From an uncultured Prevotella sp. (GTDB taxonomy: Bacteria > Bacteroidota > Bacteroidia > Bacteroidales > Bacteroidaceae), in NCBI GenBank assembly GCA_934202525.1, contig CAKPYB010000024.1, forward strand, positions 1-52,694: a DNA stretch of 52,694 nt, written 5' to 3'. This document shows positions 1-52,694 of this stretch, in pieces. The position numbers were made by a program, and so were the translations under genes. The stretch's first letter is position 1. Each line of letters opens with the position of its first letter. Below the pieces are notes generated by a model. The model searched no databases. It was given only the letters and a program-made list of their open reading frames with translations, and was not told where the DNA came from.

Positions 1-220
1 GAACACGAATATCTCGAATGACACGAATTTTCCGTGATTGAACAGATATTTAATTGAACACGAATATCTCGAATGACGCGAATTTTCCGTGTTTGAACAG
101 ATATTTAATTGAACACGAATATCTCGAATGACGCGAATTTTCCGTGCTTGAACAGATATTTAACTGAACACGAATATCTCGAATGACACGAATTTTCCGT
201 ATTTGAACAGATATTTAATT
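1..220. repeat. Four tandem copies of a 55-bp repeat
   Basis: Four units of exactly 55 bp lie head to tail, starting at 1, 56, 111 and 166. They differ at only a few positions. Each unit starts GAACACGAATATCTCGAATG and ends with an AACAGATATTTAA stretch. The array probably continues left of the window. Its first 10 bases recur as the ends of the palindromic units at 221 and 1787. No reading frame stays open through it and no promoter is evident. It occupies the downstream flank of the smalltalk gene, where many Bacteroidales cassettes of this type carry an amidase gene. Confidence 0.95.
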
Positions 221-295
221 GAACACGAATTTCTCGAATAGCACGAATATGGCCTTTGAATAGATTGATTCGTTCGATTCGTGTAATTCGTGTTC
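221..295. repeat. 75-bp palindromic unit, copy 1
   Basis: The unit begins GAACACGAAT (221-230) and ends with its reverse complement ATTCGTGTTC (286-295). An internal ACGAATATGGCCTTTGAA is shared with the copy at 1787-1862. It follows the 55-bp array directly and shares its first bases. As RNA it could fold into a long stem. The two copies lie in the same orientation and bracket the smalltalk, HU and DUF4248 genes. Confidence 0.85.
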
Positions 296-303
296 AGACG
301 TTA

Positions 304-396
304 TCACTTGCAGCTCTGCACACAGAAGGAGCTGAGGACGGCAGTGAGGACAGTGATGACGAAGTTGATGACTTTCTGGATTGTTTCCTTTTTCAT
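304..396 (-). CDS. Smalltalk-family small protein (30 aa)
   Basis: This 30-residue frame starts MKKETIQKVINFVITVL and ends in QSCK. It has a short basic-amphipathic start, one hydrophobic stretch (about residues 9-24) and two C-terminal cysteines. This matches the tiny proteins called smalltalk protein in Bacteroidales, which usually sit just downstream of an HU-like gene in this cassette. The function is not known. The hydrophobic segment suggests membrane association or a lipoprotein-like end, but no proper lipobox is seen. It lies 215 bp after the HU-HIG gene on the same strand. Identification rests on length, sequence pattern and gene order. Confidence 0.8.
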   Translation of the reverse strand: MKKETIQKVINFVITVLTAVLSSFCVQSCK

Positions 397-611
397 TGTT
401 GTTAGTGATTAGTGTAATTAGTGATTAATGTTTAGTGATTAGTGTGGGAGACAAGAAGGAAGCGGGCAGGATGAGCAAGTATCCGTTCAGGGCGATGATT
501 TGACAATGTTGAATGGTGAGTGATGAACTCATTCCTGATGTGCCCTCGGATTACTCCGGACTGCATCCTGCCGATGCGCTTTCTCTTGTTTCAGATGCGA
601 GGCGAGTAGGG

Positions 612-1145
612 CTACTCTAAGCCGTCGCCTCCTCCTTCTCCAGTGGTTCCGCTACCGCCCTGGTCGGTGTTGTCACCACCAGGGGTATCCTTTCCGGTAT
701 CCTTCCCAGGATCCGGGGTGGTATCCGGGGTGGTGCCATCACCTAACAGAGCAGAGGCCTTCTTCAGCGTAGCTTCGAGGTTGATGGTCTTGGCGCTGAA
801 CTCACCGGTGCCACGAGCACGGAGACGGAAACCGTCGATGTTCTTGGCGATGGTGAACTCCTTCTCTGAGGCGGCTCCCTCCTTGTTGCGGATGCCGATG
901 GAGAAGATGGCGAGGTCATCAATCTTCACAGCGAAACCTTGCAAGGTGAGTTCCTTGACGCACGATACCATATCGGTAATCATGCCCTTGATGGCTCCCT
1001 TAGAGAAAGGAGTGTTGTGGCTAGCCATGTGTTCGGCCAGGCCGTCGATGTCTACCGTCTGAGTGATGACTGGATAGGCGTAATACTTGCCGTATGCCTC
1101 TGGCATCTTGGCGTTCTGATTTAGTTTTAGTACGTAAAGCAACAT
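612..1145 (-). CDS. HU-HIG family DNA-binding protein
   Basis: This 177-residue protein has an HU-like fold in residues 1 to about 125. It resembles the Bacteroidales HU-HIG proteins annotated as HU-like or DNA-binding. The last 40 residues form a low-complexity tail rich in Thr, Pro, Gly and Asp (repeats of DTTPD and GKDTGKDT) ending GDGLE. Such acidic or Gly-rich tails are common in this family and are probably disordered. The family is expected to bend or coat DNA as a dimer, but its target is unknown. It is the third gene of the minus-strand VirE, DUF4248, HU, smalltalk cassette, and the spacers on either side are filled with repeats. Confidence 0.82.
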   Translation of the reverse strand: MLLYVLKLNQNAKMPEAYGKYYAYPVITQTVDIDGLAEHMASHNTPFSKGAIKGMITDMVSCVKELTLQGFAVKIDDLAIFSIGIRNKEGAASEKEFTIAKNIDGFRLRARGTGEFSAKTINLEATLKKASALLGDGTTPDTTPDPGKDTGKDTPGGDNTDQGGSGTTGEGGGDGLE

Positions 1146-1282
1146 AAGTTTTTAAGTGTTAAGTTTTAAATGTTAAATGTTAAGTGTTAAATGTTAAGTG
1201 GGCGCTGCGCAGTGCCTGATTCTTGAACACGAATCTCTCGAATCGAACGAATCTTTGACTCCTCACGGAGTTTTTAATTTCC

Positions 1283-1390
1283 CACACGGATCTCACGGAT
1301 TTTTACTCCTTCGGAGTTTTTTCCTGTGAGGCATAGTGAGAACCGTTGCTTGCAACGAAGAAGATCCGTGGGATCTGTGAGATCCGTGTG
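1283..1390. repeat. Inverted repeat ATCCGTGAGATCCGTGTG in the HU leader
   Basis: The left arm at 1283-1300 is the complement of ATCCGTGAGATCCGTGTG, and the right arm at 1373-1390 matches with one mismatch. A solo exact copy of the right-arm sequence sits at 5307-5324. Smaller hairpins lie between the arms (ACTCCTTCGGAGT at about 1306). The rest of the 1146-1496 gap holds a partial GAACACGAAT unit at 1225 and a TTAAGTGTTAAATG low-complexity stretch just upstream of the HU start. No other gene is visible there. Confidence 0.7.
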
Positions 1391-1415
1391 CGACTTCTTT
1401 TTCTGAATCACAATG

Positions 1416-1423
1416 CAAAGATA
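1416..1423 (-). promoter_or_regulatory. Probable -7 element upstream of the HU gene
   Basis: The reverse strand reads TATCTTTG, a match to the Bacteroidetes -7 element TAnnTTTG. A TTG lies 16 bp upstream, closer than the usual 19-20 bp, so this is a plausible but imperfect promoter. It would drive the HU and smalltalk genes with a leader of about 265 nt that includes the inverted repeat at 1283-1390. Confidence 0.45.
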
Positions 1424-1496
1424 CAACATTTCATTTTCCCAACTCACCGATGCTCACTGTTGCTCACCGATATTCACCGATTTTCACTGATAAATA

Positions 1497-1706
1497 TCAG
1501 GGTTCTCCCAAATGGAAGAAAATATAGGATACTTGCAGGGGATTGAACTCCTTGGTGTTCTTGTTGTATCCACTCTTCTGCAACTGCTCGTAGAGCTGGG
1601 TGCATCTTACTATCCATCTCATCAGATGGGCTCTTGCCACGTCCGGGTCGGAATCCGGAAAATAGAGCAGGGCTAACTCCTGCTTGGTGTAACTTCGTAA
1701 ATCCAT
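1497..1706 (-). CDS. DUF4248 family protein
   Basis: This 69-residue protein begins MDLRSYTKQELALLYFPDSD and contains the conserved core of the DUF4248 family: a helical YTKQELA segment, then a P-D-x-A region and a helical hydrophobic second half. The family is confined largely to Bacteroidales. It usually lies between a VirE-type primase gene and an HU-like gene, as here. The fold suggests a small helical DNA-binding or adaptor protein, but its function is unknown. About 300 bp of repeat-rich DNA separates it from the primase gene upstream. Confidence 0.75.
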   Translation of the reverse strand: MDLRSYTKQELALLYFPDSDPDVARAHLMRWIVRCTQLYEQLQKSGYNKNTKEFNPLQVSYIFFHLGEP

Positions 1707-1786
1707 TGACGGTAATTATAATGTTGAATGTTGAATTTTGAACACGAATCTCTCGAATGACACGAATCTTTCGTTCTCAAGAAACT

Positions 1787-1862
1787 GAACACGAATTACT
1801 CGGATGACACGAATATGGCCTTTGAACAGTTATGATTCGTTCGATTCGTGCAATTCGTGTTC
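1787..1862. repeat. 75-bp palindromic unit, copy 2
   Basis: The ends are GAACACGAAT (1787-1796) and ATTCGTGTTC (1853-1862), as in the copy at 221-295, with the same internal ACGAATATGGCCTTTGAA. A second, partial GAACACGAATC unit starts at 1740, immediately after a TGTTGAATGTTGAAT low-complexity run. It lies in the same orientation as copy 1. Confidence 0.85.
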
Positions 1863-1943
1863 AGTAAGAATAATAAGTTATTACGTGTTCAGTAAAACCA
1901 ATAAGAAATTTGCGTGCAGAGAAATATCTATTAGAGTTATGCT

Positions 1944-2009
1944 TCGTAAGTATGATACTTAGCCATCGTAACCATGATACTTAGTGGTCGTAACCAAGAT
2001 ACTTAATCC
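1944..2009. repeat. Three-unit 22-bp tandem repeat
   Basis: Three consecutive 22-bp units start at 1944, 1966 and 1988. All begin TCGTAA and carry a GAtACTTA core (TGATACTTAG, TGATACTTAG, AGATACTTAA). The last unit runs over the stop codon of the primase gene (2003-2005). The period is the same as that of the larger degenerate array at 40584-40913. Confidence 0.85.
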
Positions 2010-4279
2010 TCCATGGTATCGTTAGGATCGATGAAGGCATCGTTGTTGATTTCGCTACCTTCCTTCTCTATCACAGCCCAGCCGTTGCCGTTCTTCTTGT
2101 GAATCTTCTTGAATCCAAGACGCTTCATCACGTTACCGATGTTCTGGTTGTTCAGGTTCTGGCGAAGGGCAGGGTTGATGCCTATCCTCTCCAGTATCTC
2201 AGCACTGTAGCGGAACTTGATAAACTGTAGCGGCGTATCTGGCTCCGGCACCCGGTAGTAACGGAGTATCTGCTCCTCGGCATAGTTGGCTACCATGAAG
2301 AGGCGGTTGTGACTGCGCATCAGTTCGATGTCATCCCTCGTCAGCCAGTATGTCCACTCCAGGGGCTCGCCCTTAGGATGGCTCATCACCTCCTGACCCA
2401 GTGCCACTGCCTCGGCAAACACGTGGTCGTAGTCTATCGGGTGCTCTATTGGACTCTCGATGCTCTTTACCAGCCAAGGACAGTAGCGGCGGTTCTCCTC
2501 GTCGGTGATGAACTGCTGGTTGTTGGTGGTGCCGCAGAGCGATCCACGGTGGGGCATCTCTGAACGGTACTTGTCGTAAGGTCGGCGTATGGAGAATGTC
2601 ACCTTGGTCATGTTGCTCTTGAAGGCGCTCAGGTTCTTGCCGAATACCATCTCAAACTCGTCGAGACAGAGCAGAGCCTTGCTGCTGAAAGCTTCCATGA
2701 AGTCCTTGTCGGTATAGGCTCCCGTCGAGTCGTTGAGGAAGTACTGGCGCAATTGTGGGGGCAACAGCATGTGGAAGAACGTGGTCTTGAAGATGCCGCC
2801 CTTTCCCACGAAGATGAGTATCATCTGGTTCACCACCTTCAGCGTTACCCACGCCACTACCATCGCTACCAGCCACTTCTTGAAGAAATAGCGGAAGAGG
2901 CTCTGCGTATGTTCGTTGGCGGGCAGGTTTTCCACCTCGATGCGGTCGGCGAGCTGGTCGATGTAGTCGGGATCCTCTCCCTTCTTCCATTTCGGCAGAC
3001 TGCGCAGGTAATCGTCCAAGGGGTCGAACGGCTCGCTGAAGTCGCTGTTGATGATGTTGTGCAAGGTCTTCTCCGAGAGATGCAGTCCCGACTCGTCCAT
3101 CTCGCTCCAGATGGAGTTCTCGATATTGTCGTCGATGCGTACCCAGTCAGGATACTTGCCGTCTAAAACGAAGCGGCTCTCCACCTCGTAAAATCCCGTC
3201 AGCACGTTTCGGCGGAACAGATAGTGGGTGAGTAGCCACTGCTTGATGCCCCTTACCGATGGCTTGGCGCTGCGCCCCTCGCCATGGCGATAGAAATGCC
3301 AGATACCAAACTTGTTCAGATGCTTGTAGCGAGACTTGATGACAGAAGCCGTATCTTCGTAGCTGGTGCCAAACTCACGGTCGGCGTAGGTCAGAACTTC
3401 TTCCTGCGGGATGCCATAGTAGATGCAGATGTCGGCAAAGTGCCATACATACTCGTTGTGATGCTCAGGCTCGAAACGATAGCCCCACAGGTCGAGCAGT
3501 TCCTTGATATGGGAAGCCGCTTCCTCGATGGTAGGCACACCCTTGTCGCTTGACTTCGCCTCCTCTTTCACCTTGCTGCTTCGCTTTACTCCCTTGGCGT
3601 TTCGCCTGGCAGAATACTTCGCCTGCAATGCCTTCTTCGTGTAGAGGGTTTTCAGGTCCTTCGGTCCCAAGACAAAAGGCTCGGCATCCCAGCGGAAATA
3701 GGCATCCGGGTCGTAGGCAAGACCGGCGCATCGGGTGATGTCTACACACTGCTTGTCGGGAGCAATGCCCAGGAGCTGGGTGTAGTAAGCCATCGCCTTC
3801 TGCAGCACGGCATCGAAGAGTTCCAGCACGCTGATGTCGTCGTCATCCACAGGATGGTAGGCACAGAATACTCTGAATCCCCTGCCGCTCACGGTGACAT
3901 ACTCTACCATCGTATGATTGTCGCCTCTCACCAGTCGGATAAGCTGCTCCATATCTTCCTTCTTCACATGGTCGAAGTCGAGCTGGAACATGTAGGTAGG
4001 TTTGAGGAAGTCGGCAAGTTGTCTGCCGTAGCCGTTCATGAGTGCCGAAACCGTGATGGCAGGCATCTCAGGCTTGTACTGGTCGGCAAACTGCTTGCTG
4101 ATGGCGAGGCGCTTGCGGTAAGTCTCGGTCATCATTCGTAGCTCAGGGCTAGAGGTAATCACGCTCTTGAGATACAACCAGTCGGCGAGTGGATGGCTCT
4201 CCGAAGATTTGATACAAGGGAAGTACGATGGCATCGTAGCTGTCTCTTTCATACAGTTGGGGTTTGATTCTTTTTCCAT
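2003..4279 (-). CDS. VirE-type primase-helicase (BT4734/BF3469 family)
   Basis: This 758-residue protein has two catalytic parts. The N-terminal BT4734-like domain shows motifs typical of archaeo-eukaryotic primases: LDFDH (D101, D103), SGRGF (131-135) and an Asp at 180 in CVDITR. The C-terminal VirE domain is a P-loop ATPase with Walker A GKGGIFKTT (about 492-500) and Walker B LLCLDEFE (536-543), resembling helicases of plasmids and phage satellites. The residues between (about 205-250) are Lys/Ser-rich and likely a linker. It probably primes and unwinds DNA, but the substrate is unknown. It heads the DUF4248, HU, smalltalk cassette, and iteron-like repeats lie just upstream. Confidence 0.85.
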   Translation of the reverse strand: MEKESNPNCMKETATMPSYFPCIKSSESHPLADWLYLKSVITSSPELRMMTETYRKRLAISKQFADQYKPEMPAITVSALMNGYGRQLADFLKPTYMFQLDFDHVKKEDMEQLIRLVRGDNHTMVEYVTVSGRGFRVFCAYHPVDDDDISVLELFDAVLQKAMAYYTQLLGIAPDKQCVDITRCAGLAYDPDAYFRWDAEPFVLGPKDLKTLYTKKALQAKYSARRNAKGVKRSSKVKEEAKSSDKGVPTIEEAASHIKELLDLWGYRFEPEHHNEYVWHFADICIYYGIPQEEVLTYADREFGTSYEDTASVIKSRYKHLNKFGIWHFYRHGEGRSAKPSVRGIKQWLLTHYLFRRNVLTGFYEVESRFVLDGKYPDWVRIDDNIENSIWSEMDESGLHLSEKTLHNIINSDFSEPFDPLDDYLRSLPKWKKGEDPDYIDQLADRIEVENLPANEHTQSLFRYFFKKWLVAMVVAWVTLKVVNQMILIFVGKGGIFKTTFFHMLLPPQLRQYFLNDSTGAYTDKDFMEAFSSKALLCLDEFEMVFGKNLSAFKSNMTKVTFSIRRPYDKYRSEMPHRGSLCGTTNNQQFITDEENRRYCPWLVKSIESPIEHPIDYDHVFAEAVALGQEVMSHPKGEPLEWTYWLTRDDIELMRSHNRLFMVANYAEEQILRYYRVPEPDTPLQFIKFRYSAEILERIGINPALRQNLNNQNIGNVMKRLGFKKIHKKNGNGWAVIEKEGSEINNDAFIDPNDTMED

Positions 4280-4345
4280 TTCGTTTTAAAATTGTTGTTG
4301 TTATATACTATTCAGTCGTTTCCAACGTTCTCTAACTAAGAGTGT

Positions 4346-4544
4346 GGGTGAACACTTGGCGATGAAGTTGGTGAAGGGTGAACCCCGATGCCAACCTTTA
4401 GCGTTAATAATGTGTTAAAAACACTATATAACCCATTATAATAGAGACTCTTATATTTCTAGCATGCGCTGTATATACAAAGTTCTTTTTACTAGGGTTC
4501 ACCCCAGAGCCGAAAAGGTGAATGCTTGGGGCAAGTGTTCACCC
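4346..4544. repeat. Nested inverted repeats around an AT-rich core (origin-like)
   Basis: A perfect 13-bp inverted repeat (GGGTGAACACTTG at 4346-4358; its complement at 4532-4544) encloses a second one (GGGTGAACCC at 4376-4385; GGGTTCACCC at 4495-4504). GGTGAAtgCTTGG at 4517 is a near direct repeat of GGTGAAcaCTTGG at 4347. The centre is AT-rich and holds ACTATATAACC and ACTCTTATAT. Repeated GGTGAA/TTCACC motifs beside a primase-helicase gene look like iterons of a replication origin, though an operator or RNA structure is also possible. It fills the gap between the two divergent genes. Confidence 0.7.
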
Positions 4545-4571
4545 CGCTGTTCACCATTCGGTAACTGTCAG

Positions 4572-4579
4572 CAAAGATA
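4572..4579 (-). promoter_or_regulatory. Possible -7 element for the primase cassette
   Basis: The reverse strand reads TATCTTTG, a match to TAnnTTTG. No clear TTG lies at the usual distance upstream. If active, the transcript would carry the whole inverted-repeat structure (4346-4544) as its leader before the primase start at 4279. Confidence 0.4.
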
Positions 4580-4609
4580 CGACAAAAGGGCGATATAGGA
4601 AATCGAAAA

Positions 4610-4626
4610 TTACCACATTGTGGTAA
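4610..4626. promoter_or_regulatory. Palindrome TTACCACA-T-TGTGGTAA (operator candidate)
   Basis: A perfect 8-bp inverted repeat with a 1-bp centre lies between the primase cassette and the divergent gene, about 30 bp upstream of the cassette's likely -7 element. Its size and place fit the binding site of a dimeric regulator controlling either direction. No other copy was noticed in the window. Confidence 0.5.
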
Positions 4627-5192
4627 AAACAAATAATTTAAGTATTATTTTTTTAAAAAAATTTAGAAATGGAAAAAAGAAATTCCTTCTTTCTGCCGAT
4701 GAGAAGTTAAAGCTCGCGGCTGAGATTTCGTCGAAGACTGCTGAGCAGCGTTTCGACAAGTTGTCAAACCGGTTAGTAAAGTCTGCCAAGCACATTTATT
4801 CAGAGAAGGCAACTTATCATGAGTTGACCGAAGGCATGCGTGCCTGGGTGTTGAAGAAGAGTGACATCAAGAAAGCGTTTCACCTGACTCGCAGTTTCTT
4901 CACTCATTTGAACAAGGGCGAGCATATGTTGCTCTCCGAGTTTGTTCGTTTTACTAATTGGATTTTCACCCATTATGCTAGCGAGGAGGTTCGCCTGAAG
5001 GTATGGATGGGTATTGGCACGGTGTTGTTCTGTCACACGAAGGAGAATGCCGATTACGGTTGGCATCCTTTCTCCCGTCCTCTCGACCAGATTTTAGAGG
5101 ACATGATAGAGAAGGAAGTGAAGAAGCGAGTAGAGAAGGAGGAAAGAATCCGCGCTTTGAAGAAAGCCCAGGATGAGATAGGAAAATACTGA
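4620..5192 (+). CDS. Unknown protein with ambiguous start
   Basis: I do not recognise this family. The open frame could start at a GTG inside the palindrome (190 aa), but that start is weak. The best-placed ATG (4669) is in another frame and hits a stop after 13 codons. A one-base backward shift in the A6 run at 4673-4678 would join it to the long frame and give MEKKKFLLSADEKLK. So either the ribosome slips on A-AAA-AAG, the run has lost one A, or a non-ATG start is used. The product is helical and charged: a core with HLTRSFFTHLNKGEHM and KVWMGIG, and a C-terminal coiled-coil-like Glu/Lys stretch. It may be a regulator of the divergent cassette, judged by position only. Confidence 0.5.
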   Translation: MVKTNNLSIIFLKKFRNGKKKFLLSADEKLKLAAEISSKTAEQRFDKLSNRLVKSAKHIYSEKATYHELTEGMRAWVLKKSDIKKAFHLTRSFFTHLNKGEHMLLSEFVRFTNWIFTHYASEEVRLKVWMGIGTVLFCHTKENADYGWHPFSRPLDQILEDMIEKEVKKRVEKEERIRALKKAQDEIGKY

Positions 5193-5616
5193 TTTCACTT
5201 TTTTAGATTGATTTAGAACCATTAAGGCGCCGCCTTCCTGCTGGCGAAAGCTGGCTGGAAGGGGGTGCTGTAAAACCAAAAGCTGTAGAGTCTGGAAGTA
5301 GTTTGAATCCGTGAGATCCGTGTGAGCCTAATTAGATACGAAAAGTAAAGATTTTAATCCAAGATTAAAAACTCCATACCTCTTGTTTTGAGTAGCTGCA
5401 CTAACTCATGGGGCGTGGAATATGTTTTTATAAACGGAATTCTTGTTGCCATATACCCATGATTACCGCCCTCCTGTGCTCAGAACCGCTACGCTTTAAG
5501 GTTGGCGGACCAAAGCGGTCTTCGCCATGGTTGTGCGGGATGGGACCGCCGGGAGAGGGAAGTTTAAAGTTAATAGTTTATCTTGAATTAATTTGCTGAT
5601 AACTTGCAGATTTCTT
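5193..5616. other. Intergenic region without a convincing gene
   Basis: The stretch holds a GC-rich partial hairpin just after the upstream gene (about 5229-5266), a solo ATCCGTGAGATCCGTGTG repeat at 5307-5324 matching the arms near 1283-1390, and a G+C-rich imperfect hairpin near 5500-5525. A 63-codon open frame at 5408-5599 has no recognisable product and is probably chance. Confidence 0.6.
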
Positions 5617-5647
5617 GCTTTTTTCTTGGTAGTTTCAAGAAAAAAGC
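5617..5647. promoter_or_regulatory. Palindrome overlapping the antitoxin promoter (operator)
   Basis: GCTTTTTTCTTG (5617-5628) and its exact complement CAAGAAAAAAGC (5636-5647) flank a 7-bp centre. The site covers the -33 TTG and the spacer and ends one base before the -7 element at 5649. Toxin-antitoxin operons commonly repress themselves through such a site, so this is the likely operator of the pair that follows. Confidence 0.65.
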
Positions 5648-5656
5648 GTAATTTTG
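5626..5656 (+). promoter_or_regulatory. Promoter of the toxin-antitoxin pair
   Basis: TTG (5626-5628), a 20-bp spacer, then TAATTTTG (5649-5656) fit the Bacteroidetes consensus. Transcription would start near 5663. This rules out the ATG at 5654 and supports translation from 5684. Confidence 0.75.
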
Positions 5657-5683
5657 ACGGCATCTAACATAAAATACAAAGGT

Positions 5684-6052
5684 ATGGAAGAAAATAGATA
5701 TAAATTAACAGAAGATAATGCTGCGGCTGATATGGTTGCTGAGCCAACTCCGGTCGTAAGGCCTTCTTTGTCTGTTCAGGAAATGAGACATTGTCTTATG
5801 GATGCAATATATTCCTCCAAGGATGTTGATAAATTATATTCCTGCTTGGTTATTCTTAAAGGTAAGCCAGCAACAGCAAAAGAATATCGTAGCAAGTATC
5901 GTGCTAAGACGGATGCAGAACTTTCTGCAGAGTTGTCACAATTCCCATCTTGGGATGAAACAGAACATCCTGATTTGTCGAATATTGATTATCGACAGTA
6001 TAAGCATAAGAAGTCGCCAAGAACAATTAAAGCAATATCAAAATGGCTGTAA
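5684..6052 (+). CDS. Putative antitoxin of a PemK/MazF-like pair
   Basis: This 122-residue protein (MEENRYKLTEDN...) has a polar, probably disordered N terminus to about residue 35. A helical section follows, then a C-terminal part rich in charged and aromatic residues (SQFPSWDETEHPDLSNIDY). I do not recognise a family by sequence. The antitoxin call comes from context: it lies under a palindromic operator, and its stop overlaps the start of a PemK/MazF-like toxin gene by 10 bp, the usual antitoxin-then-toxin order. Its start was chosen because the upstream in-frame ATG lies inside the -7 element. The partner is truncated, so the gene may now be an orphan. Confidence 0.55.
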   Translation: MEENRYKLTEDNAAADMVAEPTPVVRPSLSVQEMRHCLMDAIYSSKDVDKLYSCLVILKGKPATAKEYRSKYRAKTDAELSAELSQFPSWDETEHPDLSNIDYRQYKHKKSPRTIKAISKWL

Positions 6053-6195
6053 CTAGAGTAAATCAAGGAGAAATTGTAGAGGTTCCATTTGAATTGCCTG
6101 ATGGAAGCATCTTGCCACACCCTGCATTGGTTCTTTCAAATGAGTATTTGCAGGATTATGAAGATGGCTTGTTTTATGCCGTATTGTGCGCCTAG
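6043..6195 (+). pseudogene. Truncated PemK/MazF-like toxin
   Basis: The frame encodes only 50 residues. The start (GEIVEVPFELPDGS, then HPALVLSNE and EDGLFYAVL) matches the first two strands of PemK/MazF-type mRNA endonucleases of Bacteroidales, which are usually about 100-120 residues. It breaks off at a TAG exactly where a new promoter and an unrelated short frame begin. The C-terminal part with the rest of the active site is absent, so it is probably non-functional. An insertion or deletion is the likely cause. Confidence 0.65.
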
Positions 6196-6214
6196 ATAAA
6201 GTTTCGTACCTTTG
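6184..6214 (+). promoter_or_regulatory. Strong consensus promoter at the toxin break point
   Basis: TTG (6184-6186), 20 bp, then TACCTTTG (6207-6214) form a textbook Bacteroidetes promoter. It overlaps the last codons of the truncated toxin and points into the short broken frame at 6241. It probably came with the DNA that cut the toxin gene. Confidence 0.7.
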
Positions 6215-6240
6215 CACCATAATTTTAAATTATTCAAATT

Positions 6241-6332
6241 ATGGTACAAGGCAAGAAACAATTAAACAGCAAACCAAAGCTTGCCGAGGTTGTAATCGGT
6301 GACAATGAGGCGAAGGAAATTGTTCTTTTCTC
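6241..6332 (+). pseudogene. 5' fragment of an unrecognised gene
   Basis: A start codon 26 bp after the promoter opens a frame beginning MVQGKKQLNSKPKLAEVVIG. About 30 codons later the frame runs antisense into the end of the 247-residue gene at 6333 and stops making sense. It looks like the 5' end of a transferred gene, perhaps a mobile-element gene, whose remainder is lost. I cannot name the family. Confidence 0.4.
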
Positions 6333-7076
6333 TTATTCTTCTGCCAGCTCTTTCATGGCATCATTCAATGTATTGAACAGTACATTGATGTTTTCTTCTT
6401 CGTTCTTGCACGCTTCCTTGAAGAGGGCAACAGGATCTTCAGGATCGCCCTTCAGCGGAGCCTCGTTCAAGAGGATGTTCACATTGTTCAGCAACATGCC
6501 GTGAAGGGTAGGCATGTGGAGCTGGTGCTGTTCGCCCTCCTTGCTACCACATTTCAGTCCGGCTGCGTATGCCTTTACGATGATGCGGACCAGGAGATGG
6601 ATGGCCATCGGCTCGTCGGCAAGACTGATGAGAATGCCATGGGTATAATCGCGTACATGCTCTTCAAGAGTGGTAAACTTGCCTTGCAGAAGCCAAGTGA
6701 AGTTACGCTTGTATTCTGACTCCATCGCCTTGTAAAGCTGGTTCGATTTGCAGGCTATGCGCAAGTAGTCGAGCATGGTTGGCTCAAAGGTCGGGTCAGC
6801 CTGTTTCATGCTGTCGAAGTTCTTCTTCATGCGCTCGTTGGCTTCCTCGGCAGTCTTGTAGTTGAGGCGTACGAGGGTAGAGAACATGATGTCGAAGAAG
6901 TATTGGTTTACCTCGCCATAGTGCTCCAGCATCATCTGCTTGATCTGTTTCGGGTCGTTCTTCTTGCTGAAGTCATTGCCTTCGATGGTAGCATCGATGA
7001 TGCCACGTGCGTAAGCTTCGAAGAAACCTCTTACAAATGCAGCTACTGCCTGATAACTATTGATTCTTTTGCTCAT
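6333..7076 (-). CDS. Conserved hypothetical protein (247 aa)
   Basis: This is a soluble, mainly helical protein with no signal peptide or membrane segment (MSKRINSYQAVAAFVRGFF...). No catalytic motif is visible. Its C-terminal third contains HLLVRIIVKAYAAGLKCGSK and an acidic end. It follows the polysaccharide deacetylase gene by 48 bp on the same strand and is probably cotranscribed with it. I do not recognise the family. Codon use looks like that of the surrounding core genes, so it marks the right edge of the accessory region at 1-6.3 kb. Confidence 0.7.
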   Translation of the reverse strand: MSKRINSYQAVAAFVRGFFEAYARGIIDATIEGNDFSKKNDPKQIKQMMLEHYGEVNQYFFDIMFSTLVRLNYKTAEEANERMKKNFDSMKQADPTFEPTMLDYLRIACKSNQLYKAMESEYKRNFTWLLQGKFTTLEEHVRDYTHGILISLADEPMAIHLLVRIIVKAYAAGLKCGSKEGEQHQLHMPTLHGMLLNNVNILLNEAPLKGDPEDPVALFKEACKNEEENINVLFNTLNDAMKELAEE

Positions 7077-7124
7077 TTCTTGTCTGTGTTTATTGGGCTG
7101 TTCCTGTTTGGGAATAACAGCTTC

Positions 7125-7736
7125 TTATTCAAAAGTCTTAAATTCATACCCCTGTTCCATGAGCCATTCTATGGCCTGAGGGAGCGCTGTCTTCAGCTTT
7201 TCAATGCTCTTCAGCGAGTCGTGGAAGGTGATGATGCTGCCATTGCGGGCATACCGCTTCACATTGTTCACCACATCTTCTGCCGTCATCCATTTGGAAT
7301 AGTCGCGCGTCACCACGTCCCACATGATGACCTTGTAAGTGCGGTGCAGCCACCAATACTCACTTGGTCGCATCCAGCCGTGAGGTGGACGGAAGAGATG
7401 GGCATGGATGATATCGTTCGCCTTATTGGTGTTGAGCACGTAGGAGATGACACGGTGCTTGAAGGCTCCGATATGGTTGAATGTATGGTTGCCTATCTGA
7501 TGACCCTCTGCCACAATCTGGTTGTAGAGGTCATGATGGCGCAATACATTCTCGCCTACCATAAAGAAAGTAGCCTTGATATTGTACTTTCTCAGGGTCT
7601 CTAATATGAATGGAGTTGACTCAGGAATCGGACCGTCATCAAATGTAAGATAGACCGAATGGTCTTTCTTGTCCATTCTCCAGATGGCCTTTGGATATAA
7701 CCATCTGAGCCATTTGGCTGGTTGCTCTATGAACAT
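7125..7736 (-). CDS. Polysaccharide deacetylase (NodB domain)
   Basis: This 203-residue protein is a carbohydrate esterase family 4 enzyme that removes N- or O-acetyl groups from glycans such as peptidoglycan or exopolysaccharide. The NodB motifs are intact: TFDDGP (31-36, with catalytic base and metal Asp), NHTFNH (83-88, metal His pair), FRPPHG (115-120), and a late HDS that should hold the last catalytic His. No clear signal peptide is seen, so it may be cytoplasmic or peripheral. It lies after a strong terminator and upstream of the 247-residue gene, with which it likely forms an operon. Confidence 0.9.
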   Translation of the reverse strand: MFIEQPAKWLRWLYPKAIWRMDKKDHSVYLTFDDGPIPESTPFILETLRKYNIKATFFMVGENVLRHHDLYNQIVAEGHQIGNHTFNHIGAFKHRVISYVLNTNKANDIIHAHLFRPPHGWMRPSEYWWLHRTYKVIMWDVVTRDYSKWMTAEDVVNNVKRYARNGSIITFHDSLKSIEKLKTALPQAIEWLMEQGYEFKTFE

Positions 7737-7763
7737 GGATAAAACAGGTTTATATGAATAATG

Positions 7764-7800
7764 AAAAGTTTGGTGTCGTGTTTCGCGACACCAAACTTTT
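7764..7800 (-). terminator. Terminator hairpin after the DUF2723 gene
   Basis: A 15-bp perfect stem (AAAGTTTGGTGTCG and complement; 7764-7778 with 7786-7800) has a 7-nt loop. A-rich and T-rich ends on both sides make it suitable for both strands. It lies between the DUF2723 stop and the deacetylase start and isolates the two units. Confidence 0.85.
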
Positions 7801-7809
7801 TTCTATTTT

Positions 7810-10800
7810 TTACTGATTGCCTTCCGGCATTCTGCCACCTCTGCCATGATAGAGACGGTAGAGGTTGTTGAGCTGCTTCTCATACTTCTTCTCCAACTGT
7901 GGACTCACCATTCCAGCAGCCTCGCAGATGCTCTGCATGATCATGATCTGACGGATGCAGTCGTGCTCTGCCTGGAGGAAACGGTCGTTTGGCAGCGAGA
8001 GATAGTAGTTGAGGTATTGTGAAGCGTTCTTCCATATAGCCTCTACGTATTCCTTACCCTTGGCTTTCTGACCGGTCATCAGCCAGCCGCGAGCCATATC
8101 CAAGCCACCGCTCATGTAGTCGAGCGTAACATTGTAGGCAGGAATCTCGGTATCAGCCTTCTTCAGGATGTTGATAGCCTTCTGTTTCTTGCCTTCGGCG
8201 ATGAGCTGGAGGGCTGTCTGGGCGAGCAGGCGACGGTGAGTATAACACATGCGCATGGTAGTCTCGTCGATATAGAGACCCTTCTGCTTCAGGTTGCCGA
8301 ACTTGAATCGGGTCATGATGTTGTGATAAGCCTTCTCTGTATCGAAGTTCTTGGCACCTGGCTTGTTGGTGGTGAACGGAGTGATACGGTTCACAAGTCC
8401 CTCCTGTATGAAGTTGTCACCGAGGTTCATATAGTTCTCTTCGCTTACGGTGAGTGCTACGTAGAGAGGACGGGTCCAGTTGCATTGTGCCAACATCTCG
8501 AGCATCATGAGGTCGCCCTTGTAGAGTGCGCTCTTGCCGGCAAGAGAGATAACCATCTTGTCAGGGATAGAATCTGTAGCCATCATCATACCGCTCTTCT
8601 TTACTGCCTCCTTGTCGATGGTGACATAGAGGGTATCCGTAGGGATGAAGTGCATGTCAGGGTTCTTGCTGCGTACCCAGTTCTTCAGGATGTTCTTGAG
8701 CTCGAACGGTTCGGCACCAAACTGCTTCTTGGCATTCTCTGGATCCTGCTTGTAGAAGTCGAGAATCTGCTTCTTTGCTTCAGGTTCAACAGATACATAT
8801 TCGTTGGTACCTGAACAGAAGTCGAGACGTGGCCAGGTGATTGGCACGGATGGTGAGTTGTATGCAGGACGCATCATCTGGTCGATATACCAGTCGGTCT
8901 GCAGGTAGCTCAGGTTACATACGCGGGCATCTGTTCCTACGCCTTCTACCTCCTGGTTGTACCAGAGTGGGAAGGTATCATTATCACCATTGGTAAAGAT
9001 GATAGGGTTGCCCTTCTCCTGGAGTGACATCAGGTAGTTCTGACCGAAGTCACGACAGGTGTAACGGTTTGAGCGGTCGTGATCGTCCCAAGTCTGTGAA
9101 GCCATCTGGATAGGTACGAGAAGTGTGATGACTGCTACGATGGCTGTTACGGCAGTACCGCTGAGCTTCATCTTGCGCTTCAGAATGTCGATGATGGCGA
9201 GTACGCCGAGACCGCACCAGATAGCGTATGCATAGAATGAACCGGCGTAAGCATAGTCACGCTCACGTGGCTGCATCGGTGTCTGATTCAGGTAGATGAC
9301 GATGGCAAGACCTGTCATGAAGAACAGGAAGAATACGATCCAGAACTGCTGGATTCCGATAGGGAGGAGTACTTCCTCTTCCTTGCCGTTCTTCATTACC
9401 TTCTTCTTGCGGGTATACCAAGCCTGCCAGAAAAGTCCGATGAGACCGAGAATCAGCGGCATGCAATAGAATACATTGTGTCCCTTGTTCTCCTTCAGGT
9501 CGTCAGGCAATTTGCTCTGGTCGCCATAGAGTGAATCATCGATGAATGAGAAACCGGTAATCCAGTTTCCGTGCTCTGGCTCACCATTGCCCTGGATGTC
9601 GTTCTGACGGCCGGCAAAGTTCCACATGAAGTAGCGCCAGTACATGAAGTTGCACTGGTAAGAGAGGAAGAAGCGGATGTTGTCAAACTGTGACGGCATC
9701 TTCACCATCATACTCTCTCCGCAGCGGTCGTAAGGAATCTCTGTGCCTTCTACACCGCCCATCCAGTCTTCGTATGCCTGGGCATGAGCCGAACTGTACA
9801 TACGAGGGAAGAGCATGTTCTGGGCATAGATATACTTATTCTTGTGACTTACTACGAAGTAAGAGTCCTTCTCATCAGCCGAAGCCTTCTCCTTGCGCTG
9901 GTAAACCGGTGCGCCTTCCTTCATGACAGGCTTGCACATGTTGCCGTCTACTTCGAGGGCTACCTGTGATGTATAAGCCTGGCCATAGAACAGAGGGCGG
10001 TCGCCATACTGGTCGCGGCTCAGATAACTTCCCAGGGTAAAGATGTCCTCAGGAGAGTTCTGGTCCATAGGAGGGTTGGCAGAAGAACGGATCACGATGA
10101 GTGCGTAGCTGGAATAACCAATCATCAGCATCAGCATGCAGAGCAAGGCTGTGTTCTTGACGCGTGCTGAGATGAGCGGCAGGAGCTGCATCTTCTTTTT
10201 GGCGATGCCAGTAGATTCGTCAACGCCTGTTACTACTTCCTGCTTGCGCTTGTAGCCGAGTACGAACCAGAGGATAACCAGCACGATGATGCCGGTAATG
10301 GCAGCTGTCCAGCCATATCCGTAGAATGGGATGCCGAGCATGCCGAAACCGAGAACGAAGGCGATATTCTGCTTCTTCTCGTTCTTCTCTGATGCATTGC
10401 AGGTCTCGTAGATGCCCCAGATGACAGAGGCTACAAGACAGATGATGTATACGATTTCACCGGTATTGAACGGACAGCCGAGGGTGTTGACAAAGAACAG
10501 CTCGAACCAGCCGCCTACGGTGATGATACCTGGAACCACACCATACAGTACGGCTACTACTACGAGGAATGAAAGGAACAGTGCCAGGAGTGAACCCTTG
10601 AGGTTGGCATGTGGCACCTTCTTGTAGTAATAAACCAATACGATGGCTGGAATACAGAGCAGGTTGAGCAGGTGGACACCGATACTCAAACCGGTCATAT
10701 AGGCGATGAGTACAAGCCAACGGTCGCTATGAGGCTCGTCAGCATGGTCTTCCCACTTCAATATCAGCCAGAATACCACAGCGGTAAAGGCAGAAGAGAA

Positions 10801-11244
10801 CGCATAAACCTCACCCTCGACAGCTGAGAACCAGAAGGTATCGCTGAAGGTGTAGATAAGTGCGCCTACCATACCGGATGCCTCGATGGCAATCAGCTTA
10901 CTGGTAGTCAGTTCTTTCCAGTCGCTGATAACGAGTCGGCGAGCCAGGTGGGTGATAGTCCAGAAGAGGAACATGATACAGACGGCGCTCAGCAGGGCGC
11001 TCATCGTATTTACCATCTTGGCTACCTGGGTAGTGTCGCTGGCGAAATGTGTGAAGAAATTGCCTAAAAGCATGAAGAATGGTGCCCCAGGTGGGTGACC
11101 GATCTCCTGCTTGTAAGCAGTTGTAATAAACTCAGGACAGTCCCAGAAACTGGCTGTCGGTTCAATTGTGGAACAATAAGTGAACGCCGCAATGATGAAT
11201 GCGACCCATCCGAAGATATTGTCCACTAATCTGTACTGTTTCAT
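7810..11244 (-). CDS. DUF2723 membrane glycosyltransferase (O-mannosyltransferase-like)
   Basis: This 1,144-residue protein has a DUF2723 domain at its N terminus (Trp-Asp-Cys-Pro-Glu-Phe region near residue 35, then many membrane helices to about residue 700). The last third is a soluble, partly TPR-like region. DUF2723 proteins belong to the GT-C superfamily with TMEM260 and protein O-mannosyltransferases. In Bacteroidetes they are thought to move sugar from a lipid carrier onto proteins at the inner membrane. The conserved acidic FWDCPEF motif would be in the first external loop. The gene stands alone with its own -7 element and a strong terminator. Confidence 0.85.
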   Translation of the reverse strand: MKQYRLVDNIFGWVAFIIAAFTYCSTIEPTASFWDCPEFITTAYKQEIGHPPGAPFFMLLGNFFTHFASDTTQVAKMVNTMSALLSAVCIMFLFWTITHLARRLVISDWKELTTSKLIAIEASGMVGALIYTFSDTFWFSAVEGEVYAFSSAFTAVVFWLILKWEDHADEPHSDRWLVLIAYMTGLSIGVHLLNLLCIPAIVLVYYYKKVPHANLKGSLLALFLSFLVVVAVLYGVVPGIITVGGWFELFFVNTLGCPFNTGEIVYIICLVASVIWGIYETCNASEKNEKKQNIAFVLGFGMLGIPFYGYGWTAAITGIIVLVILWFVLGYKRKQEVVTGVDESTGIAKKKMQLLPLISARVKNTALLCMLMLMIGYSSYALIVIRSSANPPMDQNSPEDIFTLGSYLSRDQYGDRPLFYGQAYTSQVALEVDGNMCKPVMKEGAPVYQRKEKASADEKDSYFVVSHKNKYIYAQNMLFPRMYSSAHAQAYEDWMGGVEGTEIPYDRCGESMMVKMPSQFDNIRFFLSYQCNFMYWRYFMWNFAGRQNDIQGNGEPEHGNWITGFSFIDDSLYGDQSKLPDDLKENKGHNVFYCMPLILGLIGLFWQAWYTRKKKVMKNGKEEEVLLPIGIQQFWIVFFLFFMTGLAIVIYLNQTPMQPRERDYAYAGSFYAYAIWCGLGVLAIIDILKRKMKLSGTAVTAIVAVITLLVPIQMASQTWDDHDRSNRYTCRDFGQNYLMSLQEKGNPIIFTNGDNDTFPLWYNQEVEGVGTDARVCNLSYLQTDWYIDQMMRPAYNSPSVPITWPRLDFCSGTNEYVSVEPEAKKQILDFYKQDPENAKKQFGAEPFELKNILKNWVRSKNPDMHFIPTDTLYVTIDKEAVKKSGMMMATDSIPDKMVISLAGKSALYKGDLMMLEMLAQCNWTRPLYVALTVSEENYMNLGDNFIQEGLVNRITPFTTNKPGAKNFDTEKAYHNIMTRFKFGNLKQKGLYIDETTMRMCYTHRRLLAQTALQLIAEGKKQKAINILKKADTEIPAYNVTLDYMSGGLDMARGWLMTGQKAKGKEYVEAIWKNASQYLNYYLSLPNDRFLQAEHDCIRQIMIMQSICEAAGMVSPQLEKKYEKQLNNLYRLYHGRGGRMPEGNQ

Positions 11245-11287
11245 TATTGTTTAAACTTTAATGTATTATATTTCGAAAATAACTCTG

Positions 11288-11295
11288 CAAAGATA
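11288..11295 (-). promoter_or_regulatory. -7 element of the DUF2723 gene
   Basis: The reverse strand reads TATCTTTG, a match to TAnnTTTG, 44 bp upstream of the start codon. Only a weak TTTC-like -33 is seen about 20 bp further upstream. Confidence 0.55.
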
Positions 11296-11541
11296 ATAAA
11301 AAGAAAAGAGATAGTGGAAAAATACTCATATTTTTTAGGTTATATTATATATTAAAGGTGATGATTCGCTTTTCGGAAGTTTGGTTTATCCATTTTCTTT
11401 AAGCTCTATAGTTTCGGGTTTATGCTTAGTGTAGTAGTTAAATTTAGTTAAGTCCTTTTTTTATGCGGTATTCTTGTGAAAATGTAGGAATCTCGTGAAA
11501 ATATGGGAAGAGCATTTTAAAAATGTTTGAAGAATATTACA

Positions 11542-11549
11542 TAAATTTG
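11542..11549 (+). promoter_or_regulatory. -7 element of the giant surface-protein gene
   Basis: TAAATTTG matches TAnnTTTG and would give a leader of about 105 nt. No clear -33 TTG lies at the usual spacing; a TTTG at 11525 is too close (13 bp). The leader has no obvious riboswitch. The remainder of the 11245-11662 gap is AT-rich and holds nothing else I recognise. Confidence 0.5.
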
Positions 11550-11662
11550 CAGGCGAAACCTTTTGTCTCGAATTTTAGTTCTTGGTAAAAGCGTACATTG
11601 TTAGTAAGTAAATGCATTGTTAATTAGTAAACATATAAATAATCCTTTAACATTAATTTCTT

Positions 11663-14600
11663 ATGAAGAAAAGATTCTTATTCAAATTCTTTGCTTTGCT
11701 GCTGTGCATGCTCATGGGAGTGGTGCATGGTGCCAAGGCGAACAGGTGTTTCACGCAATATTGGGGTGTTAATACCGAGAATATTCATCATCCGACCCCA
11801 ACTGAACCGTATCTCGCATTCAATGTTCTGTTTTATGACGAGAATAGTGGCGACTCTTTTTTCCTGAATGCAAACGGAAATTGGAACAACGGCGGCGATG
11901 GAGAACATCGTGGTGTTGCCATTTATGTAGATGGAAATTACATCTGCTCTGATAATTATTTTTTGCCTTATGGTAGTTGGAATTATGGATCCGACAAAGG
12001 CAACGATGGCAAAGATGGTAAGGTTGAAGAGATTTGTGCTAGCGTCAATGGCTGGTGGACTTCTGGTGAGAATTCTAATGGAAAATGGAATGTAAATGGT
12101 TATGCTGCCACCGTAAACGGAACTCGCTATAGAGTAAAGTTTTGGGATCCATTTCGCACAGGCGATTTGCGCTTTGTCAGAGTAAATGTCTGGATGGATA
12201 AAATCTCATGTTCCACAAGTCATACTGTAACCATTAAAGGCTGGTGGAGAAACAGAGACAAGGGGGCGACTAATGCTGAACTGATGGAAAGAACTTGGAA
12301 GTTCAATGGAATCAGTGACCTTTCTCAAAGTGTGCCACCTGCTACGAAAATGACGGCATGGGATAAGTTCGACCTTGTGACGGGACCTTTGTGGACGCAA
12401 GATGGCTCTAAGTCTTGGGATGGCTCTGTTGGAACACTGAGTTTGCCTGATACTTACATCACGGAGAAAGACATGAAGAATGCGTATGGCAGCATTTATG
12501 TCAAGCCGGACGATCTCGCCAACAACAATAGTTATAAGGCAGGGGCTTCTGAGACGACGACCTTTAGTTGTGCTTATACTCCTTCGAATCATTATAATAC
12601 CACATGGTTGCCTGTTGAATTCCATCGCACGACCAAGTCACCTGATAATGAAGATAATGTCACGATTTATCAGTTTCGCCATGTCAAGATTGCTGGTTTT
12701 GTCAAGCCTCAGAATCTAAAGATTTCTGCTGAAATGTGGAAGAAGAAAACAACTTTGGTATGGGAGGTAAATAATGGCGATGAGAATAGCAATAGTACAA
12801 ATGGTACATGGAGTGTCTATCGCTATCTCGATGATAATTCAGAGGACAAAGTACGTATAGCGAAAGACATAGACTACTCTATATGTAAATATACAGATAC
12901 GGAAGTACCTGAATATGACAAGAAATATAGGTATGAGGTGACGTTTGTTCCAAAGAATGCTCCTGCATTGGAGCAACCTCAGGAATTGACAACATCCGAC
13001 ACAATAACTGTCGCTCGTAATTTCCCTATAACAATCGAGGACGTGGTAAAGAATGAAGGAAAAAAAACCTTTACCATCAAATGGAAGACGAATGCCTTCT
13101 TGGGCAACGAGTCGTATAATTTTGCCATTTATCGTGCTTCTAACGGAACTTGGGGCAACGACCCAATTGCGACGATACAGGTAACGAACAAGAACCAACA
13201 GAACTTCTCTTATACGGATGCGTCGGAGTTCAGCGCAAGTTCCACCTATCAATATAAGGTGCGGCTGAGCATGTTGGAGAACAAGCTGTTTGAGTCGAAC
13301 GTCTCCAAGATGGTTTTCCTTGGAGACAACTCCGAGGTTTCTTCGCTTTCCACCACTAAGGGTGAGTATAGCGGACTGGTGAAGATTAGTTGGACAGCCA
13401 AGCAAGTGGGTACTACTGCCACGAAATATATCGTGGAACGTAGGCTGAAAGGCTCTGAGGACTGGGCTGTCATTTACAGGACATCGGGTACCTCCGACCA
13501 ATATTATTTTGAGGACAACACAGCCTTGCCAGGTCAGTTCTATGACTATCGGGTGACATCTTCTGCCGAAGGAATCGGTGCGGATGACAATGGAGAGGTT
13601 GTCAAGACAACGATAGACAATACAAAGACCGACGACGGATTCTGTCGTGCCACAGGTGTCATCTCTGGTAGAATATCCTATGGTACAGGAGTGGCAGTGC
13701 CAAATGCCACCGTGCGCTTGAAGCAGAACAACGATTCTGAGGACAACCTCCGTCAATTCTATGCACTTCGCACGGCCAACTCGCAGGACGGTATCAGTCT
13801 CGACTTGACGGAAAGCGACTTGAAGAAGCGTTTTGGCGAGAAGCCATTCAGCGTTCAGATGTATGTGTCTCCAGATGCCGACCAGTTGGAGAATGCACAC
13901 CCAGTGCTCTTCGACCTCGCGGGCACCTTGCAGTTGCGATTGGGCACATGGGATGCAGTCACCAATAAGTACTCGCTTATTTTGAAGAATGGCGAGACCG
14001 AGATGACGATGGATGCAGCCCTTGCTGCTTCTAATTACACCTCTCTCACCTTGACCAAGGATGAGACAGGTACAGCCGTAATGACGACAGTGGATAAAGA
14101 TGGCAATGTGCAAAGCAAGGATTTGGGCAAGTTGTCGTTTAGTTGGAACACCGAGCAAGCCCAAGGCTTGAGGTTTGGTGGATCCTATACCTCAGATGCA
14201 GCCAACATCTTCACGGGCTACATCGACGAGTTGCGTATATTCAGTGGCAAGGCTCTTTCAACTACCGAAATCAAGAACAACTACAACCATACCCTCGCTG
14301 GTACGGAGAGTGGTCTCTTCCTCTATTGGCCTATCGACGAAGGCTTTGCTGGGCAATCCACAGCCTACGACTATTCCAAGACAAGCGGTGTAGCAAATGG
14401 TCATCATGGCAGTCTCAGCGGACAGACCACTTCTACGGTCATTCCTACAGAGGAGCAATTGAGTCTCTTTGCCGTGACCGACGAGCAAGGAAACTTCGTG
14501 CTCCGTGGTGTGCCTTTCTCTGGCGATGGTACCAACTACACCATCATCCCAACGATGGGCATCCATGAGTTCTCGCCAAGTTATTCCACTCGCTATGTCA

Positions 14601-17600
14601 GCGCATCGTCGTTGACTCATAGTGCTGTCGATTTCAGCGATGTGTCTTCATTCCCTGTTACAGGTGTCGTATATTATGACGGAACAGACTATCCTGTGGA
14701 GGGTTGTAACTTCTATGTGGATGGAACGATATGCAGCAAGGATGGCGAGGCAGTGACTACCGACGAAGAAGGTAAGTTTACGCTCAGCGTACCTATCGGT
14801 GAACACTTCATCCAAGTGAAGAAGGACGGACATGAGTTTATAAGCAATGGACGTTATCCAGAAGACCCTAATGGTGTGGGTACCAAGATGACCTTTGACA
14901 AGAGTATCAGCAACTTGGAATTCTTGGATGCTACACTTGTCAACTTCACAGGTCGTGTGGTAGGCGGTAGCATCGAGGGCGACAAGCCTTTGGGATTCGG
15001 GCAGAGCACGAACAATATTGGTATGGCAGAGATTATTCTTCAGGCACAAGATACCAAACGTCGTCTCAATGTCGTGAAAGTAAAGAACGAGACCTCTTAC
15101 TCTTATGAGACCAATACAGACAATGTAACCTGTGCATCTGCAACAAGCAAGATAAGCAGCAAATCATGGCGTGGAGCCAAGGAGGATGATGCCGACTATA
15201 GCAAGAGTATTTTCATCCTGACTGATGAGCAGACTGGTGAGTTCTCAGCATTGCTTCCTCCGCTGATTTATACTGTGCAGAGTGTCAAGGTGAAGAGCAC
15301 CAATCAAGATGTTGGTAGTTCTGTCACACTCGATTTGAGCAATGCACTGCGAGAGAATACGGATACTCTCTATGCCGAAAATGGTGTGGATTACGAACTG
15401 TATACTTATAATACAGCCCTTAGGCAAACCTATCATAGCACACCGTCGTTTGCAGTGAAGCAGAAAGGTGCTGAGGCTGGTGCGTTCGGTATCGACAACT
15501 ATCATGTAGAGGATATGGACGGTGAGGCAGATGTCAAGATTTACACCGCTTCCGAAACTGATGGCGTTAAATACACTTATGGTTATCCTGTGTTTGTCTC
15601 TGGTGACAACTATACTTTCGAGTTTGAAGGCTTTGAGGAGTATGTCAATCAAGATGACAAGGATAATGTCGTGACAAGCCGTGTGCCATTGGCTGGTAAT
15701 ATAGTAACAATCAGCAATGCCATGTCGGCAGACCAGAAGGTATGTGCCAAGGACATGAGTACCTATAAATATGGTGACCTGCTTGAGTTGGAAGAGAATC
15801 AACTCCAACTCGATGATGACGGAAAGGCAACCTACAAGTGGAAGGCTGGCTTGCCAAATATCACAGAACCTTATACACGTACTCTTTCCATTAATTATGA
15901 CATAGAAGGACGTTCGTATGCATGGAATAAAGGATTGGAAGGTATTGTGCTTGGCTCGCTACCTACAGGCAATAACTTTGTGACAGCAGGGCCAGACATC
16001 GTGGATATGATTTTGCGTGACCCTCCAGGAACCAACTCATTTGCTGCTTGGACTACGGGTAGTGTGACTACTACCAGTAAGGTGAAGGGTAGAGCATGGT
16101 CTTCTGAGAATACTGCGATGACTACCACGCATTTGGGTGTGAAAATAGAAACACTCACAGGTTCTCCATTCTTCCAGGTCGCTTCTGATTTTGAAACCTT
16201 AGATGACTTAGGTGTGGGTATTACCGCAACGACTGAGGGAGAAAGTTCTGATACATGGGTGCGAACGGTAACCAATACTAAAACCATATCTACATCATCA
16301 GCTCCTGAGTTTGTTGGTCCGATAGGTGATGTTTTTATAGGAACTGCTACCAATATTTTGTATGGAGCAGTGAGAAACGTTGGTATTCGTCGTGCGGATA
16401 ACAATGAGTTTGAATTGAACTTGAAGGACATGATTTCTACAAGTTTGGATTTCAAAACGGCATTCAACTATACTGCCAACTATATAGAAAATGTGCTTCT
16501 TCCTAACTTGGAGAGCGTACGCAATTCATTCTTGACCAAAGTAAATGAGATAGGTAGTCCTACGAATAATACGGAAAGCCCTGTTTATCTGACCACGTTG
16601 AGCGAGGAAGATGAGAGGTTCGGTAGTAGCAATAGTGATAAAGAGGTGTGGGGAGAGCAAGCTGTGGCAAGCAACAAAGTTTCCGAGAATGAAAACCTTT
16701 TTGTCGGTCCATCCTATACCATTGTATGGCCAAAAGACAATACCAAGTGTTATAGTGATACTATTGCTTGGTACAATCTACAGATCGCAAATTGGAAGAA
16801 AGCGTTGGCAACTAATGAGGAACAGAAAGTAATGGCAATAAAAGATACGCAGGCTTCTGTGCAGAACTATTCTTTCGATGCAGGTTCTTCTGTAACAGTG
16901 ACTACGGCTGTTGATACCACTTCCACACATACATACGATATTACGGTGATGGGCTTGGCAAAGTTATCCAATGCTTTTGGTTTAAGAGTGAATACAACAG
17001 GTGTGGATTGTACTTTGGAGACAACTACTGGAGGTGGTACTCACAATATAAATGAAACATCGGAGTCTCATTCCGCAGAAATCAGCTATACCTTGGCAGA
17101 GGAAGGCGATGATGATGCCATCTCTGTGGATGTTTTTGATGGAAAAAGAAAGAGTGGTACGCCGATTTTCTCTCATGGTCCAGTCTTCTATACTCGTGGT
17201 GGACAGACCAGCAACCCTTACGAGGCTGAGGTGAAGACAAAGTATTATTCGCCTGGAACTACCATCATGGAGGCTACCATGCAGATAGAGGTGCCTAAGA
17301 TTCGTGTCAACAACAATCGCACGGCAAGTTTGAGCAATGTGCCAACAGGTACTCCTGCCAACTTTACCTTGCAACTCACCAATGAGTCACAGATAGACGA
17401 GGATGTCTATTACAAGTTGCTGCTTATCGACGAGTCGAACAACAAGGGCGCCAAGGTCTCTATTGATGGAATGCCACTTACGGATGGTCGTTTGATCAAG
17501 ATACCTGCAGGTACAGAAGTAACAAAGGCTTTGCAGATTTCGCAGACCGACCAAGGTGTGCTCGATTATGAGGACATCGGCATCGTATTGGCTTCCCAAA

Positions 17601-20600
17601 CTCAGTTTGACCCAACCAGCACATGGGATGTCATTGCTGATACTGTATTCGTTTCGGTTCATTACGTTCCGTCTTCTACAGATGTGAAGATGAACTTGGG
17701 ACAGGCGGTGATGAATACAACCAATATGCCAAATGTGAAGAAGGAGTTGAACCTAACGTTCAACAACTTTGACAGAAACTACAAGAACCTCAAGGCATTC
17801 CGAGTACAGTACAAGGCACCAGGTGCTACAGACTGGACTACCTATCGTGAATATGTGCTCGCTGATGACGGTCATTTGTCATCATATCAAGAAGTCTTGC
17901 CAGATGATGCCAATGTGACTTGTCCTATCAATGTCGCTTCCCTGCCTGATGGTGATTACGTCTTCCGTGTATTGTCGGTTTGCAGTTATGGCAACGATGA
18001 GGTTTACAAGAGCAGTAATGAGATAGCCATCACTAAGGATATGGAGAAGCCGAGACCACTTGGACAGCCAACTCCTACCAATGGAATACTCACTGCGGCT
18101 GATGACATCAGTATCACCTTTAATGAAGACATCGTGAAGGGTGAGCTTACTGAGACAGCCAACTTCCGAGTCACTGGTGTGCTCAATGAGCAAGAGGTGG
18201 AACATGAGACGGCTCTCAACATGACAGATGCAGAGGTCACAGCCTCTACTGAGACAGACATCAATCTCTCAGGCAAGAGCTTCAGCATGGATATGTGGAT
18301 GAACGCAAAGGGCAAGGGCACAATCCTTAGTCATGGTAATGCTTCGTCCAAGTTTAGTCTTGGTGTAACGGAAGATAGCAAACTTGCTGTGACCGTGGCT
18401 AACGAGACCTACACTTCAGTGAATGCGATTCCACAGAACAAGTGGGTGTTCTTGACCTTGAACTATCAAACTCAGAACAATGGTGGCTTGTTGAGTGCTA
18501 ACGTGGCTGAGGATGCCAACGAGATAGAACTCTTTAAGAATCTGGATGTCGTAAAATATGCAGGTAATGGTATGCTGGCTGTTGGCAAGAACATGATGGG
18601 TGCTATCCATGAGTTGACTCTTTGGGATGAGGCGCATGATATGACATCTGCCTTGTTGAATCGCTCTAAGACCAAGGTTCCTTCTACTCGCCACTTGATA
18701 GGTTACTGGAAGATGAACGAGGGTGAGGGCACTGTAATTACCGATTATGCTCGCAACCGCCACATGAAGATGACTGCGGAAAGCTGGTATATCAACAATG
18801 TCAACAAGGCTGTGGCTCTCGATGGAAAGAACCACTTGGCGATGTCTATCGGACATTGTTCTCCTTTGGAGGATGACAGTTACGCTGTGGAACTCTGGAT
18901 GCGTGCTGACAAGCAGAAAGGTGAAAGCCAGTTGTTGCAAGCAGGAAGGGTAGGACTCTGGATGGATGCCAATGGTATTCTTCAACTCTCTTCTGGAGAC
19001 AAAGCTGGCAAGACCGACGACATCAATACCTACACGGCAAGCAAGAAGTCTTTGCAAGACAATGTTTGGCATCATGTAGCACTTAACGTGCTTCGCAATG
19101 GTAATGCCGCCGTCTATGTGGATGGTGAGCGAACCATGGCAACAAGTGCTTCTAACATCGCAACGCCTGCTGCTGATTCTCTCTTGATAGGTACACGCCG
19201 TACTCTTGAATCGGAGAATGAGTATGTATATGATCGTCCATTGACAGCGCAGATTGATGAAGTGCGACTTTGGAATGCTATGCTCAATGCCGACTTCTTG
19301 AAGAACCATCGTAAGTTGCGCCTTACAGGAACAGAACCGGGTCTTGTGGCTTACTATCCGTTTGAGAAGAAGACGCTTGATGCTGGTAATCAAATCGTCA
19401 CAGTAGGCAATGCCGCAGATTTGACAGATACTTCTGATGATAAGCGAATGGCTGTTTGTGGCGAGGAAATGGTTTATGTAGATGAAGCTCCTGCTTTGCG
19501 CACGAAGCCAGCGGAGGAGAATGTGCCATTCGACTTTGTGGCAAGTGATAACAAGATTGTCATCAATGTACGTGATGATTATGCTTCTCGCATAGAAGGT
19601 TGTACCCTGAACTTTACCGTTCAAGATGTGAAAGACATGAACGGCAACCTTTCGGACGCAGTTTGTTGGTCGGCTTATGTCAACCAGAACCAGTTGGAAT
19701 GGAAGAATACTAGTGTCAAGGCTTCTAAGAATGCCAATGAAGAGGCTACCTTTACGGCGACGATCGTCAACAAGGGTGGCAAGCAACAGATGTGGACACT
19801 CGACGGAATGCCTTCTTGGTTGAAAGCAGACATAGACAATGGTACTTCTGATGCTCTCGCTGAGACAGATATACTCTTTACAATTGCTAAGTCAACTCCT
19901 GTTGGCAAGTATGAGGAAACCGTTTATCTAGTTGGTAGCGATGGCATGGAATCTGCGCTGACCATCCATGTTACCGTCAATGGCGAGAATCCATCATGGA
20001 GTGTAGATGCTACTAAGTATGAGAACTCGATGAATATCATCTCTACACTGACGATACTCGGTGTTCCTTCAACGGATGCTGACGATGTCGTGGCAGTCTT
20101 CATAGATGACGAGTGTCGTGGTGTGGCTCAGCCTAAGTACAACAGTCGTTATGATGAGTACTTTGTGATGTTCAATGTCTATGGCGATGCCCAGGATGCA
20201 GGCAAGACGCTTACATTCAAGGCATACGATGCAAGTACTGGTATTACTTACCCTGCTTTGCAGACAAGTGAACCTGGCGTTTGGAAGTCAAATGGTTTGA
20301 TAGGAAAGCTCAACAACCCACTTCGCTTGGAGGCTGTGGATGTACTCGAACAGTCTCAGACCTTGAACAGTGGTTGGAACTGGATGTCATTCTATGTAGC
20401 TCCTGATGATATGGAAGTAGGCAATATGTTCTCTTCTGTTGCCGATGGAGTAAGTATCGTAAAAGCCCAGAATGGTTTTGCAAAGACTGATGACAGTCTA
20501 TGGTATGGTTCTCTTCATGCAATTGACAACAAGAGCCTTTATATGGTTCAGATGAATGAAGCCAAACCATTCCACTTGTTGGGTAAGCGTCTAGACAAAG

Positions 20601-21397
20601 CCCAGAAACAGATTACTGTTGAAGGTGGTTGGAATTGGATTGCCTATAATGGAACTTCATTGATTTCTGTGGCAGATGCTTTTGCAGGAATGCAACCTGT
20701 GGATGGTGATTTATTGAAGAGTCAGTCTTCATTTGCAGTCTATGATGGCTATGAATGGATTGGTTCATTGGAAACATTGGCTCCTGGCCAAGGCTATATG
20801 CTTCAGCGAGCAACTGATGAAACTTCGACTTTCACTTATCCAGAAGTGACCACTTCTACCTATATGGCAAAGCGTTTCATGACTCGTTCAACCCCATCAG
20901 TGTTTACACCGATACCACGTGGTAAGTATCCTTACAATATGACGATTGTGGCTCAGGTGAAACTCAATGGTGAACCTGTGGATGTCGGTACTGAGGTGGG
21001 TGTCTTTGCAGGTGAAGAATGTCGTACCGCTGAGTTTACGACTACTTATAAGGACATCAATGGTATAGCTTATCTTACGATTCCTGGTGATGAAACAGCG
21101 AAGCTGACCTTCAAGATGCCATACGGAGATGAAATCTTGACATCGGATGTTACTTTGGATTACAAGACCGATGATATGTTGGGTACGATACGCAATCCAT
21201 TTGTGATTTCATTTGAGATGGCAACTGGCATCCATGAGGTGGAAGCTGATGCTGACGAGGCTGAGGCTTGGTACGATCTCAATGGGCGTTGCTTGAAACA
21301 TCGCCCTGTGATGGAGGGAGTATATATTCGCCGTTACATGGATAAGGAAACCCGAAAGGTGAAGGCCGAGAAAGTAATCATCAAGAATAATAAATAG
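11663..21397 (+). CDS. Giant secreted LamG/fibronectin-like protein (3,244 aa)
   Basis: A signal peptide (residues 1-26) leads into a multi-domain extracellular protein. Fibronectin III-like modules span about 345-670. A LamG-like jellyroll ends near 860 (GYIDELRIFSG). Carboxypeptidase-regulatory-like beta sandwiches lie near 660 and 996. Two more LamG-like domains start near 2206 and 2407. Two GWNW repeats follow (about 2903 and 2990), and a short C-terminal region (from about 3202, WYDLNGR...) resembles the sorting-type tails of Prevotella surface proteins. It probably sits on or leaves the cell surface and binds glycans or host matrix; no catalytic site is seen. A TPR-AraC regulator gene follows with its own promoter, which suggests functional pairing. 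Confidence 0.85.
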   Translation: MKKRFLFKFFALLLCMLMGVVHGAKANRCFTQYWGVNTENIHHPTPTEPYLAFNVLFYDENSGDSFFLNANGNWNNGGDGEHRGVAIYVDGNYICSDNYFLPYGSWNYGSDKGNDGKDGKVEEICASVNGWWTSGENSNGKWNVNGYAATVNGTRYRVKFWDPFRTGDLRFVRVNVWMDKISCSTSHTVTIKGWWRNRDKGATNAELMERTWKFNGISDLSQSVPPATKMTAWDKFDLVTGPLWTQDGSKSWDGSVGTLSLPDTYITEKDMKNAYGSIYVKPDDLANNNSYKAGASETTTFSCAYTPSNHYNTTWLPVEFHRTTKSPDNEDNVTIYQFRHVKIAGFVKPQNLKISAEMWKKKTTLVWEVNNGDENSNSTNGTWSVYRYLDDNSEDKVRIAKDIDYSICKYTDTEVPEYDKKYRYEVTFVPKNAPALEQPQELTTSDTITVARNFPITIEDVVKNEGKKTFTIKWKTNAFLGNESYNFAIYRASNGTWGNDPIATIQVTNKNQQNFSYTDASEFSASSTYQYKVRLSMLENKLFESNVSKMVFLGDNSEVSSLSTTKGEYSGLVKISWTAKQVGTTATKYIVERRLKGSEDWAVIYRTSGTSDQYYFEDNTALPGQFYDYRVTSSAEGIGADDNGEVVKTTIDNTKTDDGFCRATGVISGRISYGTGVAVPNATVRLKQNNDSEDNLRQFYALRTANSQDGISLDLTESDLKKRFGEKPFSVQMYVSPDADQLENAHPVLFDLAGTLQLRLGTWDAVTNKYSLILKNGETEMTMDAALAASNYTSLTLTKDETGTAVMTTVDKDGNVQSKDLGKLSFSWNTEQAQGLRFGGSYTSDAANIFTGYIDELRIFSGKALSTTEIKNNYNHTLAGTESGLFLYWPIDEGFAGQSTAYDYSKTSGVANGHHGSLSGQTTSTVIPTEEQLSLFAVTDEQGNFVLRGVPFSGDGTNYTIIPTMGIHEFSPSYSTRYVSASSLTHSAVDFSDVSSFPVTGVVYYDGTDYPVEGCNFYVDGTICSKDGEAVTTDEEGKFTLSVPIGEHFIQVKKDGHEFISNGRYPEDPNGVGTKMTFDKSISNLEFLDATLVNFTGRVVGGSIEGDKPLGFGQSTNNIGMAEIILQAQDTKRRLNVVKVKNETSYSYETNTDNVTCASATSKISSKSWRGAKEDDADYSKSIFILTDEQTGEFSALLPPLIYTVQSVKVKSTNQDVGSSVTLDLSNALRENTDTLYAENGVDYELYTYNTALRQTYHSTPSFAVKQKGAEAGAFGIDNYHVEDMDGEADVKIYTASETDGVKYTYGYPVFVSGDNYTFEFEGFEEYVNQDDKDNVVTSRVPLAGNIVTISNAMSADQKVCAKDMSTYKYGDLLELEENQLQLDDDGKATYKWKAGLPNITEPYTRTLSINYDIEGRSYAWNKGLEGIVLGSLPTGNNFVTAGPDIVDMILRDPPGTNSFAAWTTGSVTTTSKVKGRAWSSENTAMTTTHLGVKIETLTGSPFFQVASDFETLDDLGVGITATTEGESSDTWVRTVTNTKTISTSSAPEFVGPIGDVFIGTATNILYGAVRNVGIRRADNNEFELNLKDMISTSLDFKTAFNYTANYIENVLLPNLESVRNSFLTKVNEIGSPTNNTESPVYLTTLSEEDERFGSSNSDKEVWGEQAVASNKVSENENLFVGPSYTIVWPKDNTKCYSDTIAWYNLQIANWKKALATNEEQKVMAIKDTQASVQNYSFDAGSSVTVTTAVDTTSTHTYDITVMGLAKLSNAFGLRVNTTGVDCTLETTTGGGTHNINETSESHSAEISYTLAEEGDDDAISVDVFDGKRKSGTPIFSHGPVFYTRGGQTSNPYEAEVKTKYYSPGTTIMEATMQIEVPKIRVNNNRTASLSNVPTGTPANFTLQLTNESQIDEDVYYKLLLIDESNNKGAKVSIDGMPLTDGRLIKIPAGTEVTKALQISQTDQGVLDYEDIGIVLASQTQFDPTSTWDVIADTVFVSVHYVPSSTDVKMNLGQAVMNTTNMPNVKKELNLTFNNFDRNYKNLKAFRVQYKAPGATDWTTYREYVLADDGHLSSYQEVLPDDANVTCPINVASLPDGDYVFRVLSVCSYGNDEVYKSSNEIAITKDMEKPRPLGQPTPTNGILTAADDISITFNEDIVKGELTETANFRVTGVLNEQEVEHETALNMTDAEVTASTETDINLSGKSFSMDMWMNAKGKGTILSHGNASSKFSLGVTEDSKLAVTVANETYTSVNAIPQNKWVFLTLNYQTQNNGGLLSANVAEDANEIELFKNLDVVKYAGNGMLAVGKNMMGAIHELTLWDEAHDMTSALLNRSKTKVPSTRHLIGYWKMNEGEGTVITDYARNRHMKMTAESWYINNVNKAVALDGKNHLAMSIGHCSPLEDDSYAVELWMRADKQKGESQLLQAGRVGLWMDANGILQLSSGDKAGKTDDINTYTASKKSLQDNVWHHVALNVLRNGNAAVYVDGERTMATSASNIATPAADSLLIGTRRTLESENEYVYDRPLTAQIDEVRLWNAMLNADFLKNHRKLRLTGTEPGLVAYYPFEKKTLDAGNQIVTVGNAADLTDTSDDKRMAVCGEEMVYVDEAPALRTKPAEENVPFDFVASDNKIVINVRDDYASRIEGCTLNFTVQDVKDMNGNLSDAVCWSAYVNQNQLEWKNTSVKASKNANEEATFTATIVNKGGKQQMWTLDGMPSWLKADIDNGTSDALAETDILFTIAKSTPVGKYEETVYLVGSDGMESALTIHVTVNGENPSWSVDATKYENSMNIISTLTILGVPSTDADDVVAVFIDDECRGVAQPKYNSRYDEYFVMFNVYGDAQDAGKTLTFKAYDASTGITYPALQTSEPGVWKSNGLIGKLNNPLRLEAVDVLEQSQTLNSGWNWMSFYVAPDDMEVGNMFSSVADGVSIVKAQNGFAKTDDSLWYGSLHAIDNKSLYMVQMNEAKPFHLLGKRLDKAQKQITVEGGWNWIAYNGTSLISVADAFAGMQPVDGDLLKSQSSFAVYDGYEWIGSLETLAPGQGYMLQRATDETSTFTYPEVTTSTYMAKRFMTRSTPSVFTPIPRGKYPYNMTIVAQVKLNGEPVDVGTEVGVFAGEECRTAEFTTTYKDINGIAYLTIPGDETAKLTFKMPYGDEILTSDVTLDYKTDDMLGTIRNPFVISFEMATGIHEVEADADEAEAWYDLNGRCLKHRPVMEGVYIRRYMDKETRKVKAEKVIIKNNK

Positions 21398-21425
21398 TGC
21401 AAGTTAAATTTTTAGTTAAGTAGTA

Positions 21426-21453
21426 ACGAGCTGGGATTCATTTCCCAGCTCGT
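21426..21453 (+). terminator. Terminator after the giant gene
   Basis: An 11-bp perfect stem (ACGAGCTGGGA and complement) with a 6-nt loop lies 29 bp after the stop codon. The T-tract that follows is weak, as is common in this phylum. Confidence 0.75.
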
Positions 21454-21509
21454 TTAGTGCGTGTATGAGATTTGTGTTCTTTTCTGCGAGAAAAATGAAG
21501 CGTAGCTTC

Positions 21510-21538
21510 TTGTAATTCAGATAATTTGTGTACTTTTG
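21510..21538 (+). promoter_or_regulatory. Promoter of the TPR-AraC regulator gene
   Basis: TTG (21510-21512), 18 bp, then TACTTTTG (21531-21538) fit the Bacteroidetes consensus. The regulator can therefore be transcribed separately from the giant gene. Confidence 0.7.
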
Positions 21539-21555
21539 TAGTGTAAAAAGAATCA

Positions 21556-23277
21556 ATGGATAGTAAAACAATGATGAAACATCTATATAATAAAGGTAAT
21601 GTGATAAGGCTTTTGATAGGTTTGGTAGTGATAGTGTTGGGCGGTATGAAGGGAAAGGCAACTGTACTTCCCGACAGTATCGTCAATGAGGACGGCGTGT
21701 ATTACTACATGTTGTCCGATACTCATAAGGCAGAGCAAATTATGGCGGAGCTGCGCAAGCGTGGCAAGCAACCCAAGTACGACCTGGACATGGTGGAGGG
21801 CGACCTTTACTATAATACAGGGCGTAGCATCCTAGGACTTCGACAGTATCTGAATGCCTTGCGGGCATCGGAAGTCAAGAAAGATGCGGAATTGTATATG
21901 AAGTTGCTTCATCGTGTCATATCTTGCTATGACGAGATGCACGATGAGGTGAAGAAAGTGACGTATGTCAAGTTGTTGCTTGCAAAAGCTGATGCTGTCC
22001 ATAACCAAGCGATGGAGTCGGTGGCATTGTTCTATCTGGGCAAGAGCCTCTATTATCAAGGCAACAAGGCGCAAGGGTATCAGAAAATGCAACAGGCTGT
22101 CAAGCTGATGAAGGCTTCTTCGTATGACCGAAAGTATGACAATCTGAGGGCAAACTACAATGACTTGCTCATCTTCTATGAGCGAGACCAACGGTTTGCA
22201 GATGCCTTGAAGGTGTTGGGTGAACTGAAGAATGTGCTTGACAGGGTGAATGGCGACGAGGCTGAGATGGAAGGTCTTTATAGCAGGGAGCGACGCAAAT
22301 GGGCGGCTCATGCGGCAGTGGTGTATTCCAAGATGGGAGACCACGAGAAAGAAGCAGATGCGGCTTATCAAGAGTTCTTGAAGGCGGGCAAGAAGTCGGG
22401 CAGCATCGACTATCTGATTATTCCTTATTTGTTAGGGAAGGGCAAGCAGGCGGAAGTGCTGCGGATGTGTCGTGAGCGAGAACGCTTTTTGATAGAACGA
22501 AAAGATACTGTAAATTTCTACATGGCATCGACCTTGAAGTTTGCAGGAGAAGTAAGTGGTGATTTAGGTGACTATAGAAAATCAGCCTCTTATTTTGCTC
22601 GTTTGGCTGTCATTCGTGATAGCATAAAGGTGCGGGAGCAACAAAGTACTGCACAAGAGTTGTCGCAAGTCTATGATATGACGGAGAAAGAAGAACAACT
22701 ATTGTGGAGTCGTATTGTGATGTATGCAGTTCTAAGTATCTTGCTTGTTGTGCTTGTTGTTGGTGCCATTTTATTTAATAACTATCGTGTCATCAAGCGG
22801 AAGAATCTTTCCTTGATGCTAAATATCGAGGAGGCATTAAGATACAAGGAAGAACTAAAAGCCAAGGAAGAAAGCGAGGTAAGTTCTAATGGTGTAGGTG
22901 AGGGCAACAAGGGTGTTGCTACAATTTCTGAAGATGCGACTTTGTTTCGTCAAATACATGACTATATCGTTGGTGAGGAGGTATTTAAGCAGTTGTCTCT
23001 TTCTCGTACAGACTTAATGGAACGTTTTCAGATACCTGCCAACAAGTTTGCTGGTCTTTTCACGAAGTATGCAGGGATGTCTTTTAGTGATTACATTACC
23101 AACCTACGAATAGACTTCGTGGCGGAGCAATTGATGACAGGAAACTATTCCACAGTGGGCAAATTCTTGCAAGAATACTCATTCATGTCTAGTTCTTCCC
23201 TTTATCGTGCTTTTACCAAAAAGTTTGGTATGTCGCCTCAGAAATTTATCAAGATGAAGTCTTGTAGGCATATCTGA
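21556..23277 (+). CDS. Membrane-anchored TPR sensor with AraC-type HTH
   Basis: This 573-residue protein has three parts. An N-terminal signal or membrane segment (about 7-30) precedes a TPR-like helical repeat domain (about 50-370). A transmembrane helix follows at about 385-407 (VMYAVLSILLVVLVVGAIL), then a coiled linker and a C-terminal AraC-type DNA-binding domain (about 470-573; second HTH ends in FGMSPQKFIKMK). Such one-component regulators sense a periplasmic signal and act directly on DNA from the membrane. ATG codons at 21571 and 21574 are alternative starts that place the signal segment nearer the N terminus. It probably controls the giant surface-protein gene upstream. Confidence 0.85.
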   Translation: MDSKTMMKHLYNKGNVIRLLIGLVVIVLGGMKGKATVLPDSIVNEDGVYYYMLSDTHKAEQIMAELRKRGKQPKYDLDMVEGDLYYNTGRSILGLRQYLNALRASEVKKDAELYMKLLHRVISCYDEMHDEVKKVTYVKLLLAKADAVHNQAMESVALFYLGKSLYYQGNKAQGYQKMQQAVKLMKASSYDRKYDNLRANYNDLLIFYERDQRFADALKVLGELKNVLDRVNGDEAEMEGLYSRERRKWAAHAAVVYSKMGDHEKEADAAYQEFLKAGKKSGSIDYLIIPYLLGKGKQAEVLRMCRERERFLIERKDTVNFYMASTLKFAGEVSGDLGDYRKSASYFARLAVIRDSIKVREQQSTAQELSQVYDMTEKEEQLLWSRIVMYAVLSILLVVLVVGAILFNNYRVIKRKNLSLMLNIEEALRYKEELKAKEESEVSSNGVGEGNKGVATISEDATLFRQIHDYIVGEEVFKQLSLSRTDLMERFQIPANKFAGLFTKYAGMSFSDYITNLRIDFVAEQLMTGNYSTVGKFLQEYSFMSSSSLYRAFTKKFGMSPQKFIKMKSCRHI

Positions 23278-23318
23278 TAGGATTACACCGCCACCCTGAT
23301 GGTTTGCCGTGTTTTATC

Positions 23319-23423
23319 CTATCCAGTTGAGGAAGGGGTAATGATGCCCGTATTGATGAGGTCAACAAACATCGCTCTGATGATAGGGACGATGAGGAAG
23401 GGCTTCACCGAGTAGTCCTCTGT
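23319..23423 (-). pseudogene. In-frame extension after znuC stop, possible membrane-protein relic
   Basis: Directly after the ZnuC-like stop codon the same frame stays open for 34 codons (including VKPFLIVPIIRAMFVDLIN) before a TAG. The hydrophobic pattern looks like the end of a membrane protein. It has no start codon of its own apart from an internal ATG. It could be the last trace of a lost gene, or chance. I cannot name a family. Confidence 0.2.
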
Positions 23424-24140
23424 TTATACATTAAGGAAATGTTCTTCTAGTTTTTCCCTTGGCATGTCTGTCGTGTCGTGATAATGCAGATGGTGGTTCA
23501 CGCAGGCGATGTGCTTCACGTTGTTGAGCACCTCGGCGATGTCGTGGCTCACGATGATGATGGCGCACTCCTTGTTGATTTGCTCCAGCATCTCGTACAT
23601 CTGTTTTTGGAATCTTCTGTCGATGTAGGTGTTGGGCTCATCCAGTATCACTATATCGGGTTTCGAAACAATGGCGCGGGCGAGGAGTACTCGCTGCAGC
23701 TGTCCGCCGCTCAAGGCTGCGATATGGCGGTCTTTCAACTCCGTGAGCTGCATCTGTTCCAGACAGTCGAGAACCTGCTGGTGCTGTGCCTGGGTGTATC
23801 TCGAAAAGAGACTTTTGGTCTTGCTGAGTCCTGAGAGTACCACTTCATAAACGGAGATAGGGAACTGTTTGTCGAGATGGTTGTATTGGGGCAGATATCC
23901 CATGCTGATTTCCCTTACTTCCTCTCCGTCTTTATGAAAGCGGATGCTGCCGTCTGTGGGTTTCATCAGTCCCAGGATGAGGCGCATGAGGGTTGTCTTG
24001 CCACCACCGTTGGGACCGATGATGCCAAGATAATCGTCTTTGTAGACGGTGAGGTTGATGTCGTGGAGCACCTCCTTGCCTTCGTAACCAGCCGAAAGAT
24101 GCTCTATCTCTATTAACTTTGAACTTTGAACTTTGAACAT
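23424..24140 (-). CDS. znuC: Metal ABC transporter ATP-binding protein (ZnuC-like)
   Basis: This 238-residue protein is an ABC ATPase with Walker A GPNGGGKTTL, signature LSGGQ and Walker B DIVILDEP, then a switch His in IVSHD. It matches the zinc/manganese (ZnuC/MntB) subfamily, supported by the solute-binding gene upstream. The first residues (MFKVQSSKL) come from a TTTGAACTTTGAAC repeat that overlaps the start, while the family core begins only at IEIEHLSAGYEG. The repeat thus seems to have supplied the start codon. No permease gene is found next to it. The partner permease is either elsewhere or lost. Confidence 0.85.
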   Translation of the reverse strand: MFKVQSSKLIEIEHLSAGYEGKEVLHDINLTVYKDDYLGIIGPNGGGKTTLMRLILGLMKPTDGSIRFHKDGEEVREISMGYLPQYNHLDKQFPISVYEVVLSGLSKTKSLFSRYTQAQHQQVLDCLEQMQLTELKDRHIAALSGGQLQRVLLARAIVSKPDIVILDEPNTYIDRRFQKQMYEMLEQINKECAIIIVSHDIAEVLNNVKHIACVNHHLHYHDTTDMPREKLEEHFLNV

Positions 24141-24147
24141 TGAACTT
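24115..24147. repeat. TTTGAAC low-complexity repeat forming the znuC start
   Basis: Four near-identical 8-bp runs (AACTTTGA, with one AACATTGA) span the znuC start codon on the other strand. The translated part gives the N-terminal MFKVQSSKL. Confidence 0.8.
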
Positions 24148-24177
24148 TATGATTAGTTATCGTTCTAACAAAGCTTT

Positions 24178-24231
24178 TGCCCTTACAGGGCGCCTTGTTA
24201 ACTGCTATTATACCCAGGGTGTTGCCCTGGG
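24178..24231. repeat. Hairpin-forming intergenic repeat (CCCAGGG/CCCTGGG)
   Basis: Two hairpins lie between znuC and znuA: GCCCT-AGGGC (24178-24190) and CCCAGGG-CCCTGGG (24213-24231). The ACCCAGGGTGTTGCCCTGGG type of element recurs widely between genes in Prevotella-like genomes. It may stabilise or attenuate the operon message. Confidence 0.6.
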
Positions 24232-24295
24232 CTAGGAGCTTCTGCCCTTTACCTTTCCCTTCGGCCGGTGACCGTTGGTTCAGGGCGTGTGGAGC

Positions 24296-25174
24296 TTACT
24301 TCCCAACAACGATTTTCTTGCCTTGCACTGCGGCTGCCGCTTCCTGCATCGCCCAGTTCCACTCGCCCTGCAATGGGTTGATATCCATTGGTTTGGTGTG
24401 GCTTTCGTTGATGAAGGTTGTGGTGTTGCGGTTGGCAAATTCTGCCTGTATGAGGCAATATTTGATCTTCTCTTTTCTTGCTCTCTCGATGAGGCTTTTC
24501 AGCTGGGAGGCACTAGGCTCCCTGCCTTCTTCCTCTATGGCAAGCTGCTCCAACTGGTAATCGCGGGCGAAGTAGGTGAGGATAGGGTGATAGATGACGA
24601 ACTTGTGAACCATCTCCGGATTATCCTTGAAACTCTTTCTGATGATGCTGTCTCGCTTGTCGATGATCTTCAGCAGCGACTGGTAGTTCTTCTCGAAGAA
24701 CGCCTTGTTCTTCGGCTCCAGTTCGCAGAGCGCCTTGAGGATGTTGCTGGCTATGATGCGGGCGTTGCTGCAACTCATCCATACGTGTGGGTCGATGTTG
24801 CCACCCGGAGTCTTGGCAGGCTTGATGCCCACGGAAGTATCTATCACTTTCATATCTGGAGCGTTGTCCTGCAGCTTCTTCATCCAGGTCTGTTCGAAAC
24901 CGATGCTTCCCACTTTCAGATAGAGGGCACTCTTCGAAAGTTCCATCATCTGTTCGGCGTATGGCTCGTAAGTCTCTGGATTGTTACCATTCGATACCAT
25001 TACGTTGACATCTACCTTGTCTCCGGCAATCTTATCTACGAAATATTGGTAGGGAGGGATGGTAACGGTTACAGTAGGCTTGGCATTACTTTCAGCCATG
25101 CCAGCCTTTTGCTGGTTGCTTTTGCAGCCAACCATTAGGGCGCATATTATAATAAGGTATAAAAATCTCTTCAT
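24296..25174 (-). CDS. znuA: Metal ABC transporter solute-binding lipoprotein (ZnuA-like)
   Basis: This 292-residue lipoprotein has a signal peptide ending in the lipobox LMVGC (Cys17), so it is anchored in a membrane and faces the periplasm. It has the two-lobed ZnuA fold with metal ligands in DPHVWMS and IYHPIL. The usual first His of the loop that reads HTYEP is replaced: here NPETYEP. This is seen in other Bacteroidetes members and may change metal preference. It begins 3 bp after the YqaA stop codon and is followed by the ZnuC-like gene across a hairpin repeat, so an operon is likely. Zinc is the best guess for the metal; manganese is possible. Confidence 0.85.
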   Translation of the reverse strand: MKRFLYLIIICALMVGCKSNQQKAGMAESNAKPTVTVTIPPYQYFVDKIAGDKVDVNVMVSNGNNPETYEPYAEQMMELSKSALYLKVGSIGFEQTWMKKLQDNAPDMKVIDTSVGIKPAKTPGGNIDPHVWMSCSNARIIASNILKALCELEPKNKAFFEKNYQSLLKIIDKRDSIIRKSFKDNPEMVHKFVIYHPILTYFARDYQLEQLAIEEEGREPSASQLKSLIERARKEKIKYCLIQAEFANRNTTTFINESHTKPMDINPLQGEWNWAMQEAAAAVQGKKIVVGK

Positions 25175-25176
25175 AA

Positions 25177-25629
25177 TTAAACGATAAAACTCAGTCCATA
25201 GACCAATAAAACATATCTTAGTACTTTTCCGATGGTGATACTGAGTATCGAAATCGGAATATTGGCTCTTGTCAAGCCTAAAACGATGGTGATGGCACTT
25301 CCCAATAGTGGGAGAAAGGCGAAGAATCCCATCCAGGCGCCTCTGCCTGCCATGAAACGTTCAGCCTTATCCAGACTTTTTTTCTTCACATGCAGGTATT
25401 TCTCTATCCATTCCATCTTACCCATTCTGCCCACACCGTAGTTGAACATGGAACCAAGCACATTGCCGATGCTACCGTAGATAACGAGGGGGAGAGGCTC
25501 TAGTCCAGCTGCCTGCAAGCCTGCCATTACTGCCTCGCTGCTGAATGGGAAGAAAGAACCTGCCAGAAAAGCTGCAGCAAGCATGCCCCAATAGCCCCAG
25601 TCGATTAAGAAACTGATAATCCAACTCAT
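25177..25629 (-). CDS. YqaA/DedA family membrane protein
   Basis: This 150-residue protein has four to five hydrophobic segments and the DedA/VTT-type core (FAFLPLLGSAITIVLGL and G-x-x-x-R near the end). DedA-type proteins are implicated in lipid carrier (undecaprenyl phosphate) recycling and membrane homeostasis; the YqaA branch is less well known. Its start overlaps the upstream membrane protein by 4 bp (ATGA) and its stop precedes the znuA start by 2 bp, so all three are translated as one unit. Confidence 0.8.
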   Translation of the reverse strand: MSWIISFLIDWGYWGMLAAAFLAGSFFPFSSEAVMAGLQAAGLEPLPLVIYGSIGNVLGSMFNYGVGRMGKMEWIEKYLHVKKKSLDKAERFMAGRGAWMGFFAFLPLLGSAITIVLGLTRANIPISILSITIGKVLRYVLLVYGLSFIV

Positions 25630-26573
25630 AGTAATATGCTCTCTGGTACGAGTATGTTGTAAGCCATGATAAGTACCAGCATGATGAGCAGCAGGATGAA
25701 GGTGATGTTGGTAAACTTACCTCGGGTGAATGTGATGAAATGGGCGATAAGCGGTGCTGTGTTCACTATCAGGATGCCGCCCAGCTCCTGTATATGCTGA
25801 GGCTGCAGGATGATGAAGATGATGCTGGCAACCGAGATCATGATAAACGTTTCGTAGATCATGCGGGTTCGTATCTTATCGCCGTAGCTGGTGCGTATGA
25901 AGTGGATGGAACCGATGATGGTGAGCAGAGTAACAAAACTCAGGTTCAGTACCTGATGGTCGGTAACCTGCGAATAATCAAAGAGTTCGCTGTAGTTGAT
26001 GAATTCACAGAAGTGATCAACCAACCCCTGTATGTTGTCGGTATAGAAGAAATAACCGGCTGCAAACCAATAGGGCACGATGAGACCTACCAGGGATGCA
26101 AAGAATGTCTTTACGCTAAACGAGAGGGTAAACACCATCATCATGATCCATAGGATAGGCATGAAATAGCCTATCTGCACGAAAACCATCGATGCCAGAC
26201 CGATGCAGGCAAAGGCGTAGAAAGTCCAGCCTGTAGAGCGTTTATCCTGATAGCAATTCCAGATAATGAGATAAAAGGCGATGAAACACATCGTCACAAT
26301 ACTGCTTTTTAAAGAGAGGTGGGGGAGACCTGCCATCGTCAGTAATGCCAGGAAACTGCAGGATACCATTCGGCTGTAGGTACGCATCAGGGCATTACGG
26401 TTGTTCAGTTCCACCATCAGTAGGGTAGACATGGCTGTGAAAGCAAATTCTACCCAGATATTGGATACTAATAAACCTACTGCAACCCAAACCAGCGTGG
26501 CAAGGGTTGCAGTAATAGGTAAAGAGTAACGGCTAGCCGCTACTTTATTTTGAAAAGTTTTCTTTCTTAACAT
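25626..26573 (-). CDS. Conserved Bacteroidales membrane protein (315 aa)
   Basis: The protein has about eight to ten transmembrane segments and few polar stretches. A short basic N terminus (MLRKKTFQNKVAASR) suggests that end is inside. I recognise no motif that gives a function. It is the first gene of the set with YqaA, ZnuA and ZnuC. It does not resemble the ZnuB permease fold, so it should not be read as the missing transport partner. Confidence 0.7.
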   Translation of the reverse strand: MLRKKTFQNKVAASRYSLPITATLATLVWVAVGLLVSNIWVEFAFTAMSTLLMVELNNRNALMRTYSRMVSCSFLALLTMAGLPHLSLKSSIVTMCFIAFYLIIWNCYQDKRSTGWTFYAFACIGLASMVFVQIGYFMPILWIMMMVFTLSFSVKTFFASLVGLIVPYWFAAGYFFYTDNIQGLVDHFCEFINYSELFDYSQVTDHQVLNLSFVTLLTIIGSIHFIRTSYGDKIRTRMIYETFIMISVASIIFIILQPQHIQELGGILIVNTAPLIAHFITFTRGKFTNITFILLLIMLVLIMAYNILVPESILL

Positions 26574-26580
26574 CTAATTC

Positions 26581-26685
26581 AATGTTGAATGTTGAATGTT
26601 GAATGTTAAGTGTTGAATGTTGAATTAGGCTAGCGCCCTTGAGTCCGTTAGGCAATTCAACATTCAACATTCAACATTCAACATT
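26581..26685. repeat. Palindromic TTGAATG repeat (long hairpin)
   Basis: An arm of repeated AATGTTG units (26581-26624) faces its complement (26654-26685, repeated ATTCAAC) across a 29-bp centre. The stem is over 30 bp with a few mismatches. It fills the gap between purD and the 315-residue membrane-protein gene. It may act as a terminator of purD's neighbour unit or as a dispersed mobile-type repeat. Confidence 0.85.
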
Positions 26686-26690
26686 AAAAA

Positions 26691-27959
26691 CTAAAGGTCC
26701 TGTCCGATATCAGAACGGAAGTACTTGTCGGTGAACTGGATCTTCTGTGCCTCAGCAAAGCTCTTCTTCAGGGCTTCTTCCTTGTCCTTGCCGTAGCTGC
26801 TTACGCAGATGACACGACCACCGTTGGTTACTACCTGACCATCCTTCATGGCTGTACCGGAGTGGAATACTACTGAGCCTTCCACATCGTCGATGCCCTG
26901 GATAGGATAACCCTTCTTGTAAGCCTCAGGATAACCGCCGCTTACGAGCATCACGCAGACTGCTGCACGCTCATCAAACTCGATGCTGCGCTTGTCCAAA
27001 TCGCCTGCTGCTACACCTTCGAAGAGATCCACGATGTCGCTCTTCAGGCGGAGCATCACGCTCTCTGTCTCAGGGTCACCCATACGGCAGTTGTACTCAA
27101 TCACCATTGGCTCGCCTTCAACATTAATCAATCCGAAGAAGATGAAGCCCTTGTAGTCGATGTTTTCCTCAGCAAGTCCTTCTACGGTAGGACGGATGAT
27201 GCGCTCGTCTACCTTCTGCATCCACTCCTTGGTAGCGAAAGGCACAGGGGTAACGCTACCCATACCGCCGGTGTTCAGACCGGTATCGTGCTCGCCGATG
27301 CGCTTGTAATCCTTAGCCTCAGGCAGAATCTTGTAGTTCTTGCCGTCGGTCAATACGAATACAGAGCACTCAATGCCGCTGAGGAATTCCTCGATGACTA
27401 CGCGTGCCGAAGCGTTGCCGAACATACCGCCGAGCATCTCCTTGAACTCCTTCTTAGCCTCTTCCAGGGTAGGGAGGATGAGAACGCCCTTACCGGCGCA
27501 CAAACCATCTGCCTTCAATACATAAGGAGCCTTCAGCGTCTCTAGGAACTTCAAGCCTTCCTCTACGTGCTCGCCGTCGAAAGTCTCATACTGGGCAGTA
27601 GGGATGTTGTGGCGCTTCATGAACTTCTTGGCGAAGTCCTTGCTGCCTTCCAGTACGGCGCCAGCCTTTGATGGACCGATGACAGGGATGTTCTGGGTGC
27701 GAGGATCGTTCTTGAAGTCATCGTAAACACCCTTTACCAATGGGTCTTCAGGACCAACTACCACCATATCAACGCCATTCTCAACTGTGAAGTTCTTGAG
27801 TGCCTCAAAGTCGTCTGCCTTGATATTTACGTTCTCGCCGACATTCTGTGTACCGGCATTACCAGGAGCGATGAAGAGTTTCTCACACTTCTCGCTCTGA
27901 GCGATTTTCCATGCTAAGGCGTGCTCGCGGCCACCGCCTCCTAACAATAAAATTTTCAT
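26691..27959 (-). CDS. purD: Phosphoribosylamine-glycine ligase
   Basis: This 422-residue enzyme has the full family length. It joins glycine to phosphoribosylamine with ATP to give GAR, step 2 of purine synthesis. The start [15 protein letters not shown] is the N-terminal glycine-rich loop. An ATP-grasp domain follows, with VGPEDPLV, the glycine-rich GLNTGGMG and the metal-binding [11 protein letters not shown]. No other purine gene is next to it. It lies between the DPP-IV gene and the metal transport operon and is flanked by hairpin repeats. Confidence 0.97.
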
Positions 27960-27993
27960 TTGCTGTAAGTTATTGTTTGTTATTTGATGTAGA

Positions 27994-28025
27994 AGTAAAC
28001 TCCCCTTTTTCGGGGGATGTTTACT
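27994..28025 (-). terminator. Terminator after the DPP-IV gene
   Basis: A stem of AGTAAAC-TCCCC paired with GGGGA-GTTTACT, one bulge, sits 10 bp after the stop codon of the upstream peptidase. It is followed by purD's start on the same strand, so it separates the two units. Confidence 0.65.
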
Positions 28026-28034
28026 CCTAGATAT

Positions 28035-30380
28035 TTACTTGAGATAATCGAAGAAATAATTGCTGATGCGCTCATGCAGATGAGTGCTCTGATGACCTCT
28101 CATGTTGTGAGGCTCGCCAGGATAGACGAAGAAGTCTGGCTGGGTGCCTGCTGCGATGCAAGCCTTCAGGAAGGTGAGGCAGTGCTGTGGCACTACAGTC
28201 ACATCGTTCAGGCCCTGGATAATCTGCAACTTGCCCTTCAGGTTCTTTGCCTGATAGAGCAGAGAGGTCTTCTTGTAACCCTCTGGGTTGGTCTGTGGAG
28301 TGTCCATATAGCGCTCGCCATACATCACCTCGTACCAGTGCCAGTCGATTACCGGACCGCCTGCTACGCCTACCTTGAACACATCAGGGTGGTTGGTCAT
28401 CAGCGAGATGGTCATGAATCCGCCGAAGCTCCAGCCGTGAACGCCAATCTTGTCAGCATCTACGTAAGGAAGCGTCTTCAGATATTCCACACCCTTCATC
28501 TGGTCTTGCATCTCAATCTGTCCGAGCTGGCGGAAGGTAGCCTGCTCGAAAGCCTTGCCACGGTTCTCGCTTCCACGGTTGTCGAGGATGAAGAGCAGAT
28601 AGCCCTTTTCTGCCATGTAGGTTTCCCAACCACGGCTAGAGTAGTTCCAGCGTGCATCTACGTTGTGGGCATGAGGTCCACCATATACATATATAATGGT
28701 AGGATACTTCTTGTTAGGGTCGAAGTTTACCGGCTTCACCATTCTCCAGTAGAGGTCGGTTTCGCCATCGGCAGCCTTGATGGTACCGCAGCTGTACTCA
28801 GGCACATTGTAGCCCTTCCAAGGGTTCTCGGCTGTGAAGTAAGCGGTGCGCTTGCCGTTCTCGGTGTTCACGAGGGCAATCTTGCGAGGCACGGTAGGAG
28901 TAGAGTAGTTGTCGAAGACATACTGTCCGTTCTCGCTCAAAGTGGCACTGTGCCATCCCTTGCCGCAATCATCTACCAGCGTACGCTTGCCGGTCTTTGT
29001 ATCTACGGCAAAGATGTTTCTCTGGATAGGCGATTTCTCGTTGGATGCGATGATGATGCTCTTGCGCTTGCTGTTGAAACCGAGCACTTCCATCACCTCC
29101 CATTTGCCGGAAGTCAACTGCCGGATTGAAAGTGAAGAGTGAAGAGTGGAGAGTGAAGAATTCTCTTGCTTTTTGGATGAAGATTCAGCATTTGAATTCT
29201 TCGTTCTTCGTTCTTCGTTCTTCACTTCACAGATGTAAAGGTGGTTGTAGCCATCCTTGCGAGTCTGCATGATGAAGCTGTTGCTGTCCCAAGGCAGGAA
29301 CTGGATTGGGTGGCAAGGTTCTACATATTTCTCGTCGGTCTCGCGATAGAGTTCGCCTGTCTTCTCGCCGGTTTCTGCGCTGTAGGCAGTCAGGCGGCAG
29401 TCGTTCTGGTCGCGGTTCAGTTCGAACATATAGATGGTCTTGCTGTCCGGACTCCATGCGATGTTGGTGAAGTAGCGGTCGGTTGGATCGCCAGCCTTCA
29501 GATAGATGGTCTTGCCGGTCATGCAGTCGAACACGCCTACGGTTACCTTATGTGATGTCTCGCCAGTCATCGGATACTTGTCTGGTGCAGGAGTAGCAAT
29601 GCAACTCTGTGTTTCAGGATGATTGAAACCGATTTCCGGGATGTCGACCTGCGGATAGTCGGTTACCATACTCTGGTCCATGCGATAGAAGGCGAGCAGT
29701 TCGCCGTTCGGACTCCAGAAGGTTCCCTTGCTGATACCGAACTCATCGCGGTGAACACTCTGTCCATAAACAATTTCGCGGCTTCCGTCCTTTGAGAGCT
29801 GGAAATCGTGAGATTTCTTTTCTTTTGTCAGGGCGTTGCTGGTTACATCGAAGGTACGCACATAGAGGTTGCTGCCCTTCAGATAGGCGAAGGCGTTCTG
29901 CTGGGCGTTAGCCTCCAGGAGGTTCTCGCCGTCAGCAAAATCCATCTCGCTCAGCAGCTTATGCTTCTTGAAGTCTACGGTATAAGTCTTGCTGCCGTTG
30001 CTTACCATCACGATGCTCTTGCCTGCAAAAGGGAAGAGAGCATTGTAGAGGGCTCTTACCTTGATGTCCTTGGTCGGAGCAATCCACTGGTTGATGTCGT
30101 TGATGCCGAAGAGTTTGGTCTCCTTGCCTGTCGTCTTGTTGACGAGATAGCAGGCATCCACATCCTGGCGAACGAGTTCATTGCCCCACCAGGTGCACCA
30201 GCGGTTCTTAGCCACCATGTTACGATAGTTGTTGCCGCCGAAGTTCAGGTCTTCCAGCGTAAAGGTTTTCTCGCCTTTCTGGGCAGGAACCACGCCCTGA
30301 GCCTGTAAGTCGGTTGCATTCATAGCCATCATAATCATAGCAGCAAAAGATAATTTATAAATTGAATTCTTCAGATTCAT
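28035..30380 (-). CDS. Dipeptidyl peptidase IV-like S9 peptidase
   Basis: This 781-residue protein has a signal peptide (1-28), a beta-propeller (about 50-530) and a C-terminal alpha/beta hydrolase domain. The triad is visible: Ser651 in GWSFGG, Asp726 in GLNDV and His758 in EPHNMRG. DPP-IV enzymes cut Xaa-Pro or Xaa-Ala dipeptides from N termini and act in the periplasm. It is oddly interrupted in the propeller: residues about 385-418 (ending SSLSTLHSSLS) are repeat-encoded, whereas the family runs directly from the YNHLYICEV strand to RQLTSGKW. The insertion keeps the frame. Confidence 0.9.
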   Translation of the reverse strand: MNLKNSIYKLSFAAMIMMAMNATDLQAQGVVPAQKGEKTFTLEDLNFGGNNYRNMVAKNRWCTWWGNELVRQDVDACYLVNKTTGKETKLFGINDINQWIAPTKDIKVRALYNALFPFAGKSIVMVSNGSKTYTVDFKKHKLLSEMDFADGENLLEANAQQNAFAYLKGSNLYVRTFDVTSNALTKEKKSHDFQLSKDGSREIVYGQSVHRDEFGISKGTFWSPNGELLAFYRMDQSMVTDYPQVDIPEIGFNHPETQSCIATPAPDKYPMTGETSHKVTVGVFDCMTGKTIYLKAGDPTDRYFTNIAWSPDSKTIYMFELNRDQNDCRLTAYSAETGEKTGELYRETDEKYVEPCHPIQFLPWDSNSFIMQTRKDGYNHLYICEVKNEERRTKNSNAESSSKKQENSSLSTLHSSLSIRQLTSGKWEVMEVLGFNSKRKSIIIASNEKSPIQRNIFAVDTKTGKRTLVDDCGKGWHSATLSENGQYVFDNYSTPTVPRKIALVNTENGKRTAYFTAENPWKGYNVPEYSCGTIKAADGETDLYWRMVKPVNFDPNKKYPTIIYVYGGPHAHNVDARWNYSSRGWETYMAEKGYLLFILDNRGSENRGKAFEQATFRQLGQIEMQDQMKGVEYLKTLPYVDADKIGVHGWSFGGFMTISLMTNHPDVFKVGVAGGPVIDWHWYEVMYGERYMDTPQTNPEGYKKTSLLYQAKNLKGKLQIIQGLNDVTVVPQHCLTFLKACIAAGTQPDFFVYPGEPHNMRGHQSTHLHERISNYFFDYLK
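29127..29226. repeat. In-frame low-complexity repeat inside the DPP-IV gene
   Basis: About 100 bp of GTGAAGAGTGAAGAG-type sequence, then TTCGTTCTTCGTTCTTC, interrupts the propeller. The two arms are near-complements and could form a hairpin. Related DNA lies inside the activase gene at 34510-34600. The length preserves the reading frame. Confidence 0.85.
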
Positions 30381-30391
30381 TATTTTCTTTA

Positions 30392-30564
30392 TTCAAGTTT
30401 CGCAAGTTCAGAAGTTAAAGGAGTTAAAGGAGTTATCGCTCCCTATGGTCGCTGAGGAGTTAAGACAATAGTCTTTTTGGCGTATTTTTTAAGCAGCAAG
30501 ACATACGTCTTAACTCCTTAACTTCCTTAACTCCTTTAACTTCCTGATATGCGAAAGTTCAGTT
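30392..30564. repeat. 173-bp dispersed palindromic element, copy 1
   Basis: The element runs from a TTCAAGTTTCGCAAG end to a GCGAAAGTTCAG end. Inside are arms of AAGTTAAAGGAGTTAA type with complement arms near the other end, and a centre with ATCGCTCCCTA and TTAAGACAATAG. A second copy of the same length lies at 46063-46235 in the opposite orientation. It fills the gap between the methyltransferase stop codon and the DPP-IV start. Confidence 0.85.
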
Positions 30565-30571
30565 CTTTACT

Positions 30572-32155
30572 TTAATCCTCGTCGTCGAAGTCAACGCTGA
30601 AGTTTCTCTTGCCTCCGCGCTTGCCTCCGAAATCACGGCCACCACGCTTGTCGCCCTTAAAGCCACCTCGCTTGTCGCCTTTTTCGAAACGCTTTCCGTC
30701 GCGCTTGCCACCGAAGTCTCTGCCACCCTTGCGGTCGCCCTTGAAACTGCGGCTGCCGCGCTTGTCATCGTCGTCATCATTTCGTCTGCCACCGCCACCG
30801 ATACGTGAACGGCCGCCCTTATGGAACTCAGCACGCTTCTTCTCGAAGTCTTCCAGACGGTGAGTATGGAACTTGAAAGAACGGATATCGTCTTCCTCGT
30901 TTTCAGTCTCCTCGCTTACACGCTTCTTGAATTCACGCTCCTTCTTGAAACGGTGCTTCTGAGCCATCTCGCTCTTCTCGCGCTCAGTCTTCACAATACC
31001 GCCTTCAGAACGGAAGTCCTTCATCTTGCCGTCAAACATCACATACTTGCGGAATTCGCACTCCAAGCTTCCGTTGAATACAGGAATCTTGATAGATGGT
31101 TTCAGACCAATCTGCTCGAAGCACTCCTCGCGGTAGCTCAATACCCAAGCCTCGTTGCCGGCAAAAGCCTTCTTGAAGCGCTCACCTATCATCTTGTAGG
31201 TGTTCAGAAGGTTAGGGGTAGAGATGCGCTCACCGTATGGAGGGTTCATCACGATGATGCTCTTCTCTGCTGGCTGGGTGAAGTCCTTGAAATCAGCCTG
31301 TGAGATGGTGATGTCCTTGGTAAGACCGGCAGCACGAACGTTGAGATTAGCTGTGTTTACAGCCTTCATGTCAACATCGTAACCATAGATATGGTGCTCG
31401 AACTCGCGCTCCTGAGAGTCGTCGTTATAAATCGTATCGAAGAGATCCTGGTCGAAATCGTTCCATTTCTCGAAGGCAAACTCCTTGCGGAATACACCTG
31501 GAGAGATGTTGCGGGCGATGAGAGCAGCTTCGATGGCGATCGTACCTGAACCACACATCGGGTCGATGAAATCGCATTCGCCCTTCCAGCCAGTCATCAG
31601 AATCATACCTGCAGCGAGAACCTCGTTCAGCGGAGCCTCTACCTGCTCCTGGCGGTAGCCACGGCGGTGCAGACTCTCACCACTCGAATCGAGACTCAAG
31701 GTGGCATTGTCTTCTGCAATGTGGATGTTGAGGCGGATATCCGGGTTAGATACGCTGATATTTGGACGTGTACCCTGCTTCTCGCGGAACCAGTCAACAA
31801 TCGCATCCTTTACCTTGTAGGTTACGAAGCGTGAGTTGCGGAACTCCTCTGAGTAGACTACTGAGTCAACAGAGAAAGTCTTCTTCACGTCTAAGATGTC
31901 ATCCCACTTGATCTTCTGAATCTGATCATACACCTCTTCAGCGCTTCTAGCCTTGAAGTGCTTGATAGGCTTTAAGATGCGGATGGCAGTGTGCAACTGG
32001 AAGTTAGCACGATACATCATTTCCTTGTCGCCTGTGAAAGACACCATGCGGCGACCGATCTGTACATTATTGGCACCCAACTGGGTGAGCTCTTCAGCCA
32101 AGACAGGCTCGAGGCCCATGAAGGTCTTGGCAATGAGTTCAAATTCCTGTTCCAT
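30572..32155 (-). CDS. THUMP-domain RNA methyltransferase (RlmL-like)
   Basis: This 527-residue protein has an N-terminal THUMP RNA-binding domain (about 45-160) and a Rossmann-type SAM-dependent methyltransferase domain. The SAM motif DPMCGSGTIAIEA and the catalytic NPPY motif for N-methylation are present. It resembles the RlmL half that methylates 23S rRNA at G2445. The last 90 residues are a low-complexity tail of RGG, KGD and FGG units (RGGRDFGGKRGGKR), probably disordered and RNA-binding. The gene starts 16 bp before the cysE stop codon, a translational overlap. The match is good, but the exact target site is inferred. Confidence 0.88.
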   Translation of the reverse strand: MEQEFELIAKTFMGLEPVLAEELTQLGANNVQIGRRMVSFTGDKEMMYRANFQLHTAIRILKPIKHFKARSAEEVYDQIQKIKWDDILDVKKTFSVDSVVYSEEFRNSRFVTYKVKDAIVDWFREKQGTRPNISVSNPDIRLNIHIAEDNATLSLDSSGESLHRRGYRQEQVEAPLNEVLAAGMILMTGWKGECDFIDPMCGSGTIAIEAALIARNISPGVFRKEFAFEKWNDFDQDLFDTIYNDDSQEREFEHHIYGYDVDMKAVNTANLNVRAAGLTKDITISQADFKDFTQPAEKSIIVMNPPYGERISTPNLLNTYKMIGERFKKAFAGNEAWVLSYREECFEQIGLKPSIKIPVFNGSLECEFRKYVMFDGKMKDFRSEGGIVKTEREKSEMAQKHRFKKEREFKKRVSEETENEEDDIRSFKFHTHRLEDFEKKRAEFHKGGRSRIGGGGRRNDDDDDKRGSRSFKGDRKGGRDFGGKRDGKRFEKGDKRGGFKGDKRGGRDFGGKRGGKRNFSVDFDDED

Positions 32156-33080
32156 TATTGAATTCTATATCTAATAAACTTTGTTTTTCTTTTTTATATT
32201 TCTTTGTTTTTGGTTTCATATCCTTGGTAACCCATACGTTGGCTCCCACCACGCATCCCTCACCGATGGTGATGCGACCGAGGATGGTGGCATTGGCGTA
32301 GACGATGACATCATCTTCGAGGATAGGGTGGCGAGGGATTCCCTTGATAGGGTTGCCGTCCTTATCGAGAGGGAAACTCTTGGCTCCGAGGGTAACACCC
32401 TGGTAGAGCTTCACATTGTCGCCGATGATGCAGGTTGCTCCAATCACCACACCCGTACCGTGGTCGATGGTGAAGTGCTTGCCGATGGTAGCCTCCGGGT
32501 TGATATCAATACCGGTTTCCGAATGCGCCAGTTCGGTCATCATTCTCGGAATGAGCGGCACTCCCAGTTCGTGCAGTACGTGAGCGATTCGGTAGTTGGT
32601 AATCGCCTTGATAACCGGGTAGCAGGAGATGATTTCTCCGTGACTCATAGCAGCCGGGTCGCCCTCGTAGGCAGCCTCTACATCGGTAGCCAGAATCTTG
32701 CGCAGTCTTGGAAATTCCATAATTGCCTTGGCTGCAATCACGCCTGCCTTGGCACGCTGATGCTGCAGTTCTGCCTGGGTTTCCGTTTCGCAGTCGTTGG
32801 CGAAGCAGAGACCGGCGAGGATCTGCTCTGACAGCATCTCATAGAGCTTCTCTACTCTTACTCCAATATGATATTTGATGGTTGAGATATTTACCGAAGA
32901 ATTGCCGAAATATCCCGGAAAGAGGATAGAACGGGACAAACTGATGATTTCTTCGAGCACCTTGCCCGAAGGAAGTGGATTCCCGTCTCGATGCTGATGG
33001 AAGAGACCCTTCAAAGATTCGGCGCTCGAAAGCTCCTCGATGGTCTCTGTCAACTGATGAGTTAATGTATCTTTACTCAT
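32139..33080 (-). CDS. cysE: Serine O-acetyltransferase
   Basis: This 313-residue protein transfers acetyl from acetyl-CoA to serine, the first step of cysteine synthesis. The N-terminal helical domain runs to about residue 160. The left-handed beta-helix of hexapeptide repeats follows (IDINPEATIGKHF, IDHGTGVVIG, then ATILGRITIGEGCVVGAN). HGTGVVIG contains the family's catalytic His, and the matching Asp lies in the DID of the same coil. It is the EpsC-type long form. A strong promoter is 30 bp upstream, and the RNA methyltransferase gene overlaps its end, so they form an operon. Confidence 0.93.
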   Translation of the reverse strand: MSKDTLTHQLTETIEELSSAESLKGLFHQHRDGNPLPSGKVLEEIISLSRSILFPGYFGNSSVNISTIKYHIGVRVEKLYEMLSEQILAGLCFANDCETETQAELQHQRAKAGVIAAKAIMEFPRLRKILATDVEAAYEGDPAAMSHGEIISCYPVIKAITNYRIAHVLHELGVPLIPRMMTELAHSETGIDINPEATIGKHFTIDHGTGVVIGATCIIGDNVKLYQGVTLGAKSFPLDKDGNPIKGIPRHPILEDDVIVYANATILGRITIGEGCVVGANVWVTKDMKPKTKKYKKEKQSLLDIEFNNGTGI

Positions 33081-33109
33081 TTTCTTAATGTCTCAATAAA
33101 ATTTGAGTG

Positions 33110-33140
33110 CAAAGATACGATTATTTTCTTGAATGACAAA
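33110..33140 (-). promoter_or_regulatory. Promoter of the cysE operon
   Basis: On the reverse strand TTTG (33140-33137), 19 bp, then TATCTTTG (33117-33110) is a full match to the Bacteroidetes promoter. The leader would be short (about 25 nt). Confidence 0.8.
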
Positions 33141-33199
33141 GAAATAGCTACGGTTTTTTGTATTTTTTAGAGTGATTTTTTGAGGGATGAAAGACGGAA

Positions 33200-33234
33200 A
33201 GACCCATGTACGGTGTTTTACCGTACATGGGTCT
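33200..33234 (-). terminator. Terminator after the activase gene
   Basis: A perfect 15-bp stem (AGACCCATGTACGGT and complement) with a 5-nt loop lies 9 bp after the stop codon. It separates this gene from the downstream cysE operon. Confidence 0.85.
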
Positions 33235-33242
33235 GGCTTGTC

Positions 33243-36200
33243 TTATTTTGCGATGCTGTCCAGGAAGAGGAGCAGTCGGTTGGTGACGTTTACCTCTGAA
33301 ACACCGGAATCGAAGTCGAGCGATACGAGGTTGAGTGTAGGGAACCGGTCGTGGAGACGTTTCTCGATGCCCTTGGAAATCACGTGGTTAGCGATGCAGC
33401 CGAAAGGCTGGAGCGAGATGATGTTGTTCACGCCATCACGGATGTAACCTACGATGTCGGCAGGCAGGAGCCAGCCTTCGCCAAACTGGGCTGCGAGCGA
33501 AACCAGTCCCTGTACGTCCTTCGCATCATCATAGATATTGGTGAACGGACGGAAGTAGCGGAACTTGCCGGCTGCCTTGTTTACCTGGCGCAATCTTCTG
33601 CCTATCAGCGCCTGATAAGCGCCCTTGATGATGAAATCGGGCACTTTGGTGCAACTCAGCCGCATGTGTTTCTGTATCTCCACGTTCACAAATTCCTGCA
33701 GGAAGAAAGGGGCAAGCAGAGGCGGAACCACCTCAATGCCGTACGAAATGATGTTCTGCTCCAGGAACTGGTGGGCGAAAGGATTGAACTTCAGGAAGAT
33801 TTCGCCTACGATTCCTACCTTCGGCAACGTTCTGTCGAGGGTCATCTGGTTGAATTCTTCGGCTGCCTGTTCCAGGAGTCGGATGAGTCCTTTGGCTGAA
33901 TTCTGGGCGATAGGGCTGTCTATCAGCTGCATGTATTTATCGCGCAACTCTCTGGCAATGCCCGGTTTACGCTCTCTTACGATGCAGGCGTTGTACATCT
34001 CGTTGATTGCATCGCCATAGAAAATGGCGGTAACGATAATCTGACTGTATTTCAGCCAAGGCACATTGAAGCCGTCCTGCTCGTTATAGTCTTGCTTGTC
34101 GTCTGTTGAGCCTGATGCTTCGCCCGTTGAGGCTGTTACACCGAGTGTGAGCAGCGGAATGTCCTGGAATCCATTGGAAATCATCGCACGCTTGATGAGG
34201 CCGGCGTAGTTGGTTGCGCGACACTGGCCGCCCGTCTGACTCATCACTACTGCCGTATTATTCAGGTCGTATCTGCCTGATTTCAAGGCTTTGATGATGT
34301 CGCCGACGATGAGGGTTGCCGGATAACAGACTTCGTTGTTGGCAAACTTCAAGCCGAGTTCGGCGCTCACCTCATCGCTCATCGGAAGTACCTCAACATC
34401 ATAGCCTATCAGTTTCAGGATAGGCGGAATGATAGGGGTGAGGTATTCGGTCATGAAAGGAGCGAGAATCTTGCGATGAATATCCTGCTTGGTGAATACC
34501 TTGGTCTGCTGTAAATGTTGAATGTTGAGTGTTGAATGTTGAATTTCTTCTGCTGTTGAATTTTTCACTCTTCGTTCTTCACTCTTCACTTCCTTTACTC
34601 CCTTCAGGCTTTCTATCAGCGAGCGGACACGGAGTTTCAGGGAGCCGATATTGCTCACGTCATCTATCTTCAGCAGCGTGAACGGCTTGTTGTGGCGCTT
34701 CATGATGTCGCGAATCTCGTCCTGTATAAAACTGTCAGGACCGCAGCCGAAGCTGGTCATCTGGACGAAATGAACCTCATCGCCCTGTTCGGCAGCCCAT
34801 TGTGCTGCCTTCAGAATGCGGTTCATATACGCCCATTGCTTCACGAGATAAGTCTCTGGCTGACAGTTGTATGCTTCGTTGTTGTCCTGGCTGGCTAATG
34901 CTGCCTCATTTCTTTCTGCCGCCAGGTTCTCCAGATTGAAGTCTTTGAAATCTGCAAAGAGATTACCCCGGGCGATGTCTTCGCTGATGACGTTGACTCC
35001 CAGATTGGCAATCATCTCGCTCAGCTTGTGCTGAATCAGCGGGTCAGTATGATAAGGACGGCCCGCCAGCAGAATCGTAAGTCCCTTGTTTGGCTTCTGA
35101 GTCTTGTCTTCGTTCGTTTTCTGAGCCTCTGTTTCTTCATTTTTCAGAATCTCCCAGCCCTGTTTTTTAATCTCAGCTGCATATACTGCCTGAGCATAGA
35201 GGGCCTCTCTCAGCGCTTTATGGGCAGTCTTCTTGCTTACTCCCAGTTGCTTGAGATAATCGGTAATCTGTTTTTCCAGCGCCTTAGGCTGGGCAAAGTT
35301 GATGACGGGCGTATCGATCGGTTTCTTCAGATTGATGACCGACTTGATGACATCGCTGTAGCCCGAAACGACCGGACAATTGAAGCTGTTCAGCGTATTC
35401 TTCGGGTCGTCATTATGTTCATAAACCACGTATGGCATGAGGATGCGGTCTACCTTCGGGTTCTCGTTGAGTTCCTTCAGATGACTGTGAGCCAGTTTGG
35501 CCGGGAAGCAGATATTGTCGCTCATCACCGTATTCAAGGCTCCTTCATACTGGCTGAAAGTGGAATCGGAAGAGAGAAGCACGCCCAATCCGGCAGCACG
35601 GAGCAGCGCATTCCAGAACGGATATTCCTCGTACATGTTGAGGATGCGAGGAATGCCTACTTTGACGTTGTGTTTTACAACGTCAAGTGGGTTAACCGTC
35701 TCTCTGTCAAAGAGTAAACTATATTTGTATTCGTAAATATTTTTGCCTTTTGTCCCGTTTGCTCCCTTGTTGTTGAACACACGCTCACACTTGTTTCCGG
35801 AGTAGAACCTGTTGCCGCCGGCAAAGGTGTAGCGGGAAACATAACAATGGTTTTCGCAGCCTTTGCATTGCAGCTGCTTGGTTTCGTAATGAGCCAGATT
35901 CTGCAGATCATCGATGGATCTTGATGAGGCAGGGTGCTCGTCTTCTGCAGATGTGCGATGATTGTAATCAGCCGCCGCATGAAGGGCGCAGCCGTAGGCG
36001 CCCATCAGTTCAGGCATGTTGCTTCGTGCCACTTCGGTATGGGTGAGCAACTCAAAGGCTCTTACCACCGCATCGTTTCTCATCGTACCTCCCTGTACAA
36101 CGATTTTGCCTCCAAGGTTCTCATTACCATGGAGTTTCAATACCTTATAAAGACAGTTCTTGATGACCGAATAAGAGATTCCGGCAGAAATATCAGCTAC

Positions 36201-37778
36201 CGAAGCGCCCTCTCTGAGCACCTGTTTCACCTTCGAGTTCATGAAGACGGTGCAGCGGGTTCCCAGGTCGCATGGAGCCTTCGACTGGCAGGCGAGTTGG
36301 GCAAAATCGCCTACAGAATAGCCCATATTGTTGGCAAAGGTCTGGATGAATGTTCCGCAGCCCGAACTGCACGCCTCGTTCAGTTCCATGCGCACCACAG
36401 CCCCTTTCTCAACGAAAATAGCTTTCATGTCCTGTCCGCCGATGTCGAGGATAAAGCTGACATCAGGCATGAGTGAAGCCGCCGCTCTTTCGTGAGCCAT
36501 AGTTTCGATAATGCCGCTGTCGAGGCCAAAAGCCGCCTTGATGAGTTCTTCGCCGTAGCCTGTAGAGCAGGAGCCAACGATTTCCAGTTCAGCACCTCGC
36601 AATGCTGCCTCCTGCTTCAGGGCGTTGAGTCCATCTGCTACTGCCTTGATCGGATTTCCCAGATTCAGGCGGTAATTGGTAAAGACAATATCTCCCGTAG
36701 GCGTCCCTGCTGATTTGCAGTCTGCGGCAGGCAGGCTCTCATCTGTCTTGCAAGCAGAATTCACTCTTACTGCAACAATCTTCGTCGTAGTAGAACCCGA
36801 GTCAATACCAATCACAACCTGCTGTTTTCCTTTATTCAGCGGTTTGGTTTCAGTAGCGAATTTCGCCTTAGATTTGAGCCATTCCTCGTGTTCTTTCTCG
36901 TTTTTGAAGAGAGGCAGCAGACTGCTGGTCCATTCCGTCTGTATTTCTTTCTTCATCCGGCTTCTGAGAGTAGAAACTGAGGCTGCTGAATCTGCCGATT
37001 TAGCCCGATAAGCACAGCCCAGAGCCGGAATGAGATTGCTGTTTTCTGATACGATAAAGTCGTTTGGAGAGAGATGGAGATAGTCGCAGAAAGCCTTGCG
37101 GAGCGCCGGAAGAAAGGTGAGCGGACCGCCGCAGAGCAGGATAGGAGCCTCGAAACTGATGCCGTGAGAAAGCGTTACCACCGTCTGTACGGCGATGGAA
37201 TGGAAGATGCTGGCTGCAATATCGGCTTCGGGCAGATTGCGCGCCATCAGGTTCTGGATGTCGGTCTTGGCAAACACGCCGCAGCGGGCAGCCATCGGAT
37301 AAACGTGCTCTGCCTTCATTGCCAACTCGCTCATCTTCTGGTTCTCTACGCCCATCAGCACACTCATCTGGTCGATGAAAGCACCCGTTCCGCCAGCACA
37401 GTTGCCGTTCATGCGCAGTTCCATATTTCCGTTTTCCTTGAAGAAGATAACCTTTGCGTCCTCGCCACCAATATCGATGAGCGCTTTCGCCTCAGGATGA
37501 GCCGTACGGGCATAGACCGATGCAGCCACCACCTCCTGTACAAACTCCGCCTGGAGCTGTTCGGCAGTAGCCATTCCTACGCTTCCTGTTACGCAGATTC
37601 TTGCCTCTGCATCGCCCGTGAGGGCTAAAATCTCATCGAAATATTGCGACACAAGTTCGTTGACACGAGCGTTGTGGCGTTCGTATTTTGAGTAAATTAC
37701 CCGGTTATCGCTGTCGATAACGGCAATCTTGGCTGTCGTAGAGCCAACGTCCAATCCTATGTAATAAGTCTTCTCCAT
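33243..37778 (-). CDS. CoA-dehydratase activase-like protein (dual ASKHA, 1,511 aa)
   Basis: This 1,511-residue protein fuses parts that are often separate genes. Two BadF/BcrA-type ATPase domains come first (GLDVGSTTAKIA at 8 and GIDSGSTTTKIV near 323). The first has GNCAGGTGAF (Cys127) and ARCGVF (Cys166), which correspond to the 4Fe-4S cysteines of HgdC. A DUF2229 module with CKGCENHC near 640 and a HgdB-like region follow. Residues about 1060-1090 (with STLNIQHLQQ) are encoded by a repeat and look inserted. The family activates radical-type 2-hydroxyacyl-CoA dehydratases with ATP-driven electron transfer. The substrate here is unknown; no separate dehydratase gene is adjacent. Confidence 0.8.
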   Translation of the reverse strand: MEKTYYIGLDVGSTTAKIAVIDSDNRVIYSKYERHNARVNELVSQYFDEILALTGDAEARICVTGSVGMATAEQLQAEFVQEVVAASVYARTAHPEAKALIDIGGEDAKVIFFKENGNMELRMNGNCAGGTGAFIDQMSVLMGVENQKMSELAMKAEHVYPMAARCGVFAKTDIQNLMARNLPEADIAASIFHSIAVQTVVTLSHGISFEAPILLCGGPLTFLPALRKAFCDYLHLSPNDFIVSENSNLIPALGCAYRAKSADSAASVSTLRSRMKKEIQTEWTSSLLPLFKNEKEHEEWLKSKAKFATETKPLNKGKQQVVIGIDSGSTTTKIVAVRVNSACKTDESLPAADCKSAGTPTGDIVFTNYRLNLGNPIKAVADGLNALKQEAALRGAELEIVGSCSTGYGEELIKAAFGLDSGIIETMAHERAAASLMPDVSFILDIGGQDMKAIFVEKGAVVRMELNEACSSGCGTFIQTFANNMGYSVGDFAQLACQSKAPCDLGTRCTVFMNSKVKQVLREGASVADISAGISYSVIKNCLYKVLKLHGNENLGGKIVVQGGTMRNDAVVRAFELLTHTEVARSNMPELMGAYGCALHAAADYNHRTSAEDEHPASSRSIDDLQNLAHYETKQLQCKGCENHCYVSRYTFAGGNRFYSGNKCERVFNNKGANGTKGKNIYEYKYSLLFDRETVNPLDVVKHNVKVGIPRILNMYEEYPFWNALLRAAGLGVLLSSDSTFSQYEGALNTVMSDNICFPAKLAHSHLKELNENPKVDRILMPYVVYEHNDDPKNTLNSFNCPVVSGYSDVIKSVINLKKPIDTPVINFAQPKALEKQITDYLKQLGVSKKTAHKALREALYAQAVYAAEIKKQGWEILKNEETEAQKTNEDKTQKPNKGLTILLAGRPYHTDPLIQHKLSEMIANLGVNVISEDIARGNLFADFKDFNLENLAAERNEAALASQDNNEAYNCQPETYLVKQWAYMNRILKAAQWAAEQGDEVHFVQMTSFGCGPDSFIQDEIRDIMKRHNKPFTLLKIDDVSNIGSLKLRVRSLIESLKGVKEVKSEERRVKNSTAEEIQHSTLNIQHLQQTKVFTKQDIHRKILAPFMTEYLTPIIPPILKLIGYDVEVLPMSDEVSAELGLKFANNEVCYPATLIVGDIIKALKSGRYDLNNTAVVMSQTGGQCRATNYAGLIKRAMISNGFQDIPLLTLGVTASTGEASGSTDDKQDYNEQDGFNVPWLKYSQIIVTAIFYGDAINEMYNACIVRERKPGIARELRDKYMQLIDSPIAQNSAKGLIRLLEQAAEEFNQMTLDRTLPKVGIVGEIFLKFNPFAHQFLEQNIISYGIEVVPPLLAPFFLQEFVNVEIQKHMRLSCTKVPDFIIKGAYQALIGRRLRQVNKAAGKFRYFRPFTNIYDDAKDVQGLVSLAAQFGEGWLLPADIVGYIRDGVNNIISLQPFGCIANHVISKGIEKRLHDRFPTLNLVSLDFDSGVSEVNVTNRLLLFLDSIAK
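34510..34600. repeat. In-frame low-complexity repeat inside the activase gene
   Basis: A run of AATGTTGAATGTTGAG units and then TTCACTCTTCGTTC units breaks the conserved stretch between LRVRSLIESLK and KVFTKQDI. It adds about 30 residues and keeps the frame. The same motif types occur at 26581-26685 (intergenic) and 29127-29226 (in DPP-IV). Confidence 0.85.
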
Positions 37779-37826
37779 TTCTCTTATCTCAAGTATTTCT
37801 CTTATCTTCTAGTATCTTCTTATCTT
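37779..37826. repeat. TTCTCTTATCT direct repeats between activase and MATE genes
   Basis: Three direct units of about 18-19 bp (TTCTCTTATCT and CTTCTTATCT cores with TCTAGT ends) fill the 48-bp gap. The gap is short, so the two genes may be cotranscribed. Confidence 0.6.
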
Positions 37827-39194
37827 CTAGTGGCTTTTCCCAAGTTCCATCTGCTCTCTTCTCATATCCCTGAAAGCGCTCCAGGCTATCGGAACCGCTA
37901 CGGCAAACGAGCAGCAGTCTGCCCACATCTGACACATCTCCACGCCCAGCAGTCCGAAGAAATAGGGGAGGATGAAGATGAGCGGAATGAAGAAAAGTCC
38001 GCTTCGTGCCGCCGCTACGATGTTGGCTCTCACCGGTTTACGGATGGTCTGCATCAGCATGTTGGTGAGCACGATGGTGGCTACGAGCGGAAAACTGAGC
38101 ACCTGCCATCTCAGAGCCACCGAACCAACGGCTACAACTGCCGCATCATCGCGGAAGATGCTGATGATGGAAGTTGAGAAGATGAAGCCGAGAAGGGCAC
38201 AGACGCTGAGGAAAACCGTACCGCATTTAATGCAGAAAAAGAAGGCTTCCTTTACGCGGTCGTAAAGCTTGGCGCCGTAGCAGAATCCGCAGAGTGGCTG
38301 GAATCCCTGTCCCAGACCGATGACCATTGCATAGGTGAAGAAAGAGATGCGGGTAACGATGCTCATGCCCGCAATGGCTGCATCGCCAAATGCACCTGCT
38401 GCCACATTGAGCATCAGCGTAGCGATACTTCCCAGTCCCTGCCTTGACAGCGAAGGGGTTCCGCCGAAGATAATCTCCTTGGCAAAGGCGCGGGTAGGGG
38501 TGAAATTGCGCAGATTGATGCGGATGTTCTCGCCTTTATGCGTCATCCAGAAGAGCATGGCGCAGCCGAAACACTGGCTGATGAGCGTGGCTACGGCGGC
38601 TCCCGTAATGCCCAGCTGGAAGTAGAGGATGAACAGTGGAGCCAGAACCAGATTGAGCAGCACACCCGACATGATGCCCTTCATCGCATACATCGTATTG
38701 CCCTGAAATCGCATCAGATTATTCAGCGTAAGCGAGGTGGTCATAAAGGGAGCACCTAGCAGGATAATGCCCAGATAACGCTCGGTGTAAGGAAGAATGG
38801 TGGGCGTAGAACCCATCAGAAGGCAGAGCGGTGTGAGGAAAAGATGACCCAGAATGGCGATGAGAAGTCCGGTAAGAAAACTCAGCACAAAGCCCGTGGT
38901 TGCCATCTTCTGTGCCTGTTCCGTATGCTTGGCGCCCAACTGTCGCGAAACATAATTGCCCGATCCGTGGCCAAAGAAGAAACCTACCGCCTGAATTACA
39001 GCCATTGCTGCAAAGGAAACGCCTACCGCTGCCACGCTCTGCGTGTTGATGCTGCCCACGAAATAGGTGTCGGCGAGGTTGTACATGCTCGTCGACAGCA
39101 TACTGATAATCGTTGGTATGGCCATCGTAAATATCACATGATGCACAGGGGCATGAGTGAGGAACGTATAGTTGTCTCTTTTCTCTTTCTTCAT
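37827..39194 (-). CDS. MATE family efflux transporter
   Basis: This 455-residue protein has about 12 membrane helices in the two-fold pseudo-repeat of MATE exporters (MAIPTIISMLSTSMYNLADTYF at its start, then G-N-Y-V-S-R after helix 3). It uses a Na+ or H+ gradient to expel drugs or metabolites. The frame is open 26 codons further upstream, but the -7 element at 39229-39236 lies inside that extension. The start at 39194 (MKKEKRDNYTF) therefore fits best. Substrate unknown. Confidence 0.88.
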   Translation of the reverse strand: MKKEKRDNYTFLTHAPVHHVIFTMAIPTIISMLSTSMYNLADTYFVGSINTQSVAAVGVSFAAMAVIQAVGFFFGHGSGNYVSRQLGAKHTEQAQKMATTGFVLSFLTGLLIAILGHLFLTPLCLLMGSTPTILPYTERYLGIILLGAPFMTTSLTLNNLMRFQGNTMYAMKGIMSGVLLNLVLAPLFILYFQLGITGAAVATLISQCFGCAMLFWMTHKGENIRINLRNFTPTRAFAKEIIFGGTPSLSRQGLGSIATLMLNVAAGAFGDAAIAGMSIVTRISFFTYAMVIGLGQGFQPLCGFCYGAKLYDRVKEAFFFCIKCGTVFLSVCALLGFIFSTSIISIFRDDAAVVAVGSVALRWQVLSFPLVATIVLTNMLMQTIRKPVRANIVAAARSGLFFIPLIFILPYFFGLLGVEMCQMWADCCSFAVAVPIAWSAFRDMRREQMELGKSH

Positions 39195-39228
39195 AACTTT
39201 ATAATGCTTTTTGGGCATTTTCAACCTG

Positions 39229-39236
39229 CAAAGGTA
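39229..39236 (-). promoter_or_regulatory. -7 element of the MATE gene
   Basis: The reverse strand reads TACCTTTG. A TTG lies 22 bp further upstream, slightly more than usual. The position excludes the longer upstream start codon. Confidence 0.6.
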
Positions 39237-39297
39237 CATAAATATCCACGAAGTTGGACAATTATGAACCAACTTTTATAAAAATATAAGAAAAGAG

Positions 39298-39328
39298 TTG
39301 CATTTTTCATAAAAATATCGTATTTTTG
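39298..39328 (+). promoter_or_regulatory. Promoter of the GNAT-like gene
   Basis: TTG (39298-39300), 20 bp, then TATTTTTG (39321-39328) match the Bacteroidetes consensus. The start codon at 39367 follows 38 bp after the -7 element. Confidence 0.75.
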
Positions 39329-39366
39329 CAGCAGAATTTGAATATATATACATAAAAAGATAACTA

Positions 39367-40518
39367 ATGAATGATGAGATAAGAATCATACCGGTAACAA
39401 CAAAAAAGGGGTTGAAAACCTTCATTCAGTTTCATTATGATCTCTACAGGGACCATAAGTTTGCCATTCCTTTTTTGCGTTTCGACGAGATGAATACGCT
39501 GGACCCGAAGAAGAATCCTGCCTTCGAATTCTGCGAGGCGCAATACTTTCTGGCGGTTGACAGCGAGGCTCGTATCGTAGGTAGAATAGCTGCCATTATC
39601 AACCATCGTGCCAACGAACAGTGGAACAAGAAGCAGGTTCGCTTCGGTTGGTTCGATTTCGTAGATAATGTTGCGGTTTCCTGTGCCTTGTTGCGCACGG
39701 TAGAAGAATGGGGCAAGAACAGGGGAATGAACGAATGCGTTGGTCCGCTCGGATTTACGGATATGGACCGTGAGGGCTTGCTCATCGAGGGCTTCGACCG
39801 GAAGTCTACGATGTATATTAACTACAACTATCCTTATTATAAGACGCATCTGGAGAGTTATCCGCTCTATGAGAAGGATAACGATTGGCTGGAGTACCGC
39901 ATCAGGATTCCGGAAGTGACGCCGGCTAAGTTTGCCAAGACTGCCCAGATGATAGAGAGCCGATATAATCTGCATGTTCATAAGTTCACCCGCAAGGAAC
40001 TTACCACGGGAGGAATGGGCAGGAAGGTGTTCGAAATCGTGAACGAGACCTACAAGAATCTCTATGATTTCCAGCAGCTTACGGAGAAGCAGATAGATGA
40101 ATATGTGAGCACTTATATCAAGAAGGCTGACTTGAACCTGGTGACGGGTGTGGTGGATGGCAACGCTGGCAACAAACTGGTTGCCTTTGGTGTTTCCTTC
40201 CCTTCGTTTACCGATGCGCTGCGAGAGATAGGCAACGGCAAGCTTTTCCCTACGGGTTGGCTGAAGGTGCTGAAGGTGCTGAAGTGGCACAAGACGGATA
40301 CGGTAGATTTGCTCTTGATTGGTGTTCTTCCTGAATATCGCAAGAAGGGAGCCAATGCGCTTATTTTTGCCGATTTGATAGAGCAGTATCGCCGTTATGG
40401 CTTTAAATGGGCAGAGGCAATGCCGCAGATGGAGACCAATACCGGTGTTCAGAGCCAGTGGCAGTATCTGGAGAGTGAGCAGCATCGCCGTCATCGCTGC
40501 TATAAGAAGAAGATTTAA
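39367..40518 (+). CDS. GNAT-like N-acetyltransferase (YghO-type)
   Basis: This 383-residue protein shows GNAT-like acetyltransferase features late in the chain. A beta-strand pair is followed by LIGVLPEYRKKGANALIF (about 316-333), the acetyl-CoA pyrophosphate-binding loop pattern. The N-terminal half (about 1-200) is a related but degenerate fold with conserved acidic and Trp residues. Acetyl donor and acceptor are unknown. It is a single gene with its own promoter and stop. Downstream lies an unusual repeat array. Confidence 0.7.
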   Translation: MNDEIRIIPVTTKKGLKTFIQFHYDLYRDHKFAIPFLRFDEMNTLDPKKNPAFEFCEAQYFLAVDSEARIVGRIAAIINHRANEQWNKKQVRFGWFDFVDNVAVSCALLRTVEEWGKNRGMNECVGPLGFTDMDREGLLIEGFDRKSTMYINYNYPYYKTHLESYPLYEKDNDWLEYRIRIPEVTPAKFAKTAQMIESRYNLHVHKFTRKELTTGGMGRKVFEIVNETYKNLYDFQQLTEKQIDEYVSTYIKKADLNLVTGVVDGNAGNKLVAFGVSFPSFTDALREIGNGKLFPTGWLKVLKVLKWHKTDTVDLLLIGVLPEYRKKGANALIFADLIEQYRRYGFKWAEAMPQMETNTGVQSQWQYLESEQHRRHRCYKKKI

Positions 40519-40583
40519 AAACCTCTTTTTGGGGTCGTTTTGGTGTAAAAAGATAAAAAATGGGCTAAAAAGTTAAAAAAACT

Positions 40584-40913
40584 AACTCATAGTTTTGTGG
40601 TTCTCAACTCATAGTTTTCCGGTTAGCAACTTATAGCTTTCCGGTTGAGAAAATTAAGAATGCATCGCGATAGGATGAAAAATGGCTGTAAAAGTGCTGT
40701 TTTTTCCATCGCGATGCATTATTTTTTGCGTCGCGACGCAATAATATTTCCATCGCGACACACCAATTCTTCCGTCGCGACGCAATAATTACCCCCTCGC
40801 GAGGCATCATTGAAGCCTCCCGCTGGTCATCATTTAAGCCTCTTATCGGTCTTAATATAAGGCACTTATCCGTCTTAATATAAGGCACTCATCAAGATAA
40901 AAAGATGCGCTCT
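40584..40913. repeat. 22-bp-period degenerate tandem array (about 15 units)
   Basis: The sequence divides without gaps into 22-bp units from 40584. Neighbouring units resemble each other and drift along the array. Units 1-3 share CATAGTTTTCCGGTT-type cores. Units 4 and 6-10 hold TCGCGA at exactly 22-bp multiples (40665, 40709, 40731, 40753, 40775, 40797). Units 11-12 share TnAAGCCTC. Units 13-14 share GTCTTAATATAAGGCACT. Unit 15 is weak. A small array of the same period lies at 1944-2009. A 22-bp step is two helix turns and not a multiple of three, so protein binding or RNA is likelier than coding. No CRISPR-like constant repeat is seen. Confidence 0.9.
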
Positions 40914-40932
40914 GGAAAGAGAAAATTAAGAT

Positions 40933-41086
40933 GGGGGTTAACAGGGTTAACAGTTAACACCCCAAAAATGCATACTTCCATCCACACTCTTATATAAAAA
41001 TAAGTATATATATATTATTATATAATAAGGTACGCGAGGGGGACCATGCAAAAAACAGCTGTTAACTGTTAACCCTGTTAACCCCC
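40933..41086. repeat. Perfect 27-bp inverted repeat around an AT-rich core
   Basis: The left arm is 40933-40959, with GTTAAC three times (GGGTTAACAGGGTTAAC inside). Its exact complement is 41060-41086. The 100 bp between includes a run of alternating A and T and an ACTCTTATAT that also occurs in the core at 4346-4544. It lies just after the 22-bp array and before the end of the response-regulator gene. The arms could pair in RNA or bind protein. It resembles the origin-like structure upstream of the primase, but no replication gene is nearby. Confidence 0.85.
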
Positions 41087-41104
41087 CAACAACAAAGTTA
41101 ATAG

Positions 41105-41743
41105 TTAAATATAGTATTCTGCCGAATCAACCAAACCGGCTCTCAGCGCATATTTCGTAGCCTCATGAACGTTGTTTACGCCCAGCTTACGGAAGATGTT
41201 CTTGCGGTGGGTATTGACCGTATGGAAGCTGGAAAAGCGCTTCTCGGCTATTTCTTTCGTCGTCATTCCCAGCGCAATGTCTTTCAGAATCTCTGTCTCG
41301 GTCTTGGTGAGGTTGATTTTCTCCTGCTCCTCCTGTTTCGGAGCCAGAAGTACCTCCATCATGCGCTGGCAGACAAAACGGTTGCTTGCCACACAGAAAC
41401 GGATTGCCTCCTTGATTTCCATTAGCGAACACTCCTTCAGCAACACGCTGAACTGCGTACTGCTGGCTATGAGAATCTTCACGAAATCGGCGCTCAGATC
41501 CTCACTGAACAGAAGCCAGCGCGTATATGGAAAACGCTGGTTTAAAATCAGTAACTCGGCAGCATCATTGATGTCGAAAAGGGTATAGTCGAGTATCACG
41601 ACCGTATCCTCGTTCTCCCTTAAGGCAAGCATCAGGTCTGCCTTGTCTTCGACGGTCCGGGTTTCCAAACCCTCCATCTTGCTGATCACATAGCTCAATC
41701 CGGCTCTTGTGATGTCCTGTTTGTCTGCTAATAGAATCTTCAT
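41105..41743 (-). CDS. LuxR-type response regulator
   Basis: This 212-residue protein has an N-terminal receiver-like domain (1-120) and a LuxR-type HTH (about 143-205, motif TKTETEILKDIA...TVNTHRKNIFRKLGV). Receiver residues are mostly in place: Asp7 and Asp10, phospho-acceptor Asp52, Ser80 and Lys103. It would therefore be controlled by phosphorylation from a histidine kinase. No kinase gene is adjacent. The gene stands alone, with the 22-bp array and inverted repeat downstream. Confidence 0.85.
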   Translation of the reverse strand: MKILLADKQDITRAGLSYVISKMEGLETRTVEDKADLMLALRENEDTVVILDYTLFDINDAAELLILNQRFPYTRWLLFSEDLSADFVKILIASSTQFSVLLKECSLMEIKEAIRFCVASNRFVCQRMMEVLLAPKQEEQEKINLTKTETEILKDIALGMTTKEIAEKRFSSFHTVNTHRKNIFRKLGVNNVHEATKYALRAGLVDSAEYYI

Positions 41744-41783
41744 TGTCTTACTCTCTTATAGTTGTTTATATATATGCGTAGAA

Positions 41784-41815
41784 GCCTTGATGCAGTAAAA
41801 ATACTGCATCAAGGC
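41784..41815. terminator. Terminator hairpin between DUF5686 and LuxR genes
   Basis: A perfect 14-bp stem (GCCTTGATGCAGTA and complement) with a 4-nt loop lies 14 bp after the DUF5686 stop codon on the minus strand. A plus-strand T-run follows it, so it could also work in that direction. Confidence 0.8.
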
Positions 41816-41829
41816 GTCTTTTTTTCTTA

Positions 41830-44433
41830 TTAGAATGTCATGAGGAAGCCCATACGGACGCCCCATTTAGAAATGTTTGCATGGTCATAATAGTTGAGGC
41901 GGCGAACATAATCGATTCCGAAGAACTTGAAGATGTTGTGCACGCCGGCTACTACCTCCCAGTATGGCGTCTTGCCAAAGGTGTAGGAGTTGGTAGGGAA
42001 CTTGAAGAGCTTCTCATCATTGATGTTCTTGCTCGGGTCGTTCTTGCTGGTCAAATCGCCCCAAACACCCTTGATGGCTACATATTCACGCCACTTCAGC
42101 TTCTTGATGAGCGGAATGCGGTTGAGCAACTTTCCGTTCATATCCCAGGCTACTGACCAGAACAGCTGGCGGTCGCTCAGGAACTCCCAGTCCTTCATCA
42201 TGCTGATGGTTGCCTCCTGCTCGAAGAGAGAGAGGTTGACCGGTGGCTGGATGAGCATGCTGAAAGGCACTTTGCTCCACTGCGCCTTGCCCACGATGTT
42301 GAAATCCATATAACCGAAACTTCCCAGCCACTGGCGCTTGTAAATGCCCAGCGTGGTGAGGTTGCTCTGATACTGGCCGCCCATGAATCCGTCTAAGCCC
42401 ATGGTGTGGCGCAGAGAGATTTCAGGACTGTCGAGGTTGATAGGCAGTCGCTGCTGCTTGGTGTTGACATAGGTAACACCCGGGTTGTAATCTAAGCCTA
42501 CACTCGCCTCTGTGGTGCGTATCTTGCGTATTTCCTCGCCGTCGCTCACCCTGTAGTAGTGGAGATTGCCCACGGTGCGGTTGCTCTGCCAGCGGAGGCT
42601 GGTGTCGAAGCGGAAACCCCAGTCGGTTTCGTAGGTGAAGGTCACCTTCTGGCGGTGATACTGATACATCTGGTCCTGCGTAGTGGCACGGAGGGTCATG
42701 AAGAAGTTGTCCTTGTTGTGCAGCAGGTTATCATCGGATGGAGAGGTAATATCATGCCCCAGCTCGAAGGTAAGCTTGCGCATAGGGAACTCGAACGGAC
42801 TGTTCTTCTTCTTGTTGAACGAATAGGTGAGCACATGACCGTAATACCACTTGTTGCTCTTCAGACCGTAGGCGCCGTAACCATCCCAGAAGAAGTGAGG
42901 GTTGAGGGCTGCCATCGTTCTGCCCGCCAGGCGCAGACGCACGCCGTCTACGTAGTTGTTGGAGAGGAACGTGTTGATAGGTCCGAGGTCGAAGAGGCTG
43001 CGGCGGTCGTTGATGATGCTGTCTTTTTCAACACCCAGACTGTCTTTCACCGTTATCTTCTTGCCCTTGGTATGAGCCACTTCCACATAGTTCTCCATCA
43101 GGGCTCTCACACCGAAGATGATGTATTTGAAGCCCTTGGAGTTCTCCATGCGGTGGATAAAGCTGTCCATCGACGATTCACTCTTCGTGAGGTCAACCTG
43201 CCGGTATTTGTTCCAGTAAGCCTCATCGCGGTTCATCGCATCCATATCGTGCCTGATCTTCGCCTTGCCCTTGAAGAGCTGCTTCGGCAAGGCATCGAAG
43301 GCATAATCGGTGATTCGCGTGTTTCGCACCACCAGCAGGTCCTGAAGGAGCTTGTTGACGTGCAGTTCGGCTATCATATCGTCTTTAGAGAGCACCCACT
43401 CGCCGTTGTCGAGCTTGGTGTACTCCTGTTCAATCTTCATGTCAGTAACCCAGTTTACATCGCTGTTGTGAGGCATGTAGAGGTTACATTTCTTTACGTG
43501 CAGGCTGCTGTCGGCAAGCACATAGAGTTCGCCTCTGAATCCGAAGTCCTGGCTGTTGGCTGGGATAAACTGCAGATGGTAGCAGAGGTCTCTTTCCACA
43601 TACACCGTATCTTCGATGTAATAATGGTAGAAGCTGATGGCAGTCTTGCCGATAGGAGATGGGAAGGGATACTGCAGCAGGCGTACGTAATCATCGTAGA
43701 TGTCCACATCGGTGAACACCTCTTTCAGGGCGGTGTTGAGAATCTCTCCGGTCTGGATTACCTGTCCGATTCCATTGCTCTGCTGACCCTTGATGATGTC
43801 CTTTTCGGTCTTCGGATCTTTGCGGTAAATATGCTGTGAAACCGTCTCGTCGATGCTGACAGGCAGGGTGAGCTTTCCGTTGTACGGAGAGGTTTCTACC
43901 TGGTCGAGGAGATACTGGCGGCGCTGGAAGAACTTGCTTTCGAGCTGCTCTTTCTTCAGATCGTTGAGCGCGAGTGTAATCTTCTGATACTTATCATATT
44001 GCACATAGTCGTGGTTGCTCAAATCGCTCTTTTTCTTGGCGGCAATCACGCGCCGCATCAGTTCTACGGCAGGATTATCCTTACGTTTGTAGCGGCCTTT
44101 TTTCGATTTCACCACCACTTCGGTAAGTTTGTGGGTGTCGTCTTTCAGTTTGATTTCCAGGAAGTTGGTCTTCTCGTCTACCTTTACCGTGGCGCTCTTG
44201 TAGCTCAGTGCGCTGACGGTGAGCATGAGTCCCGGTTTCTTATCGATGGTAAACTTACCTTCTCCGTTGCTGGAAACCGCAATTTTATGCCCTTTGTATT
44301 GCACGCTTGCATACGGAACGGCAAAACCGTCGTCATCGATGACACGGCCTGTTATCTTCTGCTGGGCCATCATCTGAAGCGTAGAAATCATCAGAAGTAT
44401 GACCGTAAAATACAACTTTTTAATACCTTTCAT
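41830..44433 (-). CDS. DUF5686 outer-membrane protein with carboxypeptidase-regulatory domain
   Basis: This 867-residue protein has a signal peptide (1-24) and a carboxypeptidase-regulatory-like beta-sandwich (about 25-105, ITGRVIDDDGFAVPYASV). A large DUF5686 region follows, with alternating strands ending in an aromatic-rich GFLMTF. The C-terminal Phe and strand pattern fit an outer-membrane beta-barrel, so the likely site is the outer membrane. The family is widespread in Bacteroidetes and its role is not established. It has its own -7 element and a strong terminator, so it is a single-gene unit. Confidence 0.88.
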   Translation of the reverse strand: MKGIKKLYFTVILLMISTLQMMAQQKITGRVIDDDGFAVPYASVQYKGHKIAVSSNGEGKFTIDKKPGLMLTVSALSYKSATVKVDEKTNFLEIKLKDDTHKLTEVVVKSKKGRYKRKDNPAVELMRRVIAAKKKSDLSNHDYVQYDKYQKITLALNDLKKEQLESKFFQRRQYLLDQVETSPYNGKLTLPVSIDETVSQHIYRKDPKTEKDIIKGQQSNGIGQVIQTGEILNTALKEVFTDVDIYDDYVRLLQYPFPSPIGKTAISFYHYYIEDTVYVERDLCYHLQFIPANSQDFGFRGELYVLADSSLHVKKCNLYMPHNSDVNWVTDMKIEQEYTKLDNGEWVLSKDDMIAELHVNKLLQDLLVVRNTRITDYAFDALPKQLFKGKAKIRHDMDAMNRDEAYWNKYRQVDLTKSESSMDSFIHRMENSKGFKYIIFGVRALMENYVEVAHTKGKKITVKDSLGVEKDSIINDRRSLFDLGPINTFLSNNYVDGVRLRLAGRTMAALNPHFFWDGYGAYGLKSNKWYYGHVLTYSFNKKKNSPFEFPMRKLTFELGHDITSPSDDNLLHNKDNFFMTLRATTQDQMYQYHRQKVTFTYETDWGFRFDTSLRWQSNRTVGNLHYYRVSDGEEIRKIRTTEASVGLDYNPGVTYVNTKQQRLPINLDSPEISLRHTMGLDGFMGGQYQSNLTTLGIYKRQWLGSFGYMDFNIVGKAQWSKVPFSMLIQPPVNLSLFEQEATISMMKDWEFLSDRQLFWSVAWDMNGKLLNRIPLIKKLKWREYVAIKGVWGDLTSKNDPSKNINDEKLFKFPTNSYTFGKTPYWEVVAGVHNIFKFFGIDYVRRLNYYDHANISKWGVRMGFLMTF

Positions 44434-44490
44434 TTTTATACCTTATTATATATAGGGGCTCTCTGCCCATGATTTAATGCTTTCAGGGTG

Positions 44491-44498
44491 CAAAGTTA
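44491..44498 (-). promoter_or_regulatory. -7 element of the DUF5686 gene
   Basis: The reverse strand reads TAACTTTG, 57 bp upstream of the start. A TTTG lies 22 bp further upstream (44521-44524), a bit wider than usual. The rest of the 44434-44796 gap is plain sequence apart from the divergent promoter at 44709-44740. Confidence 0.55.
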
Positions 44499-44708
44499 TA
44501 ACATTATTCGTAAATAGACGCAAAAACCTATTCATTATTTCAGTTTTTTATGAGATTTTCAGAAAAAGCCTTCCGTGCAGTTCTCTCTGCAGCCTGTTCC
44601 TGCTCTTCGCAGGGAAAGCCTGAGTGGTATAAACCCCCTTCATATTGCTCTATTTCACCTTATTATCTGTCAATATATGATGAAATTCCGAAAAATATAA
44701 GAAAACTA

Positions 44709-44740
44709 TTTGGTTAATTTAATTTTTTAGCGTAATTTTG
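44709..44740 (+). promoter_or_regulatory. Promoter of the lipid gene cluster
   Basis: TTTG (44709-44712), 20 bp, then TAATTTTG (44733-44740) fully match the consensus. The first start codon follows about 56 bp later. No strong terminator is seen before the next genes, so the cluster may share this promoter. Confidence 0.8.
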
Positions 44741-44796
44741 CACACTGAAATTTAAAGAAGAAACGCCCTTCTGCGGGCTTATTAAATATCAAGCGA

Positions 44797-45339
44797 ATGA
44801 ATAACAAGGGAAATCTTACCGACGAGCGGCCTCCTTTGCTGCCCGTCATCATAGGCACCGGTTTCGGCAGTGGCTTCTGGCCTTGGGGACCGGGAACGGC
44901 TGGCTCTGTATTGGCAACCCTCATCTGGGCTGCCCTGGCTTACGGACTCGGTATTACGGGCGAGAGTCTGCAGAGCATCACCTTCTTTCTTGTCATTGTT
45001 TCTACCATTCTGGGCACTTGGGCAACGGCGCAGTTGCAGCCTTACTGGGGTGAGGATCCCAGCCGTGTGGTCATCGACGAGATGGCTGGCGTGTGGATTC
45101 CCCTGTCGTTGCTGACTCCGCTCACGGCTCAGGGCGAGGTGAAAGATGCCTGGTGGTGGGCATTGGTGGCACTTGTTCTCTTCCGCTTCTTTGATATGGT
45201 GAAACCGCTGGGCATTAAGAAACTGGATAACAGGCAGGGCGCCTTCTATGTGATGGCAGATGATCTGCTGGGCGGTTTCTATGCAGCCGTTTCATTAATC
45301 ATCATCAAGATTATTCTGGTTTCGGCAGGAATCATCTAA
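44797..45339 (+). CDS. pgpA: Phosphatidylglycerophosphatase A-like protein
   Basis: This 180-residue protein has the PgpA pattern: a GTGFGSGFWPWGPGTAGS start and about four membrane helices, with conserved acidic residues in VVIDEMAGVW and FRFFDMVKP. PgpA removes the phosphate from phosphatidylglycerophosphate. In Bacteroides inositol-lipid loci a PgpA-like gene stands beside the phosphatidyltransferase, and there it may act on phosphatidylinositol phosphate instead. The next gene starts 52 bp later, so an operon is likely. Confidence 0.88.
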   Translation: MNNKGNLTDERPPLLPVIIGTGFGSGFWPWGPGTAGSVLATLIWAALAYGLGITGESLQSITFFLVIVSTILGTWATAQLQPYWGEDPSRVVIDEMAGVWIPLSLLTPLTAQGEVKDAWWWALVALVLFRFFDMVKPLGIKKLDNRQGAFYVMADDLLGGFYAAVSLIIIKIILVSAGII

Positions 45340-45391
45340 GCTAGCTTATCAGGCATTTCTTAAACAGACAATAAAATAAATAGATAAAAAT

Positions 45392-46060
45392 ATGAATTAT
45401 AGAGATTTCTTACAAAAAGTTATCTATGCCATCATCAATCCCCTTATCAAGGCGATGATTGCAGTAGGTATTACTCCTAACATTGTCACCTTCGTAGGAT
45501 TCCTGGGCAATATCGTGGCAGCCGGTTTCTTCCTCGATGCGGCATGGAAGCTCGGAATAGAGCAGGCTGATTATGCATCTTGCATGGTTACTGTAGGATG
45601 GGGTGGATTCATCATCCTCGCTGCCGGTCTCTTCGATATGATGGATGGTCGGTTGGCACGTATGAGCGGCAAGAGCAGCCTCTTCGGTGCACTCTGGGAT
45701 TCTACACTCGACCGCTACAGCGAACTGGTAAGTCTCTTTGGCATCTGCCTCATCTTCGTACGTATGCAGGGCGATATGATCTGGTTCTGGATGGGCGTAG
45801 TCACCTTTGCAGCAATGATAGGTTCTGTGATGGTAAGTTACGTCCGTGCCCGTGCCGAGGGTTTGGATATTGAGTGCAAGGTGGGTTTCATGCAGCGTCC
45901 TGAGCGCGTTGTAGTTACCGCTGTTACTGCGATGATTACCGGCTTTACGGGCAATATCTGGTGGCTGGCAGGCGGCATGATTCTCATTGCCGTTCTGGCA
46001 AACATCACCGCATTCTGGCGCATCTGGCATTGTTATGTTGTGATGAACGCTCATAAATAA
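45392..46060 (+). CDS. CDP-alcohol phosphatidyltransferase
   Basis: This 222-residue membrane protein has the full signature D85-G86-x2-A89-R90-x8-G99-x3-D103-x3-D107, which binds the metals and the CDP group. It joins a CDP-diacylglycerol to an alcohol phosphate or inositol phosphate. It is most similar in setting to the phosphatidylinositol-phosphate synthase of the Bacteroides inositol-lipid cluster. The exact substrate cannot be read from the sequence. It lies between a PgpA-like gene and a PAP2-type gene, with a dispersed repeat after its stop codon. Confidence 0.85.
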   Translation: MNYRDFLQKVIYAIINPLIKAMIAVGITPNIVTFVGFLGNIVAAGFFLDAAWKLGIEQADYASCMVTVGWGGFIILAAGLFDMMDGRLARMSGKSSLFGALWDSTLDRYSELVSLFGICLIFVRMQGDMIWFWMGVVTFAAMIGSVMVSYVRARAEGLDIECKVGFMQRPERVVVTAVTAMITGFTGNIWWLAGGMILIAVLANITAFWRIWHCYVVMNAHK

Positions 46061-46062
46061 TA

Positions 46063-46235
46063 AACTGAACTTTCGCATATCAGGAAGTTAAAGGAGTTAA
46101 GGAAGTTAAGGAGTTAAGACGTATGTCTTTCAGCTTAAAAACTACGGCAAAAAAACTATTGTCTTAACTCCTCAGCGACCGTAGGGAGCGATAACTTCTT
46201 TAACTTCTTTAACTCCTGAACTTGCGAAACTTGAA
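46063..46235. repeat. 173-bp dispersed palindromic element, copy 2
   Basis: This is the same element as at 30392-30564, inverted, of equal length and with only scattered differences. It starts 2 bp after the phosphatidyltransferase stop codon and ends 17 bp before the next start. It splits the lipid operon. Confidence 0.85.
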
Positions 46236-46252
46236 TAAAAAAGTAGAAAAAA

Positions 46253-47089
46253 GTGTTTAGTATCTATCTGATTATCCTCCTGGCGGTACTCGCAGCTTGG
46301 AAGAAGACACGCCGTTTTGCCTTCTATTTTCTGCCTTGGTTCCTCTTCGGAATCATCTACGATTCGATGCGTCTTTATCCTAACTATATGGTGAACGATA
46401 TTGATGTGGCGAATCTCTATCATGCAGAAAAGTCACTCTTCGGCATTGCTGCTTCATCCAGCGCAGAACTGCAGGCTGTAGCCGACCATACCCAACTGAT
46501 GATTCCGGGCGAATACTTCAAGGTTCACCATTGCGGTTTCGCTGATTTCTGGGCAGGCATCTTCTATCTCTGCTGGGTTCCGGTGCCAATCGCCTTTGCC
46601 CTTTATCTGTATCTTACGAAACAGCTAAAATGGTTCAGGCGTTTCTCCTGGGCTTTCCTGCTGGTGAATGTCATCGGCTTCATCGGCTATTACATCTATC
46701 CGGCTGCTCCGCCATGGTATGCGATGAACTATGGCTTCGAGGCTGTGCTCAATACACCGGGTAATGTGGCTGGTCTGGGCAGATGGGACGCAATGACCGG
46801 ACTGCACGTATTCCACGGACTCTATGGCAAGAATGCCAATGTCTTTGCTGCCGTGCCTAGTCTGCATGCTGCCTATATGTTCCTCACTACGATTTATGCT
46901 GTGATGAGCCGTAAACGCTGGTATACGGTGGTGCTTTTCGCCTGCATCTGTCTGGGCATCTGGTGGACGGCAGTTTATTCCGGTCATCATTATATCATCG
47001 ATGTCATGTTGGGTATTCTTACTACGATAGTAGGCGTACTGCTTATGGAATCCAAGAGATTATGGGCAAGATTAAAGAAGAACTCGTAA
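46253..47089 (+). CDS. PAP2/inositol-phosphorylceramide synthase-like membrane protein
   Basis: This 278-residue protein with about six membrane helices carries the PAP2-like motifs AVPSLHAAYM (about 200) and SGHHYIIDVMLG (about 245). In length and topology it resembles the AUR1-like synthase that transfers a phosphoinositol head group to ceramide in Bacteroides. The start is a GTG; an in-frame TAG 6 bp before it excludes a longer form. It overlaps the GtrA gene by 28 bp. The substrate is inferred from its neighbours. Confidence 0.8.
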   Translation: MFSIYLIILLAVLAAWKKTRRFAFYFLPWFLFGIIYDSMRLYPNYMVNDIDVANLYHAEKSLFGIAASSSAELQAVADHTQLMIPGEYFKVHHCGFADFWAGIFYLCWVPVPIAFALYLYLTKQLKWFRRFSWAFLLVNVIGFIGYYIYPAAPPWYAMNYGFEAVLNTPGNVAGLGRWDAMTGLHVFHGLYGKNANVFAAVPSLHAAYMFLTTIYAVMSRKRWYTVVLFACICLGIWWTAVYSGHHYIIDVMLGILTTIVGVLLMESKRLWARLKKNS

Positions 47090-47478
47090 CCTTCGGCAAG
47101 GCGGAACTGACAGCCTCCTGTGCCTCAGTGGTTGACTTCGGACTGGCTTTCTTCCTCTCAGATATCATTGGCATTTATTACGGACTTGCCAATGCGCTGG
47201 GAGTGATAAGTGGCGGCATTACCAACTGCATTCTGAATTACCGCTATGTGTTCGGCGATTCCAAGAGCAAGAAAAAGAGTGTAGCCTGGCGCTACTTTAT
47301 CATCTGGGGCATCAGCTGGATGCTCAATTCGGGAGGAACTATCGCCCTGACCGAATTTCTGAATGCGCATGAGCATATTCAGTTGCATTACATGATTCCG
47401 AAGAGTATTGTATCTCTGCTGGTAGCGATATTCGTTAACTATCCGGGGCAGAAGAAATTTGTTTTTAAGCAGAAATAA
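47062..47478 (+). CDS. GtrA-family membrane protein
   Basis: This 138-residue protein has four membrane helices and matches the GtrA family (start ELVTFGKAELTASCASVVDF, end NYPGQKKFVFKQK). GtrA-type proteins are thought to flip or help transfer lipid-linked sugars. The frame is open further upstream inside the PAP2 gene, but MGKIKEEL at 47062 fits the family N terminus. Its start overlaps the previous gene by 28 bp. It ends the cluster at a terminator. Confidence 0.82.
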   Translation: MGKIKEELVTFGKAELTASCASVVDFGLAFFLSDIIGIYYGLANALGVISGGITNCILNYRYVFGDSKSKKKSVAWRYFIIWGISWMLNSGGTIALTEFLNAHEHIQLHYMIPKSIVSLLVAIFVNYPGQKKFVFKQK

Positions 47479-47488
47479 CCAATATCAG

Positions 47489-47526
47489 ATGGGGGCAGTA
47501 TTCAGTATTTGCCCTCATTTTTTTTA
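47489..47526 (+). terminator. Terminator of the lipid gene cluster
   Basis: A stem ATGGGGGCA with TGCCCTCAT (one G-T pair) encloses a 12-nt loop and is followed by a run of T. It lies 10 bp after the GtrA stop codon. A second small hairpin (GTTTGGA with TCCAAAC, 47568-47595) follows, preceded by an A-run; its role is unclear. The rest of the 47479-47799 gap is the promoter region of the next gene. Confidence 0.8.
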
Positions 47527-47700
47527 TCCTATCAGCTCATCTGTTGGCTTTGGGGCAAAAAAAAAGAGTTTGGATTGTCTCCCGACATTCCAAACCCACG
47601 CTTGTTTCTAACTAACTTATTATCAACTATTCATTACTTTTCAGTTTGCAAAATTACGAGTTTTTTTCTTATAAAATAAATTTTTTCAGAAAAATAATAA

Positions 47701-47714
47701 CGTAAACGTTTGCG
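47701..47714. promoter_or_regulatory. LacI-type operator
   Basis: CGTAAACGTTTGCG is a near-perfect palindrome centred on AAACGTTT, the typical LacI-family half-site pair. It overlaps the -33 element of the promoter at 47709-47739, so binding would block transcription. Autorepression by the LacI protein is the simplest reading. Confidence 0.7.
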
Positions 47715-47739
47715 TTTTCGAAAGAAATTGTTATCTTTG
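47709..47739 (+). promoter_or_regulatory. Promoter of the LacI gene
   Basis: TTTG (47709-47712), 19 bp, then TATCTTTG (47732-47739) fully match the Bacteroidetes consensus. Transcription should start near 47746. Confidence 0.85.
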
Positions 47740-47799
47740 CAAAGAATTCACTAACTTTGCTGTCGGAAAGACAAATATGCAGAATTTGTGGATACAAAA

Positions 47800-48852
47800 A
47801 TGAATGTCAATAATAAGCGTAAACTAAATATGAAACAACGAAGAACATCCTTGAAAGACCTCGCCGACCAACTTGGCGTTAGCATAGCAACCGTATCTAG
47901 AGCTCTGCGCAACAGCCATGAAGTAGGAGAGGAGATGACTCAAAAGGTGAAAAACCTTGCCAAGGAGCTCAATTATCGCCCAAATCCCTTTGCGCAAAGC
48001 CTTAGAAAAGAAGCACCTAGGGTGATTGGTGTGATTGTGCCAAACTTGGTGACCCATTATTATGCTGCCGTGCTGGATGGCATTGAAGATTATGCCGTTA
48101 GAAATGGCTACTCGGTGATTAGCGCCAACAGTCATGAGAATACAGAGCACGAGAAGAGAGCGGTAGAAAACTTCCTGAATATGCATGTGGAAGGCATCAT
48201 CGCCTGCCTGGCACAGGATACGGTTGACTATTCTCACTTCGAGCAGTTGCATAAGATGGGAGTGCCGCTGGTGTTCTTTGCCCGTTGCTGTCTGGACGAT
48301 AAGTTCTCCCAGGTAGTAGGCAATGGTGATGTTGCAGCCCAGGAGGCTACCCAGCACATGATAGACACCGGTTCGCGCCGCATCGCCTTTATCGGCGGTC
48401 CTAACCATCTTGATATGGTGCGCCGCAGAAAACACGGTTATCTGGAGGCTCTGAGAGAGAACCGCATCCCTATTGACCGCGACCTCGTAGTCTGCGACAG
48501 AATCGATTTCGATGTGGCGCGAAACGCTACCCTCCGTCTCCTCGAAAAGGAGGACAGACCTGATGCCATCCTCGCCTTTAACGATATTATCACTTATGCA
48601 GCCTTCGATGCTATCAAGGAAAAGGGGCTCCGCATACCTGAGGATGTTGCTATCATCGGTTTTACCGATGGTGATACTGCTGCCTTCGTTACGCCGAAAC
48701 TATCGGCTATCATGGACAAGGCGCACGAACAGGGAACCACAGCCTGCGATCTTCTGATGAGAAGTATCAATGGTGATGAGAAAATCTATAAGAAAGTGGT
48801 TCCGATGATTCTGAAAATACGTGAAAGCTCTGAGAAGAACGACGTGAAATAA
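47800..48852 (+). CDS. LacI-family transcription regulator
   Basis: The protein has an N-terminal LacI HTH (TSLKDLADQLGVSIATVSRA, near residues 16-35) and a periplasmic-binding-protein-like sugar domain (about 70-345) that senses a small molecule. Starts at a GTG (47788), ATG (47800) or ATG (47830) are all in frame; the last gives the usual MKQRRTSL opening, and I chose 47800 without strong proof. An operator overlaps its promoter. The gene for a hybrid two-component sensor follows 54 bp later, which suggests regulation of a nearby carbohydrate locus. Confidence 0.88.
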   Translation: MNVNNKRKLNMKQRRTSLKDLADQLGVSIATVSRALRNSHEVGEEMTQKVKNLAKELNYRPNPFAQSLRKEAPRVIGVIVPNLVTHYYAAVLDGIEDYAVRNGYSVISANSHENTEHEKRAVENFLNMHVEGIIACLAQDTVDYSHFEQLHKMGVPLVFFARCCLDDKFSQVVGNGDVAAQEATQHMIDTGSRRIAFIGGPNHLDMVRRRKHGYLEALRENRIPIDRDLVVCDRIDFDVARNATLRLLEKEDRPDAILAFNDIITYAAFDAIKEKGLRIPEDVAIIGFTDGDTAAFVTPKLSAIMDKAHEQGTTACDLLMRSINGDEKIYKKVVPMILKIRESSEKNDVK

Positions 48853-48906
48853 TTCCTATTTAAAGTAATAAATCTTTTTAGATAAGTATTTAATAAACCT
48901 ACGATT

Positions 48907-51900
48907 ATGATGAATATAAAACAAAACTACTTGAAACATGCCATCGTGCTGTTTCTGCTCTTGCTGCTCATGCAGCCGGGTAGAGCATGGGCTGGCTATG
49001 AAAACGTAGAATTCAGCAGCCTCACCAATCATGATGGACTTACGAACAGTCAGGTGGGTGCCATCCTCAAGGACACCAGAGGCTACATCTGGTTCGGCAC
49101 CCAGTCGGGACTGTGCCGCTTTGACGGCTTCCGTATGAAAACTTTCTATTATAGCAACACTGATGATAAGTCGCTGCCTAACAATTCGGTAGATGAACTT
49201 CAGCAAGACTATGATGGAAATATCTGGGTCCACACCTCTGTGGGTTACAGCATCTACAAATATGATGAAGAGCAGTTTGACCGCAAACCGGAAGAATGGC
49301 TCAAAAACATCCATGTGCAGGGACCTCCTTTCAAACTTTTGATAGATAAGGATAAGAACATGTGGATTGCTGTCTACGGCCAGGGACTCTATTATCATAA
49401 TGCCAAAACCAGAAATACCTACCTTTTTAAATTTACCAAAAAGGCTCAGAAGGGTTGTCTGAAAGAAGGAAACATCAGTAAGATAACCGAGGTTGACGGC
49501 GATGCGCTCATTACCTATTCTGATGGTACGCTCTGCCGTGTCAACGGCGAGAAACAGCAGGCTCTCTGGTACAATTCCTTCCTTGCTACCCATAAAGCTG
49601 CCGGTGATAATGGTGCCTATACTTTCTATGATGGTATAGGAGGTTTCTGGGTTTCAGTAAGCAATGCCAATTATGTGTATCAGTCTAAAACCGGAAAATG
49701 GACCGATGCCCGTTCTTATCTTACAAACATGGGCATTGCTATTCCTTGCCCAACCCGTATTCTGATGCGTGATATTGCCCGCGATAAGGCAGGCAATCTT
49801 TGGGTGGCTTCCGACCATAACGGTCTCTTCTTCGTTGATTTCAAACGCAAAATCTGCCGTCAATATGTTCATTCCGAAGCAAAGGGAAGTATCGTTGACA
49901 ATTCCCTGCAGAAGGTTTATGTGGATGATGAGGGAGCTATCTGGGTAGGTAGTTACAAGAACGGCGTGGCCTATTATTCGCCTGACGCTCAGAAATTCAC
50001 AACGATTCCGCTTGGTGATGTGTGTACAATCACGCAGGATCTGAATGGTAATCTCTGGTGCGGAACCAATGATAGCGGTATTGTATGCTACAGTCCGCTT
50101 ACCGGACAGAGCTGGCGATTCTCACAGGCTGAAACCGGTCTGACTTCGGATATTGTGGTCAGTAGCGTAACCATGGCTGATGGTACGATGTATTTCGGAA
50201 CCTTCAATGGTGGACTTGCCCAATATAAAAATGGTAAATGGAAGAGTTTTCAGGCAGCTTCTGGCGGACTTGCCAATAACAGCGTCTGGTGTCTTGCCGA
50301 AGATCCGTATCATCGCCTGATTATCGGAACCTTGGGCTCAGGCTTCCAGATTTATAATCCTGAGAGCGGAAAGTTTACAACCTACAATGTTCAGAATTCG
50401 GGTATTACCAGCGATTTTATCAACTCGCTCTTCCTGCCGAATAAAGATGAAATTCTGATAGGTCATTCGCAGAACTATTCTATCTTTAATTTCGGAACCC
50501 GAAAGGTAACCAATGTGAATACAACCAAGGACGGACAGCCTTTCCCTAGTCCTTCCCTGAATTACATGATGAAGGATAGCCGAGGCATCTTGTGGATGGC
50601 TTCGCCTGCGGGCGTCACCATGTATGATGAGGCTTCAGGACAGTTGGAGTCAATCAATGACCTCAATGGTACGCAGGGTACGGTAGGCTGTATGGTGCTC
50701 GAAGATAAGCAGCATAACATCTGGCTGGTTTCTGAATTTATCGTTACCCGTGTTACGCTGACCAAGAATAACCAGGGCAAATGGGACATCACGATGATCA
50801 GCTTCAATTCGCTCGATGGTTTGCAGAGCCGCCAGTTTAACCAGCGTTCTGCCTGTCTGATGAGAAATGGCTCCATCGCCATCGGTGGACAGGATGGTAT
50901 AAATATCATCAATCCTGCCAAGATTCGTCCTGCACAGAAAAGTGCTCATGTCTTGTTTAGCGGTTTCGTACTCTTCGACCATCCGCTCAAGGCAGGTGAG
51001 GAGTTTGAGGGAAGAGTGCCTCTGGAAAAATCGCTCGATACGAATCCTGAACTGGATCTCAGTTATAAGGATAAGGCGTTTACCATACAGCTGGCTTCCG
51101 ACCAGGTAAGTATTCCGGCACGTTGCCGTTTCCTCTATCGCATGAAGGGACTTGATGACAAGTGGATGCTGACACCGGAAGGACGTCCGGAGGCAACCTT
51201 TACCAATCTCTCTTCGGGCAGCTATGTCTTGGAGGCAAAGGTGGTGAATGCGGATGGTAGTGTGAGCGAAGAGGTGAGCACGCTCAAGATTCATATTCAC
51301 CCGCCTTTCTATCTCTCTATATGGGCGTTCATCGTATATATTATATTAATAGGTGTAGCTTTCTATCTCTATCGTAAACGCATGCTCGAAAAGCAGCGTG
51401 TTAAATTCGAACTCCAGAGCAAGGAAGACAGTATCAAGAAGACCAAGGAGTTGAACGAACTCAAACTCAACTTCTTCACCAATGTGAGCCACGAACTCCG
51501 TACACCGCTCACCTTGATTATCTCGCCGCTGGTTAATATGATTCGGGAAGAAAGAGAAGAGTCTAAACGCAGAAAACTGGAGATGATTCATCGCAATGCT
51601 ACCCGTTTGCTCAATCTGGTAAACCAGATTCTTGACTTCCGCAAGATAGACCAGAACAAGGAAAAACTTACCCTGTCGCATATCGACATTGTGAGCTTCG
51701 TGGATAATATCTGTACTTCGTTCCGTACTTTGGCAAACAGCAAAGTAACGCTTGCCTTCGATTCTACGGTGCCTAGTCTGCAGATGTCGTTCGATGCTGA
51801 TAAGGTAGGAAAGATCGTGAACAACCTCTTGAGCAATGCCTATAAGTTTACGCCAGATGGAGGATTTATCACCGTTTCTCTGAGCATCGCACTCCGTCAG

Positions 51901-52694
51901 CGTGTAGGTGACAAGGATTCTGATATGCTCCGCATCTCTGTATCTGATACTGGCAAGGGCATCAGCGATACGGAGAAGGAACATGTATTCGAGCGTTTCT
52001 ATCAGGTCAATGGCACCGAAATGCAGCCACAGGGTGGTAGCGGAATAGGCTTGAACCTGGTTAAGAAGTTTGCCGAACTGCATGGCGGAAAAGTGGATGT
52101 TACAGATAATCCAAGCGGAGGAACCATCTTTATGGTTGATCTTCCGATAGAGACCAGTACTACCTCCAATTCTACGGCACATCTCGGTTCGCTGCGTGCA
52201 GCACCTATCATAACCACGGTGCATCAGGCTGCTGATGATGATCCGGATGCAGGTAAGAACGTTCTCTACGGAATGAGTAAGCATGTGCATCAGCCAGGAG
52301 AATCGATGATTAAGAAACCGGTTGTGCTCCTCGTTGACGACAGCGACGACTTCCGTGAGTTTATGAACGAAGTATTGACAGACTATACGGTTGTTGAGGC
52401 TGTCAATGGTCAGGATGCCTGGAACAAGATTATCGACCGTCGTCCAGACATCATCCTGAGTGACGTGATGATGCCTGTGATGGATGGTAACGAACTCTGC
52501 CGGATGTGTAAGGACAATGACGAAACAACAGCCATACCTTTCATCATGCTCTCAGCCCGTATGGGAGATGAGCAGCGCAAGGAAAGTCTGAAGTGTGGTG
52601 CTGACGAGTATATTGCAAAACCATTCGATATTGATATGTTGAATCTCTGTATTCTGAACCTCTTGAAGAAACGCAAGAATGTGAGCACAGAATA
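48907..52694 (+). CDS. Hybrid two-component system sensor-regulator (incomplete)
   Basis: The open frame runs past the window end after 1,262 codons. A signal peptide (1-30) leads into a periplasmic two-component propeller of repeated blades with WFGT, WVAS and WVGS strands, and a Y_Y_Y domain (to about 800). A transmembrane helix is at about 802-825. The histidine kinase follows (H-box NVSHELRTPLTLI near 860, then DTGKGIS and GGSGIGLNL), and a receiver with Asp near 1183 in ILSDVMMPVMDG. An AraC-type HTH is expected outside. Such one-protein systems bind a glycan fragment and switch on a polysaccharide-utilisation locus. Confidence 0.93.
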   Translation, partial: MMNIKQNYLKHAIVLFLLLLLMQPGRAWAGYENVEFSSLTNHDGLTNSQVGAILKDTRGYIWFGTQSGLCRFDGFRMKTFYYSNTDDKSLPNNSVDELQQDYDGNIWVHTSVGYSIYKYDEEQFDRKPEEWLKNIHVQGPPFKLLIDKDKNMWIAVYGQGLYYHNAKTRNTYLFKFTKKAQKGCLKEGNISKITEVDGDALITYSDGTLCRVNGEKQQALWYNSFLATHKAAGDNGAYTFYDGIGGFWVSVSNANYVYQSKTGKWTDARSYLTNMGIAIPCPTRILMRDIARDKAGNLWVASDHNGLFFVDFKRKICRQYVHSEAKGSIVDNSLQKVYVDDEGAIWVGSYKNGVAYYSPDAQKFTTIPLGDVCTITQDLNGNLWCGTNDSGIVCYSPLTGQSWRFSQAETGLTSDIVVSSVTMADGTMYFGTFNGGLAQYKNGKWKSFQAASGGLANNSVWCLAEDPYHRLIIGTLGSGFQIYNPESGKFTTYNVQNSGITSDFINSLFLPNKDEILIGHSQNYSIFNFGTRKVTNVNTTKDGQPFPSPSLNYMMKDSRGILWMASPAGVTMYDEASGQLESINDLNGTQGTVGCMVLEDKQHNIWLVSEFIVTRVTLTKNNQGKWDITMISFNSLDGLQSRQFNQRSACLMRNGSIAIGGQDGINIINPAKIRPAQKSAHVLFSGFVLFDHPLKAGEEFEGRVPLEKSLDTNPELDLSYKDKAFTIQLASDQVSIPARCRFLYRMKGLDDKWMLTPEGRPEATFTNLSSGSYVLEAKVVNADGSVSEEVSTLKIHIHPPFYLSIWAFIVYIILIGVAFYLYRKRMLEKQRVKFELQSKEDSIKKTKELNELKLNFFTNVSHELRTPLTLIISPLVNMIREEREESKRRKLEMIHRNATRLLNLVNQILDFRKIDQNKEKLTLSHIDIVSFVDNICTSFRTLANSKVTLAFDSTVPSLQMSFDADKVGKIVNNLLSNAYKFTPDGGFITVSLSIALRQRVGDKDSDMLRISVSDTGKGISDTEKEHVFERFYQVNGTEMQPQGGSGIGLNLVKKFAELHGGKVDVTDNPSGGTIFMVDLPIETSTTSNSTAHLGSLRAAPIITTVHQAADDDPDAGKNVLYGMSKHVHQPGESMIKKPVVLLVDDSDDFREFMNEVLTDYTVVEAVNGQDAWNKIIDRRPDIILSDVMMPVMDGNELCRMCKDNDETTAIPFIMLSARMGDEQRKESLKCGADEYIAKPFDIDMLNLCILNLLKKRKNVSTE

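Follow-up and report, generated by a model that had tools for sequence, protein, structure and literature searches.

The array at positions 40584–40913 of the window (the whole 52,694-nucleotide stretch of DNA analysed here, from an uncultured Prevotella sp.) is a member of a group of short intergenic arrays that occur across the bacterial family with a period of 22 bp, sometimes 23 bp. The letters of the units vary by species and the spacing stays at about 22 bp, probably because the arrays are rows of sites for fast-evolving DNA-binding proteins. We propose, tentatively and at somewhat less than an even chance, that the units are protein-binding sites on the same face of the helix and that HU-HIG proteins (PF18291) are their likeliest binders.

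The first-pass annotation had described 40584–40913 as a gapless array of about 15 units of 22 bp; taken as a whole, this observation was partly confirmed and its interpretation partly supported. The lag-22 self-match was 0.523, against 0.258 ± 0.025 and a maximum of 0.341 in 1000 dinucleotide shuffles, whose top value over all lags from 8 to 59 was 0.370, so the period persisted against the shuffled control. The strongest 330-bp stretch at lag 22 in the whole window starts at 40537. Period 22 held for sections A and B (Table 1), TRF reporting it at 40584–40646 and within 40701–40806, but not for 40804–40895, where the period is 23 (TRF, 40825–40893); in 66-base windows starting at 40802–40846, the lag-23 match was 0.67–0.84 versus 0.27–0.34 at lag 22. 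Instead of gapless 22-bp units, the array thus consists of three sections, B being partly irregular and C having period 23. The stepwise change of unit sequence along the array was borne out, as was, by position count, the spacing of six TCGCGA motifs (40665, 40709, 40731, 40753, 40775 and 40797) at multiples of 22 bp with one unit skipped; the motif occurs 10 times across the whole window. No evident gene lies inside 40584–40913, in agreement with the view that the array is unlikely to be coding.

Table 1. Coordinates of the array sections, neighbouring genes and related features in the window.
Feature	Positions	Strand	Description
Section A	40584..40649	.	three 22-bp units, each core AACTYATAGYTTT plus variable end
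Section B	40650..40803	.	22-bp register, six TCGCGA cores; irregular at ~40671-40705
Section C	40804..40895	.	four 23-bp units, CATCATTTAAGCCTC type
Left neighbour	39367..40518	+	383 aa, GNAT-like; E 0.00099, just under Pfam cut-off
Right neighbour	41105..41743	-	212 aa, LuxR-type regulator, GerE PF00196
Second array	1936..2019	.	three to four 22-bp units, CTTAGCCATCGTAACCATGATA type
HU-HIG gene	612..1145	-	177 aa, PF18291; candidate array-binding family

The location between GNAT and LuxR genes was correct as to the neighbours; in addition, the two genes are convergent, and the array therefore lies between two gene ends. An inverted-repeat element with GGGTTAACAGTTAACA-type ends (40934–41084), separate from the array, adjoins it; copies of 97% and 89% identity were found at two other places in G001, the nearest genome compared, along with many end pieces of 25–35 bp, of which several lie in the 2849–2897 kb interval. 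The second array lies on the 5′ side of the window's HU-HIG gene, about 0.8 kb away, and aligns in G001 with an equal number of units. The window also holds a 55-bp tandem repeat at 1–248 (4.5 copies, 94% matches) and 7-bp tandem repeats (e.g. AATGTTG, TTCTTCG) at 1152–1200, 24115–24148, 26581–26685, 29127–29223 and 34514–34590.

The array site was compared with genomes of other species. At the orthologous site in G001, flanks of about 95% identity enclose four A units and another palindromic repeat element, and sections B and C are absent. The array is thus not a fixed, invariant segment at the species level; a fixed segment is what the first-pass annotation had named as refuting its reading. 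A GCCCTG...CAGGGC-rich palindromic element (L008:443–750) occupies the place of sections B and C in G001 and recurs in that genome at L300:2040–2290, next to an array and some 150 bp from an HU-HIG gene on the 5′ side of the gene. Visual inspection of the 700 bp on the 3′ side of the GNAT gene showed no array in three loci labelled Segatella copri (L020, L021 and L023). Among 60 genomes of the genus, two contained DNA of the window array, G001 having it at four places and G258 at one; the A–B–C order was found again at an unlinked G001 locus (2861 kb), and core AACTYATAGYTTT also occurs at further places in that genome. Arrays of about 0.5–1 kb at G001 L017/L121 (443 kb) and L124 (573 kb) are made of successive sections with different 22- or 23-bp units, the sections common to both loci standing in reversed order.

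A survey of self-matching at lags 10–60 showed that the array is not a singleton but belongs to a dispersed class. The survey covered 81 sources (1.43 Mb), comprising the window and 80 loci that surround the GNAT orthologue in relatives and were the best of 159 confirmed stretches. Twenty-five segments, including three in the window, were self-matching at lag 22, compared with 15 at lag 21, one at lag 23, four at lag 24 and none at lags 19, 20, 25 and 26; after block-shuffling of the 81 sources, no segment was found at any lag. Further peaks fell at multiples of 7 (lags 14/21/28/42) and of 9 (lags 18/27/36) and were taken for short microsatellites. Crude longest-ORF gene calls, which underlie the coding, placement, neighbour-clustering and upstream counts given here, put 29 lag-22 segments in noncoding and four in coding DNA. 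The density of lag-22 segments per Mb was 27.5 in G001 (400 kb), 92.5 in G132 (400 kb) and 89.2 in G189 (370 kb), and 1.9 in a 534-kb sample from six genomes outside the family, all from other Bacteroidales families, which yielded one segment.

The expectation that spacing is preserved while unit sequences vary was upheld between genomes. The pattern TCGCGA-N16-TCGCGA-N16-TCGCGA, with one mismatch allowed, occurred in 27 of 201 genomes of the family, and AGCGCT, a built-in control that is itself palindromic, was abundant in a few other genomes, with 118 places in G059; among the examples listed, the flanking bases differed by species. The 400 kb of G132 contained at least five unit families. 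Of 97 arrays tested for dyad symmetry of the whole unit, 41 gave a significant result (p<0.05), namely 14/24 in G132, 7/27 in G189, 4/10 in G001 and 16/36 in the 80 loci and the window, and the other 56 did not. An earlier symmetry test with a different statistic gave significance for 10 of 41 arrays and, among the window units, covered A and C only, neither of which had a significant dyad. A step of two helical turns and the dyads in 41 of the 97 arrays fit the proposal that a protein reads every unit from the same face, although the A and C units of the window had no significant dyad in the earlier test. Two dyads 11 bp apart were dropped as separate evidence, because a periodic array with one dyad has a second half a period away.

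These data also bear on the main structural rival, that the arrays are neutral minisatellites, produced by copying or slippage whose inherent step is about 22 bp and left to drift with nothing bound. The likeness of adjacent units, the single A unit that G001 has in excess of the window and the 56 arrays with a non-significant dyad are all in keeping with such growth. One preferred period, however, is not by itself explained by it: lag 22 is dominant, lags 19–20 and 25–26 are empty, and we know of no preference of slippage for one period across unrelated sequences. Dyad symmetry above chance argues against drift, as does the very uneven column conservation of 44 spacers in G189, in which five of 16 columns were invariant and the others free, the copies being related by descent and hence not independent. 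We consider neutral minisatellites unlikely.

In the scenario that we prefer, each unit would be a site, often dyad-symmetric, for a DNA-binding protein, and the two-helical-turn spacing would turn every site to the same face of the helix, where adjacent protein molecules could touch and might bind cooperatively. Unit sequences would diversify fast because each array family follows its own protein. HU-HIG proteins, with their HU/IHF fold and several to many paralogues per genome, may be these binders, including those of the A, B and C units of the window; some paralogues appear to have a private array just 5′ of their gene, which would work like an autoregulatory operator, and dispersed copies elsewhere would serve as further sites. 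A bolder and doubtful extension is that each HU-HIG paralogue of Segatella/Prevotella reads its own fast-diverging 22–23-bp array family, is autoregulated by the array at its gene, and uses the dispersed copies to mark or fold the chromosome, with only the two-turn register, and not the sequence, under general constraint. HU proteins usually have little sequence preference in binding, which weighs against HU-HIG as the binders, and we know of no binding sites for HU-HIG.

The link to HU-HIG comes from counts of array neighbours. In G001, G132 and G189, an array lay within 400 bp upstream of 8 of 24 HU-HIG genes and of 46 of 813 other ORFs, a count that took one AT-rich microsatellite as an array, and downstream of 2 of 24 and 80 of 813, respectively. 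After 14 genes were added and low-complexity segments were removed, which also lost a visible array (L325), upstream arrays accompanied 10 of 38 HU-HIG genes and 43 of 804 other ORFs (p=5e-5). With upstream gaps of at least 200 bp, the counts were 10/35 and 36/305 (p=0.015), and with gaps of at least 300 bp they were 7/31 and 29/230 (p=0.16, non-significant); long upstream gaps thus explain part of the association. Over whole 3.3-kb flanks there was no excess in G132 (3/8 versus 0.34 at random) or G189 (4/8 versus 0.35) and a small one in G001 (2/8 versus 0.10). None of the flanks of six weak PF18291 matches, treated as generic HU genes, held an array (0/6).

In the G132 sample, nine of 12 HU-HIG genes found by BLAST were within 600 bp of an array (expectation, 2.1), and 14 of the 16 TCGCGA arrays listed lay no more than 500 bp from an HU-HIG gene (random mean, 0.42), on its 3′ side and not, as the operator reading would have it, on its 5′ side. 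The HU-HIG genes of this genome stand in repeated cassettes with a lipoprotein-like gene, so that co-duplication explains part of the association; different cassettes bear different array families 5′ of the HU-HIG gene. Two such lipoprotein-like genes, at L230:4581–6149 and 15692–17281, are paralogous, encode 522–529 aa, have no Pfam match and are paired with HU-HIG. The idea that G132 arrays are transposon ends was rejected, as the repeated neighbours are the lipoprotein-like gene, which has no Pfam match, and the HU-HIG gene. The dominant AGCGCT array of G059 lies directly 5′ of one HU-HIG gene. A TACGTCSCGACGCA array resembling section B (G001 L329:431–526) lies on the 5′ side of an HU-HIG gene, at a distance of about 1 kb that includes another open frame.

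Across families, HU-HIG was absent at E<=1e-10 from the six nearly array-free genomes of other families (G025, G026, G027, G030, G031 and G032). G035, of a further family, had nine matches at that threshold, and the 68 kb sampled from it (28 kb unselected, with one array in L178 and none in L350, and about 40 kb chosen for six HU-HIG genes) contained six segments at lags 21–23, two of them directly 5′ of HU-HIG genes. Nine more genomes of other families gave only three HU-HIG matches, in frames of 92–98 codons with internal stops and resembling ordinary HU. The number of HU-HIG matches (65 in G132, 17 in G189 and 20 in G001) does not track array density in the same genomes.

The main weaknesses of the HU-HIG reading are that no HU-HIG gene adjoins the window A/B/C array and that the association is partly accounted for by gap length; furthermore, among the HU-HIG places listed in G001, none adjoins a place of the A family. 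Both weaknesses favour a rival that is somewhat unlikely in our estimation, in which the same-face arrays serve other DNA-binding proteins (classical repressors, recombinase-like proteins or Rep-like proteins as in plasmid iterons) and the HU-HIG link results from long upstream regions and cassette duplication. The evidence of spacing and symmetry fits it equally, and several array families exist per genome, most of them away from HU-HIG genes. Against it, no other family was enriched among array neighbours in the one genome in which they were clustered, arrays and HU-HIG co-occur across families, and the window array matched none of 72,556 plasmid records and one phage sequence weakly (E=0.1). 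On these grounds, and because no viral contig contained two exact A cores, a plasmid or phage origin was rejected. TCGCGA occurred three times at 22-bp steps in 15 viral contigs, 12 with a GC content above 0.60 and three with 0.44, 0.51 and 0.53, and none of the 15 was like the window units by eye; several were 11-bp repeats. In the mostly GC-rich viral contigs L157–L171, TCGCGA is repeated, in several cases at 11-bp steps (TCGCGAGACAC type).

The arrays turn over between genomes. Those of one 20-kb stretch of G132 were not found at the syntenic places of G232, where the aligned flanks were 76–92% identical; one segment of different sequence was present in the G232 region instead, and the gaps between blocks differed in content and length. 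With crude ORFs and three genomes pooled, eight arrays were found in divergent gaps against about 17 expected by length, a count that left out 17 of 35 G189 arrays because they fall inside crude ORFs. Arrays inside open frames of at least 120 codons numbered 17/35 in G189, 0/41 in G132 and 1/14 in G001; we think that the G189 frames are spurious frames through GC-rich arrays.

Wholesale differences of this kind, at the window site and between G132 and G232, would also be expected of mobile-element repeats, that is, non-autonomous MITE or REP/BIME-type elements spread by a transposase, and the dispersed copies, the species-specific sequence and the placement mostly outside divergent gaps agree with this. 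The BrickBuilt repeats of Porphyromonas gingivalis are described as a MITE (PMC4596501). RAYT-type Y1 transposase genes (PF01797), however, were found in three of seven array-bearing genomes and missing from G132, G112, G171 and G220, the last three of which are 77–89% complete, and mobilisation by RAYT was rejected. IS5-like terminal inverted repeats of the GAGACCTTTGCA type, at up to three mismatches, did not occur between 39239 and 41869, and in the whole window such matches numbered 45 against 50.8 expected. Furthermore, neither a target-site duplication nor a clean empty site could be shown. Spread as mobile elements thus appears quite improbable.

An action at the RNA level, with tandem hairpins ending or stabilising transcripts at gene 3′ ends, is in our judgement very improbable. 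The region 40560–41110 folds 10.6 SD below 100 shuffles, an effect to which the adjacent inverted repeat contributes; palindromes are common among the arrays, and the deficit in divergent gaps points the same way. However, hairpins need no fixed 22-bp step, terminator-like sites at the window site numbered two against 1.2 expected, and no Rfam match at gathering score was found in the whole window. The halves of the spacer were less alike than random pairs (match versus random pairing, 0.457 and 0.605 in G059, 0.426 and 0.624 in G189, and 0.531 and 0.620 in G132), and an RNA hairpin was rejected on covariation, though a fixed non-palindromic spacer would give an equal result.

Ordinary repeat and motif searches easily overlook a repeat class that is set by spacing and not by sequence, and here the class attains tens per Mb in common gut bacteria. 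Among the literature matches listed, with subscription papers mostly outside the scope, no 22-bp array class was described in Prevotella or Segatella and no site for HU-HIG, and no paper in the literature searched named both HU-HIG and Bacteroidetes; the PDB contained no sequence matching the HU-HIG protein of the window at E<=0.1. Palindromic candidate RNAs, 250 in number, of which 230 are predicted to be terminators, are reported in PMC8040213, some of them from Bacteroidetes. If the link to HU-HIG is true, it would supply a large family of nucleoid-type proteins with a function and cognate sites, and would offer a natural experiment in the joint divergence of DNA-binding proteins and their sites.

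The iterons of plasmids such as RK2, R6K and F are direct repeats stepping by about 22 bp that a protein reads on one face of the DNA. The window array likewise consists of direct repeats with such a step, but the arrays studied here are chromosomal and dispersed. The neighbours of the window array are GNAT and LuxR genes. REP/BIME elements with RAYT contain a hairpin of 20–40 nt tagged with GTAG/CGTC. The present arrays resemble them in being dispersed, extragenic, palindromic and species-specific, as far as the available text of PMC2817692 and PMC3733652 goes, and differ in their head-to-tail 22-bp register. The first-pass annotation knew of no family that the array matched, which holds in part; a close relative in kind exists in the 23-bp BrickBuilt minisatellites, which, according to PMC4596501, are tandem 23-nt units without spacers, intergenic and dispersed, with 19 copies in P. 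gingivalis ATCC 33277, the units being imperfect with conserved and variable positions. The same paper mentions 22-nt tandem repeats in P. gingivalis W83, and PMC5771137 mentions a BrickBuilt copy. As described in PMC4596501, BrickBuilt comprises a single sequence family in one species group, with a leader, a tail and IS5-like inverted ends in some copies, whereas several unit families per genome occur here and no such ends lie near the window array. With its tandem, intergenic arrangement and periods of 22 and 23 bp, the window array nevertheless has in BrickBuilt (PMC4596501) its closest described relative in kind.
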